Source: Rhodanobacter denitrificans (GTDB lineage Bacteria; Pseudomonadota; Gammaproteobacteria; Xanthomonadales; Rhodanobacteraceae). Taken from it: DNA of 64,000 nucleotides. Under the pieces are notes generated by a model that was given only the letters and a program-made list of their open reading frames with translations, was not told where the DNA came from and made no database searches. The stretch lies in assembly GCA_017848855.1 (NCBI GenBank), contig JAFIHF010000038.1, positions 1-64,000 of the forward strand. The letters are read 5' to 3'. This document shows positions 1-64,000 of the stretch, one piece after another (position 1 is the stretch's first letter; each line of letters opens with the position of its first letter). A program made the position numbers and the translations under genes.

Positions 1-308
1 AAGCCCGGCCACGGCTCACGGACTTTCCGTCCATGGATGGACGGAAAGCGCCGCCGCGGGGTGTCGTTTCCTCTTGGTTACTTCTCCTTTGGACAAGCAA
101 AGGAGAAGTAACTCGGGCGCCGGCAGGCGCTCGAAACCGCTTTGTCGCTTGCGGCTCGAAACCGCTTTGAAACTTGCGTCAGCGCACGAGCAAGAGCCCC
201 TCTCCCCCAACCCCTCTCCCACAAGTGGGAGAGGGGAAAAACAGAAGAGCGTGAACGCATCCACGCCCGCGCTGCCAAGCGCCACCCCTCCCATGTGATC
301 ATGCCCGC
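1..308. repeat. Non-coding stretch filled with hairpin repeats
   Basis: No gene is visible here. The stretch carries three hairpins in a row: a near-perfect palindrome around 22-50 (CTTTCCGTCCAT with its complement), a 15-bp stem at about 76-111 (GTTACTTCTCCTTTG, 6-nt loop, complement), and a CCCTCTCCC/GGGAGAGGG element at about 201-236. The same order of modules recurs near 21160-21310, and related hairpins occur near 20740-20770, so this is one copy of a dispersed composite repeat. Small open frames across it are by-products of the repeat. Confidence 0.75.
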
Positions 309-1094
309 ATGAAAACCCTCGCCACCCTCGCGTTCGCCCTGCTCTGCGTCGCCGTCGCGCCCGCCCACGCCCGCGACGCCATCCCCGTCTACGGCTACCG
401 CGTGGTACACAGCTACCCCCACGACCCGCAGGCCTACACCGAAGGACTGTTCTACCTCGACGGCCATCTGTACGAGAGCACCGGCCAGGTGGGAGCCTCC
501 AGCGTGCGCAAGGTGGAGCTGCAGACCGGCAAGGTGCTGCAGCAATCGCCCACGCCGTGGCCGGACTACGGCGAAGGCATCGTGGCGTGGAAGGACAAAT
601 TGATCCAGCTCAGCTGGCGCAACCACGAGGGCTTCGTTTACGACCTCGCCACGCTGAAGCCGCAGGCGCGCTTCGCCTATCCCGGCGAAGGCTGGGCACT
701 GACCCGCGACGACACGCGCCTCTACATGAGCGACGGCACGCCCACCATCCGCATCCTCGATCCCGACACGCTGCAGCAGACCGGCAAGATCGAGGTCACC
801 GCCGACGGCCAGCCGCTGCAGAACATCAACGAGCTGGAATGGGTGAAGGGGCAGATCTGGGCGAACGTGTGGCTCACCACGCGCATCGCGCGGATCGATC
901 CCGCCAGCGGCAAGGTGGTGGGCTGGATCGAACTCGCCGGCCTCGTGCCGCCGGCGGACACGCTGGGCGATCCCGAAAACGACGTGCTCAACGGCATCGC
1001 TTACGACGCGCAGCACGACCGCCTGTTCGTCACCGGCAAGTGCTGGCCGAAGCTGTACGAGATCCGCTTGACCGGGCCGAAGCGCGGGCGCTGA
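309..1094 (+). CDS. Glutaminyl-peptide cyclotransferase, secreted
   Basis: Predicted glutaminyl cyclase of the plant/bacterial type, which turns N-terminal glutamine into pyroglutamate on exported peptides. The 261-residue protein begins with a cleavable signal peptide (KTLATLAFALLCVAVAPAHA, residues 2-21), so it should act in the periplasm. The mature part follows the five-bladed propeller family: an early HDPQAYTEGLFY segment (around residue 39), a central NELEW motif, and a late DPENDVLNGIAYD motif followed by FVTGKCWP near the C-terminus, all typical of this family. It stands alone and no operon partner is visible. The family assignment is firm; the substrate is not known from sequence. 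Confidence 0.9.
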   Translation: MKTLATLAFALLCVAVAPAHARDAIPVYGYRVVHSYPHDPQAYTEGLFYLDGHLYESTGQVGASSVRKVELQTGKVLQQSPTPWPDYGEGIVAWKDKLIQLSWRNHEGFVYDLATLKPQARFAYPGEGWALTRDDTRLYMSDGTPTIRILDPDTLQQTGKIEVTADGQPLQNINELEWVKGQIWANVWLTTRIARIDPASGKVVGWIELAGLVPPADTLGDPENDVLNGIAYDAQHDRLFVTGKCWPKLYEIRLTGPKRGR

Positions 1095-1106
1095 TCGCCG
1101 CGTTTT

Positions 1107-1630
1107 TCAACGCGGCAGCACGCCGATCGTGCGCAGCCACGCTTCGGCCAGATCGGGCCACCCGGTGATCGGCTGCGACGTGCGCCGCAGGCCGAACGCG
1201 TGGCCGCCGTGCGCGTAGATGTGCAGCTCCGCCGGCACGCGGGCCTTCGCCAGCGCGGCGTAGTAGACCAGCGACTGGTTCACGCCGTCCACGGTGTCGT
1301 CTTCCGCCTGCAGCAGGAAGGTGGGCGGCGTGTCGTGGGTGACCGGCACGTTCTTGCTTCAAGGTGTCGTCGTCTGTTCCTGCCCTGCGGCGCGTGCACC
1401 GTCAGCGTGGGGCGCGAGACGTTGCTCACCGCCAGCCAGGGCTTGCCGGCGATCGGGTGTTCCGTCCGCAGTTTTGCGGCCTCCGGCCCCTGCAGTGCCT
1501 GCGCATCGGGCGGCGTGCCCGGCCACAGCGGCAACTGCACCTGCCCGGCGACGGGCTGCCACACCTCGGCCTTCGCCTGCGCGCCGGCACAGGCGGCCAG
1601 CACGCACAGCATCGCGACCCACGCTTTCAT
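1107..1630 (-). pseudogene. Alpha/beta hydrolase (acetylxylan-esterase-like) with internal deletion
   Basis: The two ends of an esterase remain and the middle is gone. The 5' part starts at 1630 with a signal peptide (MKAWVAMLCVLAACAGAQA) and runs through PLWPGTPPDAQ to SRPTLTVHAPQG. The 3' part, 1107-1349 extended to about 1360, is in another frame and holds the family C-terminus: TPPTFLLQAEDDTVD with the catalytic Asp, then YAHGGHAFGLR with the catalytic His. A TGA lies directly upstream of the 3' fragment in its own frame, at about 1366-1368. About 120-140 residues containing the G-x-S-x-G nucleophile are missing. The product cannot be a working esterase. The breakpoint lies near 1355-1395. 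Confidence 0.8.
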
Positions 1631-1724
1631 GCGATCCCCTCGTCGACGAGCAAGGCGCTCATCCTGCGGTGCGCATCGGACCGGCAAAGGACGCTACCGT
1701 GGATTTTTCCGGGCAGCGCCGCGC

Positions 1725-2747
<1,023 letters not shown>

Positions 2748-2886
2748 TTAGCGCCGGGGAAGCGCGCACCCCGCGGTGCGGACCGTTTGCCGCAGCCCGC
2801 TGCATGAACCGCCAACATCCACACCACGTCGCGCATACGTCGATCGGCGCAGGCTGGCGATCGAAGCCGCCCGCGAGGAGTCGACC

Positions 2887-4512
2887 ATGAGCATGCCATC
2901 GTCCCAAGCATCATCGCGCCGCAACGTCCGCGCCGAGCACTTCTTCCCGGCCGGCACGCGTTATCTCGGCCCGCACCGCAGCGATGCGCCGCACGACGTC
3001 ACCGTGGTGCTGCGGCGGATGGGCCAGCGCCCCACTCCGGCCGCATGGCCGCAGGCGCCGCGCTGGCCACGCGGCGAGTTCGGCAAGCACTGCGGCGCCG
3101 ATCCGGCCGATATCGAACGCCTGCGCCGCCACGCGCGCAGCCACGGCTTGCAGGAGACCGGCTGCGATATGCATCGGCGCGTGCTGCATCTGCGCGGCAC
3201 GGTGACCGCGCTGCAACGCGCATTCGGCGTGCAACTGGGGCGTTACCGGGTGCCGGGGCAGCGCCGCTACGTGGTCGGCTGCACGCAGGCGCCGGTGCTG
3301 CCGCCCGATCTGGCGCCGGCGGTGATCGCGGTGCTGGGGCTGGACCGCCGCCCGGTGGCGAAGCCGCATTTCCGCAAGGCGCTCTCGTCGCCGAGCCAGA
3401 CCTACACGCCGCCGCAGGTGGGGCAGCTCTACAACTTCCCGCCGAACACCGACGGCAGCGGCCAGTGCGTGGCGCTGATCGAGCTGGGCGGCGGCTTCCG
3501 CAAGGCCGACCTCGCCGCCTACTTCGCCGCGCTGGGCATCTCGCCGGCGCCCACGGTGAGCTCGGTGTCGGTGGCCGGCGGCAAGAACCGCCCCGGCGGC
3601 GCGGCCGACGCGGAGGTGATGCTGGACATCGAGATGGTGGGCGCGCTGGCGCCGGGCGCGACGATCGCGGTGTACTTCGCGCCGAACACCGACCAGGGTT
3701 TCTACGAGGCGATCTCGCAGGCCGCGCACGACGCCACGCGCAAGCCGTCGGTGATCTCGATCAGCTGGGGCGGGCCGGAGGACAGCTGGAGCGCGTCCTC
3801 GCTCGCCGCGATGCAGACCGCGCTGGAAGACGCCGCCGCGCTCGGCGTCACGGTGACCTCGGCCGCGGGCGACAGCGGCTCCAGCGACGGCGAGAGCGAC
3901 GGCCAGCCGCACGTGGACTTCCCCGCGTCGAGCCCGTATGCGCTGGCCTGCGGCGGCACCACGCTGAGCTCCAGCGCCAGCACGATCACCAGCGAGGTGG
4001 TGTGGAACGAGACCGCCTCGAACGAAGGCGCCACCGGCGGCGGAGTCAGCGCCGACTACGCGCTGCCCACGTGGCAGCAGGGCGCGGGCGTGCCGCCGGC
4101 GCCGAACGGCTACGCCGGCCGCGGCGTGCCCGACGTGGCCGGCGACGCCGATCCGCTCACCGGCTACCAGGTGCGTGTGGATGGAGCGGACGAGGTGATC
4201 GGCGGCACCAGCGCGGTGGCGCCGCTGTGGGCGGCGCTGCTGGCGCGCTGCAACCAGTCGCTGGGGCGCGCGGTGGGCGACGTGCACGCCGCGCTGTACG
4301 GCTTCGGCGAATCCGCCTTCCGCGACATCACCCAGGGCGACAACGGCGCCTACGCCGCGGGCAGCGGCTGGGACGCCTGCACCGGGCTGGGCAGCCCGAA
4401 CGGCCAAGCGCTGCTCGCCGCTCTGGCGGCGCAGAGCCCGCCCGCGGCCGGCTCGCCATCGCCGGGCCCGGGCAAGCACAAGCATCACCACCCCAAGCAC
4501 GGACACGCCTGA
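2887..4512 (+). CDS. Sedolisin / kumamolisin family S53 serine-carboxyl peptidase
   Basis: Acid-type endopeptidase with an activation pro-domain. The ATG at 2887 follows GAGGAG by 6 nt and is preferred to an upstream start. Of 541 residues, about 1-170 form the pro-kumamolisin region; the catalytic domain follows. The triad is visible: E243 and D247 in AEVMLDIEM, S442 in GGTSAVAPLW; the oxyanion D329 sits in AAGDSGSSDG. The calcium site is in FRDITQGDNG near the end. The last 20 residues are rich in Pro, Gly, Lys and His (KHKHHHPKHGHA) and are not part of the fold. No signal peptide is seen, which is odd for this usually secreted family; export by another route or a missed N-terminus is possible. 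Confidence 0.9.
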   Translation: MSMPSSQASSRRNVRAEHFFPAGTRYLGPHRSDAPHDVTVVLRRMGQRPTPAAWPQAPRWPRGEFGKHCGADPADIERLRRHARSHGLQETGCDMHRRVLHLRGTVTALQRAFGVQLGRYRVPGQRRYVVGCTQAPVLPPDLAPAVIAVLGLDRRPVAKPHFRKALSSPSQTYTPPQVGQLYNFPPNTDGSGQCVALIELGGGFRKADLAAYFAALGISPAPTVSSVSVAGGKNRPGGAADAEVMLDIEMVGALAPGATIAVYFAPNTDQGFYEAISQAAHDATRKPSVISISWGGPEDSWSASSLAAMQTALEDAAALGVTVTSAAGDSGSSDGESDGQPHVDFPASSPYALACGGTTLSSSASTITSEVVWNETASNEGATGGGVSADYALPTWQQGAGVPPAPNGYAGRGVPDVAGDADPLTGYQVRVDGADEVIGGTSAVAPLWAALLARCNQSLGRAVGDVHAALYGFGESAFRDITQGDNGAYAAGSGWDACTGLGSPNGQALLAALAAQSPPAAGSPSPGPGKHKHHHPKHGHA

Positions 4513-4607
4513 TCCGCCATCCGCGTTCCATACGTATGCACACAGTGGACGGACACCGGCATGTCGAGGCACGCTAAGGCCCTTGTGCACTGCCACAGGC
4601 TGTCCCG

Positions 4608-5624
4608 ATGTCCGACGGTAACACCTCCACCCTGCTCGCCGACCTGGGCGGCACCAACGTGCGCTTCGCGCTGGCCGGCGACACCGTCGCCGCGCCGCTG
4701 CGCCTGGACAGCGTGCGCCGCTACCGGGTCAAGGACTTCGCCTCGCTCGCCGACGCCGCGCAGCAGTATTTCGCCGACACCGGCGAGCGCGCGCAGCACG
4801 CCGTGATCGCCGCCGCGGGACGCATCGCCGAGGGCGAAACGGTGAAGGTCACCAACAACCCCTGGGCGATCGTGGCGCACGTGCTGCAAGCCAAACTGGG
4901 CATGGCCTCGGTGCGGCTGGTCAACGACTTCGCCGCGCAGAGCATGGCGGTGCCGCTGCTGGCCGCCGACGCGCTGGTCCCGGTGGGCGCGCTGGGCGCG
5001 CCCGCGCTGCACCAGCCGCGCGCGCAGACCTTCGTGGTGATGGGCCCGGGCACCGGCCTGGGCGTGGCCGGCCTGTTGTGGCGCGACGGCCAGTGGATCG
5101 TGCTGGAAACCGAGGGCGGCCACGCCGGCTTCGCCGCGCACACCACGGAGGACGTGGAGATCCTGCACCGGCTCAACGCGCGCTTCGGCCGCGTTTCCAA
5201 CGAGCGCATGATCTGCGGCAACGGCCTGGTGAACCTCTACCTCGCGCTCGCCGACATCGCCGACCAGCCGGCCGAGGAGTACACGCCCGAGGACATCACC
5301 GCGCGCGCCGAAAACGGCAGCGACCCCTTGTGCGTGCGCACGGTGGAGACGCTGGCCGGCATCTTCGGCAGCGTGGCCGGCGACCTGGTGCTGACCCTGG
5401 GCGGCTGGGACGGCGTCTACCTCACCGGCGGCGTGCTGCCGTTCCTGCTGCCGTGGCTGCACCACGGCGGCTTCCGCGAGCGCTTCGAGGCCAAGGGCCG
5501 TTTCCGCGAGACGATGGAACGCGTGCCCACGCTGGCGATCGTGCATCCGGAACCCGGCCTGCTGGGCGCCGCGGCGATCGCGCTGCGCGCCATGGGGCGC
5601 AGTCTTGTTTGCGATCATCCCTGA
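4608..5624 (+). CDS. glk: Glucokinase, bacterial Glk (ROK-unrelated) type
   Basis: ATP-dependent phosphorylation of glucose to glucose 6-phosphate in the cytoplasm. The 338-residue product shows the phosphate-1 loop LADLGGTNVRFAL at residues 9-21, VNDFAAQ with the catalytic Asp region near residue 105, MGPGTGLGVA near 145, and the sugar-binding ETEGGHAGF near 167. The last residues (LVCDHP) and the stop codon do not belong to the family: they come from the first unit of the 66-bp repeat that starts at 5611, so the repeat has trimmed or replaced the native C-terminus without harming the core fold. Confidence 0.94.
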   Translation: MSDGNTSTLLADLGGTNVRFALAGDTVAAPLRLDSVRRYRVKDFASLADAAQQYFADTGERAQHAVIAAAGRIAEGETVKVTNNPWAIVAHVLQAKLGMASVRLVNDFAAQSMAVPLLAADALVPVGALGAPALHQPRAQTFVVMGPGTGLGVAGLLWRDGQWIVLETEGGHAGFAAHTTEDVEILHRLNARFGRVSNERMICGNGLVNLYLALADIADQPAEEYTPEDITARAENGSDPLCVRTVETLAGIFGSVAGDLVLTLGGWDGVYLTGGVLPFLLPWLHHGGFRERFEAKGRFRETMERVPTLAIVHPEPGLLGAAAIALRAMGRSLVCDHP

Positions 5625-5808
5625 TCGCAAGAATCAAACGGGCGGCCATCGTTGGCCGCACTCTTCAGAGACCCTTGCGATCATCCCTGATCGCTGGAAT
5701 CAAACGGGCGGCCATCCCTGGCCGCACTCTTCAAAGACCCTTGCGATCATCCCTGATCGCTAGAATCAAACGGGCGGCCATCCTTGGCCGCACTCTTCAA
5801 TAAAACGC
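5611..5808 (+). repeat. Three tandem 66-bp units, each with two hairpins
   Basis: Units begin at 5611, 5677 and 5743 and differ at only a few positions. Each contains two stem-loops that share the loop TCCC: GCGATCA-TCCC-TGATCGC and GCGGCCA-TC(C/G)(C/T)-TGGCCGC. The first unit supplies the end and stop codon of glk; the third ends about 30 bp before the HAD phosphatase gene. A diverged copy lies at 40600-40705. There are no spacers, so this is not a CRISPR array. A transcription-attenuating role between glk and the next gene is possible. Confidence 0.9.
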
Positions 5809-5839
5809 CTGCCCGTACCGACTCAGCCACGGACCCGTC

Positions 5840-6523
5840 ATGCCACGCCGCGACACCGCCTTCCTGTTCGACCTCGACGGTACGCTCGTCGACAGCGTCT
5901 ACCAGCACGTGCTGGCGTGGAAGGAGGCGCTGGATTCCGAGGGCATCGACCTCTCGGTGTGGCGCATCCACCGCCGCATCGGCATGAGCGGTGGCCTGTT
6001 CACGAACATGCTGCTGCGCGAAACCGGGCAGGCGATCGGCGAGGAACGCCGCCAGCGCCTGTACGACGCGCACGCCGCCGCGTTCAATCGCCAGCACGCG
6101 CAGGGCGCGGTGAAGCCGCTGCCCGGCGCGCGCGAACTGCTGGCCCACCTCAGCGCGCAGGAGATCCCCTGGGCGATCGCCACCAGCGGCCAGCTGCGCA
6201 CCGCGATCCACAACCTCGAGGCGCTGGGCGTCGATCCGGCCAAGGTGCCGGTGGTGACCCGCGACCAGGTACGCCACGCCAAGCCCGACCCCGACCTGTT
6301 CCTCGCCGCCGCCGCGCGGCTGGGCGTGGACATCCACCAGTCGATGGTGGTCGGCGACAGCGTGTGGGACATGCTCGCCGCGCAGCGCGCCCGCGCGCTC
6401 GGCGTGGGCCTGCTCAGCGGCGGCTACGGCGAGGACGAGCTCAACCGCGCCGGCGCGTTCCGCGTGTACGAGGATCCCGCCGACATGCTGAAGCGCATCG
6501 ACGAGGTGGCGGCGCGCAGTTGA
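5840..6523 (+). CDS. HAD-superfamily sugar-phosphate phosphatase (phosphoglycolate phosphatase-like)
   Basis: Small cytoplasmic HAD hydrolase of 227 residues with a helical cap (subfamily IA). Motif I is FLFDLDGTLVDS (residues 9-20, nucleophile D11 by position in DLDGT), motif II the Ser/Thr in IATSGQL near residue 115, motif III the Lys in HAKPDPDLF near residue 150, and motif IV VVGDSVWDM near residue 175. It lies behind glk and its repeats on the same strand, which would fit release of accumulated sugar phosphates, but the true substrate cannot be read from the sequence. Confidence 0.88.
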   Translation: MPRRDTAFLFDLDGTLVDSVYQHVLAWKEALDSEGIDLSVWRIHRRIGMSGGLFTNMLLRETGQAIGEERRQRLYDAHAAAFNRQHAQGAVKPLPGARELLAHLSAQEIPWAIATSGQLRTAIHNLEALGVDPAKVPVVTRDQVRHAKPDPDLFLAAAARLGVDIHQSMVVGDSVWDMLAAQRARALGVGLLSGGYGEDELNRAGAFRVYEDPADMLKRIDEVAARS

Positions 6524-6529
6524 GCGCCT

Positions 6530-6690
6530 TGCTCCCCTCTCCCTTCGGACGCGAAGAAGGGCCATGGATGGCCCTGATTTGATGAGCGAGGAAGAGGGGT
6601 TGGGGGAGAGGGTTCGGTATCGCCGCAGCGCCTCGCTTCGCCCGTACCCTCACCCGGCTGCCGCCACCCTCTCCCGAGGGGAGAGGGATT
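6530..6690. repeat. Degenerate CCTCTCCC/GGGAGAGG palindromic repeat
   Basis: The gap between the HAD gene and the ABC exporter holds several CCCCTCTCCC and GGGGAGAGGG arms in both orientations, plus a short GGGCCATGGATGGCCC palindrome near 6558 that resembles one hairpin of the 66-bp repeat. It belongs to the same family as the elements at 201-236, 20636-20675, 32755-32779 and 63423-63455. Confidence 0.65.
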
Positions 6691-6719
6691 CACTCAGGAA
6701 CACCAGGAAATCTCCGCCC

Positions 6720-8483
6720 ATGTCCATCCTGCGACTCTATGTGCGCGTGCTCGCCCTGCTCGCTCCCGAGCGCAGGCTGGCGATCGCGCTGACGCTGGCC
6801 AACCTCGCGCTGGCCGGCGTGTACTTCGTGGAGCCTGTGCTGTTCGGCCGCGTGGTGGATGCGCTCGCCGCCACGCCTGCCGGCGATGCGCCGAGGCTGA
6901 TCGCGCTGTGGGCGCTGGTCGGTTTCGGCGGCGTGGTGGCGGCGGTGTGGGCCTCGCTGCACGCGGACCGCCTCGCGCACCGGCGCCGGCTGGCCGCCAT
7001 CGCGGCGTTCTTCGAGCATGCCGCCGCGCTGCCGCTGGCCTTCCACGGCGAATACCACACCGGCCGCCTCGCCCGCATCATGAACAACGGCGTCGGCAAC
7101 CTGTTCAACCTGTGGCTGAGCTTCTTCCGCGAACACCTCACCACCTTGCTGGCGATCCTGGTGATGGTGCCGGTGGCGCTGTCGATGAACTGGAAGCTGG
7201 CGCTGCTGATGATCGCGCTGATGCTCGTGTTCGCGATCTCCAACGCGGTCACGGTGCGGCGCACGCATGCGGCGCAGGGCGAGGTGGAGGAGCTGCACCA
7301 CGAAATCGCCACGCGCGCCGGCGACGTGTTCGGCAACGTCGGCGTGGTGCAGAGCTTCACCCGGCTCCGCAACGAAACCGCCGCGCTGAAGGCGATGATG
7401 GCGCGGGTGCTGGCCGCGCAGTATCCGGTGCTGCGCGGCTGGGCGATCCTGTCGGTGCTGAACCGCGCGGCGAGCACGCTGACCATCGTGGCGATCTTCG
7501 CGCTCGGCGCCGCGCTGCACGCCCGCGGCGAGATCACGGTGGGCGGCATCGTCAGCTTCGTCGGCTTCGCGATGATGCTGATCGGCCGGCTGGAGCAGTT
7601 CGCCAGCTTCCTCTCCGGCCTGTTCTTCCAGACCCAGTCGCTGCGGGATTTCTTCGCCGTGCTGGACGCGCGCCCGAGCATCGTCGACGCGCCCGCAGCG
7701 GCCGCGCTGCCGCGCGTGCGCGGCGAGGTGGTGTTCGACCGGGTCAGCTTCGGCTACGACCCGGTGCAGCCGGCATTGCACGAGCTGAGCTTCCGCGCCG
7801 CGCCGGGCGACACCATCGCGCTGGTCGGCCCCACCGGCGCGGGCAAGAGCACCGCGCTCAGCCTGCTGTACCGCGCCTACGACCCGTCCGGCGGCACGAT
7901 CACCATCGACGGCTACGACATCCGCAGCGTCACGCTCGATTCGCTGCGGCAGAACATCGGCGTGGTGTTCCAGGACCCGGGCATGTTCTACCGCTCCATC
8001 CTCGACAACCTGCGCGTGGGCAAGCCGGACGCCGACCTCGCGGACATCGAGAAGGCCGTCGCCGCCGCCGAGGCCGCCGCCTTCATCGCGCGCAAACCGG
8101 AAGGGCTGGAAACCCTGGTCGCCGAACGTGGCCGCTCGCTCTCCGGCGGCGAACGCCAGCGCCTCGCGATCGCCCGCGCGATGCTGAAGGATGCACCCAT
8201 CCTGGTGCTGGACGAAGCCACCAGCGCGCTGGACAACGCCACCGAGGCGCGCATCCAGCGCGCGCTCGACGCGCTCACCCGCGGCCGCACCACCTTCGTG
8301 ATCGCGCACCGCCTCTCCACCGTGCGCAACGCCGACCTGATCCTCGTGCTGGACCAGGGCCGCTTGGTGGAACAAGGCCGCTTCGACGAACTGATCCGCC
8401 GGGGCGGCCTGTTCGCGCAGCTGGCCGAGGACGGCAAGTTCGCGCCGGATGCGGAAGAACCCGTTACTGCCGAAGCGGGCTGA
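6720..8483 (+). CDS. ndvA: NdvA/ChvA-type glucan ABC exporter (fused permease-ATPase)
   Basis: Fused ABC half-transporter of 587 residues, the same length as rhizobial NdvA/ChvA, which export cyclic beta-1,2-glucan. The six-helix permease domain spans residues about 1-310 and matches NdvA from the first residues (RLYVRVLALL, then FVEPVLFGRVVDAL). The ATPase shows Walker A GPTGAGKST near residue 372, the signature LSGGERQRLAIARAM near 475, Walker B ILVLDEATSALD and the H-loop IAHRLSTVR. It should work as an inner-membrane dimer. No glucan synthase (NdvB) is in the window, so the exported glucan is inferred, and an MsbA-like lipid role cannot be excluded. The ATG at 6720 is chosen because it restores the family N-terminus. 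Confidence 0.82.
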   Translation: MSILRLYVRVLALLAPERRLAIALTLANLALAGVYFVEPVLFGRVVDALAATPAGDAPRLIALWALVGFGGVVAAVWASLHADRLAHRRRLAAIAAFFEHAAALPLAFHGEYHTGRLARIMNNGVGNLFNLWLSFFREHLTTLLAILVMVPVALSMNWKLALLMIALMLVFAISNAVTVRRTHAAQGEVEELHHEIATRAGDVFGNVGVVQSFTRLRNETAALKAMMARVLAAQYPVLRGWAILSVLNRAASTLTIVAIFALGAALHARGEITVGGIVSFVGFAMMLIGRLEQFASFLSGLFFQTQSLRDFFAVLDARPSIVDAPAAAALPRVRGEVVFDRVSFGYDPVQPALHELSFRAAPGDTIALVGPTGAGKSTALSLLYRAYDPSGGTITIDGYDIRSVTLDSLRQNIGVVFQDPGMFYRSILDNLRVGKPDADLADIEKAVAAAEAAAFIARKPEGLETLVAERGRSLSGGERQRLAIARAMLKDAPILVLDEATSALDNATEARIQRALDALTRGRTTFVIAHRLSTVRNADLILVLDQGRLVEQGRFDELIRRGGLFAQLAEDGKFAPDAEEPVTAEAG

Positions 8484-8537
8484 CTGGCCGCTGCCTGCGC
8501 GACGCCCGGCTGCGGGCGGCAGCGCGGGCCTACGCGG

Positions 8538-9029
8538 TCATCGCTTGCCCAGCGGGAGGTACAAGGTCAGCGCCGCAGTCGTGGTTTCGCGAAACCCGTG
8601 CGCGCGGTAGAACGCCGCCGCTCGCGCATCGAGCGCATCCACCACCAGCAGCCGCGCGCCAAGCTGCTCGCGCAATCGCAGGCTGCTGTTCACGGCATGG
8701 CCCAGCAGCAGGCTGCCGTATCCGTGGCCCTGTTCCGCCAGCGCCACGGCCAAGCGCGCCATGCGCACGGCCGGCACCGGGTAGTGCGGCAGGCGTTTGC
8801 GGTCGCTTGCCTGCAGCTCGACCAGATTCACCTGGGCCGCGGCAAGGCTGCAGTAGCCGAGGATGCGGGCGGCATCGGCTTCCTCGATCAACACATGCGT
8901 GGTGGCGATGCCGTCGCGCTGGTGCTGGCCGGCCTGCTCGCGCAGATAGCGGTTCAGCGTGGGCTCCCCGCAGTCGAAACCGGCCCGGTCGTGCCGGGCC
9001 GGATCGAGCCGCGCGATGCGCAAGCCCAC
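8538..9029 (-). CDS. GNAT-family toxin of a type II toxin-antitoxin pair (TacT/AtaT-like)
   Basis: A 163-residue N-acetyltransferase. GNAT toxins of this kind acetylate the amino acid of charged tRNAs and stop translation. The acetyl-CoA pyrophosphate loop reads EQGHGYGSLLL (residues about 92-102) and the C-terminal YRAHGFRE supplies the usual catalytic tyrosine. It starts with GTG at 9029, one base beyond the stop codon of the antitoxin gene, so the two are translationally linked. The pairing with a DUF1778 protein is the classic arrangement; target tRNA is unknown. Confidence 0.85.
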   Translation of the reverse strand: MGLRIARLDPARHDRAGFDCGEPTLNRYLREQAGQHQRDGIATTHVLIEEADAARILGYCSLAAAQVNLVELQASDRKRLPHYPVPAVRMARLAVALAEQGHGYGSLLLGHAVNSSLRLREQLGARLLVVDALDARAAAFYRAHGFRETTTAALTLYLPLGKR

Positions 9030-9030
9030 G

Positions 9031-9297
9031 TCAGCCGATCAACTTGGCGGCGTCGGCCATCGCCTTCTTCAGCCGTGCATTGGGCTTGAAAGGCTTGTCC
9101 AGCGCGGCAAGGAAGCGGCGCGATTCGGCGGGCGAAAGCATGACGGCAAGCTCTGCCGCCATCACACTCTCGGCTTCCCGCAGCACGGCATCGCGCACGA
9201 ACGCCGACACCGGCACGCCGCGCAAATCGGCGGCCCGGTGGATACGGGCCTTGTCGGTGGCGTTGAGGCGCAAATCCAGGCGGGCTGCGGCGGTCAT
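9031..9297 (-). CDS. DUF1778-family (TacA-like) antitoxin
   Basis: An 88-residue ribbon-helix-helix antitoxin. The N-terminal strand and helices (ARLDLRLNATDKARIHRAAD, then PVSAFVRDAVL) bind DNA, and the C-terminal part (FLAALDKPFKPNARLKKAM) is the toxin-neutralising tail. The ATG at 9297 follows GGAGAAC and is preferred over longer frames. It precedes the GNAT toxin in the operon, as expected for autoregulated pairs, and an inverted repeat in its promoter is a likely operator. Confidence 0.88.
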   Translation of the reverse strand: MTAAARLDLRLNATDKARIHRAADLRGVPVSAFVRDAVLREAESVMAAELAVMLSPAESRRFLAALDKPFKPNARLKKAMADAAKLIG

Positions 9298-9310
9298 GGC
9301 GTTCTCCTGT

Positions 9311-9331
9311 TGTACGGAATTGTACCGTACA
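9311..9331 (-). promoter_or_regulatory. Probable operator of the toxin-antitoxin operon
   Basis: TGTACGG and its complement CCGTACA flank a 7-bp AT-rich centre, 14-34 bp upstream of the antitoxin start. Ribbon-helix-helix antitoxins of the DUF1778 family repress their own promoters through such palindromes. This is a pattern match plus position. Confidence 0.6.
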
Positions 9332-9496
9332 TGTTCGCGAGGCCGCAAAAGCCGGCCGTCGACCATGCCTTGCGACGGCGACCACGGCGCTGCAGCCGTC
9401 CATTCCGAACCTGCCGAACGCCCGGCCAACGACGCGCACCAAGCGCGCGTCAGCCAGCACGCATCGGGATTTCGGTGGCCCTGGCGGCGATCTTCC

Positions 9497-12520
<3,024 letters not shown>

Positions 12521-12568
12521 GCGCCCCGTGGCGACGACCAAAGGGACGAGCTTAGCAGGCGGATCGGG

Positions 12569-12591
12569 GTAGGAGCGCACCCTGTGCGCGA
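12569..12591 (+). repeat. Single REP unit (family A)
   Basis: One copy of the GTAGGAGCGCACCC...GTGCGCGA sequence, just upstream of the SNF2 gene. The paired forms of the same unit lie at 15720-15797 and 41727-41802. The adjoining 12592-12680 is a low-complexity stretch rich in GAGTGA-like motifs in both orientations, with no gene. Confidence 0.75.
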
Positions 12592-12698
12592 AAGCGAGAA
12601 GTGAGTGAAGAGGAGTGAGAAATGAGAGAAGAGCTGGGCAAGCCGCGCTGTCGCTTTCTCTATCCACTCACTTCTCTTCACTCACTCCTGCAGATTTT

Positions 12699-13724
12699 TC
12701 AGGCGTCGCCGAACAACCCGTGCGGGTACTCCGGCTTCTGCGCGCGCGCCATCAGCGCCTTCAGCCCTTCGGCCGGGGTGACTTCGCCGTGCAGCACGGC
12801 GCGCACGCCGGCGCTGATCGGCAGGTCGAGGCCGTGCTTGGCGGCCAGCCGCGCCACCTCGTCGGCGGCGAGCACGCTTTCCACCACCTGGCCGATCTGG
12901 CGTACCGCCTCGTCGATCGCCACGCCCTGGCCCAGCGCGAGGCCGAGCCGGCGGTTGCGCGAGAGGTCGCCGGTGCAGGTGAGCACGAGGTCGCCGAGGC
13001 CGGACAGGCCGATCAGGGTTTCCGGCCGCGCGCCCAGCGCCACGCCGAGGCGCAGCATCTCGTTCATGCCGCGGGTGATCAGGCCGGCGCGGGCGTTCAG
13101 GCCCAGGTTCATGCCGTCGGCGATGCCGGTGGCCACCGCCAGCACGTTCTTCATCGCGCCGCCGAGTTCCGCGCCCAGCATGTCGCCGCCGGTGTAGGCG
13201 CGCAGGTTCGGCGCGTGCAGCAGCTGGGCGAGGCGCTGTGCGCAGGCGGTGTCTTCCGAATGCACGGTGACCGCGCTGGGCAGGCCGGCTGCCACTTCCT
13301 TGGCGAACGAAGGCCCGGTGACCACCGCCGCCGGATGCCCCGGCAAGCGTTGCGCCACCAGCTCATGCAGGAAGCGGCCGGTGCCCGGCTCGAAGCCCTT
13401 GGTGGCCCAGGCCAGCGTGGCGCCGGGGGCCAAGAGCGGCGCCACGTCGTCCAGCATCGCGGCGAACGCATGGCTGGGCACCACCAGCAGCACCACCTCG
13501 GCGCCGCGCACGGCGGCGGCGAGGTCGGGCTCGTAGGCCAGCGAGGCCGGCAGCTCGATGCCCGGCAGGTAGCGCTGGTTGCAGCGCGCCGCGGCCATCG
13601 CCGCCAGCGCGGCCGGGTCGCGGCCCCACAGCTTGGTCGGCACGCCGTTGCGTGCGATCAGCGCGGCCAACGCGGTACCCCAGGAACCGGCACCGAGTAC
13701 CGCCAGGGTTGGGAACGACGTCAT
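12699..13724 (-). CDS. gpsA: NAD(P)-dependent glycerol-3-phosphate dehydrogenase
   Basis: Reduces dihydroxyacetone phosphate to sn-glycerol 3-phosphate, the backbone for phospholipids. The 341-residue protein opens with the Rossmann loop [12 protein letters not shown] (residues 9-20), has the LLVVPSHAF segment near residue 80, the catalytic lysine in [12 protein letters not shown] near 195, and the substrate motif [18 protein letters not shown] near 250. It follows secB by 9 bp on the same strand, a gene order common in proteobacteria. PlsB, which uses the product, is encoded at 41854. Confidence 0.97.
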
Positions 13725-13733
13725 GCGCCGGGC

Positions 13734-14246
13734 TTAGCTGTTGAGCTGGGCCGGTGCGTCCCCGCCGCCGGCCATGCGGCGCATCTGCTCGGCGTAGAGG
13801 GCGTCGAAGTTGATCGGCTGCAGCAGGAACGGCGGGAAACCGCCCTCCAGCACCATCGAGGAGATCACCTGGCGCGCGTACGGGAACAGCAGGTTCGGGC
13901 AGTAGCTGCCGATCACCCCGGCGCGGTCCTCGTCGCTGAAGCCGGCGATGCCGAACAGGCCGGCCTGCTCCACCTCGGCGAGGTAGGCGGTGCGCTCGCC
14001 CAGCGTGCAGGTGAGGGTGACGCTGAGCACCACTTCGTACAGGTCGTTGCCCAGGTCCATGGCCTTGTGGCCCAGGTTCAGCTGCACCTGCGGCGCGGTC
14101 TGGTCGCTCTCGCCGGAGAACTCCTGGAAGATCTGCGGCGCGCCCGGCACCTCGAAGGAAACATCCTTCACGTAGATCTTCTGCAGCACCAGCTGCGGCG
14201 GGTTGCCCTGCGCGCTGGCCTGGCCGTTGGCGATGACTTCTGCCAT
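13734..14246 (-). CDS. secB: Protein-export chaperone SecB
   Basis: Cytoplasmic tetrameric chaperone that keeps precursor proteins unfolded and hands them to SecA. At 170 residues it has the normal length, with the family segments YVKDVSFEVPGAPQIF near the N-terminus, LEVVLSVT-like strands (YEVVLSVTLTC), EVEQAGLFGI, and LLFPYARQVIS with the downstream GGFPPFLLQPINFDALY. The ATG at 14246 follows GGGATTCC; longer frames upstream are not supported. It is first in an operon with gpsA. Confidence 0.97.
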   Translation of the reverse strand: MAEVIANGQASAQGNPPQLVLQKIYVKDVSFEVPGAPQIFQEFSGESDQTAPQVQLNLGHKAMDLGNDLYEVVLSVTLTCTLGERTAYLAEVEQAGLFGIAGFSDEDRAGVIGSYCPNLLFPYARQVISSMVLEGGFPPFLLQPINFDALYAEQMRRMAGGGDAPAQLNS

Positions 14247-14343
14247 GGGAATCCCTCTAGTCGGTCTGGCGTCAAAAGAGGCTGATTGTTTCATACCTGC
14301 CGGCCCAGTGCATACGCGGCAAGACGCCGCCCGGCCGGCAGGA

Positions 14344-14373
14344 TTGCGCACAGGCCTGTTTCTGCAGGATAAT
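14344..14373 (+). promoter_or_regulatory. Probable promoter of rpmB-rpmG
   Basis: TTGCGC and GATAAT separated by 18 bp match the sigma-70 pattern, and lie about 165 bp upstream of rpmB, in the gap between the divergent secB and rpmB genes. The resulting leader of about 160 nt contains no recognised riboswitch. Confidence 0.45.
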
Positions 14374-14539
14374 GCGCGGCTTGCCAGTACCGACCCGACC
14401 CGTTCGGGGCGCCCGCCACGCGATGCGGGCCTTGCGGCGAGGCAGGCGCAACACCCTCCAGCATCGCGTGGCGCATGGCGCCGCTGGGCCGATGTCGCCC
14501 TGGCCAACGGGCGATCGACAGAACACCACGGAGCTCATC

Positions 14540-14776
14540 ATGGCCCGCATTTGCCAAGTCACCGGAAAGGGTGTGCAGACCGGCAACAACGTCTCGCACG
14601 CCAACAACAAGACCCGTCGCCGCTGGTTGCCGAACCTGCACGAGCGCCGCTTCTGGGTCGCCAGCGAAAACCGCTGGGTCAAGCTGCGCGTTTCCAACCA
14701 CGCGCTGCGTACCATCGACAAGAAGGGCATCGAGGCCGTGATCGCCGAGCTGCGTGCCCGCGGTGAGAAGGTCTAA
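14540..14776 (+). CDS. rpmB: 50S ribosomal protein L28
   Basis: The 78-residue L28 protein of the large ribosomal subunit. The N-terminus [20 protein letters not shown] and the following [11 protein letters not shown] are unmistakable for L28. There is no zinc-binding CxxC pair beyond the first cysteine, so this is the zinc-free form. It lies 11 bp upstream of rpmG, the usual L28-L33 pair. Confidence 0.98.
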
Positions 14777-14787
14777 GGAGAACAGTC

Positions 14788-14955
14788 ATGGCCAAGGGTG
14801 CAAACGACAAGATCCGCCTGATTTCTTCGGCCGGTACCGGCCACTTCTACACCACGCAGAAGAACAAGAAGAACACGCCGGAAAAGTTCGAGTTCAAGAA
14901 GTACGATCCGGTCGTGCGCAAGCACGTGATCTACAAGGAAGGCAAGATCAAGTGA
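14788..14955 (+). CDS. rpmG: 50S ribosomal protein L33
   Basis: The 55-residue L33 protein. The sequence [20 protein letters not shown] followed by LEFKKYDP-like [19 protein letters not shown] is diagnostic. It lacks the CxxC zinc ribbons of some L33 paralogues. TAAGGAG lies just before its ATG at 14788. Co-transcribed with rpmB and followed by strong hairpins. Confidence 0.98.
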
Positions 14956-14995
14956 GCAACGCTCCAAGCGCCTTGCGCTTGGAGCATCGTTGCTC
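14954..14995 (+). terminator. Long hairpin directly after rpmG
   Basis: GAGCAAC-GCTCCAAGCG pairs with GCGCTTGGAGC and GTTGCTC across a short loop, beginning at the rpmG stop codon. It has no T-run of its own, so it may protect the 3' end of the messenger or assist the terminator 30 bp further on. Confidence 0.55.
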
Positions 14996-15026
14996 ACCCC
15001 GGCGCAGGCCGGGGTCCAGTGCCTTC

Positions 15027-15056
15027 GAAAAAACCCGCCGCAAGGCGGGTTTTTTC
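15027..15056 (+). terminator. Rho-independent terminator of rpmB-rpmG
   Basis: AAAAACCCGCC, loop GCAA, then GGCGGGTTTTTTC: a 7-8 bp GC stem with flanking A and T runs. It is the clearest intrinsic terminator in the window. Confidence 0.9.
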
Positions 15057-15154
15057 TTGCCCGCGACTGACCAGTTCCGTACACCACCACGACGCAGCAG
15101 CGTTATCGTTGGGTATCCGGGCAACGACGCCCGCACTCGCCGGAGGAACCCACC

Positions 15155-15691
15155 ATGACCCGCCGGATTACCCCGTTCATCCTGCTCGCCGCCCTGCTCG
15201 CCCTCCCGACCCTGGCCGCAACGCCAGCGAGCACAGCGACTCCAACCGCACCCACGAACGTCACCGTCAGCTACGACCACCCCGAGAACTTCACCGAGAC
15301 CCGCAAAGTGCGCGCGCTGGCGCCCCAGCTTGCCGACGACGATTACCTGAAGGTGCTGCAGGCCTACATGGAGAACCGCGCCGGCAAGATGCTGCTGCCG
15401 GGCGAGCATCTCGACATCGTCGTGACCGACATCGACCGCGCGGGCAACTTCGAGCCTTGGCGCCACGGCACGCTGCGCGAGGTGCGCATCATCAAGGACG
15501 TCTACCCGCCGCGCATCGACCTGCGCTTCCGCCTGCTCGATGCGAATGGCAAGGTCATCCGCGAGGGCATGCGCAAGCTGCGCGACCCGGCCTTCATGAC
15601 CGGCAGCGTCAACACCCCGGGCAGCGACAGCCTGCGCTACGAGAAGGCGTTGATCGACCGCTGGCTGCGCAAGGGGCCGGGGCAGCTCTGA
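15155..15691 (+). CDS. DUF3016 family exported protein
   Basis: A 178-residue protein with a signal peptide (ITPFILLAALLALPTLAATPA) that I recognise as DUF3016, a family common in Xanthomonadales and relatives but without assigned function. Visible family features are VTVSYDHPENFTETR after a Thr/Pro-rich linker, the central DIVVTDIDRAGNFEPW segment, VYPPRIDLRF and the conserved C-terminal KALIDRWLRK. It should reside in the periplasm. It ends at a REPIN and a bidirectional terminator. No operon partner. Confidence 0.8.
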   Translation: MTRRITPFILLAALLALPTLAATPASTATPTAPTNVTVSYDHPENFTETRKVRALAPQLADDDYLKVLQAYMENRAGKMLLPGEHLDIVVTDIDRAGNFEPWRHGTLREVRIIKDVYPPRIDLRFRLLDANGKVIREGMRKLRDPAFMTGSVNTPGSDSLRYEKALIDRWLRKGPGQL

Positions 15692-15719
15692 TGCCATCTC
15701 ACGCCTGCACATCGCGCCC

Positions 15720-15797
15720 GTAGGAGCGCACCCTGTGCGCGATCGCTCTGACGCCTGATCGGAGCGAAAAGCGATCGCGCACAGGGTGCGCTCCTAC
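15720..15797. repeat. REPIN-type paired inverted repeat (family A)
   Basis: Two 28-nt arms, 15720-15747 and 15770-15797, are exact complements and enclose a 22-nt loop. The arms begin GTAGGAGCGCACCC and end ATCGCT. A second complete element at 41727-41802, in the opposite orientation, has the same outer arm but ends AATGCT, again with exact complementarity. Confidence 0.92.
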
Positions 15798-15811
15798 GAC
15801 GGGCGATACCC

Positions 15812-15851
15812 GCAAACGGAAAGCCCGCCATTCGGCGGGCTTTCCGTTTGC
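15812..15851. terminator. Bidirectional terminator between DUF3016 gene and desaturase gene
   Basis: An 18-bp perfect stem (GCAAACGGAAAGCCCGCC and its complement) with the 4-nt loop ATTC lies between the two convergent genes. The GGAAAG/CTTTCC base gives T-rich tails in both directions. Confidence 0.8.
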
Positions 15852-15867
15852 AAGCTTGCGGCGCGAA

Positions 15868-17058
15868 TCAGGCGGCGACCGCGTAGCCCTTGAGCCGGGC
15901 CGCGAACTCCTGCAGCACGCGGATGCCGCTCTGCTCGGCCTCGGCAATCCACTGCTGCAGGCCCTTCAGCGCCTGCTCGGCGCCGCGCTGCTCCAGCAGG
16001 GCGGCGAGGCGGTTGCGGAACTCGCACACCGTCTTCAGCGTGGGGCGCTTGGCCAGCACGGCCTGCAGCTTGCTGCTGCCGTCGCTGTCCAGCCAGCGGC
16101 CGTTGTCGGCCAGCGCGCGGCGCAGGCGGCGCGGCACCGACTTGATGCTCTCGCCGGCGTGCGCGGCTTCCTCGCGCAGGGTGGGCACGATCACGTTGCG
16201 GTAGTAGTCGGTCATCGCCTGGAAGCGGTGGGTGAGCAGCGCCTTCAGCGTCTCGGCGTCGGGCAGCGGCACGTTGGGGCGCACGTCCAGCGTGGGCGCC
16301 ACGCGCAGCACCTTGGCCAGGCCCACGGCGCGCAGCGCGCAGATCGCCGCCCAGCCGATGTCGAACTCCCACTTGCGCAGCGCGAACTTCGCCGAGCTGG
16401 GGAAGGCGTGGTGGTTGTTGTGCAGCTCCTCGCCGCCGATCCAGAAACCCCACGGCAGCAGGTTGCGCGAGGTGTCGGCGCTCTCGAAGTTGCGGTAGCC
16501 GGCCCAGTGGCCGATGCCGTTGACGAAGCCGGCGGCCCAGAACGGGATCCAGATCATCTGCACCGCCCAGATCGCCGCACCGATCACGCCGAACAGCGCG
16601 ATGTCGATCACCGCCATCAGCGCCGGGCCCCAGTAGGGATGCGCGCCGTAGACCTTGTGCTCGACCCAGTCGTCCGGCGTGCCGCGGCCGTACTGCTGCA
16701 TGTCGGCCTTGTTGTGGCAGGCGTCGCGGTACAGCGACACGCCGTCCCAGAACACCTTGCTGATGCCGTAGATCACCGGGCTGTGCGGATCTTCCTCGGT
16801 CTCCACCTTGGCGTGGTGCTTGCGGTGCACCGCCACCCACTCGCGGGTGACCATGCCGGTGCTGAGCCAGCCCCAGAAACGGAAGAAGTGCGCCAGCGCG
16901 GGATGGAAATCCACGCCGCGGTGAGTCTGGCTGCGGTGCAGGTACAGCGTCACCGTGAAGATGGTGAGCTGGGTCACCACCAGTAGGTAGACCAGCATGC
17001 CCACCCAACCGGCATGGGTGAGGCCGTTGGCCAGGAAATTCAGCACGGAATCGAGCAT
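15868..17058 (-). CDS. Membrane fatty-acid desaturase (acyl-CoA/phospholipid delta-9 type)
   Basis: Introduces a cis double bond into acyl chains using an oxo-bridged di-iron centre in the inner membrane. Three histidine boxes are present: HRSQTHR (about residue 42), HRKHH (about 79) and HNNHH (about 214). Membrane helices lie near residues 17-38, 140-170 and elsewhere. Length (396) and order resemble Pseudomonas aeruginosa DesA rather than eukaryotic SCD; the last 150 residues form a soluble tail with a CEFRNRLAALLEQR segment. Desaturation would sit downstream of PlsB-derived phospholipid synthesis. The gene is alone, divergent from the ABC operon. Confidence 0.9.
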   Translation of the reverse strand: MLDSVLNFLANGLTHAGWVGMLVYLLVVTQLTIFTVTLYLHRSQTHRGVDFHPALAHFFRFWGWLSTGMVTREWVAVHRKHHAKVETEEDPHSPVIYGISKVFWDGVSLYRDACHNKADMQQYGRGTPDDWVEHKVYGAHPYWGPALMAVIDIALFGVIGAAIWAVQMIWIPFWAAGFVNGIGHWAGYRNFESADTSRNLLPWGFWIGGEELHNNHHAFPSSAKFALRKWEFDIGWAAICALRAVGLAKVLRVAPTLDVRPNVPLPDAETLKALLTHRFQAMTDYYRNVIVPTLREEAAHAGESIKSVPRRLRRALADNGRWLDSDGSSKLQAVLAKRPTLKTVCEFRNRLAALLEQRGAEQALKGLQQWIAEAEQSGIRVLQEFAARLKGYAVAA

Positions 17059-17253
17059 CGGATCGGGACTCGGACGAGGTCGTGGGGCAGTCTAGGCGAG
17101 GGTTTGCCGTACCCGCCAGCATGTTGGCACAGCGGTTTTTCATGATACGGCGCGGACACTTGCGCTTTCGTTAAACAGCAACGCCGGTTCACGGTGCGCC
17201 GCTGTGACCGCCACCGGTTGTATGGGAGATGGGGTCGCATCGACAATCGCACA

Positions 17254-18000
17254 ATGACCGACGCCCATTCCGCCGCGCCGCCCGTGCTGCAACTCGATCG
17301 CGTCTCCCGCCGCCGCGCCGGGCGCGCGGCCGTGCAGGAGCTGAGCCTGGCGCTGGCGCCGGGCCAGGTGCTGGGCCTGCTGGGCGTCAACGGCGCCGGC
17401 AAGTCCACCACGCTGGCGATGATCGCGGGCGCGCTGCGGCCCGACAGCGGCGGGATCCGCCTGCAGGGCGAAGACTTCCTGGAACGGCCGGAGCTGGCGC
17501 GCCGGCTGATCGGCTGGCTGCCCGAACGCGCGCCGGTGTGGCCGGAACTGACCGTGGCCGAGCACCTGGACGCCCACGGCCGCCTGCGCGGCCTGCGCGC
17601 CGCCGAATTGCGCGCGGCGCGCGCCGTCGTCGTCGAGCGGCTGGAACTGCAGCCGCTGGCGCGCCGGCTGGCGGGCGTGCTGTCGCAGGGCCAGCGCCAG
17701 CGCCTGGGCCTGGCCTGCGCGCTGCTGCATCGCCCCGCCCTGCTGGTGCTGGACGAACCGGCGAACGCGCTCGACCCGGTGCAGGTCGCCGCGCTGCGCG
17801 GCCTGATCCGCGAGCAGGCCGCCGCGGGCACCGCGGTGATCCTGTCCACCCACGTGCTGGTCGAGGTCACCGCGGTGTGCGACCGCGTGGCGATCCTGCA
17901 CGAGGGCCGCCTGCGTCACGAAGGCGCGCTGCGCGCCGACGGCCATGCCGCGCTGGAGCGGCGCTTCTTCGAGATCGCCATGCAGGCACGCGCCGCATGA
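17254..18000 (+). CDS. ABC transporter ATPase, GldA/NosF-like
   Basis: A 248-residue ATP-binding subunit. Walker A is GVNGAGKSTT near residue 50, the Q-loop region follows, the signature is LSQGQRQRLGLA, Walker B ALLVLDEPANALDP, and the switch His is in ILSTHVL. The ATG at 17254 is favoured over an upstream in-frame start because it gives the standard N-terminus. First gene of a four-gene operon; its stop overlaps the next start (ATGA). The downstream permease and GldG-like protein make it part of a Gld-type ABC-2 system whose cargo is unknown in non-gliding bacteria. Confidence 0.88.
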   Translation: MTDAHSAAPPVLQLDRVSRRRAGRAAVQELSLALAPGQVLGLLGVNGAGKSTTLAMIAGALRPDSGGIRLQGEDFLERPELARRLIGWLPERAPVWPELTVAEHLDAHGRLRGLRAAELRAARAVVVERLELQPLARRLAGVLSQGQRQRLGLACALLHRPALLVLDEPANALDPVQVAALRGLIREQAAAGTAVILSTHVLVEVTAVCDRVAILHEGRLRHEGALRADGHAALERRFFEIAMQARAA

Positions 18001-18752
18001 GTTTCCTCGCGATGTTCCGACTGGAAAGCCACCGGCTGTGGCTGCGCCCGCTGGCTTGGGTGCTGCTGGCCTTGAGCCTGGCCTGGCTGGGCTGGAATTT
18101 CACCCTGCTGCTGGGCAGTTTCCTCGCCAGCCAGGTGCAGCGCGCGGCGCTGGCGGACAGCCCCGGCTACGTGGACTTGGTGGCCGTGCCGCTGCTGGGC
18201 CAACTGGCGCAGCTGGCCTTCCTCGTGGTGCCGCTGCTGGCGATGTCCAGCCTCGCCGGCGAGCGGCGCGACGGCAGCCTGCCGCTGCTGTTCTCGGCGG
18301 GCCTGCCCGCCTCGCGCATCGTGCTGGGCAAGTACGCCGCCGTGCTGCTGTGGCTGCTGGCGTGGCTGCTGCTCACCCTCGCCATGCCGCTGTCGCTGGC
18401 GCACGCCACCACGCCGGACTGGGGCAAGCTCGCCGCCGCCGCGCTGGGCATCGCCCTGATGCTCGCGGCGCTCGCGGCGCTTGCGGTGGCGGCGTCCGCC
18501 TTCACCGCGCATCCGGCGATCGCCGCCGTGCTGGCCCTGCTGCTGGGGCTGGCGCTGTGGACGGCGAACCTCGGCGCGCAGCTGGCCGGCGTCGACAACG
18601 GCGTCATCAACTGGCTCGCGATGAGCACGCACGAGCAGAACCTGCTGCGCGGCCTGGTTTCCAGCGCCGACGTGCTGTGGTTCGTGCTGCTGATTGCGGC
18701 GTGCCTCGCGCTGGCCACGCGCCGGCTCGCGGCCGAACGGGAGCGCGGCTGA
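17997..18752 (+). CDS. ABC-2 type permease, GldF/NosY-like
   Basis: A 251-residue inner-membrane protein with six predicted helices (for example residues 17-36, 64-84, 112-134, 142-165, 170-190, 222-240). The segment SSLAGERRDGSLPLLFSAGL after helix 2 is the hallmark of the ABC-2 family that includes GldF and NosY. Overlaps the ATPase gene by 4 bp (ATGA) and the next gene by 1 bp, so all are translated together. Confidence 0.87.
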   Translation: MSFLAMFRLESHRLWLRPLAWVLLALSLAWLGWNFTLLLGSFLASQVQRAALADSPGYVDLVAVPLLGQLAQLAFLVVPLLAMSSLAGERRDGSLPLLFSAGLPASRIVLGKYAAVLLWLLAWLLLTLAMPLSLAHATTPDWGKLAAAALGIALMLAALAALAVAASAFTAHPAIAAVLALLLGLALWTANLGAQLAGVDNGVINWLAMSTHEQNLLRGLVSSADVLWFVLLIAACLALATRRLAAERERG

Positions 18753-20095
18753 TGCGTCGCCTCGACGGCTGGTTGTTCGCGCTGCTGATCCTGCTCGGTG
18801 CCGGCGCGCTCGGTTACCTCGGCACGCGCTACGCGCGCGTTGCCGACTGGACCGCGAACGGCCGCCTGGGCCTGTCGTCGCAGAGCCGCGCGGTGCTGGC
18901 GAAGCTGGACGGCCCGGTGGAGATCACCAGCTACGCGAGCCCGCAGGGCGACCTGCGCGCGCAGGTGGCGGGCTTCCTCGCGCGCTACCGGCGGGCGAAG
19001 CCCGATCTCGGCCTGCGCTTCGTCGATCCGCAGCAGGACCCGGCGAAGATGCGCGAGCTGGGCATAGCCGTGGACGGCGAACTGATCCTCGACTACCACG
19101 GCCACCAGCAGCGGCTCACCGAACTGTCCGAAGCCAGCGTGACGAACGCGCTGGAGCGCTTGATGCGCGGCAACGACCGCATCGTGGCCTTCGTCACCGG
19201 CGACGGCGAACGCCTGCCCGCCGGCAAGGGCAACGCCGACCTCGGCATGCTGATGGGCCAGCTCGCGCAGAGCGGCCTGCGCGCGGTGCCGCTGAGCTTC
19301 GCCCAGGCCGCCGCGGTGCCGCAGGGCACCGACCTCGTGGTGCTGGCCAGCCCCACCGTGGCGCTGCCCGCCGGCGCGGTGCAGGCGCTGGTGACCTACG
19401 TGCAGGACGGCGGCAACCTGCTGTGGCTGCGCGACCCGGCGAACGATGGGCTCGGCCTCGATCCGCTGGCGCAAGCGCTGGGCATCCAGGTGCTGCCGGG
19501 CGTGCTGGTGGACGGCGGCGGCGCGGCACTGGGCCTCGGCGATCCGCGCCTGCTCGCCGTCGCCATGTATCCACCCAACCCGGTCACCCGCGGCTTCACG
19601 CTCGCCACACGCTTCCCGCAGGTGGCCGCGCTGGCGCGCACCGGCGCGGGCGACTGGACGGTGACGCCGCTGCTGCGCTCCAGCACGCAGAGCTGGACCG
19701 AGTTCCACCCGATCGACAACGCGCACCCGTCCGCGATCCGCTACGACGCCGCGGCCGGCGAGTTCAAGGGCCCGCTGGACTTCGGCCTCACCCTGAGCCG
19801 GCTCTCGCCCAGCCCCGACAAGCGCGAGCAGCGCGCGGTGGTGATCGGCGACGGCGACTTCCTCTCCAACGCCTACCTCGGCGAAGGCGGCAACCGCGCG
19901 CTGGGCGAACGCATCTTCAACTGGCTGCTCGGCGACGACGCGCTGGTCGACCTGCCCCGCAACGGCGTGCCCGACCGCGTGCTGCGCATCGGCCAGCGCG
20001 AACTCAACCTCGCCAGCCTCGGCTTCATGGTGGTGCTGCCGCTGCTGCTGCTCATCGTCGGCGGACTGCTGACCTGGCGCCGTCGCCGCGCATGA
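18752..20095 (+). CDS. GldG-like auxiliary protein of ABC-2 system (ABC_transp_aux)
   Basis: A 447-residue protein with one N-terminal helix (residues 8-26) and one C-terminal helix (about 421-441), a large periplasmic domain between them. The middle resembles the GldG/IFT52-like fold: DLVVLASPTVALPAGAVQALVTYV, then GGNLLWLRDP and VVIGDGDFLSNAYLG near residue 360. In Bacteroidetes GldA-GldF-GldG support gliding and secretion; here the function is open. Start overlaps the stop of the permease gene. Confidence 0.82.
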   Translation: MRRLDGWLFALLILLGAGALGYLGTRYARVADWTANGRLGLSSQSRAVLAKLDGPVEITSYASPQGDLRAQVAGFLARYRRAKPDLGLRFVDPQQDPAKMRELGIAVDGELILDYHGHQQRLTELSEASVTNALERLMRGNDRIVAFVTGDGERLPAGKGNADLGMLMGQLAQSGLRAVPLSFAQAAAVPQGTDLVVLASPTVALPAGAVQALVTYVQDGGNLLWLRDPANDGLGLDPLAQALGIQVLPGVLVDGGGAALGLGDPRLLAVAMYPPNPVTRGFTLATRFPQVAALARTGAGDWTVTPLLRSSTQSWTEFHPIDNAHPSAIRYDAAAGEFKGPLDFGLTLSRLSPSPDKREQRAVVIGDGDFLSNAYLGEGGNRALGERIFNWLLGDDALVDLPRNGVPDRVLRIGQRELNLASLGFMVVLPLLLLIVGGLLTWRRRRA

Positions 20096-20580
20096 AGCGC
20101 TCCGCCCGCTCGCGTCTGCTGCTTCTGCTCGGCGTCGCCGCGCTGACCGCGCTGGCGCTGTGGCAATGGCAGCGCGACGCACGCGCCGTGCCAGGCGCCC
20201 TGCTCGCGCTCGATCCCGCGGCGATCACGCAGGTGACCCTGCAACTCGGCGACGCCCCCGCCGCGCACTACGCGAAACGCGACGGCCACTGGTGGCGCGC
20301 CGACGGCCAGCGCGCCGACGACCGCTACCTCGCCACGCTCACCGATGCCGCCGCCGCTCCCGTGCTGCAATGGCGCGCCGCCAGCGACTTCGATGCCGCG
20401 AAGATCGGCCTTGATCCACCACAGGCCGTGCTCACGCTCGATGGCCAGCGCCTTGTCTTCGGCGCGATGTCGGCTACCGGGCCGCAGTGTTATGTGGGGA
20501 TGGGCGAGCGCGTGGCGCTGGTGTCGCTGCGGTTCATGCCGCGGGAGGCGGCGACGTCGGAGCACGTCGAGTTGCGTTGA
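20092..20580 (+). CDS. DUF4340-like small membrane-anchored protein
   Basis: Last gene of the ABC operon, overlapping the previous stop (ATGA). The 162-residue product has an N-terminal anchor (LLLLLGVAALTALALWQW) and then a domain with repeated beta-strand character (ITQVTLQLG, HYAKRDGHWWRADG, VLTLDGQRLVFG). Position and pattern suggest DUF4340, often found after GldG-like genes, but that family is usually longer, so this may be a shortened version. It ends where the repeat field begins. Confidence 0.6.
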   Translation: MKRSARSRLLLLLGVAALTALALWQWQRDARAVPGALLALDPAAITQVTLQLGDAPAAHYAKRDGHWWRADGQRADDRYLATLTDAAAAPVLQWRAASDFDAAKIGLDPPQAVLTLDGQRLVFGAMSATGPQCYVGMGERVALVSLRFMPREAATSEHVELR

Positions 20581-21410
20581 TTGCGGGCTGCTCTTTCTTC
20601 GCCCTTCGCTGGCTCGCCTATCGCAGCGTGCATTTCCCCTCTCCCGCTTGCGGGAGAGGGGTTGGGGAGAGGGGCTTTTGCTCTGGTGCTTTCGCAAGGA
20701 ACAAAGCAGTTTCGAGCGCCTGCCGGCGCCCGAGTTCCTTTCTCTTTGCTTGCCCAAAGAGAAAGGAACCAAAGAGAAATGGCACCCCGATGGCGCGCCC
20801 TCCGGGCATCCTGCCCTGCGGGTACGCGGGCGGGTTCCGGGGTTTTTCGACGGGACTCCTGTCCCGGCGAAAAACTGGCTCGCATCCCTGCGAGCCATCC
20901 TGCGGACTTTCCTCCACCCGCCCGCCGCGCCATAGGGGCCCCGGGTAGAGCAGCGCGCTCCCAGCGCGCACTCTTCAAAAGAGCAACAGCGCCGCAAGTT
21001 TGCGGCGCCGTGGCTTTTGCCTTTGCTTCTGGCGCGCACGATGCGCGCCTGCTTCTCCGGGGCCCCTCGGCGGCGGTGAGACGGGGACGAGAAGGCCGCG
21101 CAGCGGGCGAGGCCATGGATGGACTCGCCTTTTCGACCGGGCAGGATGCCCGGCCGAAAAGCCCGGCCACGGCTCACGCACTTTCCGTCCATGGATGGAC
21201 GGAAAGCGTCGCCGCGGGGTGCCCTTTCTCTTTGGCTACTTTCTCTTTGGGCACGCAAAGAGAAAGTAGCTCGGGCCGCGGCAGCGGCTCGAAACCGCTT
21301 TGTTCCTTGCGGCAGAAACCGCTTTGAACCTGGCGAGAGCACAACTCAAACGCATCCCCGCATGCAGCAACCCGCTAGCATGCGCCAGCACAAAACAACA
21401 AAGCCCCGTC
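20581..21410. repeat. 830-bp non-coding field of composite hairpin repeats
   Basis: No gene of its own is supported. From left to right: a CCCTCTCCCGC/GCGGGAGAGGG element (20636-20675); a 14-bp stem TTCCTTTCTCTTTG with its complement (about 20735-20770); GCGCGCTCCCAGCGCGC and GCCGCAAGTTTGCGGCG palindromes (about 20950-21010); a CTTTCCGTCCAT palindrome (about 21180-21206); a 15-bp stem GCTACTTTCTCTTTG (about 21233-21270). The part from about 21160 to 21330 parallels 1-170. The long open frames across both strands (up to about 250 codons) consist of translated repeat. A TAGCAT at 21376-21381 may be the -10 box of mutM. Confidence 0.8.
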
Positions 21411-22238
21411 ATGCCCGAACTCCCCGAAGTCGAAACCACCCGCCGCGGCATCGCCCCGCACGTGGTCGGCCGGCGCGTGACGGCGGTGACGCTGCGCCGC
21501 GCCGACCTGCGCTGGCCGATTCCGCGCGAGATCACCGAGCTGCTGCCCGGCCAGCGCATCGAGGCGGTGGAGCGGCGCGCGAAATACCTGCTGCTGCACA
21601 CCGAGGTCGGCAGCGCGCTGCTGCACCTGGGCATGAGCGGCATGCTGCGCGTGCTGCCGCCCGATGCGCCGCTCGGCCCGCACGACCACGTGGACATCGC
21701 GCTGGCGCGCGGCGCGCACGAGGGCGCGCGCGTGCTGCGCTTCACCGATCCGCGCCGCTTCGGCTGCCTGCTGTGGCAGCCGCCCGGCGCCACCCACCAA
21801 CTGCTCGCCCAGCTCGGCCCCGAGCCGCTCACCGAGGCGTTCGACGGCGATCTGCTGTGGCGGCGCTCGCGCGGCCGCCACGCGGCGGTGAAGTTGTTCC
21901 TGATGGACAACGCGGTGGTGGTGGGCGTGGGCAACATCTACGCCAGCGAGGCGTTGTTCGCCGCCGGCATCGATCCGCGCCGCGAAGCCGGCAGCGTGTC
22001 GCGCGCACGCTACGCGCGGCTCGCCGCCGAGGTGAAACGCATCCTCGCGTATGCGATCGAGCGCGGCGGCACCACGCTGCGCGACTTCCTCGCTCCCGAC
22101 GGCGCGCCCGGCTATTTCTTCCGCGAGTTGATGGTCTACGGCCGCGCGGGCGAGCCATGCAAGGTCTGCGGCGCGGCGATCCGCCAGGCCGTGCTGGGGC
22201 AGCGTTCCACGTTCTGGTGCCCGCGCTGCCAGCGCTGA
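21411..22238 (+). CDS. mutM: Formamidopyrimidine-DNA glycosylase
   Basis: Bifunctional base-excision-repair enzyme that removes 8-oxoguanine and formamidopyrimidines and nicks the backbone. The 275-residue protein starts with the catalytic [12 protein letters not shown] (Pro at position 1 after Met removal, Glu 2), has the lysine of the lesion loop region in RRAKYLLLH near residue 57, the helix-two-turn-helix motif [13 protein letters not shown] near 170, and a C-terminal zinc finger CKVCG...CPRCQR. All key residues are present. It follows the repeat field and stands alone. Confidence 0.97.
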
Positions 22239-22395
22239 CCGGGCAACGTTTCCCTGAAGAAACGCTGTAACCACGAATTGCCGGCTACCCGTCGCGGCGC
22301 AACGCGCCCACCATGAGCGCCATCCCGAACGCATGCACAAGACCGGAACGCCCGCCGTTCCGCGGGTTCGGCTTACTTTTTTCGGAGGAATCCCC

Positions 22396-22995
22396 ATGAG
22401 CTACGCCGTGATCGAACGCCTCAAGAAGCGCCGCACCCAGTACGCGCTGGGCCGCAACGTGGGCATGGACAAGGACGCCCTGAACAGCCTCATCCAGCAG
22501 GCGATCAAGCACACGCCGTCGTCGTTCAACTCGCAGAGCTCGCGCGCGGTGATCCTGTTCGGCGAGCAGAGCGTGAAGTTCTGGGAGCTGGCCAAGCAGG
22601 CGCTCGCCAAGGTCGTGCCGGCCGAGGCTTTCGCGCAGACCGCCGCCAAGCTGGACAGCTTCGCCGCCGGCGCGGGCACGGTGCTGTTCTACGAGGACCA
22701 GGACGTGGTGAAGGGCCTGCAGGAGAAATTCGCGCTGTACGCGGACAACTTCCCGGTGTGGTCCGAGCAGTCGGGCGGCATGGCGCAGTTCGCGGTGTGG
22801 ATGGCGCTGACCGATGCCGGCATCGGCGCCAGCCTGCAGCACTACAACCCGCTGGTGGACGAGGCCGCGCGTGCGGCCTGGAACGTGCCGGCGTCGTGGA
22901 AGCTGCGTGCGCAGATGCCGTTCGGTTCGCACGAAGGCGGCTTCGGCGAGAAGGCCTTCATGGACGACAGTCAGCGCTTCATCGTCGCGGGCTGA
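22396..22995 (+). CDS. Nitroreductase-family flavoprotein
   Basis: A 199-residue FMN-dependent oxidoreductase. The N-terminal helix ends in KRRTQYALG, with the FMN phosphate-binding Arg pattern of the family, followed by AIKHTPSSFNSQSSR, the nitroreductase substrate/FMN loop; GIGASLQHYNP near residue 148 is the second FMN segment. CGGAGGA is placed before the ATG at 22396, which overrides the longer frame. This subgroup (HBN1/YdgI-like) reduces nitro compounds or quinones; physiological substrate unknown. Confidence 0.88.
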   Translation: MSYAVIERLKKRRTQYALGRNVGMDKDALNSLIQQAIKHTPSSFNSQSSRAVILFGEQSVKFWELAKQALAKVVPAEAFAQTAAKLDSFAAGAGTVLFYEDQDVVKGLQEKFALYADNFPVWSEQSGGMAQFAVWMALTDAGIGASLQHYNPLVDEAARAAWNVPASWKLRAQMPFGSHEGGFGEKAFMDDSQRFIVAG

Positions 22996-23041
22996 GCCGG
23001 CGCACGCAACGCGGGCGACGCACGGTCGCCCCTGTTGCGAT

Positions 23042-24094
23042 TCACTCGTCCGCGTCGGCCTCGGTCAGGTGCCAGCCCTGCGCCAGATCAAGCGGCGCCG
23101 GGCCGGCGCCCAGCCACTTGCCGACCACCGGCTGGCCCTCGCGCAGCACGAAACCGGCGCGGCGCCAGCCCGCCATCCGTTCCGGTGCGGCCGCGCATTC
23201 CAGCGTGACCGAGGCGCAGCCTGCGCGCCGCGCCGCGCGCAGCAGCGCCAGCACCAGCCGGTGGTCGATGCCGTCCACGCCTTGCTGCGACCAGTAGTCG
23301 CGCACGTGCAGCACGCCGTCGCGCGTCTCGCAGGCGAACCATGCGCGCAGCGCGCCGCGGCGATCCGCGAGCAGCAGATAGCGCACGCCGGCGAGCGGCG
23401 AGGCGTCGAAGCGCCAGCGCGCCATGGCCGCGTCGTGCACGCCGAGCAGGCCCGCGCCGTGCGCCGATTCGTTCCACAGCGCATCCATCCGCGGATCGGC
23501 CTGTTCCGACCAGGTCGCCGTCACGCCTCGGCCAGGCAAGGCGCGCAAGCCGTCGTGCGCGGCGCGCACCGCGTCGAGCACGCCGCCCAGCGGCACGGCC
23601 AGCCAGCGCGGCATCCGCTGCTGCAGGTAGCGGGCGTGGCGCAGCACGCGCGCATGGCGCGACAGCTCGCCGAGCACGGCATAGCCCAGCCGCCGCACCA
23701 CCGGCAGCGACTTGCGGTTGGGGAAGCCGTAGAGCAGGTCGAAGCGTTGCGCCGCCGCGGCGATCAGTGCCTCCTGCAGCATCAGCGCGGGACCCAGCGT
23801 GCGGTGGCGCGCATCCACCGCCATGTCGGCCAGCAGGCCCGCGCGGATTTCGCGGCCTTGCCACAGCATGCGCCGCGCGGCCACGCCGCCGGTGCCGACG
23901 GTGGCGTCGCCGTGGCGGAGCAGTTGCAGCAGCGAGGGTCCGAACGGAGCGCCGAGATAGAACCAGTCGAACTTGCCCGCGTGCCGCGCGGGATCGCCCA
24001 GGTTGCCGCGCCACAGCGCCAGCACCGCGGCGCGGTCGCGCGGCAGCGCGGCGAGTTCGGCGCGATAGCCGCCGGCGGGATCGGCGGCCGTCAT
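23042..24094 (-). CDS. Two-domain GNAT-like acyltransferase of the glycan-modification cluster
   Basis: A 350-residue protein I place in the GNAT fold: the first half carries MAVDARHRTLGPALMLQEALI (residues about 90-110), a typical acetyl-CoA loop region, and LLYGFPNRKSLPVVRRLGY; the second half has a weaker GNAT-like unit with RRAGCASVTLECAAAPERM. Such proteins occur in exopolysaccharide gene clusters. Its start codon overlaps the stop of the NadE-like gene (ATGA), so it is the last gene of the six-gene operon. Acceptor unknown. Confidence 0.65.
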   Translation of the reverse strand: MTAADPAGGYRAELAALPRDRAAVLALWRGNLGDPARHAGKFDWFYLGAPFGPSLLQLLRHGDATVGTGGVAARRMLWQGREIRAGLLADMAVDARHRTLGPALMLQEALIAAAAQRFDLLYGFPNRKSLPVVRRLGYAVLGELSRHARVLRHARYLQQRMPRWLAVPLGGVLDAVRAAHDGLRALPGRGVTATWSEQADPRMDALWNESAHGAGLLGVHDAAMARWRFDASPLAGVRYLLLADRRGALRAWFACETRDGVLHVRDYWSQQGVDGIDHRLVLALLRAARRAGCASVTLECAAAPERMAGWRRAGFVLREGQPVVGKWLGAGPAPLDLAQGWHLTEADADE

Positions 24095-25068
24095 GGCGGC
24101 GCCTCCGGCCCCAGCAGCAGCGGCGCCAGGTGCAGGTAGCGCGTGCTGCTGCGCTTGCGCCGGATGTCGGTGTACACCGCTTCGGCCGCGGCTTCGGCGA
24201 TGCCCAGCGCGGCCGCCAGTTCGGCGGCCGGGCGCCGGTGTTCCAGCGCCCACAGCGCGAGATCCATCTGCGCCCACGGCAGCGCGAAGTAGAACTCGTC
24301 CTGGCCCTGGGCGAGGCTGTAGGTGTCGGTGGTGGGCGCCGCGGTGGCCACGCAGTCGGGCAGGCCGAGGTGCTTGGCCAGCGCGTAGACCTGGGTCTTG
24401 TACAGGTGCGCGATCGGCTTCACGTCGGCCGAGCCGTCGCCGTTCTTCACGAAGAAGCCCTGGTCGTACTCCAGCCGGTTCGGCGTGCCGACCACGGCGT
24501 AGTTCAGGCGGTCGGCGTGGAAGTATTCCAGCGTCTTGCGCAGGCGCTGCTTGTAGTTGGTGGCGGCGACGATCTGCAGGTATTCGGCCAGCGGCAGCGC
24601 GCATTCGTGGCGCACGCCGGCGGGCGATTCGGCGATCAGCTTGAAGCGGTTGATCGCGCCCTCGCTGCCGCCTTCGATCGCGAGCTTCATGCGCCAGTCG
24701 GCGGCGTAGCCGGGCAGCAGGCGGCGCACTGCCTCGTCGCGCGCGGCGTAGCAGCCGATCGCGGCCAGCGCGGGGGCGATGTCCACGGTCTGCACGCGCA
24801 CGCCCAGGTGTTCGGCCAGGATGCCCGCATGGCGCGCGCTGGCGGAGGCCGAGTCGCGCTCGGGCAGGATCAGGGCGAATACCTTGTCCGGCCCCAGCGC
24901 GCGCACCGCCAGCGCGGCGCACACGGAGCTGTCCACGCCGCCCGAGATCGCCACCACCAGGCCGCGCTTGTGCAGCACGCGCGCGACGGCTTCGCGCAGG
25001 CGCGCGGCGATGCGCGCGGCCTCGGCCTCCCAGTCCAGCTCGAACACCTTGGCGTTCAATCCTTCCAT
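24091..25068 (-). CDS. NadE-family ATP-pyrophosphatase (NAD+ synthase-like)
   Basis: A 325-residue N-type ATP pyrophosphatase with the loop AISGGVDSSV (residues 41-50), and the NAD-synthase segments VVGTPNRLEYDQGFF, NGDGSADVKPIAHLYKTQV near residue 220. It lacks the glutaminase domain of long NadE. The C-terminal section (APTTDTYSLAQGQDEFYF) differs from the usual PPSA..L.PGQTDE of genuine NAD synthases. Together with an amidotransferase, ACP and ligase in one operon, this suggests a dedicated amidation role on a cluster-specific carboxylate, though simple NAD+ synthase activity is also possible. AAGGAG precedes its ATG by 7 nt. Confidence 0.75.
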   Translation of the reverse strand: MEGLNAKVFELDWEAEAARIAARLREAVARVLHKRGLVVAISGGVDSSVCAALAVRALGPDKVFALILPERDSASASARHAGILAEHLGVRVQTVDIAPALAAIGCYAARDEAVRRLLPGYAADWRMKLAIEGGSEGAINRFKLIAESPAGVRHECALPLAEYLQIVAATNYKQRLRKTLEYFHADRLNYAVVGTPNRLEYDQGFFVKNGDGSADVKPIAHLYKTQVYALAKHLGLPDCVATAAPTTDTYSLAQGQDEFYFALPWAQMDLALWALEHRRPAAELAAALGIAEAAAEAVYTDIRRKRSSTRYLHLAPLLLGPEAPP

Positions 25069-25092
25069 GCATCTGCTCCTTCGCGTGGCCGC

Positions 25093-25980
25093 TCAGGCGC
25101 GGCGGGCCAGCACCACCCGCACGTCGCCGCGCGCATCGGCCAGTGGGCGCACCTCATCGTAGTGCGGATCGCGCTGCAGCCGCCGGCCCATCGCCGGCCC
25201 CTGGCCCAGCCCGACCTCCAGCGCCAGCCAGCCGCCGCGGCGCAGCAGGCGCGGCGATTCCTCCAGCAGGCGCAGCAGGATGGTGACGCCCAGCGGGCCG
25301 CCGTCGAAGGCCAGCCGCGGCTCGTGCGCGGCGATTTCCGGCGCCATCTGCCCGACCTTGGCGCTGAGGATGTAGGGCGGCGCACAGGCGACGAGATCCA
25401 CCGTGCCGTCGAACTCGCTGCCGAACGGCGCCAGCAGGTCGCCGCGGCGCAGCTCCACCCGTTCCAGCCCCAGGTGCCGGCGATTGCGTTCGGCCAGTGC
25501 CAGCGCCTCCGCACTGATGTCGGCGCCGCGCACCTCGGCATCGGGCACATGGTGGGCCAGCGCGAACGCGATGTTGCCCGAGCCGGTGCAGACATCGACC
25601 ACGCGGGCGGGTCGGCGCATCGCGTCGTGCCGCAGCAGCTCGATGCAGGCGTGCACGAGCTGTTCGGTTTCCACGCGCGGAATCAGCGCCTCGGGACCGC
25701 ACAGCACGTCCAGGCCCATGAAGTGCACGCGGCCGGTGAGGTGGGCCAGCGGCTCGCCCGCGAGGCGCCGGTCGACCAGCTCCTGCAGCCGGCAGCGCCG
25801 GGCCTCGTCGTGCAGCACGGGCAAGCCCTCGCGGCCGGCCGTCACCACCGAGCGCGGCTGCTCGGCGGCGGCATGCCACAGCGCGCGCAAGGTGCTTTCG
25901 GGGTTTTCCCGGGGCTTGTCCGGCAAGGTCTGAAGGGAACTGGCGAGCCGGTCGTGCAGCGTGCGAAAGAGCGTGTCCAT
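25093..25980 (-). CDS. HemK/PrmC-like methyltransferase with altered NPPY motif
   Basis: A 295-residue class I methyltransferase of the glutamine-N5 type: helical N-terminal domain (1-100) with PLAHLTGRVHFMGLD, then the SAM loop VVDVCTGSGNIAFAL near residue 142. The catalytic motif that reads NPPY(I) in PrmC/PrmB is here VACAPPYIL: the Asn that contacts the substrate amide is replaced by Ala. It is therefore probably not a release-factor or L3 methyltransferase but a paralogue recruited to the cluster, methylating another group or inactive. It starts 9 bp after the ligase gene. Confidence 0.78.
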   Translation of the reverse strand: MDTLFRTLHDRLASSLQTLPDKPRENPESTLRALWHAAAEQPRSVVTAGREGLPVLHDEARRCRLQELVDRRLAGEPLAHLTGRVHFMGLDVLCGPEALIPRVETEQLVHACIELLRHDAMRRPARVVDVCTGSGNIAFALAHHVPDAEVRGADISAEALALAERNRRHLGLERVELRRGDLLAPFGSEFDGTVDLVACAPPYILSAKVGQMAPEIAAHEPRLAFDGGPLGVTILLRLLEESPRLLRRGGWLALEVGLGQGPAMGRRLQRDPHYDEVRPLADARGDVRVVLARRA

Positions 25981-25989
25981 GGATGGCCT

Positions 25990-27555
25990 TCAGCTGAGTG
26001 ATTGTTCCAGCAGCGCCTTGCGGCTGACCTTGCCGGTGACGGTGCGCGGCAGCTCCGCGCAGATCACGATCTGCTGCGGCACCATGAAATTCTCCAACCG
26101 CTTCATGCAGTGCGCGCGGATCTGCGCCGCATTCAAGTCGGCGCCCGGCTGCAGCACCACGTGGGCGCGGATCGCCTGGCCCAGCAGCTCGTCGGGCACG
26201 CCCACCACCGCGGCCTCGCGCACGCCGTCGATGGCGTGCAGCGCGTTCTCCACCTCGACCGGGCTCACCTTTTCGCCGCGGGTCTTGATGATGTCGTCGC
26301 TGCGCCCGACGAAGTAGAGGAAACCGTCCGCGTCCATGCGGAACCAGTCGTGCGTGCACAGCACGCGCTCGCCGGGCAGCGGGCCGGGCACCAGCATCTG
26401 CGCGCTGAGCTCGGGGCGGTTCCAGTAGCCCAGCATCACGTGCGGGCCGCGCACGTGCAGGATGCCCACCTCGCCCGGCGGCACCGGCTCGCCCGCAGGC
26501 GAACGCAGGAACACCTCGGTGCCGGGGATCGCCTTGCCCACCGAGCCGGGCTTCGCTTCCAGCAGTTCCGGTTCGAGGTAGCACACGCGTTTGCACTCGG
26601 TGAGGCCGTACATCTTGTAGATCAGCGCGTGCGGGAAGATCTCGCGCAGGCGCAGCGCCTGCTCGTCGGGCAACGCGGCGGCGGTGTTCGTCACTCGCGT
26701 CACGGCAGGGAAACGCAGCGGCTCGCCGCGATGCGCGGAGAGCAGCATCGCGAAGATCGTGGGCACGCCGGGGAATACCGTCACGCCGAATTCGCGCATG
26801 CGCGCGAACACCTGCGCGGGGAACGCGAAGGAACGTTCCAGCACCAGGGTAGCGCCCAGCTGCACCGTCATCAGCCACTGGTACAGGCCGTAGTCGAAGG
26901 CCAGCGGCAGCGCGCACAGGATGCGGTCGTCGGGGCCGAGGCGCAGGTATTCGATCAGGCTGCCGGCGGCGAACAGCATGGCTTGGTGCGTCTGCATCAC
27001 GCCCTTGGGCTGCCCGGTGGAACCGGAGGTGTAGATCAGCGCGGCGAGATCCAGCGCGATGCTGGCTGGCCGCGCGGCCAGCGGCGCGCTCGCGGCGAGC
27101 ACCGCGTCGAAGGCCTCGATCGCCTGGCCCGCGGGCAGCGCGCCGGAGGCAATCACGCGCAACGCGGGGCGCGCGGGCAGCAGTGGCAGGAATTCCTTCG
27201 CGATGTGGCCGTCGGTGAGCAGCACGCGCGCGCCGCTGTCGTCGAGCAGGAAGCCGAGCTTGTCCGCCTTGGTCAGCGGGTTGACCGGCATGAACACGCC
27301 GCCGGCCAGCAGCGTGGCGAAGATCGCCACCACGCAGGGCCAGGTGTTGTCCATGTAGATCGCCACGCGGTCGCCGCGCTCCACGCCGCGCGCCTGCAGT
27401 GCAGTGGCCAAGCGCAGGGCCGCATCGAGCAGTTCGCCGTAGGTGTGCGGCTGGCCCTCGACCACCACCGCGATGCGCCGCGCGCGATGCGGGTCGGCGC
27501 CGTGCTCCAGCAGCGCCTCGTGCAGCAGGCGGTGCGGCGCGATGCGCTCGTTCAC
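25990..27555 (-). CDS. Adenylate-forming acyl ligase (acyl-CoA/acyl-ACP synthetase)
   Basis: A 521-residue ANL-superfamily enzyme that activates a carboxylic acid as acyl-AMP. Motifs in order: A3 LIYTSGSTGQPKGVM near residue 165, A5 KMYGLTECKRVCYLEP near 300, A7 FRMDADGFLYFVGRSDDIIKTRGEKVSP near 405-430, and the A10 lysine in TVTGKVSRKAL at the end. GTG at 27555 is chosen: it overlaps the stop of the ACP gene (GTGA) and leaves the natural N-terminus. The neighbouring ACP is the likely acceptor. It resembles ligases of exosortase-linked glycan clusters, but no exosortase is seen here. Confidence 0.85.
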   Translation of the reverse strand: MNERIAPHRLLHEALLEHGADPHRARRIAVVVEGQPHTYGELLDAALRLATALQARGVERGDRVAIYMDNTWPCVVAIFATLLAGGVFMPVNPLTKADKLGFLLDDSGARVLLTDGHIAKEFLPLLPARPALRVIASGALPAGQAIEAFDAVLAASAPLAARPASIALDLAALIYTSGSTGQPKGVMQTHQAMLFAAGSLIEYLRLGPDDRILCALPLAFDYGLYQWLMTVQLGATLVLERSFAFPAQVFARMREFGVTVFPGVPTIFAMLLSAHRGEPLRFPAVTRVTNTAAALPDEQALRLREIFPHALIYKMYGLTECKRVCYLEPELLEAKPGSVGKAIPGTEVFLRSPAGEPVPPGEVGILHVRGPHVMLGYWNRPELSAQMLVPGPLPGERVLCTHDWFRMDADGFLYFVGRSDDIIKTRGEKVSPVEVENALHAIDGVREAAVVGVPDELLGQAIRAHVVLQPGADLNAAQIRAHCMKRLENFMVPQQIVICAELPRTVTGKVSRKALLEQSLS

Positions 27556-27818
27556 GCCGGGCTCCGCTGGCGCTCGACGAAGCGCACGATGTTGTTCACC
27601 GAGTCGAAGTTCTCCGGCAGCATCTCGCTGGCCTTGACCCGGATGCCGAACTCCTCTTCGAGGAACATCACCACTTCCAGCACGCCGGTGGAGTCGATGA
27701 TGCCGCGGTCCAGCAGCGAGGCGTCGTTCGGCAGCTCGCTGCCGTCGTCGCTGAACAGCAGGTTCTGCAGGATGTAATGGCGGACGCGTGCTTCCACGCT
27801 CGCGGTTTCGGTCGACAT
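27552..27818 (-). CDS. Acyl carrier protein
   Basis: An 88-residue carrier protein with four-helix ACP character. The phosphopantetheine attachment serine is S43 in GIIDSTGVLEVVMFLEEEF, with D-S-T in place of the usual D-S-L. It sits between the amidotransferase (17-bp gap) and the ligase gene (4-bp overlap), so it probably carries the acid activated by the ligase. It is not the housekeeping fatty-acid ACP, which has a different sequence and context. Confidence 0.88.
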   Translation of the reverse strand: MSTETASVEARVRHYILQNLLFSDDGSELPNDASLLDRGIIDSTGVLEVVMFLEEEFGIRVKASEMLPENFDSVNNIVRFVERQRSPA

Positions 27819-27835
27819 CGTGTGCTCCGGCAAGG

Positions 27836-29773
27836 TCATGCGGCGGCCCGCCGCAGAAAGAATTCGTCGACCAGCATGGTCGAGAGGATGCCGACGAAGG
27901 CCTGGTTGTCGGCGAAGCCGATCGCGCGTCCGTGCCGGCATTTGTCGAACAGGCGCCCCACCGCCGCGGCGTCGAACCAGCCCGCGGCGCGGATGCGCTC
28001 GGCACCCAGCAGCTCGGCCACGTAGTCCAGCGGCTCGCCGTCGACGAAGAAGCTGGACTGGTCGGGCGCGCGGTAGGGTTGCTTGGTGCGGGTGCGGATG
28101 TCCTCCGGCAGCAGGCCGGCGAGCGCGCGGCGCAGCACGTCCTTCTCGGTCATGCCGCGGATCTTCCAGTGCGCGGGCAGCGCGTTCGCGAACTCGATCA
28201 CGCGGTGGTCGAGGAAGGGAAAGCGCCCCTCGATCGAATGCGCCATCGCGGGGCGGTCGCCCTGCGAGGGCAGCAGGTAGGCCGCCAGCAGGGTCTTGGC
28301 CTCCACGTACTGGTCGCGCGCCAGCGGGCTCCAGTGCGCGATCGCGGGCGGCAGGCGCTGCTCGTACCAGGCCAGCGGATCCCAGTCGTCGAGGCCGGCG
28401 CGCAGCTCGGGCGCGAGGAAACGCAGCGCGTGCCGCGAGCTGGTCCAGCGCGGCACGTGGGCGAAGATCGGCCGGTCGAGATGCTCCATGCCGCGGCCGA
28501 AGAAGGACTGCGCCAGCGCCGCGTGCTGCACGGGCGAATTTTCCAGATAGCCGTAAAGACGGCCAAGCAGCAGCGGGCGGAAGCGCGAACCGGGCTGGCG
28601 CGCCCAGAAGCGCCGCACCTTGGCCTCCTTGAACAGGTCGTAGCCGCCGAACACCTCGTCGGCGCCCTCGCCGGTGAGCACCACCGTGTAGCCCGACGCG
28701 CGCACCTGCTGCGCCAGCAGCATCAGCGGCACGCCGGCGGTGCGCAGCACCGGTGCTTCGGCATGCCGCACGAAGCGCGGGAAGGCGGCGCCGATGTCGC
28801 GCCGCGTGCAGCGCAGCGTGGTGTGCTCGCAGCCCAGGTGGCGCACCATCGCCTGCTGCTGCGCGCTCTCGTCGAACTCGGCCTCGTCGAAGGCGATCGA
28901 GAACGTGCGCGTCGCAGTGGCGCCCGCCGCGCGCATCAGCGCCACCACGGCGGAGGAATCCAGCCCGCCGCTGAGGTAGGCGCCCAGCGGCACGTCGGCC
29001 TGCAGGCGCAGGCGCACGGCATCGGTGAGCAATTCGCGCAGCTCGCCCGCGGCCTGTTCCGGCGTGGCCCAGCGCCGCGGCGTTCCCGGCGCGGGGAAGC
29101 TCCAGTCCCAGTAGCGGTGCAGCGTCTCGCGGCCGTCGCGCTCGATCGCCAGCAGATGCCCCGGCGGCAGGCTCGCGATGCCGGCGAACACGCTGCCCGG
29201 CTCGATCGGCCCCCAGAACGTGAACGCCTGCGCCAGGCTGTGCGGATCGAGCCGCGCCAGCTCGGGGCGCACCGCGAGCAGCGCCTTGATCTCCGAGGCG
29301 AACCAGAGCCGGCCGCCCGCGCGCACGTGGTACAGCGGGCGCACGCCGCAGCGGTCGCGCGCCAGCAGCAGGCGCTGCCGCTCGCCGTCCCACAGCGCGA
29401 TCGCGAACTGGCCGTTCAAGTGCTCCACGAAACGGTCGCCGTGCTCCTCGTACAGGTGCACGATGACCTCGGTGTCCGATTGCGTGGCGAAACGGTGGCC
29501 GCGCCGCTGCAGCTGCGCGCGCAGGCCGCGGTAGTTGAAGATCTCGCCGTTGAACACCGTCCACACGTTGCCGCGCTCGTTCGCGATCGGCTGCGCGCCG
29601 GTGGGCAGGTCGATCACCGCCAGCCGCGCGTGCGCCAGCCCGGCGCCGCCGTCGACATGGAAGCCGTAGCCGTCCGGGCCGCGGTGGTGCAGGGTGTGGA
29701 TCATCCGCTCGAGCGTGGCCTGCATCGCGGCAGGCGCATCCGGTGGACCGAGGAAACCGGCTATGCCGCACAT
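27836..29773 (-). CDS. Asparagine synthetase (glutamine-hydrolysing) family amidotransferase
   Basis: A 645-residue AsnB-family enzyme. The N-terminal glutaminase domain begins at Cys2 (MCGIAGFLGP), with HRGPDGYGFH and FNGEIFNYRGLR; the synthetase domain carries the ATP loop YLSGGLDSSAV near residue 270 and LTGEGADEVFGGY near 375. It is longer than housekeeping AsnB (about 550) and resembles exopolysaccharide-cluster amidotransferases that act on sugar or peptide carboxylates. First gene of the operon, preceded by AGGAAG; it faces the deacetylase gene across a 488-bp gap. Confidence 0.85.
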   Translation of the reverse strand: MCGIAGFLGPPDAPAAMQATLERMIHTLHHRGPDGYGFHVDGGAGLAHARLAVIDLPTGAQPIANERGNVWTVFNGEIFNYRGLRAQLQRRGHRFATQSDTEVIVHLYEEHGDRFVEHLNGQFAIALWDGERQRLLLARDRCGVRPLYHVRAGGRLWFASEIKALLAVRPELARLDPHSLAQAFTFWGPIEPGSVFAGIASLPPGHLLAIERDGRETLHRYWDWSFPAPGTPRRWATPEQAAGELRELLTDAVRLRLQADVPLGAYLSGGLDSSAVVALMRAAGATATRTFSIAFDEAEFDESAQQQAMVRHLGCEHTTLRCTRRDIGAAFPRFVRHAEAPVLRTAGVPLMLLAQQVRASGYTVVLTGEGADEVFGGYDLFKEAKVRRFWARQPGSRFRPLLLGRLYGYLENSPVQHAALAQSFFGRGMEHLDRPIFAHVPRWTSSRHALRFLAPELRAGLDDWDPLAWYEQRLPPAIAHWSPLARDQYVEAKTLLAAYLLPSQGDRPAMAHSIEGRFPFLDHRVIEFANALPAHWKIRGMTEKDVLRRALAGLLPEDIRTRTKQPYRAPDQSSFFVDGEPLDYVAELLGAERIRAAGWFDAAAVGRLFDKCRHGRAIGFADNQAFVGILSTMLVDEFFLRRAAA

Positions 29774-30261
29774 CGCGTCGCTTCCTCAGGAGACCGGTCG
29801 ACCGATTGCGGATGACGACGGCCCGCACCACGCCGGCACGGCCACGCGCCCGCCGCCCATGGCCGGCATCCGCCGATCATGGGAACCCGATGCGATCGAC
29901 GACCTTGTCGGCATGGCGCCCCCTATTCCCTGTGCCGCGGCCGGTTGCGCAGACGCTTTCCCGGACGCGTGTCAGAGCCTATAGAATGCATCATGAAAGC
30001 GTGATTTACATCACCTTTCGAGGAGGGACAGTCCGCTCGCCGGCAGGCAAGCGGCAGTCGGCCCAGGGGACTCGTCGACATGTCACACGCCGTGATGCAG
30101 GAAGCACTCGTCATGCCCGGCTTCGGCGCCGCGCCGATGCGTCGGCTCGCCCGCCCGTGCCGCGCCGCCGATCCGGATGGACGATCACGCCGCCGATCGG
30201 CCCCGCCCATTTGCGCCGATCGGGCATCGCCCCGCCCGGCCCGTCGCCGGAGGCGGCTGCC
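29774..30261. other. Divergent 488-bp control region of the glycan cluster
   Basis: This gap lies between the first gene of the minus-strand amidotransferase operon and the deacetylase gene. It contains a CRP/Clp-type palindrome (30000-30015), a TATAGAAT-like -10 box near 29980-29987 on the plus strand, and a GAGGAGGG close to 30020. No gene is convincing; a 62-codon frame at 30080-30268 overlaps the deacetylase start and has the Arg/Pro-rich composition of random high-GC sequence. Confidence 0.6.
30000..30015 (+). promoter_or_regulatory. CRP/Clp-type binding site
   Basis: CGTGATTTACATCACC matches the TGTGA-N6-TCACA pattern in 8 of 10 positions, within an otherwise GC-rich gap. In Xanthomonadales the CRP homologue Clp, which responds to cyclic di-GMP, controls exopolysaccharide and secretion genes. 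It is 246 bp upstream of the deacetylase start and 227 bp from the amidotransferase start. Confidence 0.45.
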
Positions 30262-31341
30262 ATGCTGAATCGCGTCCGGCCCGGCGGAGCGTCTTCCGGC
30301 CTGCGCGGGCGCCTCGGCTGGCTGTGCCACCGCAGCGGCCTGCTGCGCCCGCTGCAACAGGCGCGCAGCTGCCTGTACCGGGACCTGCGGCTGCTGGCCT
30401 ACCACCGCGTGCTGACCGTGGAGGAGCCGGATCGCTTCGATTTCGACCTCGGCCTGGTCAGCGCCTCGGCAGAGGGCTTCCGGCGCCAGATGCAGCTGCT
30501 GAAGCGGCGCTTCCGGCCCATGCCGCTGGGGCAGGCGGTGGCGGCGATCGACGCCGGCGAACGGCTGCCGGCCGATGCGGTGGTGGTGACTTTCGACGAC
30601 GGCTACGACGACAACTACCACTGTGCCTTTCCCGTCCTGCGCGAACTGGGGATACCGGCCACCTTCTTCGTCTCCACCGGACACATCGACAGCGGCCGCC
30701 CGTTTGCCTACGACTGGCTGGTGCACATGATCCTGTGCGCGCCGGCCGGCGAGCTGGCCCTGCCCGAGCTGGACATGGCGCAACCCATGCCGGCCGGGCG
30801 CGCGGCGCGCCGGGAGCTGGCGCAGGACATGCTGGATCGGCTGAAGGATCTCGACGACGGCAGCCAGACCGCGCTGATGGCGCGCCTGCAGCGGGCATGG
30901 GGGCTGCCCGCCGCGGCCGGCCACGCCGACTGCCGGCCGATGAGCTGGGCGCAACTGCGCGAAATGCACGCGGCCGGCTGCGAGATCGGCTCGCACGGCG
31001 TGCATCACCGCATGCTGGCCAAGCTGCCCACCGCCGTGCTGGAGGCGGAACTGCGCGACTCCCGGGCCGCGCTGGAACGCGAACTCGGCGCGCCCGCCTC
31101 GCTGCTCTCCTATCCGGTCGGCGGCGACGCCTCGTTCGACGAGCGGGTGATCGCGGCGGCCAAGGCGGCCGGCTACCGCGCGGCGTGCAGCTACATCTGC
31201 GGCACCAATCCGGCGCGCGCCACCGACCGCTACGCGCTGCGGCGCCTGCCGGTCGAACGCGAGATGGACGAAGGCTGGTTCGCCGCGATGCTGACCCTGC
31301 CCGAGCTGGTGAGCTACCCCACCGTCAGCCGAAAATCCTGA
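30262..31341 (+). CDS. Polysaccharide deacetylase (NodB domain)
   Basis: A 359-residue carbohydrate esterase family 4 protein. The metal and catalytic motifs are visible: VVTFDDGYDDNY (residues about 108-119, with the paired Asp), the SHGVHHRM histidine box near 250, and LLSYPVGG near 290 as motif 3. It removes acetyl groups from N-acetyl sugars. No signal peptide is obvious, so it may act in the cytoplasm or on lipid-linked sugars. GGAGG precedes the ATG at 30262; the longer frame upstream has no support. It is divergent from the amidotransferase operon and likely part of the same pathway. Confidence 0.87.
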   Translation: MLNRVRPGGASSGLRGRLGWLCHRSGLLRPLQQARSCLYRDLRLLAYHRVLTVEEPDRFDFDLGLVSASAEGFRRQMQLLKRRFRPMPLGQAVAAIDAGERLPADAVVVTFDDGYDDNYHCAFPVLRELGIPATFFVSTGHIDSGRPFAYDWLVHMILCAPAGELALPELDMAQPMPAGRAARRELAQDMLDRLKDLDDGSQTALMARLQRAWGLPAAAGHADCRPMSWAQLREMHAAGCEIGSHGVHHRMLAKLPTAVLEAELRDSRAALERELGAPASLLSYPVGGDASFDERVIAAAKAAGYRAACSYICGTNPARATDRYALRRLPVEREMDEGWFAAMLTLPELVSYPTVSRKS

Positions 31342-31345
31342 AAGC

Positions 31346-32119
31346 TCAATCCGGCCAGCGGAATTCCACGTGCCGGTTGTTGAACGCGGGATCGTCGAGG
31401 CTGCCGCCCGGTTGCGCGGTCAGCGCCTGCGCCATGCCTTCCACTTCCAGCGCCTGGCCGGCGACGAAGCGCGTGCCCAGCGCCTGCAGTTCCACCAGCT
31501 TCTCGCACAGCAGGCCGGCGCGTTCCAGCTCGTGCGCGGGCACCTGGCGGAAGCTGAGGTCGGGGCGGGCGAACTTGCGCATGCCGCGGGTGTGCACCCA
31601 GGAGCGCTCGCCGCCCTCCTCGTCGCTGCGCAGGATCAGCACGTGGTTGCGCGGCGGCGCGCCGCCCGGCACCAGGTAGCGTTCGCGCCACGCCGCGGCG
31701 CCGAACAGGCCCATGATCTGCGGATCGAGGATCGCGCGACCGCCGACGTCGAGCAGGGCCGCGAGCACGCCCAGCGTGTCGCGCAGGTAGTCGAGGCTGG
31801 CACGGTCGGCCAGCTGCCCGCGCACCAGCAGCACCTCGGGCGCGACGCGCGCCTGCTCGAAAGTCTCCGGCGCGTCCTCGCGCAGGATCTCGCCCAGCGA
31901 ACCGTTGAGCGGGTAGCCCTCCCACTTGCGCAATTCGAGGTTCGGGTAGCGCTTGAGCTCCACGCCCGCGGGCAGGCCGGGGCTGCCGTAGCGCTGTGCC
32001 GGGATCACCAGCTCGCGCTCGAACTTGCCGAACACGTAGAACTGCAGCAGCGCATCCTCGCCGGCGCCGGGTTGCCAGTAGGGGCGGGGCCAGTCGGGGG
32101 TTGGAGTGATCTCGGTCAT
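31346..32119 (-). CDS. Hypothetical protein, 257 residues
   Basis: I do not recognise a family. The soluble protein starts MTEITPTPDWPRPYWQPG and has no signal peptide or helix for membrane insertion. Blocks that look conserved are LELRKWEGYPLNGSLG near residue 65, a regular strand-helix section RASLDYLRDTLGVLAALLDVGG, and a hydrophobic QIMGLFG. It is convergent with the deacetylase gene (4-bp gap) and lies about 70 bp from tdk on the same strand, so it may be read with tdk. Codon use matches the rest of the window, and no obvious frameshift is seen. Confidence 0.7.
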   Translation of the reverse strand: MTEITPTPDWPRPYWQPGAGEDALLQFYVFGKFERELVIPAQRYGSPGLPAGVELKRYPNLELRKWEGYPLNGSLGEILREDAPETFEQARVAPEVLLVRGQLADRASLDYLRDTLGVLAALLDVGGRAILDPQIMGLFGAAAWRERYLVPGGAPPRNHVLILRSDEEGGERSWVHTRGMRKFARPDLSFRQVPAHELERAGLLCEKLVELQALGTRFVAGQALEVEGMAQALTAQPGGSLDDPAFNNRHVEFRWPD

Positions 32120-32187
32120 GAGGTTTGCCTAGGTTTGGATGATGCCGCTTGCCGGAAGCATTCAGCGCAGGGCAGAACCAGAGCCCA

Positions 32188-32943
32188 TTACTGATCCTCA
32201 AAATCCGCGGGGCGCGGATTTTGAGGACGCGGATTTTGAAGGGGCAGCACGCTCTGCTGAAGCTCGATGCGGCCGTGGCCTTCGGTGATCTTCTTGAACT
32301 CGGCGCGGCTCACCGAGACATAGCGGTCGTTGCCGCCGATCTCAACCTGCGGGCCGTCGGTGACCGCGCGGCCCTGCTCGTCCACGCGCACCACCATGGT
32401 GGCCTTGCTGCCGCTGTGGCAGATCGTCTTGATCTCCTGCAGCTCGTCGGCCCAGGCCAAAAGGTAACGGCTGCCCTCGAACAGCTCGCCGCGGAAATCG
32501 GTGCGAAGGCCGTAGGCCAGCACCGGCACGCGCAGCTTGTCCACCACGTCGCTGAGCTGCCACGCCTGCGCGCGGGTGAGGAACTGCGCCTCGTCCACGA
32601 ACACGCAGTGCAGCCGGCCGTGCGCGGCGATGTCGGCCTCGACCACGGCATGCAAATTCTCGTCGCCGCCGAAGCGCCGCGCGTTCGCCTGCAGGCCTAT
32701 GCGCGAGGCCACCACGCCCATGTGTACGCCTGCAGCCACAGGCTGCGCGCTATTCCCCTCTCCCGCCTGCGGGAGAGGGTGGCGCGCAGCGCCAGGAGAG
32801 GGAACCTCTTGCGTGCGCGTATCGATCGCCGGCGTGAGGATCAGCGTGCGCATGCCGCGCTCGCGGTAGTTGTACGCGCTCTGCAGCAGGGTGGTGGTCT
32901 TGCCGGCGTTCATCGCCGAGTAATAGAAATAAAGCTTGGCCAT
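32188..32943 (-). CDS. tdk: Thymidine kinase with in-frame repeat insertions
   Basis: Phosphorylates thymidine to dTMP (salvage). The core is intact: [12 protein letters not shown] (P-loop, residues 10-21), VDEAQFLT with the catalytic Glu region, and [15 protein letters not shown]. Length is 251 against about 200 for the family. Residues 45-74 (nt 32722-32811) are extra, translated from a CCTCTCCCGCC/GGCGGGAGAGG repeat; the native join is DTR-T to GVVASRIG. The last 17 residues ([13 protein letters not shown]...) come from a 14-bp hairpin at 32196-32226. The zinc cysteines of E. coli Tdk are lost here ([14 protein letters not shown]), so activity in this form is not assured. Confidence 0.9.
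32196..32226. repeat. Perfect 14-bp hairpin encoding the Tdk tail
   Basis: CCTCAAAATCCGCG and its complement are separated by GGG. It sits at the 3' end of tdk and, with a further copy of CCGCGTCCTCAAAATC next to it, gives the repeated NPRP tail. A weak terminator role is possible. Confidence 0.7.
32722..32811. repeat. Palindromic repeat inserted in frame in tdk
   Basis: About 90 bp, a multiple of three, inside the coding region. Its core is CCCTCTCCCGC with the complement GCGGGAGAGGG at 32756-32779, the same family as 20636-20675 and 201-236 in non-coding DNA. Translated on the minus strand it gives HPLPQAGEG, the product expected from this repeat. Confidence 0.85.
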
Positions 32944-33040
32944 GGTGCTGCGCCGGATGCCGGATCGCGCATGGTAACCCGCCGGGCCGCGGCCCACCGC
33001 CCTGCTACCATCGGCCGCCATTCCACGCCGCCTTCGATCC

Positions 33041-35023
33041 ATGCTCAACCCGCAACAACTGGCCGCCGTCGAACACTGCGACACTCCCCTGCTGGTGCTG
33101 GCGGGCGCGGGCTCGGGCAAGACCAGCGTGATCACGCAGAAGATCGCGCACCTGATCCAGCGGCGGAAGCTGGCGGCCGGCAAGATCGCCGCGATCACCT
33201 TCACCAACAAGGCCGCGCGCGAGATGCGCGAGCGCGTGGGCAAGCTGGTGTCCGGCGAGGACGCCGCCGCGCTCACCGTGTGCACCTTCCACGCGCTGGG
33301 GCTGAAGTTCCTGCAGATCGAGCACGCGCGCGCCGGCCTGCGCCGCGGCTTCTCGGTGCTGGACGCGGACGACAGCGAGGGCATCGTCAAGGAGCTGTCG
33401 CCCAAGGGCGCCAAGCCCGACGTGCTGTCCGGCATCAGGAACCTGCTGAGCCGCGCGAAGAACGCCGGCCTGTCGCCGGAGGAAGCGCAGGCCGCCGCGC
33501 GCAGCCCGCGCGAGATCGAGGCGGCGACGATCTACGCGCTGTACCAGGCGCGCCTCGCCGCGTTCAACGCGGTGGATTTCGACGACCTGATCCGGCTGCC
33601 GCTGCGCATCCTCGAAAGCGACGACGAGTGCCGCGCCGCATGGCGCGAACGCCTGCGCTACCTGCTGGTGGACGAATACCAGGACACCAACGACGCGCAG
33701 TACCGCCTGCTGAAAGCGCTGACCGGCGAGCGCGGCGGCATCACCTGCGTGGGCGACGACGACCAGTCGATCTACGCCTGGCGCGGCGCGAACCCCGAGA
33801 ACATCGAGCAGCTCGGCCGCGACTGGCCGAACCTGCGCGTGATCAAGCTCGAACAGAACTACCGCTGCGGCAAGCGCATCCTGCGCGCGGCGAATGCGCT
33901 GATCGCGAACAACCCGCACGCGCACGAAAAGAAGCTGTGGAGCGAGCACCCCGAGGGCGGCCCGATCCGCGTGCTCGAATGCAAGGAGGCCGAGCACGAG
34001 GCCGAGAAGATCGCCTCGATCGCCGCCACGCTCGCCGAGAAGCACAAGGCGCGCTGGGACGACATGGCCATCCTCTACCGCGGCAACTTCCAGGCGCGGC
34101 CGCTGGAGAAGGCGCTGCGCCTCGCGCGCGTGCCCTACCACCTCACCGGCGCGCTCTCCTTCCTCGACCGCGCCGAGGTGAAGGACGTGCTGTGCTACCT
34201 GCGCCTGCTGACCAACCCCAGCGACGATGCCGCCTTCCTGCGCGTGGTGAACGTGCCCAAGCGCGAGATCGGCGCCACCACGCTGGAAAAGCTGGGCCAG
34301 TTCGCGCAGACCAAGCACTGCTCGCTGCTCGAAGCCACCCGCAGCGACGCCGTGCTGCGCCAGCTCTCGCCGCGCCCGGCCGCCGCGCTGGCGGCGTTCT
34401 CCGAACTCGTCGACGAACTGCGCAGCGCCGCACTGCACGAGAGCGCGGCCGACCTCGTGGATCGCCTCCTGAAGCGCACCGGCTACGCGGCGCAGCTCGC
34501 CGCCGCCACGCCGGACGTCGCCGTGCGCGAACGCAAGCTCGGCAACCTGCGCGAACTGATCGACTGGTTCCGCGCGATGCAGAAGGGCGGCAACGGCGCC
34601 GGCGACCTCGCCGCCCAGCTCGCCCTGCTCTCGCACGCCGACCGCGACGACCCCGGCAACGCGGTGCGCCTGATGACGCTGCACGCGGCCAAGGGCCTGG
34701 AGTTCCGCTTCGTCTTCATCGTGGGCTGCGAGGACGGCACCCTGCCCAGCGAAGGCGCGCTCGACGAAGGCCGGCTCGACGAGGAACGCCGCCTGATGTA
34801 CGTGGGCATCACCCGCGCCAAGGAACTGCTCACGCTGTCGTGGTCGGCCAAGACCCGGCGCTACGGCGAGATCCACGGCAACCAGCCCAGCCGCTTCCTG
34901 CACGAGCTGCCGCAGGCCGACCTGCACTGGCAGGGCAAGGACCCCGAGGCGGACAAGGAGGCGGTGCGCGAGACCGCCGAGTCGCACATGGCGCGCATCG
35001 CGGCGATGCTGGCCGGCGGTTGA
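33041..35023 (+). CDS. rep: ATP-dependent DNA helicase Rep (UvrD/Rep family)
   Basis: Superfamily 1A 3'-5' helicase that clears proteins ahead of replication forks. The 660-residue protein starts [27 protein letters not shown], i.e. Q-motif and Walker A at residues 22-29; Ia [59 protein letters not shown] and [14 protein letters not shown] all follow in order. TACCAT at 33006-33011 may be the -10 box of a short-leader promoter. Divergent from tdk across 97 bp. Confidence 0.95.
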
Positions 35024-35094
35024 CATCCGCGCCGGCCTGCCTTTGAGTGTGCGGCGGTGACCGGCCGATCCTTGCCCCGGTACCAGGGGAAAAC

Positions 35095-36675
35095 ATGATC
35101 GACTCGACCCGGGCCTACGCCAAGCTCGTCGCCGCCTTCCACCAGAACGACTGGCCGCGCGTGCAGCAGCGCGCCAGCCAGCTGCTCGCGGTGGCGCCGG
35201 ACGACGCGCGCGTGCACCACATGGCCGGCGTGGCCTGCATGCAATCCCGGCAGATGCCGCAGGCGCTGGAACACCTGCTGAAAACCACCCACCTGGAACC
35301 GCGCCGCGCCGACTACGTTGCGCAATACGCGAAGGCGCTGGCGCTGACGCGCCGCCTGCGCGAGGCCCGGCTGGTCGCGGACCGCGCGATGACCCTGGCG
35401 CCCGCCGATGCGCCGACCCTGGACACGCTGGGCATGGTCTACCGGCAGGCCAACGCCCACCTGCAGTCGACCACGGCGTTCCGCCGCGCGGCGGCGCTGG
35501 CGCCCGAGCACGCGCTCACCCGCCTCCACCTCGCCTATGCGCTGAACTCGATCGGCGACGTCGCCGGCGCCGAGCAGGAGCTGGAGGCCTGCATCCGGCT
35601 GGAACCGCGCCACTGGTATGCGCATCTGCTGCTCGCCCAGCTGCAGAAGCAGACCGCCGAGCACAACCACCTCGCGCGCCTGCGCGAGCTGGCGGAACGC
35701 CACGCCGACGACCCCGGCGCGCAGCTCCTGCTCAACATCGCGCTGGGCAAGGAATGCGACGACCTCGCCGACTACCCGGCCGCGTTCGCGCACTACACGC
35801 GCGGCAAGGCCGCCGGCCGGCGCATGCGTCCCTATACGTTCGCGCGCGACGAGGCGATATTCGACGCGCTGATCCGCGCCTTTCCCGCCAACGGGGCGGA
35901 GACCGCCGCGGGCGACCCCACGCGCGAGCCGATCTTCATCATCGGCATGCCGCGCACCGGCACCACCTTGCTCGACCGCGTGCTCTCCAGTCATCCCGAC
36001 GTGCACTCCGCCGGCGAGCTGCAGAATTTTCCCACCGCGCTGCAACGGGCCTCGGGCTGCCCCACCGCCCTGCTCGGCGAGGCGGATATCGCCGCGCGCA
36101 CCCGCCACATCGACTGGCGGCAGCTGGGCGCCGCCTACCTCGCCAGCACGCGGCCGGCCACCGGCGGCACGCCGCGCTTCATCGACAAGCTGCCGCACAA
36201 TTTCCTGTATGCCGGCTTCATCGCCCGCGCGCTGCCGAACGCGAAGATCGTCTGCCTGCGCCGCGACCCGCTGGACACCTGCGTGGGCAACTTCCGCCAC
36301 CTGTTCGAGCAGGAGTCGGGCTTCTACGACTACTCCTTCGACCTCGCCGACATCGGCCGCTACTACATCCAGTTCGACCGCCTGATCGCGCATTGGCGCA
36401 AGCTGCTGCCGGGGCGCATTTTGGAGCTGTCCTACGAGTCGCTGGTGACGGACCCGGAAGCCACCACGCGCGAGCTGCTGGCCTTCTGCGAACTGCCCTG
36501 GAACGAGGCCTGCCTGCGCTCCGAGGACAACGCCGCGCCGGTCAACACACCCAACGCCTGGCAGGTGCGCGCGCCGATCTATCGCAGCGCGGTGGGCCGC
36601 TGGAAACGGTTCCAGCCCGAGCTGCGCGACCTGCGCTGGCTGCTCGCCGGCGCCGGCATCGGGACGGCGGAGTAA
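35095..36675 (+). CDS. TPR-domain sulfotransferase, intact copy
   Basis: A 526-residue protein with an N-terminal helical repeat domain (residues about 1-270, TPR-like pairs such as AVAPDDARVHHMAGVACMQ) and a C-terminal PAPS-dependent sulfotransferase domain. The 5'-phosphosulfate loop is FIIGMPRTGTTLLDR near residue 285, the 3'-phosphate site KIVCLRRDPLDTCVGNFRHLF near 385, and the C-terminal helix motif WQVRAPIYRSAVGRWKRF is well preserved. Such proteins sulfate protein tyrosines or carbohydrates; acceptor not known. AGGGGA precedes the ATG. Followed by a diverged copy. Confidence 0.85.
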   Translation: MIDSTRAYAKLVAAFHQNDWPRVQQRASQLLAVAPDDARVHHMAGVACMQSRQMPQALEHLLKTTHLEPRRADYVAQYAKALALTRRLREARLVADRAMTLAPADAPTLDTLGMVYRQANAHLQSTTAFRRAAALAPEHALTRLHLAYALNSIGDVAGAEQELEACIRLEPRHWYAHLLLAQLQKQTAEHNHLARLRELAERHADDPGAQLLLNIALGKECDDLADYPAAFAHYTRGKAAGRRMRPYTFARDEAIFDALIRAFPANGAETAAGDPTREPIFIIGMPRTGTTLLDRVLSSHPDVHSAGELQNFPTALQRASGCPTALLGEADIAARTRHIDWRQLGAAYLASTRPATGGTPRFIDKLPHNFLYAGFIARALPNAKIVCLRRDPLDTCVGNFRHLFEQESGFYDYSFDLADIGRYYIQFDRLIAHWRKLLPGRILELSYESLVTDPEATTRELLAFCELPWNEACLRSEDNAAPVNTPNAWQVRAPIYRSAVGRWKRFQPELRDLRWLLAGAGIGTAE

Positions 36676-36797
36676 ACACCCCGCCGGACGGCCACGGCTG
36701 ACGCCGGCATCGCCGCGGCCGGGCAGTTGACGGCCACCGGCGTGCCGTCCAGTGTGCGCATGTCGTCCGCCTCAGCCTGGATGCCAGGGGGAATGCC

Positions 36798-38378
36798 GTG
36801 ATCGATTCGAGCCGGGCCTTCACCAAACTCGTCGCCGCCTTCAACCAGAACGACTGGCCGCGGGTGCAGCACCATGCCGGCGAATTGCTGGCGCTCGCGC
36901 CGGGCGATGCGCGCGTGCACTTCATGGCCGGCGTGGCCTGCCTGGAGCGGCAGCAGTGGGCGGGCGCGCTGGAGCACCTGCTGCAAGCCACCCGGCTGGA
37001 ACCGCGCCGCGCCGACTATGCCGCCCAGCACGCGAAGGCGCTGGCGCAGCTGCAGCGGATGCCCGAGGCGCGGCAGGCCGCGGACCGCGCGATGAGCCTG
37101 GCGCCCGACGACGCCTGGACCCTGGACACGCTGGGCGTGATCTACCTGCAGGCCCATGCGCCGGCGCAGGCGGCCACCGCGTTCCGCCGCACCGTGGCGC
37201 TGCTGCCCGGCCACGCCCCCGCCCACTTCAAGCTGGCCCACGTGCTGACCGCGCTGGACGACGTCGAGGGTGCGGAGCGCGAACTGGAAGCCTGCATCCG
37301 GCTCGAACCGCGCCACTGGCCCGCGCACCTGCGCCTCGCCGAACTGCGGCCGCAGACCCTCGGGCGCAACCATCTCGCGCGACTGCGCGCCCTGCTGCAA
37401 CAGCACGCCGCCGACCCCGCCGCGCAGACCTTCCTCAACATCGCGCTGGGCAAGGAATGCGAGGACACCGGCGACTACCCCGCCGCGTTCGCGCACTACG
37501 CGCGCGGCAAGGCCGCCGGCCGGCGCCAGCGCCCCTATGACTTCGCGCGCGACGAAGCGATGTTCGACGCGCTGGTCCGCGCCTTTCCCCTCGGCCAAGC
37601 CGGCGCACCGGCCGGCGACCCCACGCACGAACCGATCTTCGTCGTCGGCCTGCCGCGCAGCGGCATCGCCCTGCTCGACCGCCTGCTCTCCAGCCACCCC
37701 GACGTGCACTCCGCCGGCGAGCTGGAGCACTTCCCGATGCTGCTGCAGCATGCCTCGCACTGCCACGGCATGCTGCTGCGCGAGGCGGACATCGCCGCGC
37801 ATACCCGCCACATCGACTGGCAGCAGCTCGGCGCGGTCTACCTCGCCAGCACGCGGCCGGCCACCGGCCACACGCCGCGCTTCATCGACCGGCTGCCGCA
37901 CAACTTCCTGTCCGTCGGCTTCATCGCCCGCGCGCTGCCGAACGCAAAGATCGTCTGCCTGCGCCGCGACCCGCTGGATACCTGCCTCGCGAACTTCCGC
38001 CACCTGTTCGAGCAGGCCTCGGACTGGTACAACTATTCTTTCGACCTCGCCGACATCGGCCGCTACTACCTCGCGTTCGACCGCCTGATGGCGCACTGGC
38101 ACACCCTGCTGCCCGGACGCATCCTGGAGGTGTCCTACGAGTCGCTGGTGGCCGACCCGGAGGCCAGCATGCGCGAACTGCTGGCCTGGTGCGGGCTGCC
38201 CTGGCACGGCGCCCACCGGCGTCCGGCGCGGAACGCCGCGGCGGCCAACGCGCCCGGTGCCCGGCCGCCGCACACGCCGATCCGCCACGACGCGGTGGGC
38301 CGCTGGAAACACTTCAAACCCCAGCTGGACGAGCTGCGCTGGATGCTGGCCGGCGCCGGCATCGACACGCCGCCTTGA
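36798..38378 (+). CDS. TPR-domain sulfotransferase paralogue, probably degenerate
   Basis: The same length (526 residues) and domain order as its left neighbour, so it arose by tandem duplication. Key parts have decayed: the 5'-phosphosulfate loop reads FVVGLPRSGIALLDR, with TT replaced by IA; the substrate-side DKLPHN is DRLPHN; and WQVRAPIYRSAVGRW near the end has become RPPHTPIRHDAVGRW. The 3'-phosphate site is kept (KIVCLRRDPLDTCLAN). It starts with GTG at 36798 after an AGGGGG. Likely a pseudo-enzyme or a diverged function; the reading frame is intact. Confidence 0.8.
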   Translation: MIDSSRAFTKLVAAFNQNDWPRVQHHAGELLALAPGDARVHFMAGVACLERQQWAGALEHLLQATRLEPRRADYAAQHAKALAQLQRMPEARQAADRAMSLAPDDAWTLDTLGVIYLQAHAPAQAATAFRRTVALLPGHAPAHFKLAHVLTALDDVEGAERELEACIRLEPRHWPAHLRLAELRPQTLGRNHLARLRALLQQHAADPAAQTFLNIALGKECEDTGDYPAAFAHYARGKAAGRRQRPYDFARDEAMFDALVRAFPLGQAGAPAGDPTHEPIFVVGLPRSGIALLDRLLSSHPDVHSAGELEHFPMLLQHASHCHGMLLREADIAAHTRHIDWQQLGAVYLASTRPATGHTPRFIDRLPHNFLSVGFIARALPNAKIVCLRRDPLDTCLANFRHLFEQASDWYNYSFDLADIGRYYLAFDRLMAHWHTLLPGRILEVSYESLVADPEASMRELLAWCGLPWHGAHRRPARNAAAANAPGARPPHTPIRHDAVGRWKHFKPQLDELRWMLAGAGIDTPP

Positions 38379-38399
38379 ATCGTCCCCGCGCAGCCGGGC

Positions 38400-39434
38400 T
38401 CAGATCAGCCGCTGCGCCTCCAGCTCGCCCTTGAGATAGGCGTAGTAGATCGGCGCGGCGATCACGCCGGGCAGGCCGAACGCGGCTTCCATCAGCAGCA
38501 TCGCGATCAGCAGCTCCCACGCCGCCGCATGGATCTGCGAGCCCACGATGCGCGCGTTGAGGAAGTACTCCAGCTTGTGCACCAGGACCAGGAAGCCGAG
38601 CGCGGCGATGCCCACGCCCAGCGACACCGACAGCGCGGCGATGGTGATGGCGGTGTTGGAGAGCAGGTTGCCGACCACCGGCAGCAGGCCGGTGATGAAG
38701 GTGACCGCCACCAGGGTCTTGGCCAGCGGCACGTGGATGCCCAGCAACGGCAGCACGCCGAGCAGGAAGACCGCGGTGAGCACGGTGTTGACCAGCGAGA
38801 TCTTGATCTGCGCGAACACGATGTCGTGGAACGCCTGCGCCAGCCGATGGCTGCGCTGGCCCAGCGCCGCCGCCAGCGGCCCCAGCTGGTGCGCCGGGCG
38901 GGTGCGGCTGAGCGCCACGATCGCGCCCAGCACCAGGCCGATCAGGATGTGCACGAACGCACGCGCGGCCTCCCTGCCCGCCAGTTGCAGGGTCACCGAA
39001 TGCTTGCGCGCCAGCTCCACCACGCCGTCGCGCAAGTCGTCCACGCTGTCGGGCAGGTGGTCCACCAGCACCCCCGGCAGCTGCTGGCGCGCCTTCTCCA
39101 CCAGCGGCATCAGCTGTTGCTGCCACAGCAGCTCGGGATTGCCCAGCTCGCGGCGGAAGAAGCTGATCGCGCCGAGGATCAAGAGCACCAGCAGGCCCAC
39201 CACCAGCGCGCCCAGCACCGCCACCACCACCACCCGCGCGCGGTCGCCCGGAATGCGCCGGCCCAGCAGCGGCACCGCCGCCTGCACCAGTTCGTAGACC
39301 AGCAGGCCCGCCAGCAGGGCGGAGAGCAGGCGCAGCTGCAACACCAGCCACAGCGCCAGCGCGGCCAGCAGGTAGCTGGCGACGCGGATGACGGGCGAAC
39401 TGGCGCGGGGCGCGGCGGGCGTCGGATCGTGCAT
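38400..39434 (-). CDS. AI-2E family (PerM/TqsA-like) transporter
   Basis: A 344-residue inner-membrane protein with eight predicted helices; the pattern of two N-terminal helices, a soluble middle region (RRELGNPELLWQQQLMPLVEKARQQLPG near residue 110) and a C-terminal cluster of helices ending with AYLKGE is that of the AI-2E transporter family (PF01594). Conserved motifs include LGVLPLLGIHVPLAKTLVAV-like helix borders and VGSQIHAAAWELL near residue 290. Substrates vary; autoinducer-2 export is the founding activity but should not be assumed. The ATG at 39434 is favoured. Divergent from the phosphatase gene. Confidence 0.85.
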   Translation of the reverse strand: MHDPTPAAPRASSPVIRVASYLLAALALWLVLQLRLLSALLAGLLVYELVQAAVPLLGRRIPGDRARVVVVAVLGALVVGLLVLLILGAISFFRRELGNPELLWQQQLMPLVEKARQQLPGVLVDHLPDSVDDLRDGVVELARKHSVTLQLAGREAARAFVHILIGLVLGAIVALSRTRPAHQLGPLAAALGQRSHRLAQAFHDIVFAQIKISLVNTVLTAVFLLGVLPLLGIHVPLAKTLVAVTFITGLLPVVGNLLSNTAITIAALSVSLGVGIAALGFLVLVHKLEYFLNARIVGSQIHAAAWELLIAMLLMEAAFGLPGVIAAPIYYAYLKGELEAQRLI

Positions 39435-39514
39435 GCGGGTACCGGCGATGGCGGGGACGGCCGCCAGTCTGTCAGCCGAAGACGGTGGCAGCCAGCCCGG
39501 ACATTCGCCTGTCG

Positions 39515-39520
39515 TAAAAT
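39515..39520 (+). promoter_or_regulatory. -10 box of the acid phosphatase gene
   Basis: TAAAAT, AT-rich in a GC-rich gap, lies 42 bp upstream of the phosphatase start. No clear -35 sequence is seen. Confidence 0.4.
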
Positions 39521-39561
39521 CCTGCAAGACTCGCCGCTCCCGTTCCGGAGACACCTGCCCC

Positions 39562-40425
39562 ATGCGACTTCGCCTGCCGCTGGCCTTGGCCACCTTCGCC
39601 CTGTTTGCCGGCTGCGCCGCCGTGCCGCCGCGACCCGCCACGGCGCCCGCGCCCGCCGCCAACGACAACCTCGACGCGGTGGCGTGGGCGCAGACCGCGA
39701 TCGAACACGACCTGGTCTACCTGCAGACCTACCGCGATGCGCAATCGCGCCTGCTGGCCGCGCTGCACGACCCGCAGTGGGACGCGCTGACCCGCGAGGA
39801 CCGCGCGGCACCCGCCGCCGGCCTGCCGCCCGCGGTGGTGCTGGACATCGACGAGACCGTGCTGGACAACTCGCCCTACCAGGCCCGGCTGGTGAAGAGC
39901 GGCGGCGCCTACGACGAGGCCGGCTGGGCCGCCTGGTGCAAGGAGCAGCGCGCCCGCGCCCTGCCCGGCGCGCTGGCCTTCACCCGCTACGCCGCCGCGC
40001 ACGGCATCGCGGTGATCTACATCTCCAACCGCGCCCAGGACCTGGACACGGCCACGCTGGCGAACCTGCGCACGCTTGGCTTCCCGGTGTCCGGCGCCGA
40101 CGCCTTCCTCGGCCTGGGTACGGTGGTGCCGGGCTGCGAGCAGGTGGGCACCGAGAAGGGCTGCCGCCGCCAGCTGGTCAGCCGCAAGTACCGCGTGCTG
40201 ATGCAGTTCGGCGATCAGCTGAGCGATTTCGTGGACGTCGCCGCGAACACCGCGGCCGGCCGCCGGCAGGCCATCGAGGGCTATCTGGACTGGGTCGGCA
40301 CGCGCTGGTTCGTGCTACCCAATCCCACCTACGGCGCCTGGGAGCCCGCGCTGTTCAACAACGACTGGAGCGCACCGCCGGCGAAACGGCGCCAGCAGAA
40401 GCTGAATGCGTTACGATACAACTAA
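39562..40425 (+). CDS. HAD acid phosphatase lipoprotein (class B/C, e(P4)-like 5'-nucleotidase)
   Basis: A 287-residue lipoprotein: signal LPLALATFALFAGC with the lipobox LFAGC at residues about 14-18. The catalytic HAD motif I is VVLDIDETVLDNSPYQ (near 93), the cap with W-rich WAAWCKEQRARALPGAL, motif II IYISNRAQD near 153, and motif III/IV LMQFGDQLSDF near 213. This matches Haemophilus e(P4) and related surface nucleotidases, which release phosphate from NMN and nucleotides. The last residues (LNALRYN) lie in an unusually AT-rich segment. Probably outer-membrane or periplasmic. Confidence 0.88.
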   Translation: MRLRLPLALATFALFAGCAAVPPRPATAPAPAANDNLDAVAWAQTAIEHDLVYLQTYRDAQSRLLAALHDPQWDALTREDRAAPAAGLPPAVVLDIDETVLDNSPYQARLVKSGGAYDEAGWAAWCKEQRARALPGALAFTRYAAAHGIAVIYISNRAQDLDTATLANLRTLGFPVSGADAFLGLGTVVPGCEQVGTEKGCRRQLVSRKYRVLMQFGDQLSDFVDVAANTAAGRRQAIEGYLDWVGTRWFVLPNPTYGAWEPALFNNDWSAPPAKRRQQKLNALRYN

Positions 40426-40807
40426 TAGAAACAGTAAGTTACAACACAAAACAAAAGTGTTGCCTCAAGTTTTACGGCCCGCTAATATCTGCCCCGCCTA
40501 CCTGCTGCTGACCGCAAGTTTCCGCAGGCAAGGCCATTTCCCACCGGCTCCGCCGGATTGCCCCGCGAGGCTTTGCCCGCGGGGTTTTCTTTGGCTTTTG
40601 CGATCGTCCTGATCGCGAAGATCAAACGGGCGATCTGTGCCTTTGCGATCATCCCTGATCGCGAAGATCACACGGGCGGCCATCCATGGCCGCACTTTTC
40701 ACAAGGGCCTTTGCCATCGCCCTTGACCGCAGGTTTCTGCGATCCGCCCTTGTTCGCCGCTTGCCGCAGCGCTTACCCTGACCCGCCCCCACCCACTGGA
40801 TACGCCC
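40426..40807. other. 382-bp gap with terminator, hairpins and a copy of the 66-bp repeat
   Basis: No gene. It holds an AT-rich start (40426-40470) with a CAACAC/GTGTTG hairpin; a terminator (40561-40591); two partial units of the 66-bp repeat (40600-40705) with the same TCC(C)T loops; and then GC-rich sequence before the next lipoprotein gene. Confidence 0.75.
40561..40591 (+). terminator. Rho-independent terminator downstream of the acid phosphatase
   Basis: CCCCGCG and CGCGGGG pair around AGGCTTTGCC, followed by TTTTCTTT. Confidence 0.75.
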
Positions 40808-41713
40808 ATGCGCTTCCGCTCGCTCCGTCGCAGCTTGCTGCCCTTCGTCGCCGTGCTGGCGCTGGCCGCCTGCCACAACCAGGACGAGGCCGCCCAGGTC
40901 GGCGGCAGCACGCCGGAGGCGGCGCTGCAGGGCTCGATCGAGCTGCTCAAGGCCGGCGACTTCAACGGCCTGTGGAAGCACGCGCTGCCGCCGGCCGACT
41001 ACGCTACCCTGCGCGCGGACTGGAGCCGCCACAACGCGAACCAGCCGCCGGTCAGCGCCGCGGACAAGCTGCGCTTCGACGAGGCCGTGCAGAAGCTCAC
41101 CGGCCCGGATGCGCAGGACAAGCTCTACGCCGAGCTGCAGCCCAAGCTCAGCCAGATGGAGCAGCAGTACAAGGACCAGCTGCCGGTGCTGATCAGCGTG
41201 GGCGACGCCCTGCTGAAGAACGGCGTGGCGAAGAACCCGAACCTGGACAGCGAGCAGAAGGCCCAGGCGAACCAACTGCTCGACGTGCTGCAGCCGTGGG
41301 CGCAGCAGGCGCCGTGGTTCGACCAGGCCAAGGCGAAGCAGGCGGTGGGCGTACTGGTGGCCACCGCGCGCCAGCTCGACCTCAAGAGCCCGGAGCAGCT
41401 GCGCACGCTGGACTTCGACGCCGCGATGGCGAAATACGCCACCGGCTACACCGGCCTCAAGCAGCTGCTGGCGCTGTACGGCCTGTCGGTGGACGCGGCG
41501 CTGGATTCGGCGAAGCTCAGCACGCTCTCCAGCAAGGACGGCCGCGCGGTGGTGAAGGTCGACTACACCCTGCTCGGCAAGCCGCTGGCCGCCGAATCCA
41601 CCCTGGTGCAGCAGGACGGCCGCTGGTACAGCGAAGCGCTGATCCGCAACGTGCGCGAGGCGCACGAGCGCCTGCAGCAGCCGGCGGTGGCCGGCAGCGC
41701 GGTGGCGAACTGA
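40808..41713 (+). CDS. Hypothetical lipoprotein, 301 residues
   Basis: I do not recognise a specific family. The lipobox LALAAC (residues about 18-23) follows a hydrophobic signal, so it is a lipoprotein. The mature part is helical with charged, Gln-rich stretches (LSQMEQQYKDQLPVL, SEQKAQANQLLD) and a C-terminal beta-like unit with AVVKVDYTLLGKPL and STLVQQDGRWYSEALIRNV, which resembles the end of nuclear-transport-factor-2-like or DUF4878-type lipoproteins. It ends at a REPIN and the plsB gene follows. Confidence 0.72.
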   Translation: MRFRSLRRSLLPFVAVLALAACHNQDEAAQVGGSTPEAALQGSIELLKAGDFNGLWKHALPPADYATLRADWSRHNANQPPVSAADKLRFDEAVQKLTGPDAQDKLYAELQPKLSQMEQQYKDQLPVLISVGDALLKNGVAKNPNLDSEQKAQANQLLDVLQPWAQQAPWFDQAKAKQAVGVLVATARQLDLKSPEQLRTLDFDAAMAKYATGYTGLKQLLALYGLSVDAALDSAKLSTLSSKDGRAVVKVDYTLLGKPLAAESTLVQQDGRWYSEALIRNVREAHERLQQPAVAGSAVAN

Positions 41714-41726
41714 TGCCTGCCGCCCC

Positions 41727-41802
41727 GTAGGAGCGCACCCTGTGCGCGAATGCTTTTGCTCCGATCGGCGCCAGAGCATTCGCGCACAGGGTGCGCTCCT
41801 AC
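41727..41802. repeat. REPIN-type paired inverted repeat (family A), opposite orientation
   Basis: Arms 41727-41754 and 41775-41802 are exact 28-nt complements (GTAGGAGCGCACCC...AATGCT). The loop TTTGCTCCGATCGG is the reverse complement of the loop in the element at 15720-15797, so this is the same element inverted. Confidence 0.92.
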
Positions 41803-41853
41803 AGTGCTCCACACCCGAGCATGGTTTTACGGGCCAGCCGGTAGAATAGGCGG

Positions 41854-44526
41854 ATGCAGAACATTTCCATCGCGGATCCCCCCCGTCGCCGCAACCCCTG
41901 GTGGTTCCACCTGGCCGGGCAGCTGCTGCAGCCCTGGGTGCGCATCCGCCGCGACCCGGCGGAGCCGGCCAGCCTGCTGAAGGCGGGCATGCCGGTCTGC
42001 TACGTGATCGAGCGCGACGGCTTCTCCGACGCGCTGATCCTCGACCGCGCCTGCCGCGAGGCAGGCCTGCCCAGCCCGCTGCAGCCGCTGGCCGGCACCC
42101 GCCGCAAGCGCTCGGTGTTCGCGCTGATGCGCCGCGACGGCTGGCTGTTCGGGCGCAAGCGCCACCGTTCGCCGACCGAGCCGCTGGGCCAGTTGGTGCA
42201 TTCGCTGGAAGGCATGCCCGAGGCCGACATCCAGATCGTGCCGGTGTCGATCTACGTGGGCCGCGCGCCGAACCGCGATTCGGGCTGGTTCAGCGTGCTG
42301 TTCTCCGAGAACTGGGTGATGGTGGGCCGCTTCCGCCGCCTGCTGGCGCTGCTGCTGAACGGCCGCGACACCACCGTGCATTTCGCCGCGCCGGTGTCGC
42401 TGCGCGAGGTACTGGCCGAGTCCGGCGAGCTTCCGCCGCCGCGCTTCGCGCGCAAGCTGGCGCGCGTGCTGCGCACGCATTTCCGGCGCATCCGCGCCGC
42501 GGTGATCGGCCCCGACCTCTCGCACCGCCGCACCGTGGTGGACGACGTGCTGCGCGCCGAGCCGGTGCGCGCGGCGATCGCCGCCACCGCGGCGAAGGAG
42601 AAGATCAGCGAGGCCAAGGCCTGGCGCCGCGCGCAGAAGATGATGCTGGAGATCGCCGCCGACTACTCGCACCCGGTGGTGCGCTCGGTGTCGTTCCTGC
42701 TGTCGAACTTCTGGAACAAGCTGTACGACGGCATCGCGATGCACCACTTCGACAAGGCCCGCGCCGCCGCGCCGGGCTTCGAGGTGGTGTACGTGCCCAG
42801 CCACCGCAGCCATGCCGACTACCTGCTGCTCAGCTACCAGCTGCACATGTCCGGCGTGGTGCCGCCGCACATCGCCGCCGGAGTGAACCTCAACCTGCCG
42901 CTGATCGGGCCGATCCTGCGCCGCGGCGGCGCGTTCTTCATGCGCCGCACGTTCAAGGGCAACGCGATGTACTCGGTGATCTTCAACGAGTACATGGCGC
43001 AGCTGATCGACCGCGGCGTGCCGATGGAATACTTCATCGAGGGCGGCCGCTCGCGCACCGGGCGCCTGCTGGCGCCGCGCGCCGGCCTGCTGTCGATGAC
43101 CGTGCGCGCGTTTCTGCGCGCACCGCGCCGGCCGGTGCTGTTCCAGCCGGTGTACATCGGCTACGAGAAGCTGATGGAGGGCAAGAGCTACGCCGGCGAG
43201 CTCAGCGGCCAGCCGAAGGAGAAGGAAACCCTGCTCGCCCTGCTGCGCGGCATCGGCGGGCTGTTCAAGCAGCGCTACGGCCACGTCACGATCAACTTCG
43301 GCGAACCGATCGAGCTGAGCCCGCTGCTCGATGCGGCCAGCACGGACTGGCGCAGCGCCGGCGCCGATCCCGACAGCCGCCCCGAGTGGCTGAGCCGCGT
43401 GGTCGACCAGCTCGCCGAGCGCATCCAGGTCAACGTCAACCGCGCCGCCGACGTCAACCCGATCAACCTGCTCGCGCTCAGCCTGCTGGCCACGCCCAAG
43501 CACGCGATGGCCGAGAACGACCTGCTGGCCCAGCTCGAACTCACCAAGTCGCTGCTGCTGGAGCTGCCCTACTCCGACCGCGTCACGATCACGCCGATGG
43601 ACCCGGTCGGCATCATCGCCTACGGCGAGCAGATGGGCTGGATCCGCCGCATCAAGCACCCGCTGGGCGACGTGCTCGACGTGGAAGGCGAGCAGGCGGT
43701 GCTGCTCAGCTACTTCCGCAACAACGTGCTGCACCTGGTCGCCGCCGCCGCGTGGGTGGCCTGCTGCTTCCTCAACAACCGGCGCATGTCGCGCGCCTCG
43801 GTGCAGCGGCTGGGCCGCATCATCTACCCGTTCCTGCAGGGCGAGCTGTTCCTGGCCTGGGACGAGGAAGGCTTCGGCGCGCAGCTGCAGGCCACCATCG
43901 ACTTCTTCGTGCGCCGCGGCCTGCTCGAAGCCACCGGCGAGGGCCGCATGCTGGAGCGCGCGCCCGGCCAGGACGACAGCGCGTTCCAGCTCCGGATCAT
44001 CGCGCGCAGCCTGATCCAGGCCTTCGAGCGCTACTACATCGCGATCGCCGCACTGGCCAAGCACGGCCCGCACGCTCTCACCGCCGCCGAGCTGGAAACC
44101 ACCTGCACGCTCACCGCGCAGCGGCTGTCCCTGCTCAACGAACTGAACGCGCCGGAGTTCTTCGACAAGGCGCTGTTCCGCGGCTTCATCCAGAAGCTGC
44201 GCGAACGCAAGGTGGTGTGGACCGACGAGGCCGGCAAGCTCGACTACGACAGCGCGCTGGACGACATGGTGCGCGACGCGCGGGTGATCCTGTCGCGCGA
44301 GATGCGCCACTCCATCCTCAAGGTCACGCCCGGCGGCGAGCGCGAGCCCGCGGCCGCCGAGCCGGCGCCCGAACCCGCCGCCTCGGCGCCGGCCGCCGAT
44401 GCCGGCGCGGAACTGCACCAGCGCCACGTGGCCGCCGAGCACGCGAGCCATCGCGCGCATCCCGCCGACACCCCCGCGGGCACGGGCGAGGAAACCGAAG
44501 GCACGCAGCGCGACCTGCCGCTGTGA
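41854..44526 (+). CDS. plsB: Glycerol-3-phosphate acyltransferase PlsB
   Basis: Transfers an acyl chain from acyl-ACP or acyl-CoA to position 1 of glycerol 3-phosphate, the first step of phospholipid synthesis, at the inner membrane. The 890-residue protein has block I YVPSHRSHADYLLL near residue 310 (HX4D), block II GAFFMRRTFKG near 363, block III FIEGGRSRTGRL and block IV QPVYIGYEKL further on. A Pro/Ala-rich tail closes the C-terminus. TAGAAT at 41842-41847 lies unusually close to the start, suggesting a very short leader. GpsA (13 kb) makes the substrate. Confidence 0.96.
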   Translation: MQNISIADPPRRRNPWWFHLAGQLLQPWVRIRRDPAEPASLLKAGMPVCYVIERDGFSDALILDRACREAGLPSPLQPLAGTRRKRSVFALMRRDGWLFGRKRHRSPTEPLGQLVHSLEGMPEADIQIVPVSIYVGRAPNRDSGWFSVLFSENWVMVGRFRRLLALLLNGRDTTVHFAAPVSLREVLAESGELPPPRFARKLARVLRTHFRRIRAAVIGPDLSHRRTVVDDVLRAEPVRAAIAATAAKEKISEAKAWRRAQKMMLEIAADYSHPVVRSVSFLLSNFWNKLYDGIAMHHFDKARAAAPGFEVVYVPSHRSHADYLLLSYQLHMSGVVPPHIAAGVNLNLPLIGPILRRGGAFFMRRTFKGNAMYSVIFNEYMAQLIDRGVPMEYFIEGGRSRTGRLLAPRAGLLSMTVRAFLRAPRRPVLFQPVYIGYEKLMEGKSYAGELSGQPKEKETLLALLRGIGGLFKQRYGHVTINFGEPIELSPLLDAASTDWRSAGADPDSRPEWLSRVVDQLAERIQVNVNRAADVNPINLLALSLLATPKHAMAENDLLAQLELTKSLLLELPYSDRVTITPMDPVGIIAYGEQMGWIRRIKHPLGDVLDVEGEQAVLLSYFRNNVLHLVAAAAWVACCFLNNRRMSRASVQRLGRIIYPFLQGELFLAWDEEGFGAQLQATIDFFVRRGLLEATGEGRMLERAPGQDDSAFQLRIIARSLIQAFERYYIAIAALAKHGPHALTAAELETTCTLTAQRLSLLNELNAPEFFDKALFRGFIQKLRERKVVWTDEAGKLDYDSALDDMVRDARVILSREMRHSILKVTPGGEREPAAAEPAPEPAASAPAADAGAELHQRHVAAEHASHRAHPADTPAGTGEETEGTQRDLPL

Positions 44527-44556
44527 CGACCCACCATCCTTTGCAGGCATGACGCC

Positions 44557-45306
44557 ATGAACGAGCAGCCCACCACCCATTTCGGATTCCGCGACGTGCC
44601 CGTCGCCGACAAGCAGAAGCTGGTCGGCCAGGTGTTCACCTCGGTCGCCAGGAACTACGACCTGATGAACGACCTGATGTCGTTCGGCATCCACCGCCTG
44701 TGGAAGCGCCACTTTGTGGCAGTGAGCGGCGTGCGCAGGGGCGACCGCGTGCTGGATCTGGCCGGCGGCACCGGCGACATCGCCGCCCTGCTCAAGCCCG
44801 TGGTGGGCGAGCAGGGCGAGGTCGTCGTCGGCGACATCAACGCCGCGATGCTCGGCGTGGGCCGCGACCGCCTCACCGACCGCGGCCTCGTCGGCGGCCT
44901 GCGCTGGGCCCAGCTCAACGCCGAATGCCTGCCGTTCCCCGATAACAGCTTCGACGCGGTGACCATGGCCTTCGGCCTGCGCAACGTCACCGACAAGGAC
45001 AAGGCGCTGGCCGACATCTGCCGCGTGCTGAAACCCGGCGGCCGCGCCCTGGTGCTGGAGTTCTCGCGCGTGCAGAGCGAACTGTTCGGCAAGCTCTACG
45101 ACTTCCACTCGTTCAAGGTGCTGCCCAAGCTCGGCCGCCTGTTCGCCGGCGACGCCGACAGCTACCAGTACCTCGCCGAATCCATCCGCAAGCACCCCGA
45201 CCAACAGACGCTGAAAGGCATGATGGAACGCGCCGGCTTCGGCAAGGTCGAGGTGCGCAACCTCAGCAACGGCATCGTGGCGATCCATCGGGCGTACAAG
45301 TTCTGA
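44557..45306 (+). CDS. ubiE: Ubiquinone/menaquinone C-methyltransferase UbiE
   Basis: SAM-dependent methylation of demethylmenaquinone and the ubiquinone precursor; cytoplasmic, membrane-associated. The 249-residue protein has the family pattern [32 protein letters not shown] at the N-terminus, motif [16 protein letters not shown] near residue 65, and the C-terminal signatures [16 protein letters not shown] and [20 protein letters not shown]. Thirty bases downstream of plsB; the rest of the ubi operon is not here. Confidence 0.97.
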
Positions 45307-45312
45307 AGGCCC

Positions 45313-45377
45313 GTAGGTCGGGATTCATCCCGACACCAGCGCTCCGGCAAGCCCGGTCGGGATGAATCCCGACCCAC
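45313..45377. repeat. REPIN-type paired inverted repeat (family B)
   Basis: GTAGGTCGGGATTCATCCCGAC at 45313-45334 and its near-complement at 45356-45377 flank a short loop between ubiE and the DUF2249 gene. Further copies are at 50658-50812. Confidence 0.85.
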
Positions 45378-45389
45378 GGCGCTCCTTGC

Positions 45390-45403
45390 CTGATCCAGAT
45401 CAG
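45390..45403 (+). promoter_or_regulatory. FNR/Anr-type box upstream of the DUF2249 gene
   Basis: CTGATCCAGATCAG matches TTGAT-N4-ATCAA in 8 of 10 positions. Its centre (45396.5) is 41.5 bp before a start point placed 7 bp after TAGCGT (45426-45431), the geometry of class II FNR promoters. An oxygen- or nitric-oxide-sensing regulator would fit DUF2249 biology. Pattern inference only. Confidence 0.5.
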
Positions 45404-45461
45404 TGGCGACCACGGCGCCGCGGCGTAGCGTGTGGGCTCCCCTTACCCCCGAGCCCCCGGC

Positions 45462-45728
45462 ATGAGCATCGAAACGTTCACCGAAGTCAATACCCACCTG
45501 TTCGACGCGCGCGGCGTGGCGCGGCGTTTCCGCCACTCGGCGATCTTCGGCGCGCTCGGCGCGCTGCGCAACGGCGAGACGATGCGCTTCGTCAACGACC
45601 ACGACCCGATCCCGCTGATCGCGCAGCTGCGCGACCGCCTCGGCGACCACATCACCGTGACCTACCGCCAGCGCGACGCCGACGCGGTGGTGATCGACTT
45701 CGGCATCGTCGGCTTGCCGGAGGAGTGA
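45462..45728 (+). CDS. DUF2249 domain protein
   Basis: An 88-residue protein with the DUF2249 pattern: LFDARGVARRFRHSAIFGALGALRNGETMRFVNDHDPIPL and the closing VVIDF. DUF2249 domains (also fused to hemerythrin) are often encoded near nitrogen-oxide and iron-sulfur functions, but no reaction is established. The FNR-type box upstream suggests low-oxygen induction. It overlaps the following gene by 1 bp (stop TGA/ATG). Confidence 0.75.
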   Translation: MSIETFTEVNTHLFDARGVARRFRHSAIFGALGALRNGETMRFVNDHDPIPLIAQLRDRLGDHITVTYRQRDADAVVIDFGIVGLPEE

Positions 45729-46342
45729 TGGACTACCCCGCGTTCTTCGACGAGGCGCCCAGCATCTTCGTGCGCGATCCGCTGGCCGACTTCCTCGGCG
45801 CCGCCGAGGGCGGCCTCATCGAATACCGCTATATCGATGCGGTGCGCCTCGCCGGCCACTCCTGCCCCACCGTGGCCGGCGCCTGGCTCACCGCGCGCGC
45901 GGCGCTGCGCGCGCTGTATCCGGACGAACCGGCCGAGCGCGGCGGCGTCGCGGTGCGCATGCCCGCGCCGGTGGACGCGGGCGTCACCGGGGTGATCTCG
46001 CAGGTGCTCACCCTGGTCACCGGCGCCGCCGCCGAGAACGGCTTCCACGGCATCGGCGGCCAGTTCGTGCGCCAGGGCCTGCTCGACTTCACCAATGCGT
46101 CCGGCACCGGCGCGATCCGCTTCACGCGCACGGACACCGGCGCCGCTGTGACGGTGGAGCTCGACCTCTCCAGCGTGGCGCCCGCGCCGCAGGTGCGCGC
46201 GCTGATGGGCGCGGCGATGCACCCCGACGCCACCGCCGAACAGCGCAAGGCGTTCGGCATCGCCTGGCAGGATCGCGTGCGCCGCCTGCTGCTGGAGCAC
46301 GCCGATGACCCCGCCGTGCTGCGCGTAACGCGGCTCGACTGA
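45728..46342 (+). CDS. Conserved protein, FmdE-like Cys-containing domain (uncertain)
   Basis: A 204-residue soluble protein translated with the DUF2249 gene (TGATG overlap). The segment VRLAGHSCPTVAGAWLTARAAL near residue 40 resembles the H-x-C-P core of FmdE (formylmethanofuran dehydrogenase subunit E) domains; this is a weak likeness. The rest has VISQVLTLVTGAAAENGFHGIGGQFVRQ. Such DUF2249/FmdE-like pairs are not described to my knowledge. Could be an iron-sulfur or redox accessory under low oxygen. Confidence 0.6.
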   Translation: MDYPAFFDEAPSIFVRDPLADFLGAAEGGLIEYRYIDAVRLAGHSCPTVAGAWLTARAALRALYPDEPAERGGVAVRMPAPVDAGVTGVISQVLTLVTGAAAENGFHGIGGQFVRQGLLDFTNASGTGAIRFTRTDTGAAVTVELDLSSVAPAPQVRALMGAAMHPDATAEQRKAFGIAWQDRVRRLLLEHADDPAVLRVTRLD

Positions 46343-46350
46343 GCCGCGCA

Positions 46351-47040
46351 TCAACCGGCGCGCAGATCCCGCAGCCAGGTGCCGGCGCGACGCGCCTCGT
46401 CCTCGTGCTCCGCGTCGCGCCAGCTCTCGGCCAGCGCCGCGGCGTACCACTCGCGCATCGCCGGCAGGTCGAGCAGGCGCTGCGCGTAGGCCATCGCAGC
46501 CTCGCTCAACTCCAAGCCGTAGCTCTGGATGCGGAACGCCACCGGCGCGTAGAACGCGTCGACCGCGGTGAACGCCTTGCCGGCGAGGAACGGGCCGCCG
46601 AAGCGCGCCAGCCCCTCGTTCCACAGCTCCTCGATGCGGGCCAGATCCTTGCGCAGCGCTTCGCTCGGCGCATCGATGCGCACACGGACGCCGCAGTTCA
46701 TCGTGCACACGCTGCGCAACGCGGGGAAGCCGGCGTGCATCTCGGCGGCGGCACAGCGCGCCCATGCGCGCGCCTGCGCATCGGCGGGCCACACGGCGGG
46801 ATGCCGTTCGGCCACGTATTCGGCGATCGCCAGCGAATCCCACACCACGGTGTCGCCATCGCGCAAGCACGGCACCTTGCCGGTGGGCGAGAACGCGCGG
46901 AATTCGTCCCAGTTCGCGCCGGCCCCACCGAGGAACGGCACCAGCCGCTCGTCGAACGGAATGCCCAGTTCGCGCAGCAGCACCCACGGCCGCAGCGACC
47001 ACGAGGAGTAGTTCTTGTTGGCGATGTAGAGCTCGTACAT
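46351..47040 (-). CDS. Glutathione S-transferase family protein
   Basis: A 229-residue GST. The N-terminal thioredoxin-fold domain has IANKNYSSWSLRPWVLL (the catalytic Ser lies in this loop), the cis-Pro at GKVPCL and DSLAIAEYVAERHP; the C-terminal helical domain follows with FVDAFYAPVAFR-like segments. This subgroup is annotated as generic GST, probably detoxification or redox. It is convergent with the FmdE-like gene and 67 bp downstream of the phenazine-like gene. Confidence 0.88.
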   Translation of the reverse strand: MYELYIANKNYSSWSLRPWVLLRELGIPFDERLVPFLGGAGANWDEFRAFSPTGKVPCLRDGDTVVWDSLAIAEYVAERHPAVWPADAQARAWARCAAAEMHAGFPALRSVCTMNCGVRVRIDAPSEALRKDLARIEELWNEGLARFGGPFLAGKAFTAVDAFYAPVAFRIQSYGLELSEAAMAYAQRLLDLPAMREWYAAALAESWRDAEHEDEARRAGTWLRDLRAG

Positions 47041-47107
47041 GCGGCACTCCCTACGATTGAAGGTCAGGACGATACGGCCGGCGCCGTCGATGCCACGCCG
47101 GGCATGG

Positions 47108-47944
47108 CTACATCAGCCGCGCCGCGCCGGAAACGCGGATGGAACTGCCCGGCGCCGATGGAATCCCGGCCCGGAGCCGCGAAGGGCTGCCCATGTCCTC
47201 GCCCTGCAGCACCTCGATGTCGCCGCCGTGCGGCCAACCGAGGTCGCGCAGGTAGCCGGCGAAGGCCGCGGTCGCGGCGCCCGTGGCCGGATCCTCGTAG
47301 ACGCCGCCGGAGGCGAAGGGATTGCGGGCATGGAAACGCCGCGGCGTCTCCGCATGGGCGAGCAGGATGGTGACCAGCCCGGCGCGGCGCATCAGCGCGC
47401 GACCGGCGTCCAGTTCGTAGCGCATGGCCGCCAGCGCTTCGCGGCTGCGCAGGGCCAGCGCGAGATGATCCGCTCCGGCGTGGATCAGCGCAGGCGGCAG
47501 GCGTGGGTCGAGGTCCGCGTGCGTGTAGCCGAACAAGGCCAGCGCCTCGTCCACCGGCGCCTGCGGTGCGGGCGCGCTGCGTGTCGGCGGCGACTGCAAC
47601 GCCGCACTCAGCAGGCCGGCCGCGCTGCGGCCTTCGACCGTGATCTTCGCCTCGTTGAGGGTCAAGGCGAATACGCCGTCGCCGTGCGCGAGCGCCAGGG
47701 CCGCGCCCAGCGCGATCGTGGCATGGCCGCAGAACGGCACCTCGGATTCGGGCGAGAAATAGCGCACCCGCCAGCCATCGCCCTGGCGCGCGGCGAAAAC
47801 GGTTTCCGAATAGCCGACCTCCGCGGCGATCCGCTGCATCGCCGCCGGGGTCGGCAACGCGTCGGCGATCAGCACGCCCGCCGGGTTGCCGCCGGCATCG
47901 CCATCGGCAAAGGCCGCGATGCGCAGAACCTCGGCGCCGCTCAT
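47108..47944 (-). CDS. PhzF-family isomerase-like protein
   Basis: A 278-residue protein of the PhzF/diaminopimelate-epimerase-fold family. The N-terminal GNPAGVLI segment and the catalytic Glu in GYSETVFA near residue 45 are present, as are ESEVPFCGHATIAL near 78 and DPATGAATAAFAGYL near 220. Most such proteins are not part of phenazine pathways and their substrates are unknown. Its start overlaps the stop of the EamA gene (ATGA), so the two are co-translated. Confidence 0.88.
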   Translation of the reverse strand: MSGAEVLRIAAFADGDAGGNPAGVLIADALPTPAAMQRIAAEVGYSETVFAARQGDGWRVRYFSPESEVPFCGHATIALGAALALAHGDGVFALTLNEAKITVEGRSAAGLLSAALQSPPTRSAPAPQAPVDEALALFGYTHADLDPRLPPALIHAGADHLALALRSREALAAMRYELDAGRALMRRAGLVTILLAHAETPRRFHARNPFASGGVYEDPATGAATAAFAGYLRDLGWPHGGDIEVLQGEDMGSPSRLRAGIPSAPGSSIRVSGAARLM

Positions 47945-48852
47945 GTCGGCTCCGCGACCGCCGCAGGCACCGGCGCCACCCTGCGCCGTGCGTTCGCCAG
48001 CACCACGCCACCGATCACGATCGCGCCGCCGACCAGCTCCATCGCGCCGGGCACCTCGTGCAGCCACAGCCAGCCGATCACGATCGCGATCGGCGGCGAC
48101 AGATAGATGAAGCTGGACACCCGCGAGGCGCTGGCGCGATGCACCGCCATGTTCCACGCGAGATAGCCGACGAAGCTCGGCGCGACGCCCAGCCACAGCA
48201 GCGCGGCGAGATGCGACCACGGCGCCGCCGCCAGCGCCTGCGGCAGGCCGCCCGCGAACGGCAGGCTGCCCAGCGTGCCGGCGAAGAAGGTGAAGGCGGT
48301 GACCGCCAGCGTGCCCGAGCGCGCGAACAAGGGCTTCTGCCCCACGAAATAGATCGCCGAGGCCAGCACGCAGACCAGCACCAGCAGCGCCTTCGGATCG
48401 GCCTCCACCTTCTGCCCGCTGGCCAGCACCACCAGCACCGTGCCGGCCAGCGCCACGCCCAGGCCGATCCAGGTGCGCAGGCTCAGCCGCTCGCGCAGCC
48501 ACAGCGCCGACACCGCTGCGGTCGCCGCCGGCACCAGGCAGATCAGGATCGCCGCGGTGCCGCTGGCGATGCGCGTTTCCGCCCAGTTGAGGCAGACGTG
48601 ATACGTGGTGAGGCCGATCAGGCCGAGCACGAACAGCCGCGGCCAGTCGCGCCGCGCGGGTAGCGGCACGCGCTTCGCCGCCAGCAGCGCCGCGAAGCAC
48701 AGCGAGCCGATCGCGAGGCGCGAGAACGCCACCTCGCCCGGCGTGAACGAGGCCAGCGCGTAGGCGATCGCGGCGTAGGCCGACGACCAGGTGACGAGGG
48801 CAATGGCGATGCAAAGCAGGGCGCGCGCATCGAGGCGCTCGGTGGCAAGCAT
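47941..48852 (-). CDS. EamA/DMT-family exporter (RhtA-like)
   Basis: A 303-residue ten-helix inner-membrane transporter of the drug/metabolite superfamily; the two EamA repeats span about 14-140 and 150-290 (ALVTWSSAYAAIAYAL; SAIYFVGQKPLFARSG). RhtA relatives export amino acids such as threonine and homoserine or nucleosides. It is the first gene of the pair with the PhzF-like gene. Confidence 0.86.
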   Translation of the reverse strand: MLATERLDARALLCIAIALVTWSSAYAAIAYALASFTPGEVAFSRLAIGSLCFAALLAAKRVPLPARRDWPRLFVLGLIGLTTYHVCLNWAETRIASGTAAILICLVPAATAAVSALWLRERLSLRTWIGLGVALAGTVLVVLASGQKVEADPKALLVLVCVLASAIYFVGQKPLFARSGTLAVTAFTFFAGTLGSLPFAGGLPQALAAAPWSHLAALLWLGVAPSFVGYLAWNMAVHRASASRVSSFIYLSPPIAIVIGWLWLHEVPGAMELVGGAIVIGGVVLANARRRVAPVPAAVAEPT

Positions 48853-48940
48853 GGGGCGGATTCGGTACCGGGGGAGTGCGCATCCTACCGCGTCGTGCCG
48901 CCGCCGCACTTCCATCGGGCGCGCCAGCAGCGACGCTGGC

Positions 48941-48947
48941 GCATACT
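48941..48947 (+). promoter_or_regulatory. GCATACT -10-like box upstream of the AcpA-type phosphatase
   Basis: GCATACT ends 29 bp before the ATG at 48976. The same heptamer stands 29 and 33 bp upstream of the starts at 56207 and 60310. Confidence 0.4.
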
Positions 48948-48975
48948 TCGCGTTCGACCCACGCGAGTGCCCGCC

Positions 48976-50661
48976 ATGACCGAGAAGCTGCCGCCCGTAC
49001 CGCCCGTCGCCAGCGACGACGCGCCCGACGACCCGGCCCGACGCAAGCTGCTGGGCGGCCTCGCGCTGGCCGGCGCCGCGCTGGCGGTGGGCGGCTGCAA
49101 TACATCCACGAACAGCCGCGGGGTGCGCAGCGCCAGCAGCACGCTGGACGCCGCGCTGCGCGAGCACATCCGCCACGTGGTGGTGATCTACGCGGAGAAC
49201 CGCAGCTTCAACAACCTGTTCGGGGATTTCCCCGGCCTCGCGCAGCCGCTGTCCGCGCTGCAGCCCGAGCAGTACCGCCAGCGCGACCGCGACGGCAGGC
49301 TGCTCGACACGCTGCCGCCGATCTGGCAAGGCCTGGTGCCGCACAGGCAGGTGCTGGACGGGCGCGAATACCAGATCGGCGAGGACGCGATCCGCGGCCT
49401 CGCCAACGCGCCGTTCGCGCTGCGCACGCCGCAGGGCGAACCGCTGCCGCAGGCGCTGGTCACGCGCGACCTGATCCACAGCTTCTACACCAACCAGCTG
49501 CAGATCAACGGCGGCAAGAACGACGGCTTCGTGGCCTGGGGCGACAGCGGCGCGCTGGTGATGGGCCGCTACGCCGACGGCGCCGACACGCTTGCGCTGT
49601 GGCGGCTCGCGCGCCGCTACACGCTGTGCGACAACTTCTTCATGGGCGCGTTCGGCGGCTCCTTCCTCAACCACCAGTACCTCGTCGCCGCGCAGCCGCC
49701 GTTCTACCCGCACGCCGACCGGAGCCCGGCGAAGCTGCAGATCGCCGTGCTGGAAGGCGACGATCCCACCGGCATCCGCCCGAAGCTGGCCGACGATTCC
49801 CCGGCCAGCGCGATGCAGGGCCGGCCGAAGTACGCCTCGCGCATGGTGCTGACGCCGGACTTCTGGGCGGTGAACACGATCGGCCCGGCCTACGCACCAG
49901 CCTTCACCGCGGATCCGCAGCACCCGCTGCTGGCCGACCCGAACGACTACGGCACGCTGCCGCCGCAGCTGCACGCCACCATCGGCGAGCGCCTGAGCGC
50001 GGCCGGCGTGGATTGGGCCTGGTACGCCGGCGGCTGGCAGCTGGCGCTGGACGGCAAGGGCGACAATGGCCTCAGCAGCGCGTTTCCGGCCAGCCCCAAT
50101 TTCCAGGTGCATCACCAGCCGTTCAACTACTTCAAGGCCTACGCGCCCGGCACCGCCGCGCGCGCCGCGCACCTGCGCGACGGCGGCGTGGGCGGCACCG
50201 CCGACACCAACAAGCTGCTCGCCGACATCGCCGCCGGCACGCTGCCGGCGGTGACCTTCTACAAGCCGCAGGGCGATCTCAACATGCACGCCGGCTACTC
50301 CGACGTGGCCGCGGGCGACCGCCACATCGACGAGATCGTCAGCGCGCTGGAGCGCAGCCCGCTGTGGCCGCACACCCTGGCGATCGTCACCGTGGACGAG
50401 AACGGCGGCTGGTGGGACCACGTGGCGCCGCCCAAGGGCGACCGCTGGGGGCCGGGCACGCGCATCCCCGCGCTGGTGATCTCGCCGCACGCCAAGCGCG
50501 GCCACGTGGAACACACCGTGTACGACACCGGTTCGATCCAACGTTTCTTGAACCGCCGCTTCGGCCTGCAGCCGCTGCCGGGCATCGCGCTGCGCGACCG
50601 CGCGATGCGCGCCGCCGGCGGGCCGGCGCCGGGCGATTTGACCGAGGCGCTGCAATTGTAG
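48976..50661 (+). CDS. AcpA-family acid phosphatase/phospholipase C, Tat lipoprotein
   Basis: A 561-residue phosphoesterase of the family of Francisella AcpA and bacterial phospholipase C. The signal has RRKLLGGLALAGAALAVGGC: twin arginine plus a lipobox (VGGC), so it is exported folded and lipidated. Family motifs: YAENRSFNNLFGDFPG near residue 75, HSFYTNQLQINGGKNDGFVAW near 170, FLNHQYLVAAQPPFYP, and TVDENGGWWDHVAPP near 475, the metal and catalytic positions. It likely frees phosphate or splits lipid phosphates outside the inner membrane. Its stop TAG (50659-50661) comes from a family B repeat. Confidence 0.88.
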   Translation: MTEKLPPVPPVASDDAPDDPARRKLLGGLALAGAALAVGGCNTSTNSRGVRSASSTLDAALREHIRHVVVIYAENRSFNNLFGDFPGLAQPLSALQPEQYRQRDRDGRLLDTLPPIWQGLVPHRQVLDGREYQIGEDAIRGLANAPFALRTPQGEPLPQALVTRDLIHSFYTNQLQINGGKNDGFVAWGDSGALVMGRYADGADTLALWRLARRYTLCDNFFMGAFGGSFLNHQYLVAAQPPFYPHADRSPAKLQIAVLEGDDPTGIRPKLADDSPASAMQGRPKYASRMVLTPDFWAVNTIGPAYAPAFTADPQHPLLADPNDYGTLPPQLHATIGERLSAAGVDWAWYAGGWQLALDGKGDNGLSSAFPASPNFQVHHQPFNYFKAYAPGTAARAAHLRDGGVGGTADTNKLLADIAAGTLPAVTFYKPQGDLNMHAGYSDVAAGDRHIDEIVSALERSPLWPHTLAIVTVDENGGWWDHVAPPKGDRWGPGTRIPALVISPHAKRGHVEHTVYDTGSIQRFLNRRFGLQPLPGIALRDRAMRAAGGPAPGDLTEALQL

Positions 50662-50812
50662 GTCGGGATTCATCCCGACTGGCCGGGTGTACGGATGTCG
50701 GGCTGAAGCCCGACCTACGGCAGATAGGGCCTGTAGGTCGGGCTTGTAGGTCGGGCTTCAGCCCGACACGCTCCTCCCCCACCACACCTGTCGGGATAAA
50801 TCCCGACCCACG
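50658..50812. repeat. Cluster of family B REP units
   Basis: GTAGGTCGGG..CCCGAC units occur at 50658-50679, 50697-50718 (inverted), 50733-50745 (partial), 50746-50767 and 50790-50811 (inverted, with ATAAAT). The first unit supplies the stop codon of the preceding phosphatase gene; the gap to the aminopeptidase gene contains nothing else. Confidence 0.85.
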
Positions 50813-50826
50813 CACCGGACAACGCC

Positions 50827-51780
50827 ATGCGCGAGCTCTACCCCGAGATCGAACCCTTCCGCACCCGCCGCCTCGCGGTGGATGCGCGGCACACGCTGCA
50901 TATCGAGGAATGCGGCGACCCCGCCGCGCTGCCGGTGCTGTTCCTGCACGGCGGGCCCGGCGCGGGCATCGCGCCGTATCACCGGCGTTTCTTCGACGAC
51001 TCGCGCTGGCACGTCGTGCTGTTCGACCAGCGCGGCGCGGGGCAGTCCACGCCGTTCGCCGACCTGGTGGACAACACCACCGCGCACCTCGTCGCCGACA
51101 TCGAGGCGATCCGCGAGGAGATCGGCATCGAGCGCTGGGTGGTGTTCGGCGGCTCGTGGGGTTCCACGCTGGCGCTGGCGTATGCGCAGGCGCATCCCGA
51201 GCGCGTGCTGGGCCTGGTGCTGCGCGGCATCTTCCTCGCCCGCGACGAGGAGCTGCGCTGGTTCAACGAAGCGGACGGCGGCGCGCGCTACATCTTCCCC
51301 GAGCGCTGGGCACGCTTCCGCGACTTCATCCCCGAGGCCGAGCGCGGCGACATGATCGAGGCCTACTGGCGTCGCCTCGACGGCGACGACGAGGCGCTGC
51401 GCCTCGCCGCCGCGCAGGCGTGGAGCGCCTACGAGGGCGGCTGCACCACCCTGCTGCACGACCCCGACGCACCCGGCGATTTCGACGAGCCGCACAAGGC
51501 GGTGAGCCTCGCGCGGCTGGAGGCGCACTACTTCCGCCACCGCATGTTCCTCGAACCCGACCAGCTGCTGCGCGATGCGCCGCGCATCGCGCGCATCCCC
51601 ACCACCGTCGTGCACGGCCGCTACGACATCATCTGCCCGGTGAAGAGCGCGCTCGACCTGCACGCGGCTCTGCCCGCGGCGAACCTGCGCATCGTGCTCG
51701 CCGGCCACAGCGCGGCCGACCCGGCGATCGTCGATGCGCTGGTCGAGGCCACCGACCGGCTGGCGGACCGTTATTGCTGA
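50827..51780 (+). CDS. pip: Prolyl aminopeptidase (proline iminopeptidase)
   Basis: Cleaves N-terminal proline from peptides; cytoplasmic. A 317-residue alpha/beta hydrolase with the oxyanion turn LHGGPGAG near residue 40, FDQRGAGQSTP, the nucleophile motif GGSWGSTLAL (Ser near residue 114) and late HGRYDIICPV with Asp and AGHSA with His. These are the full triad. It overlaps the convergent DUF2894 gene by 10 bp at the 3' end. Confidence 0.94.
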   Translation: MRELYPEIEPFRTRRLAVDARHTLHIEECGDPAALPVLFLHGGPGAGIAPYHRRFFDDSRWHVVLFDQRGAGQSTPFADLVDNTTAHLVADIEAIREEIGIERWVVFGGSWGSTLALAYAQAHPERVLGLVLRGIFLARDEELRWFNEADGGARYIFPERWARFRDFIPEAERGDMIEAYWRRLDGDDEALRLAAAQAWSAYEGGCTTLLHDPDAPGDFDEPHKAVSLARLEAHYFRHRMFLEPDQLLRDAPRIARIPTTVVHGRYDIICPVKSALDLHAALPAANLRIVLAGHSAADPAIVDALVEATDRLADRYC

Positions 51781-52445
51781 TCCGGCGACTTCTTCCGTCG
51801 CCCGCCCGCACGCGCAGGCTTGCGCGGGCCGGCGACCTCGTCGGCCTCGCTGCCGGTGGCCGCATGGCCGCCCAGTTGCTCCATCCAGGTCAGCACATCG
51901 ACGTAGGCGATGAAGTGCTGCAGATACGCGGGCGAGACCTCGCGCATCTGCGCCATGGCGCGGCCGGTGAGCACGCGCGAATGCAGCGGGCCGGCGTCTT
52001 CGGGCAGCGCGTCCAGGCATTCGCGCAGCAGGCGGTCGATGCGGATGCGGCTCCACAGTTGCCGGAACTCGTCCAGCACCGGCATCGGCGCCGCTTCCTC
52101 GGGCGCGCTGGCCGGCGATGCGTCGCCGGCCGGGCGCGCAGTGGCGTCGGGCATGACGGCATCCCAGCGCGGCGCATCCGCCAAGGCCGCCAGCAGCGGT
52201 TGCAGCGGGCTCGCGGCGGCGCTGCGCGGCGTCGGTGTTGCGGGCGGCGCGGCAAGCAGGCCCGCGTAGTCCTCGGCCAGCTCCCGCAGGCGCGCATCCA
52301 AGCGTTCCCGCACCGCGCCGTCGTGGCGCAGCGCGCGTTGCGCCAGCGCGGCCATCATGGCGAAGCGCAGCGGATCGACGCGGTCGGCACCCTGCCGGCG
52401 CCAGGCATCGAGCCGCGCGTGGACGCCGGCCGGCTCAGCGCGCAT
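51771..52445 (-). CDS. DUF2894 domain protein
   Basis: A 224-residue soluble protein. The central segment with LWSRIRIDRLLRECLDALPEDAGPLHSRVLTGRAMAQMREVSPAYLQHFIAYVDVL is what I recall as DUF2894. It ends in a basic tail (PARAGGRRKKSP). The start at 52445 overlaps the OmpA gene end by 11 bp, so it is the last gene of the DUF3348-DUF802-OmpA-DUF2894 operon. No function is known; conserved gene order suggests an accessory of the motor-like complex. Confidence 0.72.
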   Translation of the reverse strand: MRAEPAGVHARLDAWRRQGADRVDPLRFAMMAALAQRALRHDGAVRERLDARLRELAEDYAGLLAAPPATPTPRSAAASPLQPLLAALADAPRWDAVMPDATARPAGDASPASAPEEAAPMPVLDEFRQLWSRIRIDRLLRECLDALPEDAGPLHSRVLTGRAMAQMREVSPAYLQHFIAYVDVLTWMEQLGGHAATGSEADEVAGPRKPARAGGRRKKSPDQQ

Positions 52446-53082
52446 CGGCCGGACCGTCGTGCCGGTGGCGCGGGATCGGCGCGATCTCCACGCGGCGGTT
52501 CTTCGCGCGGCCGGCCGCGTCGTCGTTGGATCCCACCGGCTGCTCGGCGCCGAACGCGGCGGCAAACACCGACGACGGCGGCACGCCGTCGGCGATCAGC
52601 GTGCGGGTGACGGTGAGCGCACGCGCGGCCGACAGCTCCCAGTTGTCGGCGAAGCGGACGTTGGCCGCGCGCACCGGCTGGTTGTCGGTGAAGCCGCTGA
52701 CCATCAGCAGCTCGTCGCGCGCGGAAAGATAATCGCGCAGCGGGCCGGCGAGGCTCTGCAGCAGCTCGCGCCCGGCCGGCTGCAGCTGGTCGGAATTGAG
52801 CGCGAACAGCACGCTGCCGCTGATGCCGATGCGGCCGTCGATCATGGTCACGCGGCCGGCGGCCAGCGGCGCGGCCAGCGCCTGTTCCAGCGTCTTCAGC
52901 CGCGCGGCCTCGGCCTGGCGCTGCTTCATCTCCTCGTCGAGGCGGTGATGCAGCAGCAGCTGGCTGCCGATCACGCCGGCCAGGATCAGCACGAACGCGC
53001 CGAGCAGCACCGACATCAGATCGCCGAACGCGGCCCAGGTGGTGGCGCTGGACTCGGCGTCGAATTCGATCTCGTCGCTCAT
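52435..53082 (-). CDS. MotB/OmpA-type peptidoglycan-binding stator protein (ZorB-like)
   Basis: A 215-residue protein with one N-terminal helix (ATTWAAFGDLMSVLLGAFVLI...), and a C-terminal OmpA-like peptidoglycan-binding domain with FALNSDQLQPAG, VSGFTDNQPVR, NWELSAARALTV and AKNRRVEI. The Asp before the helix, D21 in FGDLMSVLL, matches the proton-carrying aspartate of MotB and ZorB. The ATG at 53082 overlaps the stop of the DUF802 gene. It should form a 5:2 ion-driven motor unit with the DUF802 protein. Confidence 0.87.
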   Translation of the reverse strand: MSDEIEFDAESSATTWAAFGDLMSVLLGAFVLILAGVIGSQLLLHHRLDEEMKQRQAEAARLKTLEQALAAPLAAGRVTMIDGRIGISGSVLFALNSDQLQPAGRELLQSLAGPLRDYLSARDELLMVSGFTDNQPVRAANVRFADNWELSAARALTVTRTLIADGVPPSSVFAAAFGAEQPVGSNDDAAGRAKNRRVEIAPIPRHRHDGPADAR

Positions 53083-55232
53083 GCCTCGGCGCCTTCGCGC
53101 GCGCCGGCGAGCTGCTGCAGCTCGCCGATGATCTGCTTCTGCGACAGCATGCTCAGCTCGATCACCTCGCGCGCCTGCGCCACGTAGTAGGCGAGCTGCT
53201 CGTCGCTGCGCGCCAGCGACTTGTCCAGCGCCGACTCGATGCCCTGCAGGCGCGCGTTCAAGGCCTCGGTGGACTGGCCGAACAGCTGCACCGCGACGCC
53301 GAACGCCTCGCCCAGGCTGGCCACTTCCACCGCGCTGCCGGTGACGTGGGCGGCGGCCGCGTCGAGCCGGCCGGCCTCGCTCTCGACCTGCGCGCTGAAG
53401 CGGCTGCCGACGCGTTCCAGCAGCTCGGCCGAGGTGGCGACCAGCGCGTCGATCGCGCTGCGCTGTTCGGTGGAGGCGTGGTTCACCGCAGCGAGCAGCG
53501 TCTCCACGGTGGCCAGCAGGCGGCTGCGCTCCTCCAGCGTGGCGGTGTCGCGCAGCATGCTGTCGGACAGTTTCTCGCGCAGCTCGGCCACCACTTCGGC
53601 GGCGGCGCGCGGCGCCTCGGAGGCGGTGGCAACCAGCCGCGCGATTTCGGCCAGCGTGGCGCGCGCCTGCGCCTGCGCCTGTTCGCCCATCGCCTGCGCG
53701 GTGTGCTCCAGCGTGGCGCAGACCTGCTGCTGGTGTGCGGCGACCTGCGCACTGCCCTGCTCCCAGCGCTGGCCGAACTCGGCGGTCAACGCGGCGAAGG
53801 CGTCGCGCCACTGCGCGAGGCGTTCCGCGTCGCGCGCCTGCAGCGCATCCTGCAGTTCGCCGTGCGAGCGTTGCAGCGACTGGAGCATCGCCTCGCTGCG
53901 TCCGGCGAACGCCGACTGCAGCTCGCCGTGCGACTGTTGCAAGCCGTCGATCAAGGCGCGCGAGCGCTCTTCGAAGCTGGCCGCGGCGGCGGCCCATGCC
54001 TGTTCGTTGCGCTGGGCCAGCGCGTCGTGCGCCGCGTGCTGGCGCGCGAGCGCGCCGTCCCATGCCGCGGCGGTGCGCGCGCTGCTGTCTTCCAGCCGCG
54101 CAGCCACGCCGTCGACCAGCGCCGCCGAGCGCTGTTCGAAGCTGGCGGCGAATTGCTGCAACGCCTGCTGCAGGCCATCGGTCAGCGCCGCGTTGCCGCG
54201 CTGCTGTTCGGCGACGGCGGCGCTCCAGCTGTCGCGGGCGGCGCGGGCCGCGCCCTGCACGGCGCCGTCGAGACCGTCGAGCTGCTGGCGCATGGCCTGT
54301 TCGATCGCCGCGTGCAGGCGCCCGGACTGCTCCGCGAGCCCGGCCATGGTGCGCTCCACCACCGGCTGCAGCGCGGCGCCCACCGCGTTCGCCTGCTGGG
54401 CGATGCCGTCGTGCAGCGCCTGCTGCAGGGTCGCCGCCAGCTGCGTGTAGGCCGCCTCGGTGCGCTGGTGGAAGGCTTGCTGACCGGTCTGCTGGCGTTC
54501 GGCGGCGACCTGCTGCTGGCGTTCCAGCGTGTCGGCCAGCGTGTGCAGGCGCTCCACCAGCACCGGCAGCAGCGCATTCTGTTCCTGCAGCAGGCGGAAG
54601 CTCTCGCGCCGCTGCACCGCCGGCGAGAGCTGGCCCAGGTGCGCGGCGATGCCGGCATCCAGTTGCTGCACGGCCTGGGTGCGCTCGCGCCGAATCAGCG
54701 CCGACAGCAGGCCCAGCGCCGCCGAGCTGGCCACGCCGGCGATCGAGGTGCCGAAGGCGAAACCCAGGCCCTTGACCGGCGCGGCCAGCGCGCTGCGGAT
54801 GGCGTCCAGATCGGTGGCGCTTTCCAGCGCCAGGCCGGTGCCGCGCAGGGTGGCCATCATGCCCAGCAAGGTGCCGAGCATGCCCAGCAGCACCTGCAGG
54901 CCGACGAGGTAGGGCGTCAGCGCCGGCGCGGGCAGGCCGACGCGCTCGCCCTCGATGCGCAGGCGCACGCTGTTGCGCAGGCCGGGCTGCAGGCGGGCCA
55001 GCCAGCCGCCCATATCGGCGCCGGCCTGCTCGATCGACGGCAGCGCCTGCCGCAGCGTGGCGGTGGCCTGGCGGTAGCGCAGCAGCTCGAACGCGCCGGC
55101 AAGATAGCAGGTGGCGATCAGCGCGGCGACCGCGGCGGCCAGCGCGTGGTTGCCGAGGTAGCCGATGCCGACCCAGCCCACGACCAGCAGGCCGGCAAGG
55201 AACACGAGGGGAGCGAGGAGGTTTCTGGACAT
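53079..55232 (-). CDS. DUF802 MotA/ExbB-like motor protein with long coiled-coil tail (ZorA-like layout)
   Basis: A 717-residue membrane protein. About 165 N-terminal residues hold four helices (about 4-22, 28-50, 106-126, 150-170); the last two contain GLQVLLGMLGTLLGMM and GTSIAGVASSAALGLLSAL, the MotA/TolQ/ExbB core. The remaining 540 residues are a very long helical tail rich in Ala, Gln and Glu, with a tandem unit at about 385-440 (QSHGELQSAFAGRSEAMLQSL, QRSHGELQDALQARDAE). The same layout, TolQ-like core plus long cytoplasmic tail, is known in ZorA. No flagellar genes are near. Start at 55232, 7 bp after the DUF3348 stop. Confidence 0.82.
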   Translation of the reverse strand: MSRNLLAPLVFLAGLLVVGWVGIGYLGNHALAAAVAALIATCYLAGAFELLRYRQATATLRQALPSIEQAGADMGGWLARLQPGLRNSVRLRIEGERVGLPAPALTPYLVGLQVLLGMLGTLLGMMATLRGTGLALESATDLDAIRSALAAPVKGLGFAFGTSIAGVASSAALGLLSALIRRERTQAVQQLDAGIAAHLGQLSPAVQRRESFRLLQEQNALLPVLVERLHTLADTLERQQQVAAERQQTGQQAFHQRTEAAYTQLAATLQQALHDGIAQQANAVGAALQPVVERTMAGLAEQSGRLHAAIEQAMRQQLDGLDGAVQGAARAARDSWSAAVAEQQRGNAALTDGLQQALQQFAASFEQRSAALVDGVAARLEDSSARTAAAWDGALARQHAAHDALAQRNEQAWAAAAASFEERSRALIDGLQQSHGELQSAFAGRSEAMLQSLQRSHGELQDALQARDAERLAQWRDAFAALTAEFGQRWEQGSAQVAAHQQQVCATLEHTAQAMGEQAQAQARATLAEIARLVATASEAPRAAAEVVAELREKLSDSMLRDTATLEERSRLLATVETLLAAVNHASTEQRSAIDALVATSAELLERVGSRFSAQVESEAGRLDAAAAHVTGSAVEVASLGEAFGVAVQLFGQSTEALNARLQGIESALDKSLARSDEQLAYYVAQAREVIELSMLSQKQIIGELQQLAGAREGAEA

Positions 55233-55238
55233 GGGCGT

Positions 55239-55949
55239 CTATCGGTTGCGCAGCGCTGCAAGCAGGCCGTCGATGGGGTGGAAGCGAACCTCCAGTTCGG
55301 CCAGCAGCGCCATGCGCATGTCCTGGCGGAAGCGCGCCAGCCAGGGGCCGGCGGCGGGGATCGCGGGAGTGTCGTCCGGCGCGTCGGCGCCGGCGTGGTG
55401 TGCCGCGCCGGCCTCGCGCAGGCGCCGGTAGTGCAGGCCGAGCAGCTGCGGCACGCGCGCCAGCAGCATCAGCTCGCGCGGGCTGAGCGTGGCTTCCATC
55501 ACCGCATCGAGCTCGGCCAGCCGCGCCTTGGCCGGCGACTGGCGCGCGAGCAGGTCGCGCAGCCGCCCGCGCAGCAGGCCGGTGGCCGCTTGCATCGCGC
55601 GCTGCGCGGTGACGCAGTGCTGGCGGTAAGGCTTGAACTCCGCCTCGGCATCCGCGCTGCCGGGTGCCGGCGCGATCTCGGCATCGATGGCCTGCAGCAG
55701 CGCGTGGCGCACGCGCGCGCATTCGGCGTCCTCGGCAGCGACGGCATCGGCATCAGCATCCACCACGGTCGCGGCAAGACTGCCGTCCAGCGCCTGCGAC
55801 AGCGCGAGGGCGCGGTTCCAGTCGAACCACTGCGCCAGCCGCTCGGTCAGCACCGGCGGCGTGCGCGGCAGGTCGGCGTCGCCGAAGCGGGCCAGCAGGC
55901 GGATGAACGCCGGGCCCAGCACGGGCGCCCGTGTGGAGACTTTCGCCAT
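55239..55949 (-). CDS. DUF3348 domain protein
   Basis: A 236-residue soluble protein starting KVSTRAPVLGPAFIRLLARFGDADLPRTPP, which I place in DUF3348. Inside are LAQWFDWNRALALSQALDG, CVTAQRAMQAATGLLRGRLRDLLA and LSPRELMLLARVPQLLGLHYRRLRE. First gene of the motor-like operon. A TTG start 12 bp upstream (55961) is possible, but the ATG at 55949 is favoured. No enzymatic motif is seen; probably a structural or regulatory partner. Confidence 0.72.
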   Translation of the reverse strand: MAKVSTRAPVLGPAFIRLLARFGDADLPRTPPVLTERLAQWFDWNRALALSQALDGSLAATVVDADADAVAAEDAECARVRHALLQAIDAEIAPAPGSADAEAEFKPYRQHCVTAQRAMQAATGLLRGRLRDLLARQSPAKARLAELDAVMEATLSPRELMLLARVPQLLGLHYRRLREAGAAHHAGADAPDDTPAIPAAGPWLARFRQDMRMALLAELEVRFHPIDGLLAALRNR

Positions 55950-56063
55950 CGAGCTGACCAAAAATCGGGCATTTTACACGGCCGCGCGGAGCGGCCGCCC
56001 TGCGCGCGGCCCTGGCCTGCGCCGGACCTCACACCACCTGCTACACGGCCCGGGTGCGCTCGT

Positions 56064-56162
56064 GTTCGCCCAGCCACTGGCGGAAACCGGCATCGTCCAG
56101 TGGGCTGGCAGATCAGACAGCCCTGCAGGCCGTCGCAGCCCATCTGCTCCAGGGCGAGCCGC
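56064..56162 (-). pseudogene. Relic copy of the 3' end of the GGDEF-EAL gene
   Basis: Ninety-nine bases matching the 3' end of the GGDEF-EAL gene (58003-58100) at about 93 % identity, in the same orientation, with one inserted base that breaks the frame. It encodes ALEQMGCDGLQG followed by the shifted CLICQPTGRC. The two copies bracket the SDR and DUF2269 genes. Confidence 0.9.
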
Positions 56163-56171
56163 AAACCGATG

Positions 56172-56178
56172 GCATACT
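56172..56178 (+). promoter_or_regulatory. GCATACT -10-like box upstream of the SDR gene
   Basis: GCATACT ends 29 bp before the ATG at 56207, just beyond the relic repeat. No clear -35 element. Confidence 0.4.
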
Positions 56179-56206
56179 CCCCGGCCAACGCCAAGGGGAT
56201 CGAACG

Positions 56207-57499
56207 ATGCGCGTGCTGGTCACCGGAGCCTACGGTTTCATCGGCGCGCATATCGTCGCGGCGCTTGTCGCGGCCGGCCATGAGGTGGTTTGCGCGGTGC
56301 GCGGCGCACGTGTCGACTCGCGCTTTCCCGGTGTAGCGGCCGTCGCCTGCGACATGGCGCGCGACCTGCGCAGCGAGGACTGGTTGCCGCGACTGGAGCG
56401 TATCGACGCGGTGGTGAACGCCGCCGGCATCCTGCGCGAAAGCGGCACCAACACGTTTGCCGCCATCCACGAACGGGCACCGCTCGCGTTGTTTCTCGCC
56501 TGCCAACAACGCGGCATTCGCAGGGTCATCCAGGTTTCGGCGCTGGGCGACCCTGCCGATGGCGAATTCGTCGCCTCCAAGCATCGCGGCGATGCGGCGC
56601 TGGCCGCGCTGGATCTGGACTGGCTGGTGCTTCGCCCTTCGCTGGTCTACAGCGCGCGCGGTTCCTACGGCGGCACTTCGCTGCTGCGCGCGCTGTCGGT
56701 GTTGCCGGGGGCCGTGCCACTGCCGCAAGGCGGCGGGCAGCGCGTGCAACCGGTAGCCGCCGAGGACGTGGGAGCGGTCGTGGCCGCAGCGCTGGAGCGA
56801 CCAGCGTGCACCCGGCAGACGATCGAACTGGTCGGCCCCGAGGTGATGAGCCTGCGCGATTACCTTGCCGCCTGGCGCCGCTGGCTGGGTTTCGGCCGCA
56901 TCCGGGTCTGGCCGGTGCCGCTGGGCTGGGCACGGCTGGTCGCCGCGCTCGGCGAGCGGTTCGGCGACGGCCCCCTGTGCCGCACCATGATGCGCATGCT
57001 CGAGCGCGGCAACACCGGCGCGACCGATGCGCCGATGCGTCTGCGCGACGAGCTCGGCATCGCGCCGCGAACCTTGCTGCGCGCACTCGGCGAAGCGCCC
57101 AGCCAGGTGCAGGATCGCTGGCACGCACGCCTGTATTTCGGACTGCCGCTGCTGCGCCTGCTGCTGGCACTGTTGTGGATCGTCTCGGGCGTCGTGGGTT
57201 TGACGGCCACGACCGAAGCGGTGTCGGCGCTGACGACCGAGGGCCCGCTCTCCGGCCACGCGGCGCTGTTGCTGGCGCGGTTCACCGGCGGAGCCGATCT
57301 GCTGCTGGGCGTGCTGTGCCTGCTGCGCTGGTGTCCCCGGCTGGTGCTGGCGGCGATGCTGGCGATGCTCGCGGGCTACACGCTGGGTATCGGGCTGCTG
57401 TGGCCGGCACAGTGGCTGGCGCCGTTCGGCGGGCTGGCCAAGAACCTGCCGCTGCTCGCGGCGCTGGCGCTTCTGCTCGTCACGGAGGAACGCCGATGA
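56207..57499 (+). CDS. NAD(P)-binding SDR protein with C-terminal membrane domain
   Basis: A 430-residue protein. Residues 1-290 are an atypical SDR (complex-I NDUFA9-like): VLVTGAYGFIGAHI (residues 3-16) is the dinucleotide loop, DAVVNAAGILRESG and RVIQVSALGDPADGEFVASKHRGD follow; YxxxK is SKHRG-type, with no classic Tyr, as in NDUFA9 relatives. The C-terminal third has four helices (LLRLLLALLWIVSGVVGL, LLARFTGGADLLLGV, LAAMLAMLAGYTLGIGLL, NLPLLAALALLLV), a DoxX-like unit. Overlaps the next gene by 4 bp (ATGA). Lies between the duplicated GGDEF-EAL ends. Confidence 0.82.
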   Translation: MRVLVTGAYGFIGAHIVAALVAAGHEVVCAVRGARVDSRFPGVAAVACDMARDLRSEDWLPRLERIDAVVNAAGILRESGTNTFAAIHERAPLALFLACQQRGIRRVIQVSALGDPADGEFVASKHRGDAALAALDLDWLVLRPSLVYSARGSYGGTSLLRALSVLPGAVPLPQGGGQRVQPVAAEDVGAVVAAALERPACTRQTIELVGPEVMSLRDYLAAWRRWLGFGRIRVWPVPLGWARLVAALGERFGDGPLCRTMMRMLERGNTGATDAPMRLRDELGIAPRTLLRALGEAPSQVQDRWHARLYFGLPLLRLLLALLWIVSGVVGLTATTEAVSALTTEGPLSGHAALLLARFTGGADLLLGVLCLLRWCPRLVLAAMLAMLAGYTLGIGLLWPAQWLAPFGGLAKNLPLLAALALLLVTEERR

Positions 57500-57972
57500 G
57501 TGCCTACGCGCTGCTGAAGACCCTGCACATCCTCTCCTCGACCCTGCTGTTCGGCACCGGCCTGGGCACCGCGTTTTTCATGTGGTTCACCCATCGCAGC
57601 GGCGAGATCGCCGCCATAGCCAACACTGCGCGGTTGACGGTGCGCGCGGACTTCCTGTTCACCACGCCGGCGGTGATCGCGCAACCTGTCACCGGGCTGC
57701 TGCTGATGCGCGAAATGGGCTTCGGCTTCGATGCTCCCTGGTTGCAGGCAGCCATCGCGCTGTACCTGCTCGCCGGTGCCTGCTGGCTGCCGGTGGTGTG
57801 GCTGCAATGGCGCGCACGCGAACTGGCGCGGGCGGCCCTGCGCGGGGGCACCCCACTGCCTGCTGCGTATTACCGCAGCATGCGCTGGTGGTTCGCGCTG
57901 GGCTGGCCGGCATTTCTCGCCGTGATCGCCACGTTCTGGCTGATGGTGGCCAAGCCCACGCTGTGGGGTTGA
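57496..57972 (+). CDS. DUF2269 family membrane protein
   Basis: A 158-residue protein with four helices and the DUF2269 start LLKTLHILSSTLLFGTGLGTAFFMWF; the remainder fits the family (FLFTTPAVIAQPVTGLLLM, AYYRSMRWWFALGWPAFLAVIATFWLMVAKP). Function unknown; the usual partner is a DoxX-fused SDR as here. Convergent with the GGDEF-EAL gene across 10 bp. Confidence 0.85.
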   Translation: MSAYALLKTLHILSSTLLFGTGLGTAFFMWFTHRSGEIAAIANTARLTVRADFLFTTPAVIAQPVTGLLLMREMGFGFDAPWLQAAIALYLLAGACWLPVVWLQWRARELARAALRGGTPLPAAYYRSMRWWFALGWPAFLAVIATFWLMVAKPTLWG

Positions 57973-57982
57973 GCGTCGGCGA

Positions 57983-60115
57983 TCAGGCCGGGCGGAGTTC
58001 GCGTTCGCCCAGCCACTGGCGGAAACCGGCATCGTCCAGCGGGCGGCAGATCAGGTAGCCCTGCAGGCCGTCGCAGCCCATCTGCTCCAGGGCGAGCCGC
58101 TGCGGCGCGGTTTCCACGCCTTCGGCCACCGCGGCGATGCCGAGCCGGTGGGCCACGTCGATGATGAAACCCGCCAGCGGCTTGGCGGCCTCGGGGGTCA
58201 GTTCGCTGACGAAGGCGCGGTCGATCTTGATCAGCTCCAGCGGCAAGCGCTGCAGGTAGCTCAGCGAGGAGTAGCCCACGCCGAAGTCGTCCAGCGCGAG
58301 ATGGAAACCCGCAGCGGCCAGCTGCTGCATGGTCGCCAGCGCGCTGTCGAAATCCCGCAGCAACGTGCTCTCGGTCAGCTCCAGCGTGAACCGCCCCGGC
58401 TCGATGCCCGCCGCGCGCACCTGCGTCTCGATCACGTCGGCAAGCCGCGGCTGGGCCAGCTGCCAGGCGCTCACGTTCACCGCCACGCGCCCGCGGAACG
58501 GCACGCCGTCGCGGTCCCACGCCCGGATGCAGGCGCAGGTCGTGCCCACCACCCAGTGGCCCAGCGCGTGGATCAGGCCGGTTTCCTCGGCCATCGGGAT
58601 GAACTCGGCCGGCCCCAGATCGCCCAGTTGCGGATGGCGCCAGCGCAGCAACGCCTCGGCGCCCAGCAGCTCGCCCTGCGGGCTGAGCTGCGGCTGGAAA
58701 TGCAGGGTGAACTGCGCCTCCATGCTGCCTTGCTCCAGCGCCGCGCGCAGGCCGCGTTCGAGCAGCAGGCGCGTGTCCGCTTCCTGCTGCATCGGCGGCA
58801 GGAACAGGCGCACCGTGCCGCGGCCGGCGGCCTTGGCGCGGTACAGCGCGATGTCGGCCCGGCGCAGCAGATCGGCCACGTCCTGCTCGCCGGCGGGGAA
58901 TACCGCCACGCCGACGCTGGCGCCCGCGGCCAGCACGCGGCTGCCCACGCTCAACGGCAGCGCCAGGCGCGCGAGCATGTCGGCGGCGACCTGCTGCGCC
59001 CGCGCCTGCGCATCGGCCGGCGTGCCCTGCAGCGGCTCCAGCAGCAGCACGAATTCGTCGCCGCCGAGGCGCGCGAGCATCGCTTCGGGCGGCACCACCG
59101 CGAGCAGGCGCTCGGCGATCGCCTGCAGCAGATGGTCGCCGACGAGGTGGCCGAGGCCGTCGTTGATGGTCTTGAAGTTGTCCAGGTCGATCAGCAGCAG
59201 CGCGCCGTGCCCGCCGTGCGCCAGCGCATCGGCATGCCATTCGGCGAGGCGGCCCAGCGCGCTGGCGCGGTTGGGCAGGCCGGTGAGGCAGTCGTGGTAG
59301 GCGAGGCGGCGCAGGTTCGACTCGGCCTCGCGGCGCGTGTGGGCCTCGGCTTCCAGGTCCTGCCTCGCGCGCTCCAGCTGCATCGAGCGCTGGCGCAGCT
59401 GCGCCGCCAGCGACAGGCTCATCAGCAGCACGAAGGGCAGGAAGGCGAACGCGTCCAGGTACGGCGAGCGCACGCCGAGCCAGTCGATCGCGATGTCGCC
59501 CCACAGCAGGGCCGCGAACTGCACCAGCAGGCAGATGCCCAGCAGCAGGGCCAGCGCCGACTCGCCGCGGCGGAACTGTCGCCACGCGCGCCACAGTGCC
59601 CACAGGAACAGCGCATAGGTCGCCAGGTGGAACATCCAGCCCCAGACCGAGACCGTGCCGGCGACGCCGTACAAGCGCTCGCCCCAGGGCAGCGCCACGC
59701 CCGCGGTCGGCGCCAGCCGCGTGTAGAACAGGGTGGCCGGCATCGCTGCGTTGAGCCAGAGGAACAGCAGCGCCAGCGCGCCCAGCGCCAGCCGCGCGGG
59801 CCGGCTGGCCACCGCGCCGGTATAGGCGCCGATGAACGCCACGAACGGCAGGAAGAACAGGGTCGACACCCCGATCATCCAGCGCAGCGCGGCCGTCGCC
59901 GCGGGCAGGCTGCCGGCCGTGCGCAGCAGCATGTTGCCCAGCGCCAGCCCGGCGATGCACAGGCACAGCATCGCGTAGGAAAGGTAGATCGGCTCGCGCC
60001 GCCGCCACAGCCCGATCACCACGAACTGCACGCCGGAGGCGAACGCGATGCCGACGGTGGCGATCAGCGCGGCGATGAAGTAGCCGAACCCTGTCGGACC
60101 CGCGTCGACCGGCAT
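57983..60115 (-). CDS. 7TM-GGDEF-EAL cyclic di-GMP enzyme
   Basis: A 710-residue protein with seven or eight N-terminal helices (about 10-225), a GGDEF domain (about 265-430) and an EAL domain (about 445-700). The cyclase site GGDEF is intact in ARLGGDEFVLLL near residue 350. The phosphodiesterase has GAEALLRWRHP, NVSAWQL, ELTEST, DDFGVGYSSLSYLQRLP, KIDRAFV and AEGVET, so both activities look possible. Its own 3' end is duplicated at 56064-56162. Cyclic di-GMP may feed the Clp-type site at 30000. Start at 60115. Confidence 0.93.
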   Translation of the reverse strand: MPVDAGPTGFGYFIAALIATVGIAFASGVQFVVIGLWRRREPIYLSYAMLCLCIAGLALGNMLLRTAGSLPAATAALRWMIGVSTLFFLPFVAFIGAYTGAVASRPARLALGALALLFLWLNAAMPATLFYTRLAPTAGVALPWGERLYGVAGTVSVWGWMFHLATYALFLWALWRAWRQFRRGESALALLLGICLLVQFAALLWGDIAIDWLGVRSPYLDAFAFLPFVLLMSLSLAAQLRQRSMQLERARQDLEAEAHTRREAESNLRRLAYHDCLTGLPNRASALGRLAEWHADALAHGGHGALLLIDLDNFKTINDGLGHLVGDHLLQAIAERLLAVVPPEAMLARLGGDEFVLLLEPLQGTPADAQARAQQVAADMLARLALPLSVGSRVLAAGASVGVAVFPAGEQDVADLLRRADIALYRAKAAGRGTVRLFLPPMQQEADTRLLLERGLRAALEQGSMEAQFTLHFQPQLSPQGELLGAEALLRWRHPQLGDLGPAEFIPMAEETGLIHALGHWVVGTTCACIRAWDRDGVPFRGRVAVNVSAWQLAQPRLADVIETQVRAAGIEPGRFTLELTESTLLRDFDSALATMQQLAAAGFHLALDDFGVGYSSLSYLQRLPLELIKIDRAFVSELTPEAAKPLAGFIIDVAHRLGIAAVAEGVETAPQRLALEQMGCDGLQGYLICRPLDDAGFRQWLGERELRPA

Positions 60116-60270
60116 GCTCCCCTCTGCAATCCGTCAAGCCACCGGGTACAACAGGCGGTGGCGTCCCTCCCGCGGAGCTTGCGCCTTTTTTCCGCCGAGC
60201 AACAGTTCCCGCGTCACGCCTTCGAGCCTGCCCAGGCCTTCCGCCACGGGTGGCTGCCGGCGGGTCGGTG

Positions 60271-60277
60271 GCATACT
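60271..60277 (+). promoter_or_regulatory. GCATACT -10-like box upstream of the M1 aminopeptidase
   Basis: GCATACT ends 33 bp before the ATG at 60310. Confidence 0.4.
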
Positions 60278-60309
60278 CCGCGCTTCCGTTTCCCTGCCGG
60301 AGCCGCTGC

Positions 60310-62175
60310 ATGCGCCTGCTTCCCGCCCTCGCCCTCGGCGCCCTCGTGCTGCCGCTGGCGGCCCACGCCAACGACCCGCACTCCTACGCCCAGCCCGAGC
60401 AGGTGGTGGTGACCCACCTCGGCCTGGACCTGAAACTCGACTTCCCGCACCGGCAGCTGGACGGCGTCGCCACGCTGAAACTGGACTGGAAGAACCCCAA
60501 GGCGCCCGCGCTGGTGCTGGACACGCGCGAGCTGAAGATCGCCTCCGTCGACGCGGTGGACGCGAACGGCAAGACCCGCGCGCTGAAGTACGCGCTGGCG
60601 CCGGCCGACAAGGAGCTGGGCAGCAAGCTCACCATCGAGGCGCCGCAGCATCCGGCGCAGGTGCGCATCGCCTACGTCACCTCGCCCGACGCCTCCGGCC
60701 TGCAATGGCTGCCGCCCGCGCAGACCGCGGACAAGCAGGCGCCGTTCATGTTCTCGCAGTCCGAATCCATCCACGCGCGCTCGTGGGTGCCGCTGCAGGA
60801 TTCGCCGGCGGTGCGCTTCACTTACGACGCGCACGTCACGGCGCCGAAGAACCTCCGCGTGGTGATGAGCGCGCCGAACGACGCGAAGCATCCGCTCGAC
60901 GGCGATTTCCACTTCGACCAGCCGCACCCGATCCCCTCCTACCTGCTGGCGATCGCCGCCGGCGACATCGCGGTGAAGGAAACCGGCCCGCGCTCGGCGG
61001 TGTACGCCGAGCCCTCGGTGGTGGACGGCGCCACGCGCGAGTTCGCCGACACCGAGAAGATGATCGCCACCGCCGAGTCGCTGTACGGCCCGTACCGCTG
61101 GGGCCGCTACGACCTGCTGGTGCTGCCGCCGTCCTTCCCCTACGGCGGCATGGAAAACCCGAACATGACCTTCGCCACGCCGACGATCATCGTGGGCGAC
61201 AAGAGCCTGGTCAGCGTGATCTCGCACGAGCTGGCGCACTCCTGGTCCGGCAACCTGGTGACCAACGCCGCGTGGCGCGACGGCTGGTTGAACGAAGGCT
61301 TCACCACCTACGTGCAGGGCCGCCTCACCGAGGCGCTGTACGGCCAGCGCCAGGCCGACGAGGAAACCCTGCTGGCGATCCGCGCACTGCAGAAGAAGAT
61401 CGGCCAGATGCCCGCGAACGCGCAGAAGCTGGCGCCCGACCCGCGCGGCGTGGACGCCGACGACGCGCTCTCCGACGTGGCCTACGACAAGGGCTCGTGG
61501 TTCCTGCGCGCGCTGGAGCAGCGCTTCGGCCGCAAGGATTTCGACAGCTGGCTGAAGGGCTACTTCGACCGCCACGCCTGGCACAGCATCACCACCGAAC
61601 AGATGCTGGCCGACCTCAAGCCGAACCTGATCGACAAGTACCCCGGCAAGATGCGCTGGGACGAAGTGCAGGTCTGGGTCTACGGCACCGGCATCCCCAA
61701 GGACGCGCCGACCCCCGACTCGCCGCGCTTCGACGCGATCGACAAGCAGCGCGCCGCCTTCCTCGCCGGCACTTTGCCTGCCGCGAAGCTCGACGCGAAG
61801 GACTGGAACACGCAGGAATGGATGTACTTCCTCGACCGCCTGCCCGACGCGCCGACGCTGGCACAGGCGCAGGCCATCGACGCCGCCTGGCACCTCACCG
61901 GCACCCACAACGCCGAGATCGGCATGCGCTGGTACGTGCACGCCATCGCCGCCGGCGACAAGGCGGTGTGGCCCGCCGCCGCCGAGCACATGACCCGCAT
62001 CGGCCGGCTCTACCTCACCCTGCCGGTGTACGGCGCGTTCGCGAAGACGCCGGCCGGCCTCGCCTACGCCGAGCAGGTCTACGCCAAGGCGAAGGACGGC
62101 TACCACCCGCTGACGCAGCAGGCGGTGGAGCGCTTGTTCGCGAAGGCGAAGGCGAAGCAGGCGGCTGCGAGGTAA
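60310..62175 (+). CDS. M1 family metalloaminopeptidase (leukotriene A4 hydrolase-like), exported
   Basis: A 621-residue zinc aminopeptidase with a signal peptide (RLLPALALGALVLPLAAHAND). The substrate loop reads YGGMENPNMTF (GxMEN) near residue 280, and the zinc motif is ISHELAHSWSGNLVTNAAWRDGWLNEG, HEXXH-18-E, near 307; the transition-state Tyr region is VAYDKGSWFL near 395. A C-terminal helical domain follows, as in LTA4 hydrolase. It trims peptides in the periplasm. TTG-type longer frames upstream are not supported. Confidence 0.93.
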   Translation: MRLLPALALGALVLPLAAHANDPHSYAQPEQVVVTHLGLDLKLDFPHRQLDGVATLKLDWKNPKAPALVLDTRELKIASVDAVDANGKTRALKYALAPADKELGSKLTIEAPQHPAQVRIAYVTSPDASGLQWLPPAQTADKQAPFMFSQSESIHARSWVPLQDSPAVRFTYDAHVTAPKNLRVVMSAPNDAKHPLDGDFHFDQPHPIPSYLLAIAAGDIAVKETGPRSAVYAEPSVVDGATREFADTEKMIATAESLYGPYRWGRYDLLVLPPSFPYGGMENPNMTFATPTIIVGDKSLVSVISHELAHSWSGNLVTNAAWRDGWLNEGFTTYVQGRLTEALYGQRQADEETLLAIRALQKKIGQMPANAQKLAPDPRGVDADDALSDVAYDKGSWFLRALEQRFGRKDFDSWLKGYFDRHAWHSITTEQMLADLKPNLIDKYPGKMRWDEVQVWVYGTGIPKDAPTPDSPRFDAIDKQRAAFLAGTLPAAKLDAKDWNTQEWMYFLDRLPDAPTLAQAQAIDAAWHLTGTHNAEIGMRWYVHAIAAGDKAVWPAAAEHMTRIGRLYLTLPVYGAFAKTPAGLAYAEQVYAKAKDGYHPLTQQAVERLFAKAKAKQAAAR

Positions 62176-62218
62176 TGCCGCCTGCATGCCAACGATCGTG
62201 CTTGCACGGTTCTGAGAC

Positions 62219-62297
62219 GTCATGCCCGCGAAAGCGGGCATCCATGTTGCCTTGAGGGTTTGAAGGAAATGGATTCCCGCTTTCGCGGGAATGACGC
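62219..62297. repeat. Paired inverted repeat, CGTCATTCCCGCGAAAGCG type
   Basis: CGTCATGCCCGCGAAAGCGG (from 62219) and its near-complement ending GGAATGACG at 62297 form a hairpin pair with a short loop. It is a widespread proteobacterial intergenic repeat. The alpha/beta hydrolase gene begins 60 bp later. Confidence 0.8.
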
Positions 62298-62356
62298 CAA
62301 CTCAAGCTCCGAAGCATCGCCGCAGGCAAGAAGCACCACATTCGAGATTCGTACCC

Positions 62357-63343
62357 ATGCCCAGCACCGCCCCCACCACCCGCCCGCTCTGGCAGCGCAT
62401 GCTGTTCCGCCGCCTGAAGTTCCTCGCCATCGTGGCGGCGACGCTGGCCGTGCTGTTGGGCGGCAGCTACCTGTTCGCGCCGCAGTGGCTGTTCCGCGCC
62501 AACATCGCGCGCGAGGCGATGGCCGCGCATCTGGAGAAACATTCGGTGCAGGCCGGCGACACGCACTGGTCGTACTACGAGGGCGGCACCGGCCCCACCA
62601 TCGTGCTGCTGCACGGCTTCGCCGACAGCAAGGAGGTGTGGCTGCAGGTGGCGAAGGAGCTCACGCCGCACTTCCACCTGGTGATTCCCGACCTGCCGGG
62701 TTGGGGCGAGTCCTCGCGCGACATGGCCGCGAGCTACACCATCGACGCCCAGGCCGCGCGCCTGCAGGACTTCGTGCAGGCGTTGGGCCTGGGCCGCTTC
62801 CTGCTGGCGGGCCATTCGCTGGGCGGTGCGATCGCCGGCGTCTACGCCGCCGAGCATCCCGAGCACGTGGGTGAACTCGCGCTGCTCGACAGCTTCGGGC
62901 TGAAGTTCAAGGAGAACGCGTTCGCGCGCGAATCGCTGGCCGGCAAGGATCCGTTCGTGTTCTCCGACCGCGCCGGCTTCTGGCGCGCCTCCAGGCTGGT
63001 GTTCGACAGCAAGCCCGACCTCCCGGGCCGCTTCGTCGACGTGCTGGTGGCGCGCAACGTGAAGGACCACGCCTTCATCGCCAAGGTGTTCGACGAACTG
63101 CGCACACCCGCGCAATACCTCGCCGTGCAGAACCGGCTCGACCGGCTGACCATGCCGGTGCTGGGCCTGTGGTGCAAGGACGACCAGGTGATCGACATCT
63201 CCGCGCTGGACAGCCTGCGCAACGGCCTCGTCCACGCCAGCGCGATCAGCACCAGCACGCTGATCGGCTGCGGCCACATGCCCGAGCTGGAGAAGCCCGA
63301 AGAAACCGCGCAGATCCTCACCGCGTTCGCGCTGTCGCACTAG
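62357..63343 (+). CDS. Alpha/beta hydrolase, membrane-anchored
   Basis: A 328-residue hydrolase with an N-terminal helix (LKFLAIVAATLAVLLGGSYLF, residues about 17-37) that anchors it to the inner membrane. Triad motifs: HGFADSKEVW (oxyanion), AGHSLGGAIAG (Ser near residue 156), WCKDDQVIDI (Asp) and CGHMPELEKPEE (His near 305). It resembles esterase/lipases of the MhpC or YcgS kind. Substrate unknown. Its stop codon is directly followed by a 7-bp tandem repeat. Confidence 0.85.
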   Translation: MPSTAPTTRPLWQRMLFRRLKFLAIVAATLAVLLGGSYLFAPQWLFRANIAREAMAAHLEKHSVQAGDTHWSYYEGGTGPTIVLLHGFADSKEVWLQVAKELTPHFHLVIPDLPGWGESSRDMAASYTIDAQAARLQDFVQALGLGRFLLAGHSLGGAIAGVYAAEHPEHVGELALLDSFGLKFKENAFARESLAGKDPFVFSDRAGFWRASRLVFDSKPDLPGRFVDVLVARNVKDHAFIAKVFDELRTPAQYLAVQNRLDRLTMPVLGLWCKDDQVIDISALDSLRNGLVHASAISTSTLIGCGHMPELEKPEETAQILTAFALSH

Positions 63344-63406
63344 CTCGGGACTCGGGACTCGGGACTCGGGACTCGGGACTCGGGACTCGGGACTCGGGAC
63401 TCGGGA
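63344..63406. repeat. Nine tandem copies of a 7-bp unit (CTCGGGA)
   Basis: 63 bp made of nine exact copies starting at the base after the hydrolase stop. Translated in any frame it gives SPESRVP-like peptide. A typical slippage-prone microsatellite. Confidence 0.95.
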
Positions 63407-63422
63407 AGCCTCACGCTCTTCT

Positions 63423-63455
63423 CCCTCTCCCCCAAGCTTTGCTTGGGGGAGAGGG
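63423..63455. repeat. Palindrome of the CCTCTCCC family
   Basis: CCCTCTCCCCCAAGC and GCTTGGGGGAGAGGG pair around TTT. Same family as at 201-236 and 20636-20675; it may end transcription from the hydrolase gene. The remaining 63456-63581 has no feature. Confidence 0.75.
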
Positions 63456-63581
63456 TCGGGGTGAGGGGGCTCTTTTGAAGCCTGTCCACGATCTGCCTGG
63501 CATCGCCTGGACCGTCGAGCCGCCCATAGCCGCCGGGCATGCCCGGCGCGAACGCGGCCCTCCCCAGCCAACTCGCCTCGA

Positions 63582-63920
63582 TCACGCGTTCGTCGAAGCA
63601 GTGGGCAGCGCACCACCCGGCGGCAACTCCGGCAGCACGGCCTGCATCGGATGAACCTCGAAGCGGAAGCCGGCGCCGGCGCGGATCACCGGATCGCCGT
63701 CGATCAGCGCCGCGGGTTCCTCGTCGTCCGCCAGCTGCAGCACGGCCAGGCCCCACGCGCCCCGCGGATCGGCCACCGGCCCGAACACCAGCACCTTGCC
63801 CTCGCGCATGCGTTCGCGCCAATAGCCCGCGTGCTCGTGCATCAGCGCGACCTCGGCCGGCGTGATGTCGGCGGGAAAGGTGGCACGCGGCGTCAGCAAG
63901 CGGCAGCAGTAGTGCTTCAT
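63582..63920 (-). CDS. YciI-like domain protein
   Basis: A 112-residue protein with YciI (PF03795) characters: MKHYCCRLLTPRATF at the start, then MHEHAGYWRERMREGKVLVFGPVADPRGAWGLAVLQLADDEEPAALIDGDPVIRAGAGFRFEVHPMQ. The conserved HxxY/W and G-P-V signature are present. The ATG at 63920, 6 nt after GAGG, is preferred to 63938. Function unknown; family members are small dimeric proteins with a ferredoxin-like fold. Last gene of the window. Confidence 0.8.
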   Translation of the reverse strand: MKHYCCRLLTPRATFPADITPAEVALMHEHAGYWRERMREGKVLVFGPVADPRGAWGLAVLQLADDEEPAALIDGDPVIRAGAGFRFEVHPMQAVLPELPPGGALPTASTNA

Positions 63921-64000
63921 GTCCGGCCTCGCTTCCATGGATATCGAGGAACCGGCCGAGCATGCGCCGCACGCCCTCGCCTGTACAAGTGCGGATGGAC

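What the first reader, a model, noticed from the sequence alone, without database searches (positions are those of the whole stretch)
23042..31341. Candidate acyl/amide surface-modification cluster
An AsnB-type amidotransferase, an acyl carrier protein, an adenylate-forming ligase, a HemK-like methyltransferase, a NadE-like pyrophosphatase and a GNAT protein are translationally coupled, with a polysaccharide deacetylase facing them. The combination suggests activation of a carboxylate, its loading on ACP and amidation, followed by transfer to a glycan or peptide. No glycosyltransferase, polymerase or exosortase is seen, so it does not match standard polysaccharide loci.
Basis: partly seen in the sequence, partly recalled or inferred. 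Interest (0 to 1): 0.75.

Follow-up and report, generated by a model that had tools for sequence, protein, structure and literature searches.

The report
Relocated exopolysaccharide-decorating gene block
Seven neighbouring genes that most likely build a small chemical group and attach it to the bacterium's sugar coat; in some related bacteria they lie inside the sugar-coat gene cluster, and here they stand apart from it as one block.

Summary
In detail: six packed minus-strand genes (AsnB, ACP, adenylate-forming ligase, HemK-like methyltransferase, NadE-like enzyme, GNAT) and a facing deacetylase fill 23042-31341. They are one unit: seven sister genomes have the two flanking genes side by side with no gene between. 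That no polysaccharide locus explains them holds only locally. In one Rhodanobacter (G005) the same genes, deacetylase included, lie inside an XrtA-type exopolysaccharide (EPS) locus; in G011 that locus lacks them and the block sits about 90 kb away. All 10 block-bearing genomes of 61 have the EPS gene TIGR03007, against 12 of the other 51. The core quartet also stands on Sinorhizobium pSymB, apparently the published SMb20651/SMb20650 operon of unsettled function. Best explanation: a cytosolic EPS-tailoring module; the deacetylase frees an amine, ligase and ACP load an acyl group, AsnB and the NadE-like enzyme amidate, GNAT transfers, much as in Nod factor synthesis. The EPS link is well supported; substrates are inferred. 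The own genome has an XrtA-type EPS locus with NRPS-PKS genes and no detected exosortase.

The parts
23042..24094 (-). Tandem-GNAT acyltransferase (350 aa), proposed transfer enzyme
   Evidence: Weak Pfam Acetyltransf_9; AlphaFold model pLDDT 93.2 matches tandem GNATs such as 2hv2, Eis2, histidine acetyltransferase at TM 0.44-0.65; overlaps the NadE gene by ATGA
24091..25068 (-). NadE-fold ATP-dependent amidating enzyme (325 aa), no glutaminase domain
   Evidence: NF002048 459 bits; 2e18 (NadE) first in Foldseek; separate housekeeping NadE on C73; about 50 residues more than 2e18 between the two matched stretches
25093..25980 (-). HemK/PrmC-like methyltransferase (295 aa) with APPY in place of NPPY
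   Evidence: TIGR03534 204.9 bits, cut-off 199.1; genome has a better PrmC on C72, 311 bits; position 200 is N 13, A 10, L 6, S 1, I 1 in 31 rows, window included
25990..27555 (-). Adenylate-forming ligase (521 aa, GTG start), proposed acyl/aminoacyl-ACP ligase
   Evidence: AMP-binding + C-terminal domain; D221 in line with the Asp of NRPS adenylation domains; R323 in 83 of 83 rows left after four were dropped
27552..27818 (-). Acyl carrier protein (88 aa; 95 aa if the start at 27839 is used)
   Evidence: PP-binding; Ser of the DST motif conserved in at least 93% of 86 rows
27836..29773 (-). AsnB-type glutamine-dependent amidotransferase (645 aa) with N-terminal Cys2
   Evidence: GATase_7 and Asn_synthase; Cys2 motif in 64 of 67 rows by pattern; below the cut-offs of TIGR03108 and TIGR03104
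30259..31341 (+). Polysaccharide deacetylase (360 aa), divergent from the six, no signal-like segment
   Evidence: Polysacc_deac_1 88.3 bits; D112 D113 H245 H249 (numbering of the 359-aa call) each in at least 93% of 33 rows; hydrophobicity scan; homologue next to the Wzy-like gene in EPS loci of G005 (66%) and G018 (58%)
22333..22995 (+). Left flank: nitroreductase-family gene, not part of the unit
   Evidence: Pfam Nitroreductase; directly beside the right-flank gene in 7 sister genomes
31346..32119 (-). Right flank: conserved gene without family match, not part of the unit
   Evidence: No Pfam/NCBIfam match at E 0.001; adjacent to the nitroreductase gene in 7 sister genomes

Best explanation
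The seven genes are a cytosolic tailoring module for an exopolysaccharide made by an XrtA-type EPS locus, standing apart from that locus as one block. Shown by comparison: the unit character, the tie to EPS loci in this lineage, the enzyme folds and the conserved catalytic motifs. Inferred: (1) the deacetylase frees an amino group on a hexosamine of the lipid- or nucleotide-linked EPS precursor; (2) the ligase adenylates a carboxylic acid, in this subclass probably one bearing an amino group, and loads it on the ACP; (3) the HemK-like enzyme methylates that substrate; (4) AsnB (with glutamine) and the NadE-fold enzyme (with ammonia) turn carboxylates of the acyl group or of uronic acids into amides; (5) the tandem GNAT moves the finished acyl group from ACP to the freed amine. 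Deacetylase, ACP, acyltransferase and methyltransferase would then act as NodB, ACP, NodA and NodS do in Nod factor synthesis.
For: Empty site in 7 sister genomes, so the seven genes went in or out together. In G005 AsnB-ACP-ligase-MT-NadE-GNAT and a 66% identical deacetylase lie in one run with nucleotide-sugar dehydrogenase, EpsB2, Wzx, Wzy, Wza, chain-length and kinase homologues; G018 likewise without MT; in G011 the EPS locus was read from Wza to the dehydrogenase gene and none of the seven is among its best matches, while the block sits about 90 kb beyond it. All 10 block genomes among 61 have TIGR03007, against 12 of 51 others, Fisher p 7e-6, not corrected for kinship. XrtA models over cut-off upstream of the quartet: TIGR03007 and TIGR03006 in L075, TIGR03027 in L117; 29 of 80 named loci have an EPS marker in the flank held. 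In one S. meliloti pSymB record an MT homologue (42%) lies about 12 kb from the quartet beside genes annotated as lipopolysaccharide biosynthesis, GNAT, GumC, polysaccharide deacetylase and three glycosyltransferases. MT is present only where the ligase has D221: 27 of 27 MT+ loci, 3 of 53 MT- loci. The deacetylase, GNAT, MT, ACP and AsnB have no signal- or membrane-like segment. The deacetylase, ACP-dependent acyltransferase and N-methyltransferase logic is established for NodB, NodA, NodS (PMC5080398, passages).
Against: No substrate was tested. 51 of 80 loci show no EPS marker in the stretch held, and quartets on Rhizobium ACO-34A, Shinella HZN7 and Mesorhizobium NBSH29 plasmids have no polysaccharide gene in the annotated stretches seen, so the quartet need not serve EPS everywhere. 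12 relatives with TIGR03007 lack the block. The annotated GNAT and the deacetylase near the S. meliloti MT are not close to the window's: no match and a weak profile match. The published S. meliloti pair was reported (recalled abstract) to carry C12/C18 fatty acids on the ACP in E. coli, which does not favour an amino acid. All seven genes side by side were seen only in the window, G007, G011 and, with NadE in two frames, G001, among 90 stretches. The hydrophobicity scan gives 1.90 and 2.08 for NadE and ligase, inside their folds, so it is not decisive for these two. Expression is not known.
Confidence: 0.6

Rival explanations
1. Same EPS role, other chemistry: the ligase loads a fatty acid on the ACP and the GNAT lipidates a deacetylated sugar (NodA-like), while AsnB and the NadE-like enzyme separately amidate uronic acids of the polymer.
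For: S. meliloti SMb20650 acylates SMb20651 when co-expressed in E. coli (PMC7232532, passages); the ligase scores 366 bits with an acyl-CoA ligase subfamily model, though below its cut-off; the EPS loci have a UDP-glucose/GDP-mannose dehydrogenase family gene, hence probably uronic acids.
Against: SMb20650 cannot replace FadD for long-chain fatty acids; the top solved-structure matches are NRPS adenylation domains, with malonyl- and benzoate-CoA ligases next; Asp at position 221 as in amino acid adenylation domains, tied to the methyltransferase.
Confidence: 0.25
2. A small-molecule pathway: the block makes a diffusible amide or N-acyl compound, and its tie to EPS loci is co-regulation or shared ecology.
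For: Free-standing quartets on Sinorhizobium, Shinella, Mesorhizobium and Rhizobium plasmids and loci without EPS marker, 51 of 80.
Against: The deacetylase goes with the block here, and its homologues in G005 and G018 stand beside the Wzy-like gene of the EPS locus; every block genome of 61 has TIGR03007; no exporter in the block.
Confidence: 0.12
3. An osmolyte route like the N-acetylglutaminylglutamine amide trio (AsnB-type amidotransferase plus GNAT).
For: AsnB matches TIGR03104 at 348 bits.
Against: Below the cut-off of 570; the GNAT matches no NCBIfam model at E 0.001; no hydrolase gene in the block; ACP and ligase have no place in that route (the route is recalled).
Confidence: 0.03
4. 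A second NAD synthetase and a second PrmC in a chance neighbourhood.
For: Curated models call the two proteins NAD(+) synthase and PrmC.
Against: The genome has both housekeeping enzymes elsewhere; the MT lacks the NPPY Asn; the core gene order recurs in distant classes.
Confidence: 0.02

Closest known systems
Sinorhizobium meliloti pSymB operon with ACP SMb20651 and ligase SMb20650 (with asnB and nadE)
   Same: Same four genes in the same order, 43-54% identical, ligase of the same D221 class; ligase reported to acylate the ACP in E. coli (PMC7232532 passages)
   Different: No MT, GNAT or deacetylase in the operon; an MT homologue, an annotated GNAT and a deacetylase lie about 12-20 kb away in a polysaccharide cluster. 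That this operon is SMb20650/51 rests on the recalled abstract of Ramos-Vega 2009, since the strain 1021 record here is not annotated
XrtA/PEP-CTERM exopolysaccharide loci
   Same: In some relatives the module sits inside or beside them
   Different: Block stands apart here; its AsnB and ligase are below the XrtA models TIGR03108 and TIGR03098; no exosortase found in the own genome
Nod factor acyl exchange (NodB, NodA, NodS with an ACP)
   Same: Set of deacetylase, ACP, acyltransferase and methyltransferase (PMC5080398, passages)
   Different: Deacetylase far below the NodB model and GNAT without a NodA match; adds ligase and two amide-forming enzymes; no link to symbiosis shown
Zoogloea/Aquincola floc-forming EPS cluster with two asparagine synthetase genes
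   Same: AsnB-type genes in a large EPS cluster (PMC9012009, one passage)
   Different: Not compared by sequence here; NadE-like and ACP-ligase genes are not mentioned in the passage

Membership tests
SMb20651-type quartet (asnB-ACP-ligase-nadE) | Four genes in this order, contiguous | tested here: not met
   Order AsnB-ACP-ligase-NadE is kept, but the window has the MT between ligase and NadE
SMb20651-type quartet (asnB-ACP-ligase-nadE) | Homologous members of all four | tested here: met
   S. meliloti pSymB L237: 50.5, 43, 52.5 and 54% identity for AsnB, ACP, ligase, NadE
SMb20651-type quartet (asnB-ACP-ligase-nadE) | Ligase acylates the ACP | not testable with these tools
   Reported for the S. 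meliloti pair only
XrtA/PEP-CTERM EPS locus | Exosortase present | tested here: not met
   PF09721: 0 of 1 in the own genome, 92.7% complete
XrtA/PEP-CTERM EPS locus | Chain-length determinant TIGR03007 and EpsB_2 TIGR03013 | tested here: met
   In the genome, not in the block: 376 bits on C46, 546 bits on C10
XrtA/PEP-CTERM EPS locus | XrtA deacetylase TIGR03006 over cut-off | tested here: not met
   Best 48 bits, cut-off 276
XrtA amidotransferase / ligase (TIGR03108, TIGR03098) | Score over the curated cut-off | tested here: not met
   428 of 817 and 421 of 592 bits
NAD synthase NadE | PP-loop SGGVDSS and NadE fold | tested here: met
NAD synthase NadE | Is the genome's NAD synthase | tested here: inconclusive
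   A second NadE, 194.6 bits, lies on C73, so it need not be; activity itself not testable
PrmC release-factor methyltransferase | Score over TIGR03534 cut-off | tested here: met
   204.9 of 199.1 bits
PrmC release-factor methyltransferase | NPPY motif (recalled as defining) | tested here: not met
   APPY in the window; N in 13 of 31 rows; a better PrmC on C72
NAGGN trio | TIGR03104 amidotransferase over cut-off | tested here: not met
   348 of 570 bits
Nod factor enzymes | NodB TIGR04243 over cut-off | tested here: not met
   19.6 of 240 bits
Dlt system | DltC model over cut-off for the ACP | tested here: not met
   NF003464 38.8 of 68 bits

The most novel reading that the evidence does not exclude
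Free-living soil bacteria run a Nod-factor-like acyl exchange on an exopolysaccharide: an acetyl group is replaced by a methylated, amidated aminoacyl group that is built on a dedicated carrier protein with a repurposed NAD synthetase. In some Rhodanobacter the same EPS locus also holds NRPS-PKS genes, so the polymer would be a peptide- and polyketide-bearing polysaccharide; the one paper search on NRPS, exopolysaccharide and exosortase together listed no such polymer.
Probability: 0.27. Interest if true: 0.82.

Novelty: new variant of a known kind. Interest (0 to 1): 0.6.

Why it matters
An ACP-ligase operon of this type in S. meliloti has been in print without a settled function (a 2017 paper says the ACP needs further investigation, PMC5686131 passage). 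The present comparison ties the gene set to EPS loci in several gammaproteobacterial lineages, and in one S. meliloti record to a polysaccharide cluster about 12 kb away, and so gives a direct test in a laboratory strain. It also flags a branch of 'NAD(+) synthase' and 'PrmC' annotations that are probably wrong, and gives a gene set for finding EPS tailoring modules that stand away from their loci.

Tried and rejected
Considered and rejected: standard XrtA ligase and amidotransferase (below cut-offs); NAGGN trio, Dlt and NodB membership; housekeeping NadE and PrmC as the main role; an XrtA locus with exosortase in the own genome.

Led nowhere: paper searches for the gene combination gave no paper or a long list without a relevant one among the 20 shown; the listings named no description of the set; Haft 2006 (PMC1569441, outline with abstract and a term search) has no occurrence of amidotransferase, ligase or NAD in the main text. 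The library holds open-licence papers only, so these searches do not show that nothing is in print. Gene calls on the G051 stretches gave almost nothing with the window's codon model and were replaced by tblastn. No direct repeats or mobile-element remains were seen by eye at the block's edges in the short stretches printed. The GNAT-like protein beside the S. meliloti MT matches the window's GNAT family only weakly and the annotated GNAT there not at all; neither was used as evidence of descent.

Rows dropped: four ligase-cluster rows (L103_0, L040_1, L102_9, L112_15) were left out as other kinds of ligase; L112_15 has the Asp and no MT in its locus, and L103_0 and L040_1 also have Asp in an NRPS-like motif. 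81 of 87 non-redundant stretches have a ligase-cluster gene and 80 entered; the one missing row fell to the length filter, by my reading L069. L034, L036 and L039 were left out as duplicates of L041, L049 and L066. Four Luteimonas loci with MT (L068, L082, L083, L092) have no ligase row.
Full report
WHAT IS THERE. The window lies in a Rhodanobacter-like genome of 3.49 Mb in 73 contigs, 92.7% complete. The seven genes are at the stated place. The five junctions of the six minus-strand genes are short or overlapping, so translational coupling is plausible from the sequence.

ONE UNIT. In 61 relatives a close NadE-like gene (62% or more) is in 10 genomes. A close AsnB (46% or more) is in the same 10; 10 further rows at 35-44% pass the limit of 1e-80 and are other amidotransferases. 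The MT at 59% or more is in 8 of the 10; one further row, G020 at 45%, is in a genome without the others (limit 1e-40). Of 15 genomes of the genus, own included, 5 have the block. The left-flank nitroreductase gene was found in 11 of these 15. In three of the 11 (own, G007, G011) the block lies next to it. In seven (G001, G002, G003, G004, G010, G013, G014) the right-flank gene follows it directly, with 82-205 bp between the matches. G009 was not fetched. G001 carries the same seven elsewhere, NadE in two frames. So the deacetylase belongs to the unit although it faces the other way. A tree of NadE+AsnB from 63 loci places the window with G007 and G011 and next to the EPS-embedded L041 of G005 (quick method, supports 99 and 100).

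HOME OF THE UNIT. In G005 one run holds homologues of Wza, chain length, kinase, outer membrane protein, deacetylase, glycosyltransferases, Wzx, Wzy, the window-type deacetylase (66%), NRPS and NRPS-PKS genes and a cupin, then AsnB-ACP-ligase-MT-NadE-GNAT, a glycosyltransferase, EpsB2, an epimerase and a nucleotide-sugar dehydrogenase (names by similarity to the own genome's locus, families). In G018 the same kind of locus holds the deacetylase (58%) beside Wzy and AsnB-ACP-ligase-NadE-GNAT before EpsB2, without MT and with a ligase of the other class (40%). In G011 the EPS locus was read from Wza to the dehydrogenase gene; none of the seven is among its best matches, only a relative of the GNAT paralogue between cupin and EpsB2, and the block begins about 90 kb beyond it. 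The own genome has the G011-like locus split over the end of C10 and the start of C46; the sequence between these contigs is not known, so it cannot be said that its locus lacks the seven. For G001 only part of the EPS locus was fetched. Family evidence for the own locus: TIGR03013 546 bits (cut-off 393), TIGR03007 376 bits (279); TIGR03018, TIGR03016, TIGR03100, TIGR03101 and TIGR03097 match below cut-off. No exosortase was found, and no XrtA deacetylase over cut-off.

STATISTICS. TIGR03007 is over cut-off in 22 of 61 relatives; all 10 block genomes are among them, and 12 of the 51 others are too; Fisher p 7e-6; within the genus 5 of 5 against 1 of 10, p 0.002. These p values ignore kinship, and the tie is one-way. 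One search gave 80 named loci, the best of at least 570, chosen by NadE similarity: 50 of 80 have AsnB, ACP, ligase and NadE in the stretch held, 19 lack AsnB only, 11 have other combinations; 29 of 80 have an EPS marker in the flank held, two of them (L061, L076) resting on weaker markers. Contigs that end early can lower both counts. In L075 TIGR03007 and TIGR03006, and in L117 TIGR03027, are over cut-off upstream of the quartet; TIGR03018, TIGR03016 and TIGR03015 in L075 are below theirs.

CHEMISTRY. AsnB keeps Cys2 (64 of 67 rows) and both catalytic parts. The NadE-like enzyme has the most conserved columns, though the loci were picked by it; it keeps the PP-loop, has the NadE fold, and has about 50 extra residues between its two matched stretches compared with 2e18. 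The ligase family falls in two classes; the window's class has FDYGLYQ, where D221 lines up with the Asp of NRPS adenylation domains, and R323 is in 83 of 83 rows kept. MT and D221 go together: 27 of 27 loci with MT have D, 3 of 53 without MT do (not independent by descent). This suggests, without proving, that the MT acts on the ligase's substrate and that the substrate bears an amino group. The GNAT model matches tandem GNATs. The deacetylase keeps the Asp-Asp and His-His motifs and shows no signal-like segment, so it would work before export. The same scan gives no membrane-like segment for GNAT, MT, ACP and AsnB; NadE and ligase have hydrophobic stretches within their folds. NodB, NodA and NodS offer the working analogy (PMC5080398 passages).

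KNOWN RELATIVE. The AsnB query (limit 1e-120) and the NadE query (limit 1e-60) each hit 116 of 72,556 plasmid records, in both cases mainly Sinorhizobium, then Azospirillum, Ensifer, Shinella and Mesorhizobium; I did not check that the records are the same ones. In one S. meliloti pSymB record (CP140959.1) asnB, ACP, adenylate-forming enzyme and nadE are contiguous near minCDE, the ligase has FDYGLYQ, and an MT homologue, 42% identical, lies about 12 kb away in a stretch annotated with a lipopolysaccharide biosynthesis gene, a GNAT, GumC, a deacetylase and three glycosyltransferases. The annotated GNAT there does not match the window's family and the deacetylase does so weakly. All four quartet genes also match side by side in S. 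meliloti 1021. In Rhizobium ACO-34A, Shinella HZN7 and Mesorhizobium NBSH29 the quartet stands without polysaccharide genes in the stretches seen. PMC7232532 (passages) says ligase SMb20650 is cotranscribed with ACP SMb20651, acylates it in E. coli and does not replace FadD. That asnB and nadE1 belong to that operon, and the C12/C18 acylation, are recalled from the abstract of Ramos-Vega 2009, which is not held.

VERDICT. A real, conserved unit; most likely an EPS-tailoring module standing apart from its EPS locus; core known, combination and role new as far as the searches here show; substrates open.

Noticed in passing
L196:11983-19998, L197:169-10208, L130:2-20000 (own genome, contigs C10 and C46): An XrtA-type EPS locus without a detected exosortase holds NRPS and NRPS-PKS genes (A-KS-AT-ACP-aminotransferase; C-A-PCP) and a cupin; homologues are in G011, G007 (NRPS part seen) and G005. 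The polymer may carry a peptide-polyketide group.
   Followed up: partly
L196:18964-19998: A GNAT paralogue (40% identical to the window's) stands in the EPS locus between EpsB2 and cupin, where G005 has the six-gene module.
   Followed up: partly
L084, L086, L087, L089, L090, L093, L100: Thiomonas-type loci with ligase-ACP-NadE-MT and no AsnB in the stretch held, next to genes that look by eye like glnA and ntrBC.
   Followed up: no
L076, L079, L088, L091, L096, L103: Loci, mostly Burkholderiales, with Ser in place of Asp at the ligase specificity position and no MT; GNAT is upstream of AsnB in three of the six (L076, L079, L088).
   Followed up: partly
window 35095-38378: Two neighbouring TPR-sulfotransferase genes of 526 aa each; in 7 sister genomes both match the same single place in the stretch fetched, so the window may hold a duplication.
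   Followed up: partly
window 20693-21311: A 119-nt inverted repeat, 83% complementary, with 381 nt between the arms, upstream of the gene at 21411.
   Followed up: no
L036/L049 (G001): The NadE-like gene matches in two frames, so it may be broken or misread in that assembly.
   Followed up: no
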